DNA of 23,926 bases from a virus. A program made the translations under genes and the position numbers. Under the pieces are notes generated by a model, which saw nothing but the letters and a program-made list of their open reading frames with translations, did not search any database and was not told the origin of the DNA. The stretch is from positions 1 through 23,926 of IMG/VR virus record IMGVR_UViG_3300025632_000078. One strand, given 5' to 3'. Shown in pieces: positions 1 through 23,926 of this stretch; the first letter of the stretch is position 1; each line of letters begins with the position of its first letter.

Positions 1-1
1 T

Positions 2-1756
2 AGTTTGAAGCCGTTAGATGGAACAGGAGACTTTACCTTTACTAGAGGTAGTGATATTAGTGCTACGAGAGTTAATGAGGATGGCTATATAGAGAAGGGT
101 AGAGAGAATCTCTTGCTGCAATCAAATCAGTTTGATACTACTTGGACAATTGACACCTCAACTGCATCAATAACAAGCGGACAAGCGGATAAAGATGGCG
201 GCACGGATGCTTGGTCATTGGTTGCAAAAGCAGTTAATGGACACCACCGAATTATTCAAACATTTACAGGTGCGGCAAATAGTATCAATACCTTTAGTGT
301 ATTCGCCAAAGCTAACGGCTACAACTTTTTAAGAATCGTTGAAAATGCAATAACGGGGGATTTTGCAACCTTTGACTTATCTAATGGAAGCGTTGCAAAC
401 ACGACTGGAATAGCAAACACTGCAACGATTGAAGCGGTAGGGTCAGCAGGATGGTATAGATGTAGTATTGCTTTTGATTGTGGCGCAACCACACGCATTG
501 ACATCTACACAATGGAAACAAACGGCACAACAAGTTTTGTTGGTGATGGCGTGAGTGGAGCGTATATTATGAATGCCCAAGCAGAAAGCGGTCTTGTAGC
601 TACTGATTACATTGAAACAGGAGCATCTACTGCACAAGCGGGTATCTTGGAGGATATGCCTCGTTTAGATTATAGTGGTGGTGCTTCGTGTCCTTCTCTT
701 TTACTTGAGCCAAGTAGGACGAATTTAGTGCCTTATTCGGAATACTTTGATGCTTATACAAAATCAGATACCTCTATATTAACAAATCAAGCACAAAGTC
801 CAGAGGGACTTGTTAATGCGTCTTTGATTGCTGAAACGGCTACAAATAGCAACCACTATTTGGGTCTAACTTCTGGTATTTCTGTTGTCTCTGGAACGAC
901 ATATACATTTAGTGTTTTTATAAAAAAAGGAGATGGAGCATCTGCTCCCGATTATTGTCAGTTGACATTTAACTCTGCTGGTTTTGGTGCGATTTACGCT
1001 AATTTTAATTTAAGCAATGGCACAATAGGAGCATTAAGTGGCGTTACTCCTCTTATAAGCGATTCAACCATTAATGGTTTTTGGAGATGTAGTATTACGG
1101 CAACCGCTACTTCTACGGCTAATACTGGCTCAATCGTAGCATTTACAAATAACAATGATTCATTAGGTCGTTTGCCATCCTATCTTGGGAATACGGCTTC
1201 GGATTTTTATGCTTACGGCTTCCAAGTAGAAGAAGGCTCCTATCCAACAAGTTACATACCTACATATGGTACATCGCAAACGAGGTTGGAAGATGACCCA
1301 GCGCCATTAGATGTAACTGGCTTAACATCTACCTATAACACTTTGTATGCTGAATTTGAAGTGAGCAATATTGATTCTACGATGCAAGGTAAAATCGCTT
1401 TGTCGGATAACTCATCAGACAACCGAATGACTATTTTTCAAAGTAGTGATGATTTAATAATATTATTAAACGCTGGAGGAAGTGGTCAAACACCTATAAC
1501 TGCATCTGGTGTTTTGTCGGTAGGTACAAATTTCAAAGTAGCAGTAAAGAATCAAAACGGAAGCCACGCTTTATTCATTAATGGAACAAAGATTGGCGAA
1601 GAATCTTCAACAACTCCAACGGGTTTAAATAGATTGAGATATGGAACTGAAAGAGAAATAAACACTTCACAAAAATTCTTGGGAGATATAAAGCAAACCC
1701 TCGTATTCCCAACTGCCCTATCCGATGATGAGTGTATAGAACTAACAACGATTTGA
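2..1756 (+). CDS. Receptor-binding tail fibre / lectin-like tail protein, 5' truncated
   Basis: The frame is open to the left edge, so the true start lies upstream; the first possible start inside the window is a TTG at 5. At least 583 residues are visible. The protein is rich in Ser, Thr, Gly and Asn with no signal peptide. It holds two similar beta-rich segments, about residues 30-210 and 235-430. Each begins with a phrase of the type N-L-(L/V)-x-x-S-x-x-F, passes through TFSVF(A/I)K, a (F/N)DLSNG or NLSNG turn and GW/GFWRCSI, and ends near a Y-I-(E/P)-T-(G/Y) phrase. This suggests an internal duplication of a carbohydrate-binding jelly roll. The last 150 residues resemble a LamG/concanavalin-like fold. 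Such proteins usually sit at the tail tip and bind cell-surface glycans. It precedes the lysis genes. Base use differs sharply from its neighbours (see findings). The structural role is fairly sure; the ligand is unknown. Confidence 0.75.
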   Translation, partial: SLKPLDGTGDFTFTRGSDISATRVNEDGYIEKGRENLLLQSNQFDTTWTIDTSTASITSGQADKDGGTDAWSLVAKAVNGHHRIIQTFTGAANSINTFSVFAKANGYNFLRIVENAITGDFATFDLSNGSVANTTGIANTATIEAVGSAGWYRCSIAFDCGATTRIDIYTMETNGTTSFVGDGVSGAYIMNAQAESGLVATDYIETGASTAQAGILEDMPRLDYSGGASCPSLLLEPSRTNLVPYSEYFDAYTKSDTSILTNQAQSPEGLVNASLIAETATNSNHYLGLTSGISVVSGTTYTFSVFIKKGDGASAPDYCQLTFNSAGFGAIYANFNLSNGTIGALSGVTPLISDSTINGFWRCSITATATSTANTGSIVAFTNNNDSLGRLPSYLGNTASDFYAYGFQVEEGSYPTSYIPTYGTSQTRLEDDPAPLDVTGLTSTYNTLYAEFEVSNIDSTMQGKIALSDNSSDNRMTIFQSSDDLIILLNAGGSGQTPITASGVLSVGTNFKVAVKNQNGSHALFINGTKIGEESSTTPTGLNRLRYGTEREINTSQKFLGDIKQTLVFPTALSDDECIELTTI

Positions 1757-1785
1757 TGAATTGGTATTTATTGCAATCAAAGAAT

Positions 1786-2235
1786 ATGAAGTTAAGTAAG
1801 AACCTAACATTAGGAGAAGCAACAAAATCACATACTGCGATTAAGTATGGGATCAGCAATAAGCCCTCTGGAGAGCATCTCTCTAACTTGATCCAGATAG
1901 CTAGTAAGATATTCCAACCTGTAAGAGATCACTTCCAGAAGCCTATCATAGTGAGTTCAGGATATAGATCTCAAGCATTGAATGATATCATAGGAGGTGC
2001 ATCAGCATCTCAGCATTCAAAAGGTGAGGCTCTAGATTTAGATGGATCAGTAGAGAACTTCCTGATCTTTGAATACATCAAGAACAATCTGGAGTTTGAT
2101 CAACTGATATGGGAATTTGGAGATGATGAGAACCCTGATTGGGTTCATGTCTCTTACAAATCAGAGGACAATAGAGGAGAGGTCCTTCAAGCCGTTAGGC
2201 AGAATGGAAGAGTAATATATAAGAGATGGGGTTAA
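1786..2235 (+). CDS. Endolysin, M15-family D-Ala-D-Ala carboxypeptidase-like peptidase
   Basis: Zinc peptidase of the M15 family that cuts peptide cross-links in peptidoglycan at the end of infection. Counting from ATG 1786 (149 residues), the hallmark SGYRS is at 58-62, the first metal-binding pair H77-x6-D84 lies in the SQHSKGEALDLD block, and the third metal ligand is H121 in WVHVS. The length is right for a single-domain phage M15 enzyme. The frame opens at a GTG (1732), and an in-frame ATG at 1756 overlaps the stop of the tail-fibre gene as TGATG. I prefer 1786 because the family usually starts with a short MKLSKNLTL-like strand. It has no signal peptide, so it needs a holin. It overlaps the next gene by 10 bases and heads the lysis cassette. 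Confidence 0.88.
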   Translation: MKLSKNLTLGEATKSHTAIKYGISNKPSGEHLSNLIQIASKIFQPVRDHFQKPIIVSSGYRSQALNDIIGGASASQHSKGEALDLDGSVENFLIFEYIKNNLEFDQLIWEFGDDENPDWVHVSYKSEDNRGEVLQAVRQNGRVIYKRWG

Positions 2236-2597
2236 AGAGAGCAAAGAATATATTTCTGTATTCAGATTCAGAGCCTAATGAGATCCTGATTTCGCTTTGT
2301 CATTTAATCTGCTTACCTCTTAGCATATGTGCTGAGTATGAAGATCCTAACTATTGGCTCATTATAGGGGCTTTGTTTATTGGGGGATATCAGCTATGGG
2401 CAGTGGTTTATTCTGGATCATTGAAAAATAGACTAAGAGCGGTGAAGTTGGCTTCTTTAATTGCATTGGCTACTATCATAAACTTATCTATGGTAGGTCT
2501 AATGGAGGGCAGTAGAACAGGATGGATTATTATATTCCTGTTTGCTTGTTGGAATGTGATCAGAGTAGAAAAGGAAAAGATAGCAAGAAATGGATAG
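2226..2597 (+). CDS. Small integral membrane protein of the lysis cassette
   Basis: 123 residues. After a soluble N-terminus there are three or four hydrophobic stretches, at about residues 20-36, 43-63, 74-93 and 98-112, followed by a charged C-terminal tail (RVEKEKIARNG). The start overlaps the end of the endolysin gene and the end overlaps the next gene by 8 bases, so it is translated as part of the lysis cassette. The position suits a holin or antiholin, but no conserved holin signature is recognised and another membrane function is possible. Confidence 0.6.
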   Translation: MGLKRAKNIFLYSDSEPNEILISLCHLICLPLSICAEYEDPNYWLIIGALFIGGYQLWAVVYSGSLKNRLRAVKLASLIALATIINLSMVGLMEGSRTGWIIIFLFACWNVIRVEKEKIARNG

Positions 2598-2871
2598 TCA
2601 GGTAATAATCACTATAGGCACAATCCTTGCAAGTGCAGGGATATGGAAATTCTTGGAGTTTAGATTGAAGTTAAAAACAGACTACAAAAAGGAATCAGTG
2701 CAGAATAGTGATGGTGTTCAGTATCGTGATGATCTAAAAAACAGAGTTGCTAGATTAGAGCAGTTATTGGAGGAGAGCAATACGAAGGTATTGGAACTTA
2801 CTGCTGAGGTTCATGCGCTGAGAACAGAGGTGGGATTTTTAAAAAAAGAAAACGATAGATTACGAGGATGA
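2590..2871 (+). CDS. N-terminally anchored coiled-coil protein
   Basis: 93 residues. One N-terminal membrane segment (about residues 4-21) is followed by a basic linker and a strong heptad coiled coil from about residue 50 to the end (leucines in LEQLLEESN, VLELTAEVHALR, VGFLKKENDRLR). Topology would be a single anchor with a charged rod. It sits between a membrane protein and a holin-like gene and overlaps both (8 bases upstream, ATGA downstream). A role in lysis, such as an i-spanin-like or holin-partner protein, is inferred from position only; the u-spanin candidate downstream makes an i-spanin role less needed. Confidence 0.6.
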   Translation: MDSQVIITIGTILASAGIWKFLEFRLKLKTDYKKESVQNSDGVQYRDDLKNRVARLEQLLEESNTKVLELTAEVHALRTEVGFLKKENDRLRG

Positions 2872-3029
2872 TAGATAGAGTTACAAAGAATTGGAAAACG
2901 ACTGCCGTAGGAGCAGTATTATTCGCAGCAGGTATTATATTGGTGGCTATGGAGAAGGCTTCATTGACTGAAGCAGGAACATTCTTTGGTGTAGCCTTTA
3001 TGTTATTCTTTTCTAAAGACAAATTATGA
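2868..3029 (+). CDS. 53-residue holin-like protein with two membrane segments
   Basis: A short ORF starting at an ATG that overlaps the previous stop (ATGA). It has a basic N-terminus (RVTKNWKTT), a hydrophobic helix at about 13-28, a short turn (EKASLTEAG), a second helix at about 37-48 and a charged end (SKDKL). Two short membrane helices in a very small protein beside an endolysin is a common holin layout, and this is the best holin candidate in the window. The next gene starts inside its stop (ATGA). Function is inferred from layout, not from a recognised family. Confidence 0.6.
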   Translation: MIDRVTKNWKTTAVGAVLFAAGIILVAMEKASLTEAGTFFGVAFMLFFSKDKL

Positions 3030-3151
3030 ACGATACAGATTTCGGATTCTCAAATGACTTTGAGGACTTTGTGGATGAATTAACCAATGATAAGGCAAAT
3101 GATAATGCCTGTAGCATTGATAACCCAGATTGTGAAGCATGTGGGAGTTAA
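3026..3151 (+). CDS. Small acidic cysteine-containing protein, unknown
   Basis: 41 residues, starting with ATGA overlap of the previous stop. It is strongly acidic in the first half (repeated FGF, DF, EDF phrases with Asp and Glu) and ends with a cysteine cluster (C29, C36, C39 in the DNPDCEACGS tail). It overlaps the u-spanin candidate by 13 bases. The cysteines could bind a metal. No family recognised. Support comes from the coupled start and stop on both sides. Confidence 0.45.
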   Translation: MNDTDFGFSNDFEDFVDELTNDKANDNACSIDNPDCEACGS

Positions 3152-3555
3152 GAAGGGGAGCAGTTCTGATAGGGCTGCTTTTTTTACTTCAGGGATGTGG
3201 TGCGAAGTGGCACCTGAATCGTGCGATTGCAAAAGATCCAACAATTCTAGATTCAGTTGTGCTAAAAGTGGATACTCTGATCATAACTCAAAAAGAAGCC
3301 GTTAGAGACACTTTAATTCTTGAACGGATAGATACCCTCAGAATTATAAAAGAAGGCATTAGAATTGATCTGAGAAGGTTCTACGACACTATAGAGGTGG
3401 ATATTGAATGTCCTGCTGATACTATTAGGATCCAGAAGGAGATCAGAGTACCTCAAGTCATCTATGAGGAAAAGTCATTTAAGAAGAAACATCTGATTAT
3501 CTTGATTATGTCAATAATCCTTTATACCTTCGGTCTTATTAAATTACTTAAGTAA
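3139..3555 (+). CDS. Lipoprotein with C-terminal membrane anchor, candidate unimolecular spanin
   Basis: 138 residues. The N-terminus is a lipoprotein signal: basic MWELRR, a hydrophobic core and a lipobox ending LLQGC, so Cys20 would be lipidated and placed in the outer membrane. A charged periplasmic region follows (about 21-117), with repeated DTL(I/R) and VDT phrases that suggest beta strands. The C-terminus is one hydrophobic helix (about 118-134) and a short KLLK tail. An outer-membrane lipid anchor plus an inner-membrane anchor in one chain is the defining layout of u-spanins such as T1 gp11, which is of similar length. It closes the lysis cassette. The three lysines just before the helix are unusual for a periplasmic flank, so orientation is not certain. 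Confidence 0.7.
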   Translation: MWELRRGAVLIGLLFLLQGCGAKWHLNRAIAKDPTILDSVVLKVDTLIITQKEAVRDTLILERIDTLRIIKEGIRIDLRRFYDTIEVDIECPADTIRIQKEIRVPQVIYEEKSFKKKHLIILIMSIILYTFGLIKLLK

Positions 3556-3657
3556 GTATACTATATATATATATTACTCTGTAAGAGTAACTAATTACAA
3601 TTAAATACTTATTATACTTATAAGTAATACTCTCTTTCAGAGAGTTAAAAAAAAACA
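3556..3657 (+). promoter_or_regulatory. AT-rich intergenic segment with three inverted repeats
   Basis: A 102-base gap between the lysis and early genes. It holds an alternating AT run (about 3558-3575), a perfect 7-bp stem with 3-base loop TTACTCT-GTA-AGAGTAA (3574-3590), a perfect palindrome ACTTATAAGT (3616-3625), and a second 7-bp stem ACTCTCT-TTC-AGAGAGT (3629-3645) followed by a run of A that leads into the ATG at 3658. Neither stem has a T run after it on the + strand, so these are not standard terminators. No TAnnTTTG box was found. Operator or RNA-processing roles are possible. Confidence 0.5.
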
Positions 3658-3810
3658 ATGACTAGAAGACAAAAGAGTATAGCTATAGAGAACAAAGAGA
3701 TAGCAGATGATTATCACAATCACTTCCTATCTCACTTTGGATTTCATGATGAGCAGAGATCTGATCACTATAGTTTCTGGAAGTATTACCAAGAGGAGCA
3801 GAGCATATGA
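3658..3810 (+). CDS. Small protein, unknown (50 residues)
   Basis: First gene after the AT-rich gap, with an A-rich leader (run of nine A, then CA, then ATG). It has a basic N-terminus (MTRRQKS) and a His- and aromatic-rich second half (HNHF, HFGFH, DHYSFWKYY). The stop overlaps the next start (ATATGA). No family recognised. Confidence 0.5.
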   Translation: MTRRQKSIAIENKEIADDYHNHFLSHFGFHDEQRSDHYSFWKYYQEEQSI

Positions 3811-3953
3811 CAATGAGAGAAGCACAGAGTCTAGCAGTTAGTCTTAATGACAAGGGTTATACTGCTTGGGCAGTTCAGGGATTTAGCGTTAAGCTAATGA
3901 TCAATGGAGTAGTATACCAAATTAAAGAAGAAGATGAGAGATCCGAACATTGA
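3807..3953 (+). CDS. Small protein, unknown (48 residues)
   Basis: Starts in the stop of the upstream gene and overlaps the next gene by 20 bases. The predicted protein has an N-terminal helix (REAQSLAVSLNDKG) followed by two or three short strands (YTAWAVQG, FSVKLMING, VVYQIKEE), a compact alpha-beta layout. No family recognised. Confidence 0.5.
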   Translation: MTMREAQSLAVSLNDKGYTAWAVQGFSVKLMINGVVYQIKEEDERSEH

Positions 3954-4107
3954 TAGATACCTTCATAAGATGGCTATGCTATTCCAGAACTTAGGTTTAG
4001 ATTCAACTCCTGAGGAGAGACTATATGCTAAGGAGGAAGAGTATAGATACTTGGGTAGAATAGCAGAAATTGATTGGGAGTATGCTCAGAGATTAGGATA
4101 TGACTGA
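3934..4107 (+). CDS. Small protein, unknown (57 residues)
   Basis: Predicted to be all helical, with many aromatic and charged residues (RLYAKEEEYRYLG, EIDWEYAQRLGYD). It overlaps the upstream gene by 20 bases and the RusA-like gene by 8 bases, so it is probably translated with them. No family recognised. Confidence 0.5.
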   Translation: MRDPNIDRYLHKMAMLFQNLGLDSTPEERLYAKEEEYRYLGRIAEIDWEYAQRLGYD

Positions 4108-4462
4108 TCACACTAAAATAGAAATCAAGTTAGGTAAGATACCTAGTCTTAATAAATTCTACTCCTCACCACATTGGACATTCAGATCCAGAGAGAAGAC
4201 TAAGTGGAAGGAGATCATTACTGATCAGTTAGATTATGACTTTCAGTTTGAGTATTGCATAATCACTGCAAAGGTCAATTACAGGTACGATCTAGATAAT
4301 TGCATTATGGCTATCAAGTTCACTCAAGATGCATTGGTAGATGCAGGAATGATAGCCGATGATAACAAGAAGTTCATCAAGTCAGTCAGGATAGAACCTG
4401 CTTCTGATATCCCTAAGGATACATCAGTGATCCAGATAGAGGGAAAAATAATCAACAAATAA
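4100..4462 (+). CDS. rusA: RusA-like Holliday junction resolvase
   Basis: Homodimeric endonuclease that resolves Holliday junctions and branched DNA before packaging. The 120-residue length is normal for RusA. Visible family marks are the N-terminal P-S-L-N-K/YSSPHW motif (15-26), the acidic active-site pair in DLDN (D64, D66), a lysine shortly after (K73), then D77 and the GMIADD block (D87, D88), which matches the G-x-I-x-DD motif. It overlaps the preceding small gene by 8 bases. After it comes a 56-base gap with a promoter candidate. Confidence 0.88.
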   Translation: MTDHTKIEIKLGKIPSLNKFYSSPHWTFRSREKTKWKEIITDQLDYDFQFEYCIITAKVNYRYDLDNCIMAIKFTQDALVDAGMIADDNKKFIKSVRIEPASDIPKDTSVIQIEGKIINK

Positions 4463-4463
4463 T

Positions 4464-4494
4464 TTTCATATCTCAAAATCCTTTTCTAAGTTTG
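4464..4494 (+). promoter_or_regulatory. Candidate Bacteroidota-type promoter
   Basis: A TAAGTTTG box (4487-4494) fits the Bacteroidota -7 consensus TAnnTTTG. Exactly 19 bases upstream is TTTC (4464-4467), one mismatch from the -33 TTTG. It would start transcripts near 4501, just ahead of the genes at 4519 and 4650 (SSB). Confidence 0.55.
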
Positions 4495-4518
4495 ACCTGT
4501 TAATCAAAACTTAAAGAG

Positions 4519-4647
4519 ATGGAAAGAGAGAACTTTTATCAGATCATTGATGATCTAGAAGCCTTCGCAGAGAAGATAGGAAGCGAATGGATGAAGGAAA
4601 GACTAGCGATGCTAGAGGTACAGATAATTAATCAATCAACTAAATAA
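4519..4647 (+). CDS. Small helical protein, unknown (42 residues)
   Basis: Begins at ATG after an AAAGAG leader, downstream of the promoter candidate, and ends two bases before the SSB start. Predicted to be one long amphipathic helix (FYQIIDDLEAFAEKIG then WMKERLAMLEVQIIN). No family recognised. Confidence 0.5.
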   Translation: MERENFYQIIDDLEAFAEKIGSEWMKERLAMLEVQIINQSTK

Positions 4648-4649
4648 TT

Positions 4650-5159
4650 ATGAAGACAAGTAAAGTTGTAGCGGTAAATCCGCAAGGGGACTATCAGTTA
4701 AAGGATGGAAGAACTTTATACAAGTTCGTTCTAACTTTTGAGAATGGAGATACAGGAGAATACTCTTCAGTAAAGCCAGATCAGAACAAGTTCGTAGTAG
4801 GTCAGGAAGCGGAGTATGAATTGAATGCTACGCAGTATGGTAACAGAATCAAGCCTGTATATTCTCAGGGTGGTGGTTTCTCTGGAGGAGGATATTCTAA
4901 AGGTAACTACTCAGCAGGATCTGATGATAAGCAGAAGATGATTGTAAAGCAATCCTGCCTTAAAGCAGCAGTTGATCTCTTAAAAGACAAAGGTGCTAAG
5001 AGCACAGATGTTCTAAAGATAGCTGACTCTTTTGTGAGTTGGGTATTGGAAGAAGATAAGAAGGAGACTTCATACGATAATCATTTCTCATCTAGAGAAG
5101 AAAAGATACAAGTAGCGAATGCTATTGTAAATGGTCAAGATGATGACTTACCATTCTAG
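4650..5159 (+). CDS. ssb: Single-stranded DNA-binding protein with acidic C-terminal tip
   Basis: 169 residues. The N-terminal 70 residues look like a small OB fold (strands around KVVAVNPQGDYQL, LYKFVLTFENGD, EAEYELNATQYG). A Gly/Ser/Tyr-rich linker follows (about 72-90), then a helical segment (about 93-132) of a kind seen in other phage proteins. The extreme C-terminus is DDDLPF, an SSB-type tip that normally recruits replication and repair partners. Role: coats single-stranded DNA during replication and recombination. A strong terminator lies 21 bases downstream. The OB domain is not a textbook bacterial SSB, so the family is probably a divergent phage type. Confidence 0.78.
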   Translation: MKTSKVVAVNPQGDYQLKDGRTLYKFVLTFENGDTGEYSSVKPDQNKFVVGQEAEYELNATQYGNRIKPVYSQGGGFSGGGYSKGNYSAGSDDKQKMIVKQSCLKAAVDLLKDKGAKSTDVLKIADSFVSWVLEEDKKETSYDNHFSSREEKIQVANAIVNGQDDDLPF

Positions 5160-5180
5160 TTGATTGATTGTGTTAGGTAG

Positions 5181-5210
5181 AGAGGGGTAGAGATGCTCCT
5201 CTTTTTTTTT
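5181..5210 (+). terminator. Rho-independent terminator after ssb
   Basis: Stem AGAGGGG (5181-5187) pairs with CTCCTCT (5196-5202) with one G-U pair and a loop of about eight bases. A run of T follows to 5210. It ends the 4519-5159 unit. A short CTCAG-GAT-CTGAG hairpin (5211-5223) follows directly. Confidence 0.85.
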
Positions 5211-5253
5211 CTCAGGATCTGAGATATTAAAAATATAGTGTTAATTTAGAGGG

Positions 5254-6177
5254 ATGATTCACAAACACATAATACAATCAAGTAAGACTCTTCGCTATCT
5301 GGAGAGAGCGAGAGAGGGAAAGATCTCAGAGGCTTCAAGATTTGGAGTAGGAGAGATAGATGATCATTTAAGATTTAAGAAGGGAAACTTCATAGTAGTA
5401 ACAGGACACGCTAATGTTGGGAAGACTCACACGATGACCTACCTTCAGTTGCTCCATACTTTAGAGAATGGAACGAAGTGGCTGATCTACTCCTCAGAGA
5501 ATGAGGTTCAATCACTCCAGAGGAAGATCATTGAATTCCTAGCAGGGAAGCCAATCAATCAGATAGATGAGAGAACATTCTGGAGACACCATAGCTTTGT
5601 AGAGGGACATTGGGCATTCCTAGATTCAGAGTTGATAGTTGATGCTTTTGAGTTATTGGAGATCGCTAAAGAGGTCTATGATGCTTGGGAGTTTCAAGGG
5701 ATGATGATAGATCCGTATAACTCGCTAACGATAAAGAAGGAATATCTCAAGGGAGTTTCAACTCACGAATATCATTATGAGGTAACAAGCCACATAAGAA
5801 AGTTCTGTAAGGAATATGGTATTACTACGATCCTGAATACGCATCCTGCAACACAAGCACTAAGACAGGTTCATAAAGGATCTCACGATTATGCTAATCA
5901 TACGATGCCTCCTATGGCTTCAGATGTTGAAGGCGGGGGTAAGTTCGTGAATCGTAGTGATGAATTCTTTGTGATCCACAGGTACACGCAGCATCCGACA
6001 GATTGGATCTTCACAGATATTCATGTGAGGAAAGTGAAGGAGTTGGAATCTGGAGGTAGACCGACACCATTAGATTCACCTATCAGGATGGAATCAACAC
6101 AGGGTAATTGTGGGTTTAGAATTAATGGAATAAATTTGGTAACTAAAGACAGAGAAATAGATGGATCTCCATTTTGA
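5254..6177 (+). CDS. RecA-fold replicative helicase (DnaB/RepA-like ATPase), no primase domain
   Basis: Probable ATP-driven DNA helicase of the replisome. 307 residues. Walker A is GHANVGKT (51-58), followed by a nucleotide-sensing SSEN phrase (80-83); the Walker B-like strand GMMIDPYNS has D153; and the sensor strand TTILNTHPA has His197, as in DnaB/T7 gp4 motif H3. A possible arginine-finger region lies in the HVRKVKE block. About half the length of a full DnaB: the N-terminal domain is missing and no primase is fused, nor is one seen in the window. The ATG at 5254 follows a TTTAGAGGG leader. It overlaps the next gene by 17 bases. An AAA_25/RadA-type ATPase for recombination is the main alternative. 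Confidence 0.8.
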   Translation: MIHKHIIQSSKTLRYLERAREGKISEASRFGVGEIDDHLRFKKGNFIVVTGHANVGKTHTMTYLQLLHTLENGTKWLIYSSENEVQSLQRKIIEFLAGKPINQIDERTFWRHHSFVEGHWAFLDSELIVDAFELLEIAKEVYDAWEFQGMMIDPYNSLTIKKEYLKGVSTHEYHYEVTSHIRKFCKEYGITTILNTHPATQALRQVHKGSHDYANHTMPPMASDVEGGGKFVNRSDEFFVIHRYTQHPTDWIFTDIHVRKVKELESGGRPTPLDSPIRMESTQGNCGFRINGINLVTKDREIDGSPF

Positions 6178-6475
6178 GGGTAATAGGCTATACTATATGG
6201 AAAAGGAATCAGAGTTGTATCGGGCTCTGGACCACCTAAGCAAAGAGTTGAGTGATCAGAAGACTATGACTAAGGAGGATATGTGGGAAGTATTCCAGAT
6301 ACTCGCTGATTCAGCAGCAGTCTATAGACACATCACAGATTACTTTACAACTCTAGACAGACTGATCCTAGATGCTAGGATTGAGAATGGGAAATTAAAG
6401 CAGGAGATGTATGATCTGAAGAAAGAGAATCATAGATTAAATGAGATGGTAGATAGAGAAATGGATAAATTTTAA
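6161..6475 (+). CDS. Helical coiled-coil protein, unknown (104 residues)
   Basis: Overlaps the helicase end by 17 bases, which suggests coupled translation. Predicted fully helical, with a C-terminal coiled coil (about residues 68-100, with heptads in NGKLKQEMYDLKKENHRLNEM). No catalytic motif. A helicase accessory or loader role is only an inference from position. An in-frame ATG at 6200 is an alternative start. Confidence 0.6.
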   Translation: MDLHFEGNRLYYMEKESELYRALDHLSKELSDQKTMTKEDMWEVFQILADSAAVYRHITDYFTTLDRLILDARIENGKLKQEMYDLKKENHRLNEMVDREMDKF

Positions 6476-6478
6476 AAT

Positions 6479-7318
6479 ATGAAAACATTGAATAGCTTAT
6501 CTGGAGGTAAGACATCAAGTTATATCGCAGCAAACTATCCTGCGGATTATGATGTGTTCTCTTTAGTAAGAATAGAGGATGAGAACTGCAAGTTCCCTGA
6601 TGAGAAGATCCGTAAGGAGGTAGAGGATAGAATCCAAGCACCATTCATAGGAACGGCAGAAGATGATACTATCATCTACACGATGCTTGATCTTGAGCAG
6701 TACATAGGTAGACCTATTACTTGGGTTACAGGGAAGACCTTTGAGCAGAGTATTAATAAGCATGGAGGATTCTTACCTAATAAGATTGCGAGATACTGCA
6801 CTACAGATATGAAAACTATGCCCATTGCTCAATGGAGATATAAGAACATAGATGAAGATCTTATTATGAGGTTTGGCTATAGAGCCAATGAAACAGGCAG
6901 AGCCAATAGAATGCTTGAAAAGACTAATTCTAATGGAATGACAGAGGTCAAGATTATAGTAGGTAAACATTCTAATGGAAATAATAAATGGAAAACTATA
7001 GAGTACTGCAAACCAGAATTTCCATTGATCCAAGCGAATATCTATAAGGATTCTATTGAAGAATTCTGGAAGTCCAAGCCTGTGCGTTTTGCTTATATGA
7101 ATAATTGTGTTGGATGTTGGTGGAGAGGTCCAATGCTTCTAAAGCATATGGCAGATAAACATCCTAACAAGATGGAATGGTTTGCTAATCAAGAAGAGAA
7201 TAATAAGGGCAGGTTTAAAAGTGAAGTTTCTTATCGTGAGATAATAAATTACAATTCTCAGATAATGCTCTTTGATGATGATTTTAACGAATGTGATTCT
7301 GGATATTGTGGACTTTAA
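6479..7318 (+). CDS. PAPS-reductase-like adenine nucleotide alpha hydrolase
   Basis: 279 residues. The N-terminal PP-loop SGGKTSSY (8-15) marks the ATP-pyrophosphatase fold shared by PAPS reductases, DndC and tRNA thiolases. Further along are an ARYCTTDMK segment with a cysteine, an RFGYRANE(T) phrase, and a C-terminal NNCVGCWWRG cysteine pair, then CDSGYCG at the end. The paired cysteines suggest an Fe-S or zinc site. In phages this family is linked to unknown nucleotide or DNA modification rather than to sulfate assimilation. It starts four bases after the preceding gene. Substrate unknown. Confidence 0.75.
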   Translation: MKTLNSLSGGKTSSYIAANYPADYDVFSLVRIEDENCKFPDEKIRKEVEDRIQAPFIGTAEDDTIIYTMLDLEQYIGRPITWVTGKTFEQSINKHGGFLPNKIARYCTTDMKTMPIAQWRYKNIDEDLIMRFGYRANETGRANRMLEKTNSNGMTEVKIIVGKHSNGNNKWKTIEYCKPEFPLIQANIYKDSIEEFWKSKPVRFAYMNNCVGCWWRGPMLLKHMADKHPNKMEWFANQEENNKGRFKSEVSYREIINYNSQIMLFDDDFNECDSGYCGL

Positions 7319-7325
7319 GAGAAAG

Positions 7326-7538
7326 ATGAATAATGGTCAAAGGTTTGAGATCAATGGGATGGAGTTCATATGCTTAGAGACTCACGCTTATTTCCAAACG
7401 AGGCTAGATGGAGAAGAATCAGATATTGATGTAGGATGTAGCTATTACATAGTAAGGAACACATCAACAGGGAAACTACACAGAATACCATTTCAGAAAA
7501 TAATAGATAAAGAGAAAGAGATAACATGGAAGATTTAA
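7326..7538 (+). CDS. Small protein, unknown (70 residues)
   Basis: The frame is open from 7272, but that start would run 47 bases into the preceding gene. The ATG at 7326 follows a GAGAAAG leader and gives MNNGQRFEINGMEF, so I prefer it. The protein is predicted mostly beta (GMEFICLETH, GCSYYIVRN, LHRIPFQKI). It ends 13 bases inside the next gene. No family recognised. Confidence 0.6.
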   Translation: MNNGQRFEINGMEFICLETHAYFQTRLDGEESDIDVGCSYYIVRNTSTGKLHRIPFQKIIDKEKEITWKI

Positions 7539-7966
7539 GTATTGTATTGAAGGAGTATTATGAAACGATTGGAATCATTCCAAGAAATACCAGAGAATTG
7601 GATCAAGTCTATGCAAGATCCGCTATGATGGTAGCGATGAGAAAGTATATGACCTTACATCAGATCGGCAGGATCTTTGGTAAGAATCACGCTACTATTC
7701 ATCACGCAGTAAAGAATCACGAGCAGAATCATAATTGGAGTGAGATGTATAGATACTATCATTCTATAGCTAATGATATCCTGTTAGAATGCCCTATTAA
7801 GAGCATTCAGAGTGATAATAAACTTCAGGCTCAGTTCACTAGACAGAAGATGAGAATCGTAGAGCTAGAGTATGAGGTTGAGAAATTAACACATAAGTGT
7901 CAAGAACTTAGTGAGAATTGCAGTATATTACAGAAATTAAATAAGCAGTTACAGAATGCAGATTGA
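7526..7966 (+). CDS. Free-standing DnaA domain IV-like DNA-binding protein with coiled-coil tail
   Basis: 146 residues. Residues 20-66 match the DnaA C-terminal domain IV: an N-terminal helix with R-x-RE-x-x-x-x-YARSAMM, then the DnaA-box-binding helix-turn-helix LHQIGRIFGKNHATIHHAV (44-62), where HATIHHAV corresponds to the D-H-(S/T)-T-V-x-x-A signature. The AAA+ ATPase of DnaA is absent. The C-terminus (about 105-146) is a coiled coil (VELEYEVEKLTHKCQELSEN) that could dimerise it. It may bind the phage origin, recruit or displace host DnaA, or act as a regulator. It overlaps both neighbours (13 and 11 bases). Confidence 0.8.
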   Translation: MEDLSIVLKEYYETIGIIPRNTRELDQVYARSAMMVAMRKYMTLHQIGRIFGKNHATIHHAVKNHEQNHNWSEMYRYYHSIANDILLECPIKSIQSDNKLQAQFTRQKMRIVELEYEVEKLTHKCQELSENCSILQKLNKQLQNAD

Positions 7967-8099
7967 ATTTAGCCCTCTTTATGGATTGATGTTTGGATTT
8001 AACTATGCTTACTATCCTGCGATAGAAGAGCATAAGCCATTGCATCTGATCCAAATGGGGCTAGGTTTAGTCATGGTACAAATAGCATGGGAAGAATAG
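7956..8099 (+). CDS. Small protein, unknown (47 residues)
   Basis: Starts inside the end of the DnaA-like gene and ends inside the sigma-factor gene (13-base overlap). Aromatic N-terminal half (SPLYGLMFGFNYAYYPA) and a short hydrophobic helix (LIQMGLGLVMVQIAW) that might touch a membrane. No family recognised. Confidence 0.5.
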   Translation: MQIEFSPLYGLMFGFNYAYYPAIEEHKPLHLIQMGLGLVMVQIAWEE

Positions 8100-8626
8100 A
8101 AACATTCTACAGAAAGAATTTCAAAAGACTAACAGGATTCATTAAGGAATATACTGATGGTTCTTATGAGGTTGCATCTGATATTGTTCAGATGGTGTTT
8201 CTACGGCTATTGGAATTAGAAGGTGAAGGGAGGACCAACTTTTATGAGGAGGACTCCCTTAACTTTTTTTATGTCTATAGATCCTGTATCAATACGGCTC
8301 TTAAATATCAAAGAGCAAAGAAGAAGATCAACAAGGTTTCTCTGGAGGATTTTGATGTTGAGGACTATCAGCCATATCCAGAGGAAAAAGCAGCACTTGA
8401 GAAACTCATCACCATTATGGAGGATGAGATGAAGGAACTGCATTGGTATGATGAGAAGATGATTAAGATTCATATGGAGGGAACGAGTATGAATCAGATA
8501 CATAGAGAGACAGATATCGGACTAACATCAATTAAGAATACGATCAAGAATGGAAAAGCAAGAATCCACGACAGGCTCAGAGAAGATTGGGAAGACTTCG
8601 CAAACGGAGACTACGACAAAATCTAA
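8087..8626 (+). CDS. ECF-like RNA polymerase sigma factor
   Basis: 179 residues, the normal size of an ECF sigma factor. Region 2 lies at about 8-75, with the core-binding helix in the EVASDIVQMVFLRLLE phrase (28-43). Region 4 at about 120-165 has a helix-turn-helix: the SMNQIHRETDIGLTSIKNTI block followed by a KARIHDRL recognition end. It would bind host core RNA polymerase and direct it to phage promoters, probably late ones. The gene overlaps its upstream neighbour by 13 bases and the AT-hook gene by 77 bases. A terminator-like hairpin lies inside the coding region (8226-8270). An HTH regulator with only partial sigma character is the alternative. Confidence 0.75.
   Translation: MGRIETFYRKNFKRLTGFIKEYTDGSYEVASDIVQMVFLRLLELEGEGRTNFYEEDSLNFFYVYRSCINTALKYQRAKKKINKVSLEDFDVEDYQPYPEEKAALEKLITIMEDEMKELHWYDEKMIKIHMEGTSMNQIHRETDIGLTSIKNTIKNGKARIHDRLREDWEDFANGDYDKI
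8226..8270 (+). other. Terminator-like hairpin inside the sigma-factor gene
   Basis: AAGGGAG (8226-8232) is perfectly complementary to CTCCCTT (8254-8260), with a 21-base loop, then three bases and a run of seven T (8264-8270). The layout is that of an intrinsic terminator, though the loop is long. It lies in codons 47-61. Confidence 0.35.
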
Positions 8627-9014
8627 GAAGCGAGGTAGACCAAAGGGAAGTAAAAATAAGTCTAAAGGTCTAGGAGATAGCATTGAGAAGTTCACAGAGG
8701 CTACAGGAATCAAAGCAGTAGTAAAGGCTATTGCAGGAGAGGATTGTGGATGTGATGAGCGTAGGGATAAACTCAATAAGTTATTTCCTTACAAGAAGGC
8801 TGAATGCCTTGATCCTGATGAGATAGAATATCTATCTACAGGTATCTTAAGAAAGAGAACCCTGAAGTATGAGGATCGTGAGCGCATAGCGACTATTCAC
8901 GCCAGAGTCTTTAACCATAAGTTTGATATCCCCTGTACTTGCAGTCCTAAGATCTGGATGCAATGGATGAGAGAACTCCAAGAACTGCTAGATGCAACTA
9001 AGGAAGTATCTTAA
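8550..9014 (+). CDS. AT-hook and cysteine-cluster protein
   Basis: 154 residues. A Ser/Thr-rich, charged N-terminus leads to an AT-hook, KKRGRPKGSKNK (26-37), whose GRP core binds the minor groove of AT-rich DNA. A cysteine cluster follows (GEDCGCDER, then AEC), and later a CTCSP pair, which together may form a zinc site. The rest is predicted helical. The ORF starts 77 bases inside the sigma gene; there is no later in-frame Met before the hook, so the long overlap seems real. Probably a DNA-bound regulatory or architectural protein of phage transcription or packaging. The function is not known. Confidence 0.65.
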   Translation: MEKQESTTGSEKIGKTSQTETTTKSKKRGRPKGSKNKSKGLGDSIEKFTEATGIKAVVKAIAGEDCGCDERRDKLNKLFPYKKAECLDPDEIEYLSTGILRKRTLKYEDRERIATIHARVFNHKFDIPCTCSPKIWMQWMRELQELLDATKEVS

Positions 9015-9522
9015 GGAAGGGAGAAATCTTAGTGATGATAGAACTGCTATTTGTGTTGATGTAGGCAAATCAGGAGAAGCATTATTCAAGGAACTGACAG
9101 GAGCACATAAGTCCTCACTCGCTGATGATAAGAAGCATATAGACTTCTATTGGGGAGATATGAAGGTAGATGTCAAAGGATTGAAGAAGATGCATCATTC
9201 AGGATATATCCTTCTGGAATTTATTAATGTCTGGGGAGGTCATGGATGGTGTAGTAGAAAGAGCAAGGCTGAATACATAGCCTTTCAGTTTCCTGATGCC
9301 TTCTATATATTCAGGAAGAATCACCTGAGGAGGAGAGCGTTAGACTTGTGTGAGGAGTTTGATAGATCAAAGATCCTGAGGAAGAATTGGATTCCGTATC
9401 AGGAAGCGATGTATAAGTGGGTAGGTAGATATAATGCTCAGGATGTGTTCACTTATCTAAAGATGGAAGATGTAGAGGATCTGATCTTTGAGATCCTACC
9501 ATATAAAATAAAAGAGGGATGA
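8992..9522 (+). CDS. PD-(D/E)XK-fold nuclease candidate
   Basis: 176 residues. The pattern E29 (GEALFKEL), then D51-F (KHIDFYWGD), then V-D60-V-K62-G fits the restriction-endonuclease-like core: an acidic helix, a catalytic Asp and a (D/E)-x-K strand. The remainder is helical and rich in basic and aromatic residues (FRKNHLRRRALD). It may cut phage or host DNA. It overlaps the AT-hook gene by 23 bases and the following small gene by an ATGA. Confidence 0.6.
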   Translation: MQLRKYLKEGRNLSDDRTAICVDVGKSGEALFKELTGAHKSSLADDKKHIDFYWGDMKVDVKGLKKMHHSGYILLEFINVWGGHGWCSRKSKAEYIAFQFPDAFYIFRKNHLRRRALDLCEEFDRSKILRKNWIPYQEAMYKWVGRYNAQDVFTYLKMEDVEDLIFEILPYKIKEG

Positions 9523-9644
9523 TATTACTATTATTTGGAATTGGATTGGGCATAGCCCTGAATCAAGTTAGATCACTCCAGAGGAGAGTTGATGACCTAG
9601 AGGAGTTCATTGGAGAAACTTTTTTTGATGATGATGAAAAATAA
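9519..9644 (+). CDS. Single-pass membrane micro-protein (41 residues)
   Basis: ATGA overlap with the upstream stop. An N-terminal hydrophobic helix (ILLLFGIGLGIAL) is followed by a charged helix (RSLQRRVDDLEEFIGE) and an acidic end (FFDDDEK). Likely an inner-membrane peptide with a cytoplasmic helix. Function unknown; it ends just before the promoter at 9657. Confidence 0.5.
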   Translation: MILLLFGIGLGIALNQVRSLQRRVDDLEEFIGETFFDDDEK

Positions 9645-9656
9645 TTATTAAAATTC

Positions 9657-9687
9657 TTTGTCAATTAAAATATCCTTCTTAGATTTG
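9657..9687 (+). promoter_or_regulatory. Bacteroidota-type promoter, perfect -33 and -7
   Basis: TTTG (9657-9660), a 19-base spacer and TAGATTTG (9680-9687). This matches the Bacteroidota housekeeping consensus TTTG-N19-21-TAnnTTTG exactly. Transcription would begin near 9694 and read into the gene at 9712. This rules out an upstream TTG start at 9658 for that gene. Confidence 0.8.
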
Positions 9688-9711
9688 AATATCATTAAAA
9701 GAGAGATAGAA

Positions 9712-10089
9712 ATGAAAAATCCATTCACATTTAAGCAAGACATTGAAAATAACTGCTGCTCTAATTGCGGTAAAAAATTGAATCCAGAGAAAACTACATG
9801 GTTGGAATACTCAATTACTGATGGGTGTGTATATGATCTACATGAATTTCCTGAAGGACATATATCGCAAGGTTGGTTTGCCTTCGGACCTGATTGTGCT
9901 AAGAAAGTGGTAACTCGCAATGAAGTAAAGAAAGAGGAGATCCAGAAAGAAGATCAATGGAGTAAGCTATACAAGAATACTACAAAGGCTCAACTATTTG
10001 AGATCGCTTGTCAGTATGCGATGCTTATGAAGGATGAAGATGAGCAGAAGGCATTTGAATTCTTGAAAGAAGAAAAGAATAGAATATAA
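9712..10089 (+). CDS. Small cysteine-rich protein with a zinc-ribbon-like knuckle, unknown
   Basis: 125 residues from ATG 9712. A CCSNCGKKL knuckle near the N-terminus (15-24) pairs with later Cys and His residues (DGCVYDLHEF, GPDCAKK), typical of a zinc site. The C-terminal half is helical and charged (KKEEIQKEDQWSK and onward). The frame is open further upstream, but the promoter at 9657-9687 places the transcript start downstream of those codons. It heads its own transcript and is followed by the conserved hairpin element. No family recognised. Confidence 0.65.
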   Translation: MKNPFTFKQDIENNCCSNCGKKLNPEKTTWLEYSITDGCVYDLHEFPEGHISQGWFAFGPDCAKKVVTRNEVKKEEIQKEDQWSKLYKNTTKAQLFEIACQYAMLMKDEDEQKAFEFLKEEKNRI

Positions 10090-10137
10090 ATAATCAAAGG
10101 GAGGGGCAACCCTCCCAACTATAAACACAAGAGAGAG
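10088..10137 (+). promoter_or_regulatory. Conserved intercistronic hairpin element, copy 1
   Basis: A perfect 7-bp stem GGGAGGG (10099-10105) / CCCTCCC (10110-10116) closed by a GCAA (GNRA) tetraloop. No T run follows. The flanks TAAATAATCA before and CAACTATAAACACAAGAGAGA after are nearly the same as in copy 2 at 16443-16490. A processing, stability or translation-control role fits better than termination. Confidence 0.7.
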
Positions 10138-10263
10138 ATGAAAAAGATTGATTGGAATAAGGTAGCGGTAGTTGCATTCTTGCAGACTATGGTCATTCTA
10201 GGAATGGTTGCTATGATAGCAGTATATGAATTAGTAGAAATCTTAACCTGTTACTCATGTTAA
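10138..10263 (+). CDS. Single-pass membrane micro-protein (41 residues)
   Basis: Starts right after the hairpin element with an ACAAGAGAGAG leader. A basic N-terminus (MKKIDWNK) leads into a long hydrophobic helix (VAVVAFLQTMVILGMVAMIAV), then an LVEILTCYSC tail with two cysteines. It overlaps the RecE-like gene by 7 bases. Function unknown; too small for a family call. Confidence 0.55.
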   Translation: MKKIDWNKVAVVAFLQTMVILGMVAMIAVYELVEILTCYSC

Positions 10264-11030
10264 TGCTAGATGGAGTTGATTACGATCAGCAGTGGCTGAT
10301 TGATAAAGCGAGAGCCGATGAGTTCTATTATGGACCATTAAACAAATTAGCATTATCCTCTTCAAGTTGTAAGATGCTATTAGATAGTCCTAAGACATTC
10401 TACAATGTCCAGAAGTATGGATCTGAGGAATCAAGTCCTGCTCTATTAATGGGGAGAGTCATTCATGTGATGATCCTAGAGCCTGAGAACTTTGATGATA
10501 TCTTTCAGGTGGTAGATGTTGCTTCTAAGAATACTAAAGCCTTCAAAGAGGCTCAATTAGAGAATCCTAAGACTTGTATCACTAGAAAGGATAAGGAAGC
10601 AGGAGAGCGGATGGCTGATGCTTTTAACAGGAATGAATTAGCATTGAGTTATCTATCAGGATCTGAGACAGAAGTCCCAATGATTGATAATGTAGGAGGC
10701 TTTCCATTTAGAGGGAAGGCAGATATCCAGAGAGGAGGAGAGATCATTGATCTCAAGACCACTACAGATCTCAAGGCATTCCGCTATAGTGCTGATAAGT
10801 ATGGATATGATCTTCAATGTTATATCTATTGCAATCTATTCAAGACCTCATATAAGGACTTCACATTTATAGTTCTGGATAAGTCATCTACTGATATAGG
10901 GATCTATGATGTATCAGAGGAGTTCTACAAGAGAGGAGAAGCGAAGTTTAATAGAGCGATCAGTCTTTACAGAGACTTCTTTGTAAGAGGTGAGGATCTG
11001 GATAGTTATACTATTCAAGGAACGCTATGA
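10257..11030 (+). CDS. RecE-like PD-(D/E)XK exonuclease
   Basis: 257 residues, with the layout of the phage RecE/PDDEXK_1 exonuclease family. Visible marks are an N-terminal helix with a SSSSCKMLLDSP phrase (a serine-rich start typical of these proteins), GRVIHVMILEPE (H70, E75), GKAD (D156), then the catalytic D165-L-K167 in EIIDLKT, and the QCYIY motif (Q187, Y189). It would resect double-stranded ends to give 3' tails for annealing or recombination, working with the SSB-type protein. No annealing protein of the RecT/Red-beta type was recognised. It overlaps the upstream micro-gene and the GIY-YIG gene (4 bases). An alternative start is ATG 10263. Confidence 0.82.
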   Translation: MLMLDGVDYDQQWLIDKARADEFYYGPLNKLALSSSSCKMLLDSPKTFYNVQKYGSEESSPALLMGRVIHVMILEPENFDDIFQVVDVASKNTKAFKEAQLENPKTCITRKDKEAGERMADAFNRNELALSYLSGSETEVPMIDNVGGFPFRGKADIQRGGEIIDLKTTTDLKAFRYSADKYGYDLQCYIYCNLFKTSYKDFTFIVLDKSSTDIGIYDVSEEFYKRGEAKFNRAISLYRDFFVRGEDLDSYTIQGTL

Positions 11031-11503
11031 TACAGATTCCAGATTTATTCAAGAATAGTGAGAAGGTGTATCAGTATAGACTTCTGTTATCTAATTTCAG
11101 TATTGAGAGACAAGCGTTCATTCATTTGAATGAATCTAGAAGGATAGAAGAACATTTGACTAGGAAAGATATTGACTGCCGTAATATCATGATTATGGAT
11201 AGAAGTGCTCTTAAGGATAAAATTAATGCTGAGGTCTCTGGAGTGTATTTGTTATATACTCGCATGGGAGTTCTAAATTATATAGGAAAGAGTAAAGATG
11301 TAAGAAGGAGACTGATGTCTCACTTTAATACTAAGGAGTTTGATGTTGCTCATATATTCACTATGAATGAAAGAGATATCCATTGGGTAGAGCAGTATTT
11401 GATTACAAGATTATTTCCTAAAGAGAATCAGGAGATGAAAGATAAATATCCTGTTAGTGCTTGTTGTAATTGGACTCCTGTAAATAGATTGATATTACAA
11501 TGA
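11027..11503 (+). CDS. GIY-YIG endonuclease
   Basis: 158 residues. The nuclease domain covers about 70-130: GVY (72-74), YIG (85-87), an arginine-rich helix (R93-R95), and the metal-binding glutamate E122 in WVEQYLI. About 70 N-terminal residues of unknown fold come first. There is no clear DNA-binding domain at the C-terminus, as homing enzymes of this kind usually have. It overlaps the exonuclease gene (ATGA) and the HNH gene (4 bases). It could be a homing enzyme or a DNA-repair/degradation nuclease. Confidence 0.85.
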   Translation: MIQIPDLFKNSEKVYQYRLLLSNFSIERQAFIHLNESRRIEEHLTRKDIDCRNIMIMDRSALKDKINAEVSGVYLLYTRMGVLNYIGKSKDVRRRLMSHFNTKEFDVAHIFTMNERDIHWVEQYLITRLFPKENQEMKDKYPVSACCNWTPVNRLILQ

Positions 11504-11745
11504 AAAAGCATACTAAGATCTATATGCAATACTTCAACTATGTTCTGGATGATTTCATCCCCTGTGAGATCTGTGGAGGTAGAGCAGTAGATATTCATCA
11601 TATTGAGAATAGAGGATCAGGAGGTGCTAAAGACAAGGACAGAATAGAGAACCTAATGGCTCTATGCAGAGCAGACCATCTGACATACGGAGATGTTCCT
11701 GATAGAGTTCAATGGTTAAAGGACATACATAATAGAAAGCTATGA
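11500..11745 (+). CDS. HNH endonuclease-like protein
   Basis: 81 residues. A zinc knuckle C22-x2-C25 is followed by the DIHHI core (H33, H34), a Gly-rich turn, N51 and the C56-x3-H60 pair (LCRADH). This is a compact HNH beta-beta-alpha-metal fold. Phage HNH proteins next to packaging genes can help terminase cutting; this one sits next to a GIY-YIG gene, well upstream of the terminase. It overlaps the upstream gene by ATGA and the next small ORF by 4 bases. Confidence 0.78.
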   Translation: MKKHTKIYMQYFNYVLDDFIPCEICGGRAVDIHHIENRGSGGAKDKDRIENLMALCRADHLTYGDVPDRVQWLKDIHNRKL

Positions 11746-11867
11746 ACAAGATGAATCAATTCCTACGCATTGCAAATGCGAGACTGAAGAAGGTATACCC
11801 TAACAAGATCCAGAGAAGGGCTTGGGTAGCGAAGATGTGGGCAAGGTATTGTGAGCGCAATTCGTGA
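11742..11867 (+). CDS. Small basic protein, unknown (41 residues)
   Basis: ATGA overlap with the HNH gene. Very basic (LRIANARLKKVYP, KIQRRAWVAKMWARY), predicted as two helices, which suggests nucleic-acid contact. A second ATG lies at 11751. It ends just before the repeat-bearing non-coding region. No family recognised. Confidence 0.45.
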   Translation: MNKMNQFLRIANARLKKVYPNKIQRRAWVAKMWARYCERNS

Positions 11868-12024
11868 TTCGCAAAGTAAGGGTATAACCTCACGAGATTG
11901 GATGGTGCTTATTTACACCACTAACAAGTTCGGGGAAAAGTTCGGGGAAAAGTTCAAGCATATAAAAATAGGCGCAACCCGATAATAATGGGCGCAAATT
12001 AGAAACCTTTAACACCAAAGAGAA
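11868..12024. other. Candidate replication origin / regulatory region with tandem repeats
   Basis: A 157-base non-coding segment. It holds a hairpin TGGTG/CACCA (11903-11907/11916-11920) whose loop carries TTATTTACA (11909-11917), one base from the relaxed DnaA box TTWTNCACA. Next are two and a half copies of a 12-bp repeat (11926-11955), a short AT run (about 11960-11970), and two GGCGCAA copies exactly 20 bases apart (11971-11977, 11991-11997). There is no TAnnTTTG promoter. Repeats, a DnaA-box-like site and AT-rich DNA fit an origin or a regulator-binding region. Confidence 0.4.
11926..11955 (+). repeat. 12-bp tandem repeat AAGTTCGGGGAA, 2.5 copies
   Basis: Perfect copies at 11926-11937 and 11938-11949, then a half copy AAGTTC (11950-11955). 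The unit is richer in G than the surrounding DNA. Iteron-like. Confidence 0.85.
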
Positions 12025-12192
12025 ATGAGAGAGATACTACTTGAGATGTATGAGAAACTTTGGAACGCTGACAAGGATAAGTTTGCTTGGAATATGATAT
12101 TAAAGGAGACACTTGAGAAATTAGAAAAGAAAGACACGCTAATAGACTTAATGAATAGAGACCTAAACAATAACGGAACAGAAAATGACTGA
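12025..12192 (+). CDS. Small helical protein, unknown (55 residues)
   Basis: Starts at ATG after a CACCAAAGAGAA leader. Predicted helical and charged (LLEMYEKLW, ILKETLEKLEKKDTLIDLMN) with an Asn-rich end. It overlaps the next gene by 8 bases. No family recognised. It lies in a stretch with no GATC sites (11811-12256). Confidence 0.55.
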   Translation: MREILLEMYEKLWNADKDKFAWNMILKETLEKLEKKDTLIDLMNRDLNNNGTEND

Positions 12193-12487
12193 GTTTGAAT
12201 TATTCAAGAATGGAGTAAAGCTAATGGCTTTGTATCAGGTAACTCTAGAGCAGATGGATCTGATGAAGGGAACACCTATATACTCGCAGAGGGTAAAGCA
12301 GCAGATGAATAACCTAGAGCGATCTATAGAGATGATGATCAGAGAGCCTATGAGTAAGTTAGATGGTACTGATGAGATGATGATGAATGATATCCAGAAT
12401 AAGGTAGATATGATTCTAGATTTATCTCTGGAGGAGATCGCACAACTCAAAGCAGTAATTGAAGAATCAAGAGATGAGCAAGTCTAG
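12185..12487 (+). CDS. Helical protein, unknown (100 residues)
   Basis: Met- and Glu-rich, predicted to be all helical (VTLEQMDLMKG, QQMNNLERSIEMMI, LSLEEIAQLKAVIEE). It overlaps both neighbours (8 and 14 bases). No family recognised. Confidence 0.55.
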   Translation: MTEFELFKNGVKLMALYQVTLEQMDLMKGTPIYSQRVKQQMNNLERSIEMMIREPMSKLDGTDEMMMNDIQNKVDMILDLSLEEIAQLKAVIEESRDEQV

Positions 12488-12608
12488 CCTCATCCTAGTC
12501 AATAGAAATAACTACCATAAACTTCTAGAGATCTTAATACAATTAGATCAGAGAGGTAAACTTGCTCCCCATGAAAGGGAGTTTTTGCGTAACTTAGTTG
12601 ATTATTAA
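12474..12608 (+). CDS. Small helical protein, unknown (44 residues)
   Basis: Starts inside the upstream gene; its stop overlaps the ParB-like start as TAATG. Predicted as two helices (NNYHKLLEILIQLDQRG, HEREFLRNLVDY). No family recognised. Confidence 0.5.
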   Translation: MSKSSLILVNRNNYHKLLEILIQLDQRGKLAPHEREFLRNLVDY

Positions 12609-13246
12609 TGGGTTCTATAATTATGGAAAGAGTAGATATTAAGCAGGTAAGACCAAATCCTGATAACCCTAGATTCATCAAGGGGAATAAATTTGAGAAG
12701 TTAGTGAAGAGCATCAAGGAGTTTCCTCAGATGTTAGATCTACGACCTATAGTAGTGAATCAGGATATGATCGTACTAGGAGGGAATATGAGATTAAAGG
12801 CTTGTGAGGAAGCAGGACTCAAGGAAGTACCTATCATCTTTGCAGATAACCTAACTCCAGAACAAGAGAAGGAATTCATCATTAAGGATAACTCCTCATT
12901 CGGTGAATGGGATTGGGATCTACTTGCTAATGAATGGGATCTTCAGGATCTAGAGGATTGGGGTTTAGAGATTCCTAATCTAGATGATGAGGTAGATGAA
13001 TTAGAGGATGGAGAGGAGATTGAATTACCTCAGAGTGTTCAGGTAGAACCTCCAAAGGAATACATTCTGATTATGGCTGAACCTAATTCTGTAGATTGGG
13101 AGGATCTGAAAGAGACTCTACAACTAAAGATGGTTAGAAGAGGAGGATATAAGAAGGGATCAGGATTTGATGCCGTATCCTTAGAGAGAGTATTAGAATG
13201 GAGTGATCTAAAAGATAGAATCAATGCTGATAGCAGTACCAAGTAA
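12608..13246 (+). CDS. ParB/Srx-fold protein
   Basis: 212 residues. The N-terminal 85 residues are a ParB/sulfiredoxin-like nucleotide-binding domain: DNPR (19-22), LRPIVV, then GGNMR (58-62) in place of the usual GERR/GHRR, followed by EVPIIFAD. An acidic middle (DDEVDELEDGEEIE) and a C-terminal segment of unknown fold follow. Phage ParB-like proteins are common just upstream of small terminase genes, often with methyltransferases; here a glycosyltransferase follows instead (23-base overlap). It may act on DNA or nucleotides before packaging. Start 12608 makes TAATG with the upstream stop; ATG 12623 is an alternative. Confidence 0.82.
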   Translation: MGSIIMERVDIKQVRPNPDNPRFIKGNKFEKLVKSIKEFPQMLDLRPIVVNQDMIVLGGNMRLKACEEAGLKEVPIIFADNLTPEQEKEFIIKDNSSFGEWDWDLLANEWDLQDLEDWGLEIPNLDDEVDELEDGEEIELPQSVQVEPPKEYILIMAEPNSVDWEDLKETLQLKMVRRGGYKKGSGFDAVSLERVLEWSDLKDRINADSSTK

Positions 13247-13943
13247 GGGGAGAGCAGGACTCACAACGACAAATAAGATCTTACCTAACCTCAGCACATT
13301 CTTTATTCCAGAGAGTGAGTATCATCAATACAAGGGATTAGTAAAGAACATAGTATGTGTACCTAAGGAAGTGAGAGGGATCACAGATACTAGGAATTGG
13401 ATTCTAGAGAATACGGATGAGAAGTGGGTAGTGTTCTTAGATGATGATGCGAAGAATGTAGGGTATAACAAACTAGAGGAGAGAAAGACTAAGAAGATAG
13501 AGATCAGAGATGAGGGTTTCTGGGCAGAGGAGTTTCTTAAGTATTTTGATCTTACGGAGCAGTTAGGATATAAGATATGGGGAACGAGAACGGAATCCTC
13601 ACCTAGAGGTACATACCCTTATAAACCTTTCTTAACAAGATCCTATGTTACGGCTTCCTGTATGGGAATAGTCAATGATGGGGAATATCTATTTGATCCT
13701 GATTTCAAAGTGAAGGAGGATTATGAGATATGCTTGAGGCATATAAAGGATAAAGGAGGAATCTTAGCGGTTAGGTATTTGCATTGGGAGAATGAGCATT
13801 GGGTAACTGATGGAGGATGTAAGGATTATAGGACTATAGATATGGAGCGAGATGCGATCAAGAGGCTTATAAAACTATACCCAAGCATGATCTCTTCAGC
13901 GAAGAGGAAGGCTAATGAATTCACCATTAAATTGAATTTATAA
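13224..13943 (+). CDS. GT-A-fold glycosyltransferase, TET-associated (TAGT/GREB1) type
   Basis: 239 residues. Begins VPSKGR (5-10), then a T-T-x-K-x-L segment, a FIPE-x-E-x-x-x-Y phrase, VPKEVRGITDTRNWIL and the sugar-nucleotide/metal motif VVFLDDDA (70-76), followed by ASCMGIV and an EDYEICLRH acidic block. This order matches phage TAGT proteins, which are thought to glycosylate hydroxymethylated pyrimidines in DNA. Here no TET oxygenase or hydroxymethylase gene is in the window. It overlaps the ParB-like gene by 23 bases and its stop overlaps the small terminase start (TAATG). An alternative target, such as host or virion glycans, cannot be excluded. Confidence 0.72.
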   Translation: MLIAVPSKGRAGLTTTNKILPNLSTFFIPESEYHQYKGLVKNIVCVPKEVRGITDTRNWILENTDEKWVVFLDDDAKNVGYNKLEERKTKKIEIRDEGFWAEEFLKYFDLTEQLGYKIWGTRTESSPRGTYPYKPFLTRSYVTASCMGIVNDGEYLFDPDFKVKEDYEICLRHIKDKGGILAVRYLHWENEHWVTDGGCKDYRTIDMERDAIKRLIKLYPSMISSAKRKANEFTIKLNL

Positions 13944-14290
13944 TGGACAAAACTGAACAACATAAAAAGGCAATGCTAGAAGCCTTAGAAAAATCCTTAG
14001 GAGTAGTTACCTCAGCCTGTAAGAGTGTAGGTATAGGAAGGACTACTCACTACCTATGGTTAGATAATGATCCAGAGTATAGGAGAGCAGTTCAGGATGT
14101 GGAGAATGTTGCTATAGACTTTGCGGAATCACAATTGCATCAGCAGATAAAGGGAGGTAATCCAACCTCTACAATCTTCTACCTAAAGACTAAGGGTAAG
14201 AAGAGAGGATATGTAGAGAGACAGGAGATAGCCCATGAAGGGCTCAAGACCTTTGAGATAGAGGAAGTGGATGAGCAAAATCCGAGTTAA
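13943..14290 (+). CDS. terS: Terminase small subunit
   Basis: 115 residues. The N-terminal helix-turn-helix (KKAMLEALEKSLGVVTSACKSVGIGRTTHYLWL) is of the phage terminase/transposase-like type, followed by an oligomerisation helix (VENVAIDFAESQLHQQI) and the typical STIFYLKTKGKKRGY phrase. It recognises phage DNA and recruits the large subunit for packaging. It overlaps the large subunit gene by 20 bases. Confidence 0.87.
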   Translation: MDKTEQHKKAMLEALEKSLGVVTSACKSVGIGRTTHYLWLDNDPEYRRAVQDVENVAIDFAESQLHQQIKGGNPTSTIFYLKTKGKKRGYVERQEIAHEGLKTFEIEEVDEQNPS

Positions 14291-15425
14291 TAAAGTCTAC
14301 GGACATTTAAAGAGATCAGATAAGAAGATAGTAGTGGAACAGGGTGGTACTCGCTCTGGAAAGACATACAACATCCTCTTATGGATTATCTTTCATTATT
14401 GTGGGAAGAATGTAGGTAAGACTATTACAATCGCTAGAAAGACCTTTCCTGCAGTTCGCTCCTCAGTCATGAGGGACTTCTTAGATATCCTAAAAGGATC
14501 AGATCTCTATAGAGAGGAGAATCATAATAAGTCCAATTCAGAATACATCCTCAATGGGAATCTAGTAGAGTTTATATCTATGGATCAGCCTCAGAAGATC
14601 AGGGGTAGGAAGAGAGATCTAGCATTCTTAAATGAGGCTAATGAATTGACCTTTGAGGACTGGCAACAAATCGTATTCCGTACCAACGGAAGAATCATAC
14701 TTGATTACAATCCTTCAGATACTTTTCACTGGATCTATGACAGGGTAATACCAAGAGATGATGCAGCATTCTATCAAACCACCTATAGAGACAATCCATT
14801 CCTAGATCAGACTATCATAGATGAGATAGAGCGATTAAGGGAAACGGATGAGCATTACTGGAGAGTCTATGGATTAGGGGAGAGAGGAACGAATAGAGCA
14901 CAAGTATTCCAATTCACCACTATCCAGCAGATTCCTGCTTCTGCGAAGTTTCTATCTTATGGGCTTGACTTTGGATTTACTAATGATCCTTCTGCATTGG
15001 TGGGATGTTATCAAGATGGGAACAACCTATATTTTCAGGAGATGATCTATTCAACTAACCTAACTAATCAGGATCTGAATAGAGAATTCCAGAAGTTAGA
15101 GATAGGGAGGTATGATGAGATCTTTGGAGATTCAGCAGAACCTAAGAGTATAGAAGAACTCCACAGGATGGGATGGAACATTAAGCCTACGGCTAAGGGA
15201 TCAGATTCAGTCAATGCAGGGATAGATATGCTGAAGAGATTTAAGATTCATATCATAGGCTCTAATCTCATGAAGGAGATGGAGAATTATAAGTGGATGG
15301 AGGATAAGAATGGTAACCTCCTGAATAAGCCAGAGGATAAGTACAATCACTTGATAGATGCTATCAGGTATGGAGTATATAACAAACTAAGCAAACCTAA
15401 CTATGGGAGATACGCAATCCGTTAG
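14271..15425 (+). CDS. terL: Terminase large subunit (ATPase and nuclease)
   Basis: 384 residues. The motor domain has Walker A GGTRSGKT (25-32), Walker B LAFLNEAN (117-124, catalytic E122) and a coupling motif near DYNPS (145-149). The RNase H-like nuclease has Asp233 in GLDFGFTNDP, Asp287 in GDSAEP and Asp363 in HLIDAIRYG. It powers DNA packaging and cuts the concatemer. It overlaps terS by 20 bases and the following tail gene by 23 bases. No portal gene follows, which is unusual. Confidence 0.96.
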   Translation: MSKIRVNKVYGHLKRSDKKIVVEQGGTRSGKTYNILLWIIFHYCGKNVGKTITIARKTFPAVRSSVMRDFLDILKGSDLYREENHNKSNSEYILNGNLVEFISMDQPQKIRGRKRDLAFLNEANELTFEDWQQIVFRTNGRIILDYNPSDTFHWIYDRVIPRDDAAFYQTTYRDNPFLDQTIIDEIERLRETDEHYWRVYGLGERGTNRAQVFQFTTIQQIPASAKFLSYGLDFGFTNDPSALVGCYQDGNNLYFQEMIYSTNLTNQDLNREFQKLEIGRYDEIFGDSAEPKSIEELHRMGWNIKPTAKGSDSVNAGIDMLKRFKIHIIGSNLMKEMENYKWMEDKNGNLLNKPEDKYNHLIDAIRYGVYNKLSKPNYGRYAIR

Positions 15426-16053
15426 CATAGAGATTCCAGAGAATCTATCAGATATAAAACTATCAGCATACAAGAAGTTCATCCTTATGGCTAATGAGGA
15501 GAATGGTGATGAGATAGCCTTATATCAGTTCTGTGGCTTGACTCCTAGTCAGCAGGAAGCGATGAAGAAGAAAGATCTTGATGAGATCAGGAATCAGATA
15601 GGTATCGTATTGGCTGAAAAGCCTAACCTAGTAAAGACATTCACATTCAAGGGTAAGGAGTATGGATTTCATCCTAAGATAGAAGATATCTCTATGGGAG
15701 AGTATATTGATCTGGATACCTACCTACAAGATCCATATAAGAACGCTGAGAGGATATTAGGAGTCTTATATAGACCTATCACTAAGAAGATGTTTGGAAG
15801 GCATAGCATTGAGAATTATGATCCAGAGTCCCATAATGGGAATGGGTTTGAGGATCTAAGTGCTGATGTCTTTATGGGGTGTCTGCTTTTTTTTTATCGT
15901 ATCGCCACCAACTTACAGATAACTTTCCTACAATCTTTGGAGAAGGAGGAGAGGAAGGATATGATGCACAATCCAACTTCTCTAGGAAGTGGGGATGGTA
16001 TGGAGCAGTACATCAGATTGCTAAAGGAGATCTCCTACAATTTGAGAAAGTAA
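15403..16053 (+). CDS. Tail assembly chaperone, short (gpG-like) frame
   Basis: 216 residues in the zero frame. The N-terminal 160 residues match a protein type found in Bacteroidota phages: a LSAYKKFILM helix, a (F/Y)-x-FCGL phrase, then GKEYGFHPKIEDISMGEYIDLD and ILGVLYRPI, ending in an acidic YDPES stretch. These proteins resemble tail assembly chaperones that bind the tape measure. Just after codon 160 comes a run of nine T; a second ORF in the -1 frame continues past this gene's stop. The zero-frame tail (SLEKEER, SGDGMEQYIRLLKEI) also looks like real protein. It overlaps terL by 23 bases. Confidence 0.75.
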   Translation: MGDTQSVSIEIPENLSDIKLSAYKKFILMANEENGDEIALYQFCGLTPSQQEAMKKKDLDEIRNQIGIVLAEKPNLVKTFTFKGKEYGFHPKIEDISMGEYIDLDTYLQDPYKNAERILGVLYRPITKKMFGRHSIENYDPESHNGNGFEDLSADVFMGCLLFFYRIATNLQITFLQSLEKEERKDMMHNPTSLGSGDGMEQYIRLLKEISYNLRK

Positions 16054-16148
16054 CGGAGTTACCTCTAAGAACTGCACTCACATATCTGGAGTATGAGATA
16101 GATAAGAATGAGGTTGAGAAATCTATCATGAAAAAAAATCAACATTAG
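15879..16148 (+). CDS. Tail assembly chaperone, -1 frameshift extension (gpGT-like)
   Basis: An ORF in the -1 frame relative to the gene at 15403, open from a GTG at 15879. It is most likely reached by slippage, entering at 15894, which would give about 164 + 84 = 248 residues. The extension has a WGWYGAVHQIAKGDLLQFEKVTEL-type segment followed by LRTALTYLEYEIDKNEVE. This pattern (Trp-Tyr, small helix, KGD, F-x-x-V-T, L-x-x-x-L-x-Y) is the second part of chaperones in this phage group. Its overlap with the zero frame covers 175 bases from the GTG. Independent translation from GTG 15879 is possible but less likely. Confidence 0.65.
   Translation: MSAFFLSYRHQLTDNFPTIFGEGGEEGYDAQSNFSRKWGWYGAVHQIAKGDLLQFEKVTELPLRTALTYLEYEIDKNEVEKSIMKKNQH
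15887..15895 (+). other. Candidate -1 ribosomal frameshift site (nine T)
   Basis: In the zero frame the codons read CTT (15886), TTT (15889), TTT (15892), TAT (15895). T-TTT-TTT at 15888-15894 is a slippery heptamer on which both tRNAs can re-pair after moving back one base. A -1 shift leads exactly into the ORF ending at 16148. Confidence 0.65.
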
Positions 16149-16174
16149 GCTAGGTTATTAAAAAAGATTTATCA

Positions 16175-16182
16175 TATCTTTG
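16175..16182 (+). promoter_or_regulatory. Candidate -7 box (TATCTTTG)
   Basis: TATCTTTG fits the Bacteroidota -7 consensus TAnnTTTG and lies 21 bases before the ATG at 16203, after the end of the chaperone ORF. The matching -33 region (near 16152) reads AGGT and is poor, so this is a weaker call than the one at 9657. Confidence 0.4.
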
Positions 16183-16202
16183 AGTATCAAACAAAGAGAG
16201 AG

Positions 16203-16442
16203 ATGAAAGTTCAAGCAAAAGATTTAAAAGTAGGAAATGTCATTAGCGCACAAGGCGCACCAAATGCAACAATAACGGCATTAGGCGAAAAGTTCTTAAA
16301 GAATGGAAAGAGAATAGTTAAGGTTACTGCTCAAGTGCCTAACACTAAAGAAGAAGTTAGATTATATGGAGCACCAGAAGGCGGTAACTGGACTGCTTAC
16401 TTAAATATAAAAGAGGACACAAAGATTACATTAGTTCACTAA
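16203..16442 (+). CDS. Small beta-rich protein, unknown (79 residues)
   Basis: Starts after an ACAAAGAGAGAG leader. Predicted as a short beta barrel (KDLKVGNVISAQG, ITALGEKFL, RIVKVTAQV, EVRLYGAP, TKITLVH), similar in outline to SH3-like folds. It lacks GATC sites and uses more GGC/GCG than its neighbours. It is followed by the second copy of the conserved hairpin element. No family recognised. Confidence 0.65.
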   Translation: MKVQAKDLKVGNVISAQGAPNATITALGEKFLKNGKRIVKVTAQVPNTKEEVRLYGAPEGGNWTAYLNIKEDTKITLVH

Positions 16443-16490
16443 TAAATAATCAGGGGAGGGGAAACCCTCCCAATTATAAATACAAGAGAG
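16443..16490 (+). promoter_or_regulatory. Conserved intercistronic hairpin element, copy 2
   Basis: A perfect 7-bp stem GGGAGGG (16454-16460) / CCCTCCC (16465-16471) with a GAAA (GNRA) tetraloop. The flanks match copy 1 (TAAATAATCA before; CAATTATAAATACAAGAGAG after), with only scattered differences. It lies directly before the ATG at 16491 and has no T run. Confidence 0.7.
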
Positions 16491-16700
16491 ATGAATTTAT
16501 ACGACAAGTTAAGCCCAGAGGCTATTAAGGTATTAGATCAGGAGATGATCAAGTTTCCTTATTCAACGAAGGCATTAATCACAGGATTAAAGGAGAACAG
16601 ATACTGCTTAGATCTTACATTAAACCAATGTCATAGAGTAGCAGCAGTATTCGGTTTTGAATGCACATTGACTAACATCATCAACTTCTTTGAGTCATGA
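16491..16700 (+). CDS. Small protein, unknown (69 residues)
   Basis: Starts right after the hairpin element. Predicted helical (SPEAIKVLDQEMIKF, TKALITGLKEN, LNQCHRVAAVFGFE). It ends in a ATGA overlap with the next gene. No family recognised. Confidence 0.55.
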   Translation: MNLYDKLSPEAIKVLDQEMIKFPYSTKALITGLKENRYCLDLTLNQCHRVAAVFGFECTLTNIINFFES

Positions 16701-16837
16701 GTTACTTAGATTGGGAATTAGAAAGCTATCAGAATTATCACGATAGCACTTGTAGTGTCTGCGGAGAATCAAAAGATCCAGATTACTACGATTGCAGATG
16801 TAGGGATGAGGATGATGATGAGCATTTAGGTATCTAG
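16697..16837 (+). CDS. Small zinc-ribbon-like acidic protein (46 residues)
   Basis: ATGA overlap with the upstream stop. A knuckle C19-x2-C22 (STCSVCGE) and a second pair C33-x-C35 (DCRCR) could bind one zinc ion. An acidic DEDDDEH run ends the protein. Function unknown. It is followed by tandem terminators. Confidence 0.5.
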   Translation: MSYLDWELESYQNYHDSTCSVCGESKDPDYYDCRCRDEDDDEHLGI

Positions 16838-16863
16838 TGGTGGTTCGCTAGATTGGTTTGGTT

Positions 16864-16896
16864 GAGGAGGTCTGTGGTGGATCTCCTCTTTTTTTT
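16864..16896 (+). terminator. Rho-independent terminator
   Basis: GAGGAGGT (16864-16871) pairs with ATCTCCTC (16881-16888), with one G-U pair and a nine-base loop. A run of eight T (16889-16896) follows. Confidence 0.85.
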
Positions 16897-16898
16897 AG

Positions 16899-16924
16899 CC
16901 CTATTTTAGCGAATAGGGTTTTTT
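16899..16924 (+). terminator. Second terminator in tandem
   Basis: CCCTATT (16899-16905) pairs perfectly with AATAGGG (16912-16918) across a six-base loop, and TTTTTT (16919-16924) follows. It ends seven bases before the ATG at 16931, so it lies in the leader of the virion operon, or marks the end of the previous one. Confidence 0.75.
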
Positions 16925-16930
16925 AATTAT

Positions 16931-17386
16931 ATGAAGAAGGGATACTATCAAATAACAGAAGCACTTGAGAGTGCTGCATCAGCAAATGATCAGATCAACC
17001 AAGTAACTTGGGGAGATATCTTTGATCTAGATTTCAGGAAGCAGGATATGTTTCCTATTGCTCATGTAATGACAGGAACGGCAACTCTAGGAGAGAGAAC
17101 CATTACTTATGAGTTTGATCTTCTGGTGATGGATATCGTAGATTATAGCAAAGAGGCTAAGGATCTGTATGAGGGGAATATGATGAAGCAGGATATCTAT
17201 CATAGGACTCTTTCAGCAATATCTGAGATATTAGCCACCTTCAGGAGAGGGACAGAATATGATGCCTACTTCAGATTGATTAATGATCCTGTTGCAGAGC
17301 CTTTTGATGAGGAGATGGAATCTAACATCTGTGGATGGAAGGCAACACTCCAGATAGAAGCAATCAATCCTAATAACATCTGCTAG
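16931..17386 (+). CDS. Tail completion / tail terminator-like protein
   Basis: 151 residues. The pattern NDQINQVTWGDIFDLDFRKQ, followed by FPIAHVM, LLVMDIVD and a late EPF...GWKATLQIE segment, is typical of a conserved tail-completion protein of Bacteroidota siphophages, with a fold like lambda gpU. It would cap the tail tube at the head-proximal end. It heads the virion operon just after the tandem terminators and stops one base before the next start. Role inferred from family pattern and position. Confidence 0.6.
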   Translation: MKKGYYQITEALESAASANDQINQVTWGDIFDLDFRKQDMFPIAHVMTGTATLGERTITYEFDLLVMDIVDYSKEAKDLYEGNMMKQDIYHRTLSAISEILATFRRGTEYDAYFRLINDPVAEPFDEEMESNICGWKATLQIEAINPNNIC

Positions 17387-17884
17387 ATGAACGGAGAGAA
17401 TACAAAGAAGGCATTAGATAAGTTCGGTAAGTATCTTGTTAAGGAGTCTAGAAAGAACCTTACGAGAAAGAAGAAGAATGTAACTAATAGCCTCTATGAA
17501 TCTCTGGACTTTGATGTGAAGGCTATGCCGAACTCTTTTGAGTTTGACTTCCTGATGAATGAATATGGTGAGTGGGTAGATAAGGGAAGGAAGGCAGGAA
17601 AGAATCCTCCATTCTCACCACTAAGGAAATGGGTACAGGATCGCAGGATTCAGTTCAGAAGCAATAAGGGGAAATTCCAGAGTTATGATCAAACGGCTTG
17701 GGCGATAGTCAAGAGCATTGGTAAGAAGGGCATCCCTGCATCTAACTTCTATTCTAGACCATTTAACTTAGGATATGCTAAACTCCCTAATGAGATAGTA
17801 GAGGCATATGCTCTAGATGTAGAGGATTTTCTAGAGTTTACAATAGACAAATTAAACGAGCAGTATAAAGATGGCGGTAATTAG
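17387..17884 (+). CDS. HK97 gp10-like neck / head-tail joining protein
   Basis: 165 residues. An N-terminal helix with basic residues (FGKYLVKESRKNLTRKKKN), an LYESLDFDVKAMPNSFEFDF strand pair, then EYGEWVDKGRKAGKNPPFSP and WVQDRRIQFR. The Y-(A/G)-x-(F/W)-x-(E/D)-x-G phrase and the later FYSRPF match gp10/HK97-type neck proteins. It probably links head and tail. It is contiguous with the upstream gene and overlaps the next by 14 bases. Confidence 0.72.
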   Translation: MNGENTKKALDKFGKYLVKESRKNLTRKKKNVTNSLYESLDFDVKAMPNSFEFDFLMNEYGEWVDKGRKAGKNPPFSPLRKWVQDRRIQFRSNKGKFQSYDQTAWAIVKSIGKKGIPASNFYSRPFNLGYAKLPNEIVEAYALDVEDFLEFTIDKLNEQYKDGGN

Positions 17885-19103
17885 CCCAACGGGATTATTA
17901 GGAACGAGATCACCTATCCTCATTACTTGGAATGGTACAGGTAGTTCAGCAAGTGATATCTATTATTTTAAGTTAGAGATCTATGCTTGGACAGGAGATA
18001 AGGATGTAAGACCTGCATCTCCTACTTACACGATAGATAGAACATCAGGATTTGTTGATGCATTTCCAACTGCTGATATCGCTCCTATCTTAGAGAATGA
18101 ATTCAATCAGCGAGTAAGTAAGTTAGATACAGAAGATCTAGTAACGATGTCTCCAGATGCTCTATTATGGGTTGAGGTAGATTATGATATTGAGTATTTA
18201 GATGATCCTAATGTCGTAAATGATACAGGCACTACTACTCGCTTCTTAGTTACAGATGGATATAGTAAGTTCACTGATGGCTCAAATAAGGATCTAGGAC
18301 AGGCTATCTTGATTGAAGATCAGGATAAGTATTTCTATGAGTTTGATACTTACAATATGCCTATCTACTTAGGTGATGTAGGCAGTAGCTATCAGACTGA
18401 TGTAGTAAAGATTAAGCTAGTAGGATCTGATGCTTCTAATGATACGATAGTAGTAAGTAATCAGACAGGAGAAGATGCAGAGGATAGAGTTCTGTTGTTC
18501 CCTGTGGGTATTCCTAATCTATCTAATTATGTCTTTACAGAGGGCTTAGGATTATCAGAGCCTCGCTTGTTAGATTGGTGGGATGTCCAGATACTAGACT
18601 CTAGTGATGCAGTAGTAGATAGTAGAAGATTCTACAATCAATGTGAGCCTAAGTATACTCCTATTCAACTGCAGTACATTAACAGATATGGAATGTGGGA
18701 CACAATGACCTTCTTTAAGAGGTCAGATACTGATTTAGATGTAAGTAAGGAGAGTTACAGATCAGTGATAGGTTCAGCATCAGCATCTGGATATACTTGG
18801 GGAGATCAAGCGAGAGGCAAGAGATCCTATAATGAGGAGATGAGCAAGATAATCACGATGAATACAGGATTCATTGAAGAGGTATCTAATGAGAATCTAG
18901 AGCAGTTATTGATGAGTCCTTATGTAGTGATGACTATCAATAGAACGACTACAAGAGTTCAAGATACTTACACGATAGCACAGGATTTTAGAGCAGTCAA
19001 TGTATTGACCGAATCTCTAAGACTCCAGAAGCATATCAATGAGAAGACTATCAATTATACAATACAGGTAGAGTTTGCAACACCTGATAATGCAATGCTA
19101 TGA
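17871..19103 (+). CDS. Tail / baseplate structural protein, beta-rich (410 residues)
   Basis: The N-terminus (SPTGLLGTRSPILITW, then KLEIYAWTGDK) looks like a fibronectin-type or jelly-roll domain of a kind frequent in Bacteroidota phage tails. The middle has acidic beta strands and the C-terminus contains GYTWGDQARGKRSYNEEMS and a strand-rich end (YTIQVEFATPDNAM). It overlaps its neighbours by 14 and 4 bases. It is placed between neck and hub genes, so it is likely a tail tube or tail-tip component; the exact role is not clear. Not a portal: no helical stem or clip region is visible. Confidence 0.6.
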   Translation: MAVISPTGLLGTRSPILITWNGTGSSASDIYYFKLEIYAWTGDKDVRPASPTYTIDRTSGFVDAFPTADIAPILENEFNQRVSKLDTEDLVTMSPDALLWVEVDYDIEYLDDPNVVNDTGTTTRFLVTDGYSKFTDGSNKDLGQAILIEDQDKYFYEFDTYNMPIYLGDVGSSYQTDVVKIKLVGSDASNDTIVVSNQTGEDAEDRVLLFPVGIPNLSNYVFTEGLGLSEPRLLDWWDVQILDSSDAVVDSRRFYNQCEPKYTPIQLQYINRYGMWDTMTFFKRSDTDLDVSKESYRSVIGSASASGYTWGDQARGKRSYNEEMSKIITMNTGFIEEVSNENLEQLLMSPYVVMTINRTTTRVQDTYTIAQDFRAVNVLTESLRLQKHINEKTINYTIQVEFATPDNAML

Positions 19104-21091
19104 TAGAGATCTATATAGGATCAGAGAGAATAGACACCTTTAAGGATGAGGATGTGAATATCACATTGAGCATTCAGAATATAAAAGATATATCTAGGCT
19201 CTTTACTGATTTCACTCAGAACTTTCAAGTACCTGCCTCAAGGCAGAATAATGATGTATTTAAGCATTACTATAATGCTGATATCTCAGGAGGGTTTAAT
19301 GCAGCACTAAGACAGGATGCTACAATCTTTATGAATAAGGAATTATTCAGAGAGGGTTCTATTGAGTTGATGTCTGTGGATATGGTTAATGGTAAGCCTT
19401 CTGCTTATGAGGTTGTGTTCTTTTCTGCAGGGGTAAATCTCAAAGATTTATTCGGTGAGGATGAATTAACGGATCTTGATTTATCAGCATATGACCACGC
19501 CTATGATGGTGCAGTGATTAGAGGAGCAATGGAAGGAACTACTCCTCTTCATTCTGGGAATGTTATCTATCCATTAATATCTCCTGTTAATGATTGGTTT
19601 TATGATAGTGCCTCAAGCACTCACGATGATAATGATATCGCCTATCATACCAGTAATGATAATCATGGCTTAGATTACTATGAGTTAAAACCTGCTATCA
19701 GGATCAGCAAGTTGATAGATGCGATTGAGAGTAAGTATGGAATCACTTTCACATCTACCTTCTTCAGTAACTCAAAGTTCACAGATTTATTCCTATGGGG
19801 ACATAGAAGAGAGGGGTATATGTTCTTTGATCAGGCGAATGGATATACTGCTGAAAAGATTGATTTTACCTCAGCTACAGGATTGTTTGATGTTACTACA
19901 GACACCTATACAAATGGCCCATTTACCACAAGTTTAATTTGGAGATATTCAATTACATCTTCAGATGACTATCAATTACATTGGTATGTGAATGGTCAGT
20001 ATGTAATGAGCAGACAACATTCAGGAAGTGTAACTAATGAAGAGGTATATCTTAATGCTTGGCTAAGTGGAGGAGATAAGGTACAGATAAGATTCTCGCC
20101 TCCTATTGATTGGAATGGAAATACTATTACTATTGATTCATGTAGTAGCGATGGAAGACCTTCAGGAGCAGGAGTAGTATCATTTACTGCATCTACTTCA
20201 ACTCCTCAATCATTCAATACAGATGTTATCATGAGTGATCAGATGCCTGAGCAGAAGGTCTATGATTTCATTCTAGGTCTAGTGAAGATGTTTAATCTAG
20301 TGATTGAGCCAACAAGCAGGACTAAGTTTATTGTAGAGCCACTAGATGATTGGTATGCTTTAGGATCTAACTATGATATTACTGATCATGTAGATATATC
20401 TTCTGAGAAAGTTACGAAGCCAGAACTCTATAGAAGGATCTCATTCAAGTATCAGGAATCTGGATCATATCTAGAGGAGGCATACAGAAACACAAACGGA
20501 GGTATAGGATATGGAGATCTGAGAGCAGACTTTACCTTTGATGGTGGAGAGTTGAGTGCTGAATCAACATTTGAATTAATGAAATATCAGAAGTTAGATG
20601 ATCCTAGCAATGGTATTGTGAATTTCCTAGTAGGAAAGAGTATTGATAAGGAAGGAGATCCGTATATCGGTCAGCCTGTAATCTTCTACTCACCAAGCAC
20701 ATTAAACATCTCATCCTATCCAATTGGATTCCTAGATGAATCAGGAAGAACAACCACTGCCTCTAATCAAGTGTATCTATGTGGAAATATAAATAACAGA
20801 GTTGCAGCAGATGTAACGCAAATGCTAACCTATGGACTTGAAGTTGATCCTCTTCATGAGCAGAGTTTCGTGCAGACCTTATACAATCAATTCTGGGAAG
20901 ATTATATCACTGATCTCTACTCAACTAGCAGGAGGATATATCAGATGAAGGCGATACTGCCTTTTAGTGTCTCTTCTCAGTTGAGGATGAATGATAAGTT
21001 AGATATCAATGGAAGGAGATATGTTATTAATGAGATCCAGATAAACCTGAGAACTCAGGAGGCTACTTTGGAACTTCTAAACGATGTGTGA
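19100..21091 (+). CDS. Tail tip / baseplate hub-like protein (663 residues)
   Basis: Starts with MIEIYIGSERIDTF, then a DISRLFTDFTQNFQVPASRQNN phrase and a FKHYYNADI segment. This N-terminus is common in Bacteroidota siphophage tail-tip proteins. A stretch at about 244-379 differs in style: it reads as an extra beta-sandwich (QLHWYVNGQYVMS, VYLNAWLSGG, IRFSPP) and has no GATC sites. The C-terminal part (FILGLVKMFNLVIEP and NDKLDINGRRYVINEIQI) is similar to hub domains that bind the tail tube. It overlaps the upstream gene by 4 bases and the next by TGATG. Confidence 0.65.
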   Translation: MIEIYIGSERIDTFKDEDVNITLSIQNIKDISRLFTDFTQNFQVPASRQNNDVFKHYYNADISGGFNAALRQDATIFMNKELFREGSIELMSVDMVNGKPSAYEVVFFSAGVNLKDLFGEDELTDLDLSAYDHAYDGAVIRGAMEGTTPLHSGNVIYPLISPVNDWFYDSASSTHDDNDIAYHTSNDNHGLDYYELKPAIRISKLIDAIESKYGITFTSTFFSNSKFTDLFLWGHRREGYMFFDQANGYTAEKIDFTSATGLFDVTTDTYTNGPFTTSLIWRYSITSSDDYQLHWYVNGQYVMSRQHSGSVTNEEVYLNAWLSGGDKVQIRFSPPIDWNGNTITIDSCSSDGRPSGAGVVSFTASTSTPQSFNTDVIMSDQMPEQKVYDFILGLVKMFNLVIEPTSRTKFIVEPLDDWYALGSNYDITDHVDISSEKVTKPELYRRISFKYQESGSYLEEAYRNTNGGIGYGDLRADFTFDGGELSAESTFELMKYQKLDDPSNGIVNFLVGKSIDKEGDPYIGQPVIFYSPSTLNISSYPIGFLDESGRTTTASNQVYLCGNINNRVAADVTQMLTYGLEVDPLHEQSFVQTLYNQFWEDYITDLYSTSRRIYQMKAILPFSVSSQLRMNDKLDINGRRYVINEIQINLRTQEATLELLNDV

Positions 21092-21234
21092 TGCACTTGG
21101 GTTTTATAATTGAGCAACTTCAGAAAGTAGAAGCTACAGATCAGGATTTGATGATAGCTAAAGGAGAATGGAAGATTCTCACTAAGTGGAGCGAAGCTAA
21201 AGAACAAATTAGATGGCGGTTAAGAAAGAAATAG
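21091..21234 (+). CDS. Small protein, unknown (47 residues)
   Basis: TGATG overlap with the hub gene; its end runs 22 bases into the tape measure gene, in another frame. Predicted helical with a basic end (TKWSEAKEQIRWRLRKK). Coupled overlaps on both sides support a real gene. No family recognised. Confidence 0.5.
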   Translation: MHLGFIIEQLQKVEATDQDLMIAKGEWKILTKWSEAKEQIRWRLRKK

Positions 21235-22697
21235 AGATCAATGTAAATACTAGCAAGGCTGAGAAGAGCGTAGATGATCTAGAGGGAGGTCTTGAGGGAG
21301 TTACTGCACAAGCAGATAAACTCACAGGAGGGTTAGTATCAGGCTTCAAGAAGGGAGTTGCAGGAATCAAGCAGGGAATCACTGCTATGAAGTCTCTGAA
21401 GGTTGCTATCGCAGCCACAGGGATAGGTCTATTATTGATTGCTATTACTTCCCTTACATCTTACTTCACTAAGACTCAGAGAGGTGCTGATAAGTTATCT
21501 CAGGCACTTAAGGGAATGGGTGCAGTAGTTGATGTGTTAGTAGATAGATTCTCAACATTTGGAGAGGGCATCTTTGCGATATTCTCTGGAGACTTTGCTA
21601 AGGGTGTAGATATCCTGAAGGGATCATTCAAGGGATTAGGTGATGAGATCAGATCAGAAGCAAAAGCAGCAATTGATCTAGAGAAAGCACAACAGGCTCT
21701 AGAGGATAGACAGATATCTCTAATTAAGGTCAATGCAGAAAGGAGAGCATCTATTGAAGCATTAAGACTTGCAGCAGAAGATGAGAATAAGACTAATGCT
21801 GAGAGAGCAGATGCACTTAGAGAGGCAGCTAGACTCCAGAATGAGATTGCTGATGATGAGATATCTATAGCTAAGGAAAGAGCGAGAATAATTAGAGAGC
21901 GAGTTGCTTTAGGGGAGTCATCAAGAGATGATATTAGAGAACAAGCAGAGGCAGAGGCTAGAATCATTGAGCTAGAAGCGGAGAGAGATAGAAGATTAAA
22001 ATCTTTAGTAACTAGATTGAATGCCTTTACTAAGGCTCAGGATGAGGCTACTGATTCAACACAGAAATACAATGAGGAATTAACTAAGATTGCCTCTAAG
22101 GAGATTCAGTTTGCTGCAGATACTAATGCAGTTACATTAGCTATGCATAAAGATCTAAGGTCTAGTATGGCTATGATAGATCAGCAGTATGCGAATGTTG
22201 CTGATGGAATCAGAAAGGATTCCCTTAAGAAGACAAGAAGCCAGAAGATGGCTGAATTAGATATCATTGCAGGTACTCTAGGATCATTAAGTCAGTTAGC
22301 AGGAGAGAATGCTCAATCTGGAAAAGCACTAAGTGCTGCAGAGGCTATCATCAATACTTATACAGGGGCTACGAAGGCACTTGCTCAAGGTGGTATATTT
22401 GGTGCAGTTGCAGCAGCAGGAGTTGTCGCATCAGGTATCGCATCGGTAAGACAGATATATGCTACACCAATTCCTGCGACTACAGGAGGCGGTGGTGGAG
22501 GATCAACACCTAGACCACAGATATCAGCACCTGCAATCACTCCTAGATTATCATTGAACACTCAAGTATCTGATCTAGGGAATCAGATTACAGAGTCTCT
22601 AAGTAAGACTCCTGTGAGAGCATATGTAGTGAATCAAGATGTGCAGACTGCTGCGAAGATGGATAGAAAGATTAGAGAAACGGCAACAATAGGATAG
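21213..22697 (+). CDS. Tail tape measure protein (short)
   Basis: 494 residues. A polar N-terminus with EKSVDDLEGGLEG and a KLTGGLVSGFKKG repeat leads to a hydrophobic helix (VAIAATGIGLLLIAITSL, about 67-84). A long coiled-coil, rich in Ala, Glu and Arg, covers about 150-270. A Gly/Ala-rich hydrophobic stretch (ALAQGGIFGAVAAAGVVASG) lies near 388-407, then a run of Gly and a polar C-terminus. This layout is typical of tape measures. At about 0.15 nm per residue the tail would be near 75 nm, which is short. A pore-forming or internal virion protein is the alternative. Confidence 0.75.
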   Translation: MAVKKEIEINVNTSKAEKSVDDLEGGLEGVTAQADKLTGGLVSGFKKGVAGIKQGITAMKSLKVAIAATGIGLLLIAITSLTSYFTKTQRGADKLSQALKGMGAVVDVLVDRFSTFGEGIFAIFSGDFAKGVDILKGSFKGLGDEIRSEAKAAIDLEKAQQALEDRQISLIKVNAERRASIEALRLAAEDENKTNAERADALREAARLQNEIADDEISIAKERARIIRERVALGESSRDDIREQAEAEARIIELEAERDRRLKSLVTRLNAFTKAQDEATDSTQKYNEELTKIASKEIQFAADTNAVTLAMHKDLRSSMAMIDQQYANVADGIRKDSLKKTRSQKMAELDIIAGTLGSLSQLAGENAQSGKALSAAEAIINTYTGATKALAQGGIFGAVAAAGVVASGIASVRQIYATPIPATTGGGGGGSTPRPQISAPAITPRLSLNTQVSDLGNQITESLSKTPVRAYVVNQDVQTAAKMDRKIRETATIG

Positions 22698-22699
22698 AT

Positions 22700-23656
22700 A
22701 TGAAGTTTTTTGAGTTAGTATTAGATGAGGATAAACTCCTTCATGGTATAGATGCGATATCCATAGTGGAGCATCCTGCTATAGAGGAGGACTTCATCAC
22801 GATGAGTAAGGACCACAAGTTTGAATTCAAGGAGGTAGATCAGGAGAAGAAGATCCTGATGGGAGCAGCAATGATTCCAGAGAAGCCTATCTACAGAGTT
22901 GAAGGTGATCAGGAGTATTATGTATTCTTTACAAAGGAGACAATCCGCAGAGCCTCTGAATTGTATCTGATGAATGGTAAGCAGGGCAATGCTACGCTAG
23001 AGCATCAGGAGAAGATATCAGGCTTATCATTAGTTGAGAGTTGGATCATAGAAGATTCAGAGAAGGATAAGAGCAGAGCCTATGGCTTAGAGTATCCTGT
23101 AGGAACTTGGATGGTGAGTATGAAGGTCAATAATGAGGATATCTGGAATGAATATGTCAAAAGTGGGAAGGTCAAAGGATTCAGCATTGAAGGATGGTTC
23201 ATGCAGCGAGAGTCGGCTATTGAGATCAATACAGAATTATCTAGAATTGAATCAGAAGAAGCAGACCACCTGCTCTCACTTTATCTTCTGGGAATAATCA
23301 AAGGTTCTGTAAAGAACGACAAGAGATATAAGAGCGGTAAGAAGCTAGAGATGGAATCATACAGAGACTATCCTGATTCAGTTTCTAACAACGCAAAGAA
23401 GGGTATTGAACTCAATGAGAAGCAAGGGAATAAATGTGCTACTCAGGTAGGTAAGGTTAGAGCGCAGCAGTTGGCTCAGAAGCAGCCTCTATCAGTTGAG
23501 ACTATAAAGAGAATGTATAGTTACCTAAGCAGAGCGCAGGAATACTATGATGAGGGAGACACCACATCCTGTGGATATATCTCATATATGTTATGGGGTG
23601 GATTATCTGCTAGGAGATGGGCAGAGAGTAAATTGAAGGAATTGGATCAGTTATGA
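22700..23656 (+). CDS. Prohead protease (XkdF/S78_2 type) with C-terminal helical domain
   Basis: 318 residues. The N-terminal two-thirds match XkdF-like prohead proteases: LMGAAMIPEKPIYR, YYVFFTKETI, an ATLEHQEKI phrase (His in the likely catalytic region), SWIIEDSEKDKS, GTWMVSMKVNNEDIW and KGFSIEGWF with the catalytic-type Ser. The C-terminal 95 residues form a separate module: YPDSVSNNAKKG, VGKVRAQQLAQ, LSVETIKRMYSYLSRA and YMLWGGLSARRWAESKL. This module occurs in many phage capsid-region proteins. It processes the scaffold and capsid. It starts two bases after the tape measure stop. Confidence 0.8.
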   Translation: MKFFELVLDEDKLLHGIDAISIVEHPAIEEDFITMSKDHKFEFKEVDQEKKILMGAAMIPEKPIYRVEGDQEYYVFFTKETIRRASELYLMNGKQGNATLEHQEKISGLSLVESWIIEDSEKDKSRAYGLEYPVGTWMVSMKVNNEDIWNEYVKSGKVKGFSIEGWFMQRESAIEINTELSRIESEEADHLLSLYLLGIIKGSVKNDKRYKSGKKLEMESYRDYPDSVSNNAKKGIELNEKQGNKCATQVGKVRAQQLAQKQPLSVETIKRMYSYLSRAQEYYDEGDTTSCGYISYMLWGGLSARRWAESKLKELDQL

Positions 23657-23708
23657 AAATAACCCAAAATCTTAATAAATAGTTGTTTAATTAGAAAAGT
23701 TCAAAGAA

Positions 23709-23926
23709 ATGAATCTACAAGAAGTATTCAAGAAGATTGAAATGGCTCTTACTCCTCAAGAGACTCCAGAAGTTCAAGAGGAAGTAAAAGTTGAGATGGC
23801 TACAATGAAACTCGCAGGAGGTGTTGTAGTTGAGGCAGAATCATTTGAGGCAGGTGAGAATGTATTCTTACTAGGTGAAGATGAAGAGAAAGTTGCTGCT
23901 CCTGTTGGAGAGCATGAGTTGGAAGA
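23709..23926 (+). CDS. Scaffold-like capsid assembly protein, 3' truncated
   Basis: The frame runs off the right edge; 72 residues visible. An amphipathic N-terminal helix (LQEVFKKIEMAL), a Pro/Glu-rich linker, then an EVKVEMATMKLAGG and VVEAESFEAGENVFLLGEDEE segment. This matches the small proteins found after the protease in related phages, which are thought to act as scaffold or protease substrate. The start follows a TTCAAAGAA leader after a 52-base gap. Confidence 0.6.
   Translation, partial: MNLQEVFKKIEMALTPQETPEVQEEVKVEMATMKLAGGVVVEAESFEAGENVFLLGEDEEKVAAPVGEHELE

Follow-up and report, generated by a model that had tools for sequence, protein, structure and literature searches.

A conserved run of nine or ten T between two selected reading frames in a putative tail chaperone gene of Bacteroidota phages, and its probable use for transcriptional slippage

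The paired gene and its surroundings

The sequence analysed here, the window, is the whole of IMG/VR virus record IMGVR_UViG_3300025632_000078 (23,926 bases). It contains a gene whose zero-frame ORF, as read from the window, extends from 15403 to 16053 (216 aa) and includes nine consecutive T at 15887-15895, with the zero-frame codons CTT TTT TTT TAT across the run. The genes and features of the region are as follows.

14271..15425, + strand: terL, terminase large subunit (PF04466, PF17288); overlaps the start of the paired gene by 23 nt
15403..15894, + strand: shared N-terminal domain of both predicted products, 164 zero-frame codons; conserved family A2/A5; PHROG 32199, unknown function
15887..15895, + strand: candidate slippage site, nine T (C-T9-A); T9/T10 in 246/246 distinct related contexts, exact T9 in 189/189 matches listed from length-free DNA scans
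15895..16053, + strand: 52-codon zero-frame tail of the short product, ending in TAA; dN/dS 0.50, stop column kept in 65/65
15894..16148, + strand: -1-frame C-terminal domain of the predicted long product, 84 codons and stop, with a KWGWY motif; dN/dS 0.31, three-helix model
15894..16053, + strand: dual-coding overlap of both frames; fewer -1-frame third-position changes inside than after the overlap
17387..17884, + strand: 165-aa protein of the same operon; order conserved down to a Prevotella contig, E 1e-5 to L161:8798
19100..21091, + strand: 663-aa protein of the same operon; by eye, the N-terminus is similar to that of the large protein in the corresponding position of L159 and L161, not significant in phmmer
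21213..22697, + strand: probable tape measure protein of the same operon, 494 aa; PHROG 3336, tail length tape measure, E 5e-10

Direct reading of the window agreed with the layout described in an earlier note on this DNA: the nine T carry T-TTT-TTT in the zero frame, the -1 ORF ends at 16148, which is 95 bases beyond the zero-frame stop, and 52 zero-frame codons lie downstream of the slip, with about 160 bases (157 in the earlier count) read in both frames. This T9 is the only A/T run of at least nine letters inside a gene of the window, the others (A9 at 3647 and T9 at 5202) both being intergenic. An A8 is located at 16131-16138, just 5' of the end of the -1 ORF; the corresponding tract in relatives is A6-A8 or absent, so that the long product differs among them in its final few residues.

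The order of the putative tail operon is terL, the pair, small proteins, the 165-aa, 410-aa and 663-aa proteins, and the probable tape measure, which is on the same strand and begins 5 kb beyond the pair, not directly after it. The pair is also located upstream of proteins of similar sizes in Dysgonomonas and Prevotella contigs, and one of these proteins matches the 165-aa protein of the window. A position right after terL had been called uncommon in the earlier note, which is true in comparison with lambda, but the Nonlabens phages P12024S and P12024L have the pair at the same position.

In Bacteroidales contigs (L159:5512-6738 and L161:5519-7375), an integrase or serine recombinase gene is found close upstream of the pair, which is an unusual place for a tail gene. 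Elsewhere in the window, a ParB-like protein (12608-13246) adjoins a protein at 13224-13943 that starts MLIAVPSKGRAGLTTTNKILPNLS and that, by eye, looks like a phage glycosyltransferase.

Conservation of the run and of the two frames

Both frame products were used as queries and matched 47 and 46 IMG/VR loci, respectively, and a profile of the -1-frame domain matched at least 592 stretches in IMG/VR, of which 80 were used. Six Bacteroidota genome contigs, including those of Dysgonomonas and Prevotella, were also matched, and the two Nonlabens phages were relatives at 28% identity with the same junction; a tblastn search of phage isolates with divergent members returned no relatives beyond these Nonlabens phages. 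Most of the fetched loci were found through protein motifs and not through the T run, the remainder coming from two DNA scans of IMG/VR with fixed flanks, in which 7-11 letters were admitted and any base was allowed at the last places. Wherever the junction was covered, the run marked the point at which the zero frame gives way to the -1 frame. With runs of at least six letters admitted, T9 was present in 225 and T10 in 21 of 246 distinct related contexts, which span down to about 28% identity and reach the Dysgonomonas and Prevotella contigs, and no run of 6-8 or of 11 or more letters occurred among them. All matches listed from the two DNA scans contained exact T9 (69/69 and 120/120, that is, 189/189). 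Conservation to this extent is well beyond what chance would produce.

These counts bear on two explanations that place the change of frame in the DNA itself. Homopolymers are error-prone, and a sequencing error might have split one fused ORF; the earlier note had allowed for ten T and a single ORF at this site. However, relatives keep nine T, isolate genomes and hundreds of assemblies made independently of one another share this run length, and the zero-frame tail is under purifying selection. Because T9 or T10 was found in 246/246 contexts and exact T9 in the listed matches of the length-free scans, we regard a sequencing error as excluded for practical purposes. A contingency (phase-variable) tract, in which replication slippage would toggle the fusion at the DNA level, is suggested by Dysgonomonas sp. 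520, where one copy has T9 and split frames (L159:7522-8276) and a prophage copy in the same strain has T10 (L160:7521-8273), so that both parts form one ORF of 251 residues. Length variants are otherwise absent, however, with exact T9 in all 189 listed matches even though T7-T11 were admitted, and the selection on the zero-frame tail implies that both products are kept, which makes such a tract extremely improbable. The two Dysgonomonas copies could differ by natural variation, through decay of a prophage or because of an error in sequencing. Aligning the T10 protein, which is fused in nature, together with the others misplaced fragments, and this alignment was left out of the analysis.

Substitutions in the window clade were counted by parsimony on FastTree trees of 65 distinct relatives; for dN/dS, changes were classed by their effect in both frames, and intervals were obtained by codon or site resampling. 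Third positions of the -1 frame changed 3.54 times per site in the overlap and 7.28 times after the zero-frame stop, whereas those of the zero frame upstream changed 7.23 times per site. The dN/dS was 0.31 (95% CI 0.21-0.44) for the -1 frame and 0.50 (95% CI 0.32-0.81) for the zero-frame tail, and the zero-frame stop fell at one column in 65/65 relatives. When 13 other clusters were pooled, the corresponding values were 0.45 (0.40-0.51) and 0.73 (0.62-0.84); selection on the zero-frame tail was weaker there than in the window clade, and some small single clusters exceeded 1. Judged by these substitution patterns, each of the two frames after the run is real, selected protein. This is what the earlier note had suspected: dN/dS is below 1 in each frame, the synonymous-site conservation that it had suggested looking for appears as a rate of change at -1-frame third positions that is halved within the overlap relative to outside it, and relatives conserve both frames rather than only one.

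In P12024L and P12024S (L090:2552-3246 and L091:2552-3246), the pair is annotated as two separate hypothetical genes, the -1 ORF extends back to the same T9, and only 25 zero-frame codons follow the run. This annotation would fit two overlapping genes of which the second starts on its own and is never fused to the first. However, the -1 frame of the window contains no ATG, GTG or TTG between the T run and the KWGWY motif, 30 of the 68 non-redundant relatives likewise have none before KWGW, and no start is conserved among the 68. Furthermore, the -1 peptide is conserved from the T run itself onward (LSFR...), and separate genes would have no need to keep T9. The single ORF of the T10 prophage L160, in which both parts are naturally joined, also speaks for a fusion. 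We consider an arrangement as separate genes very unlikely, and these comparisons support a programmed switch at the T run, from the zero into the -1 frame, by which the overlapping ORFs would be joined.

Flavobacterium phage 6H, a weak fold match, was considered as a further relative and rejected, with no T9 near the gene end and no clear -1 ORF. In this phage (L247:10048-10927, minus strand), the 300 bases after the weak fold relative carry no annotation and contain open stretches in other frames; the region may be a further frameshifted pair that uses another site.

Polymerase or ribosome at the run

The programmed change of frame proposed in the earlier note was retained, but a ribosomal slip, as in lambda gpG/gpGT, agreed less well with a run of at least nine letters held in any codon phase, with the lack of TTC and with the lack of a conserved stem beside the run. 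A -1 ribosomal frameshift on T_TTT_TTT, which the longer run would only help, is the main rival explanation. U_UUU_UUU shifts in E. coli (PMC4066793), all of the described tail-chaperone frameshifts that we found are ribosomal (PMC5009743), and the heptamer is in frame in 68/68 non-redundant relatives; any T9 implies such a heptamer. Since every T9 contains it, a ribosomal slip would be possible at each site.

A ribosomal heptamer requires 1+3+3 letters only, yet the seven-letter motif never occurred alone, 7 or 8 T being present in none of the 246 contexts. Four classes of run were distinguished by codon phase among the 68 non-redundant relatives: 2+3+3+1 (47 relatives), 1+3+3+2 (8), 3+3+3+1 (3) and 2+3+3+2 (10). 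The extra 5' T is missing in eight relatives, and all eight have two T on the 3' side; under independence, the chance of this compensation is about 6e-6 by our own arithmetic, which ignores relatedness. At least seven class changes were placed on the protein tree, in which several joins are weak. A homopolymer of at least nine letters is thus kept at the frame junction independently of codon phase, and this retention of length while the phase moved several times favours the polymerase over the ribosome. Part of the pattern of flanking letters may come from the amino-acid constraint of dual coding.

The last base of the heptamer was never C in the 68 non-redundant relatives, whereas TTC makes up 32% of the upstream Phe codons. 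In the main class, a change from T to C at this base is silent in both frames, and in the rest of the overlap substitutions without effect on either protein numbered 7 at 1.1 sites, or roughly six per site. In E. coli, UUC motifs are among the efficient ribosomal ones, with a good shift on U_UUU_UUC (PMC4066793). The absence of TTT-to-TTC changes therefore counts for the polymerase, since E. coli ribosomes tolerate this change. In addition, pseudoknot-free folding of 44-nt windows on each side of the run in the 68 relatives revealed no excess over shuffled sequences, and Bacteroidia ribosomes do not recognise Shine-Dalgarno sequences (PMC9976891); a site with no conserved RNA stem, in hosts with such ribosomes, also favours the polymerase.

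Selection against slippage-prone runs, at a length of nine, is visible in many bacterial genomes (PMC1088944). Among 1,168 other genes of these phages (891 kb), we found 16 A/T runs of at least nine letters. Nine of these are variant-motif forms of the programmed site, and the other seven compare with about 52 expected from codon shuffling. This near absence of long runs from other genes is again in favour of the polymerase, but T8 and T7 runs were also depleted (5 versus 30 and 47 versus 105, respectively), and the threshold at nine is therefore not sharp. In-frame T7 was avoided no more than out-of-frame T7 in these genes (30/66 versus 12/20 and 5/19), which speaks against the ribosome as the slipping machine. 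A stop in the third frame was observed within three codons of the run in 62 of the 68 relatives and would also truncate products of the opposite slip; such stops were considered as support for two-way slippage and discounted, being mostly forced by the dual coding of L and F-R. Weighing these lines together, we regard a ribosomal frameshift as rather unlikely at this site, and programmed transcriptional slippage by RNA polymerase as probable on comparative grounds.

A putative tail chaperone pair compared with known systems

The AlphaFold2 model of the short product is confident (mean pLDDT 84) and consists of a small mixed domain, a long helix (154-189) spanning the slip and a second helix (198-215); the -1 domain is modelled as three helices after a short helical lead (pLDDT 81). 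Searches of Pfam, PHROG and PDB with single proteins and alignments yielded no functional label and no supported Pfam family. The PDB fold searches returned chance helix matches only and listed no known tail chaperone structure, which does not imply a different fold, and the best viral fold matches were uncharacterised proteins, mostly of tailed phages. A frameshifted pair in the tail operon is a hallmark of tail assembly chaperones (PMC5009743), and the presence of such a pair in an apparent tail operon makes this role the best guess. We consider it likely that the pair are tail assembly chaperones, from gene order and architecture and not from homology; the reading given in the earlier note fits the architecture and the operon, but our searches found no match in sequence or fold to a known tail chaperone.

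The explanation that we propose, and hold to be reasonably probable, is that one gene of the tail operon gives two proteins in a set ratio through RNA polymerase slippage, as a pair resembling gpG/gpGT. Faithful transcription of T9 would yield the short product of 216 aa (164 shared codons and the 52-codon zero-frame tail). In part of the transcripts, RNA polymerase would slip on U9, and mRNAs with one extra U, or with two fewer, would be read into the -1 frame to give a product of 248 aa (the 164 shared codons and 84 more, which encode the three-helix domain with KWGWY). The pair would then work like gpG and gpGT of lambda, binding the tape measure and recruiting the tail protein, in a ratio of short and long forms that we infer. 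Extended across Bacteroidota phages, a tail chaperone pair with its ratio set by polymerase slippage at T9/T10, together with about 50 dual-coded, selected codons, appears somewhat more probable than not.

The ratio of tail chaperone products is a classic example of programmed ribosomal frameshifting. In the open-licence literature searched, we found no account of a phage tail gene that uses programmed transcriptional slippage, and such a paper may exist elsewhere. If the proposal is true, a phage group has solved the same problem in a second way, by polymerase slippage, in hosts with ribosomes that take no notice of Shine-Dalgarno sequences. T9/T10 before KWGWY may serve as a marker with which the pair can be found and correctly annotated, where isolate genomes list two hypothetical genes. 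For comparative work, the pair is also a clear case of overlapping frames that are both under selection.

Like lambda gpG/gpGT and its HK97-type relatives, the pair comprises a short and a frameshift-extended product with a shared N-terminal domain, encoded in the tail operon, and the extension is a separate C-terminal domain. It differs from lambda in its site (G_GGA_AAG in lambda, T9/T10 with probable polymerase slippage here), in the selected 52-codon zero-frame tail that overlaps the extension, and in the location of the gene after terL and away from the tape measure, with no sequence or fold match found between the two. In Shigella mxiE and spa13, two overlapping ORFs are likewise connected when a non-templated base is added at a homopolymer (PMC5009743, PMC1088944), and 25-30% of the spa13 product is extended (PMC5009743), whereas the gene described here belongs to a phage tail operon and has a long dual-coded stretch after the run. 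In potyviruses, polymerase slippage at a conserved homopolymer similarly opens an overlapping ORF, P3N-PIPO, but the enzyme is an RNA virus replicase, the site is GAAAAAA and the proteins are unrelated to the pair. Thermus dnaX and IS elements with 9A or 9T also keep nine identical A or T letters for two products (PMC1088944); in dnaX, however, the slip leads to a shorter product at a nearby stop, whereas in these phages slip and no slip would each lead to a long, selected tail.
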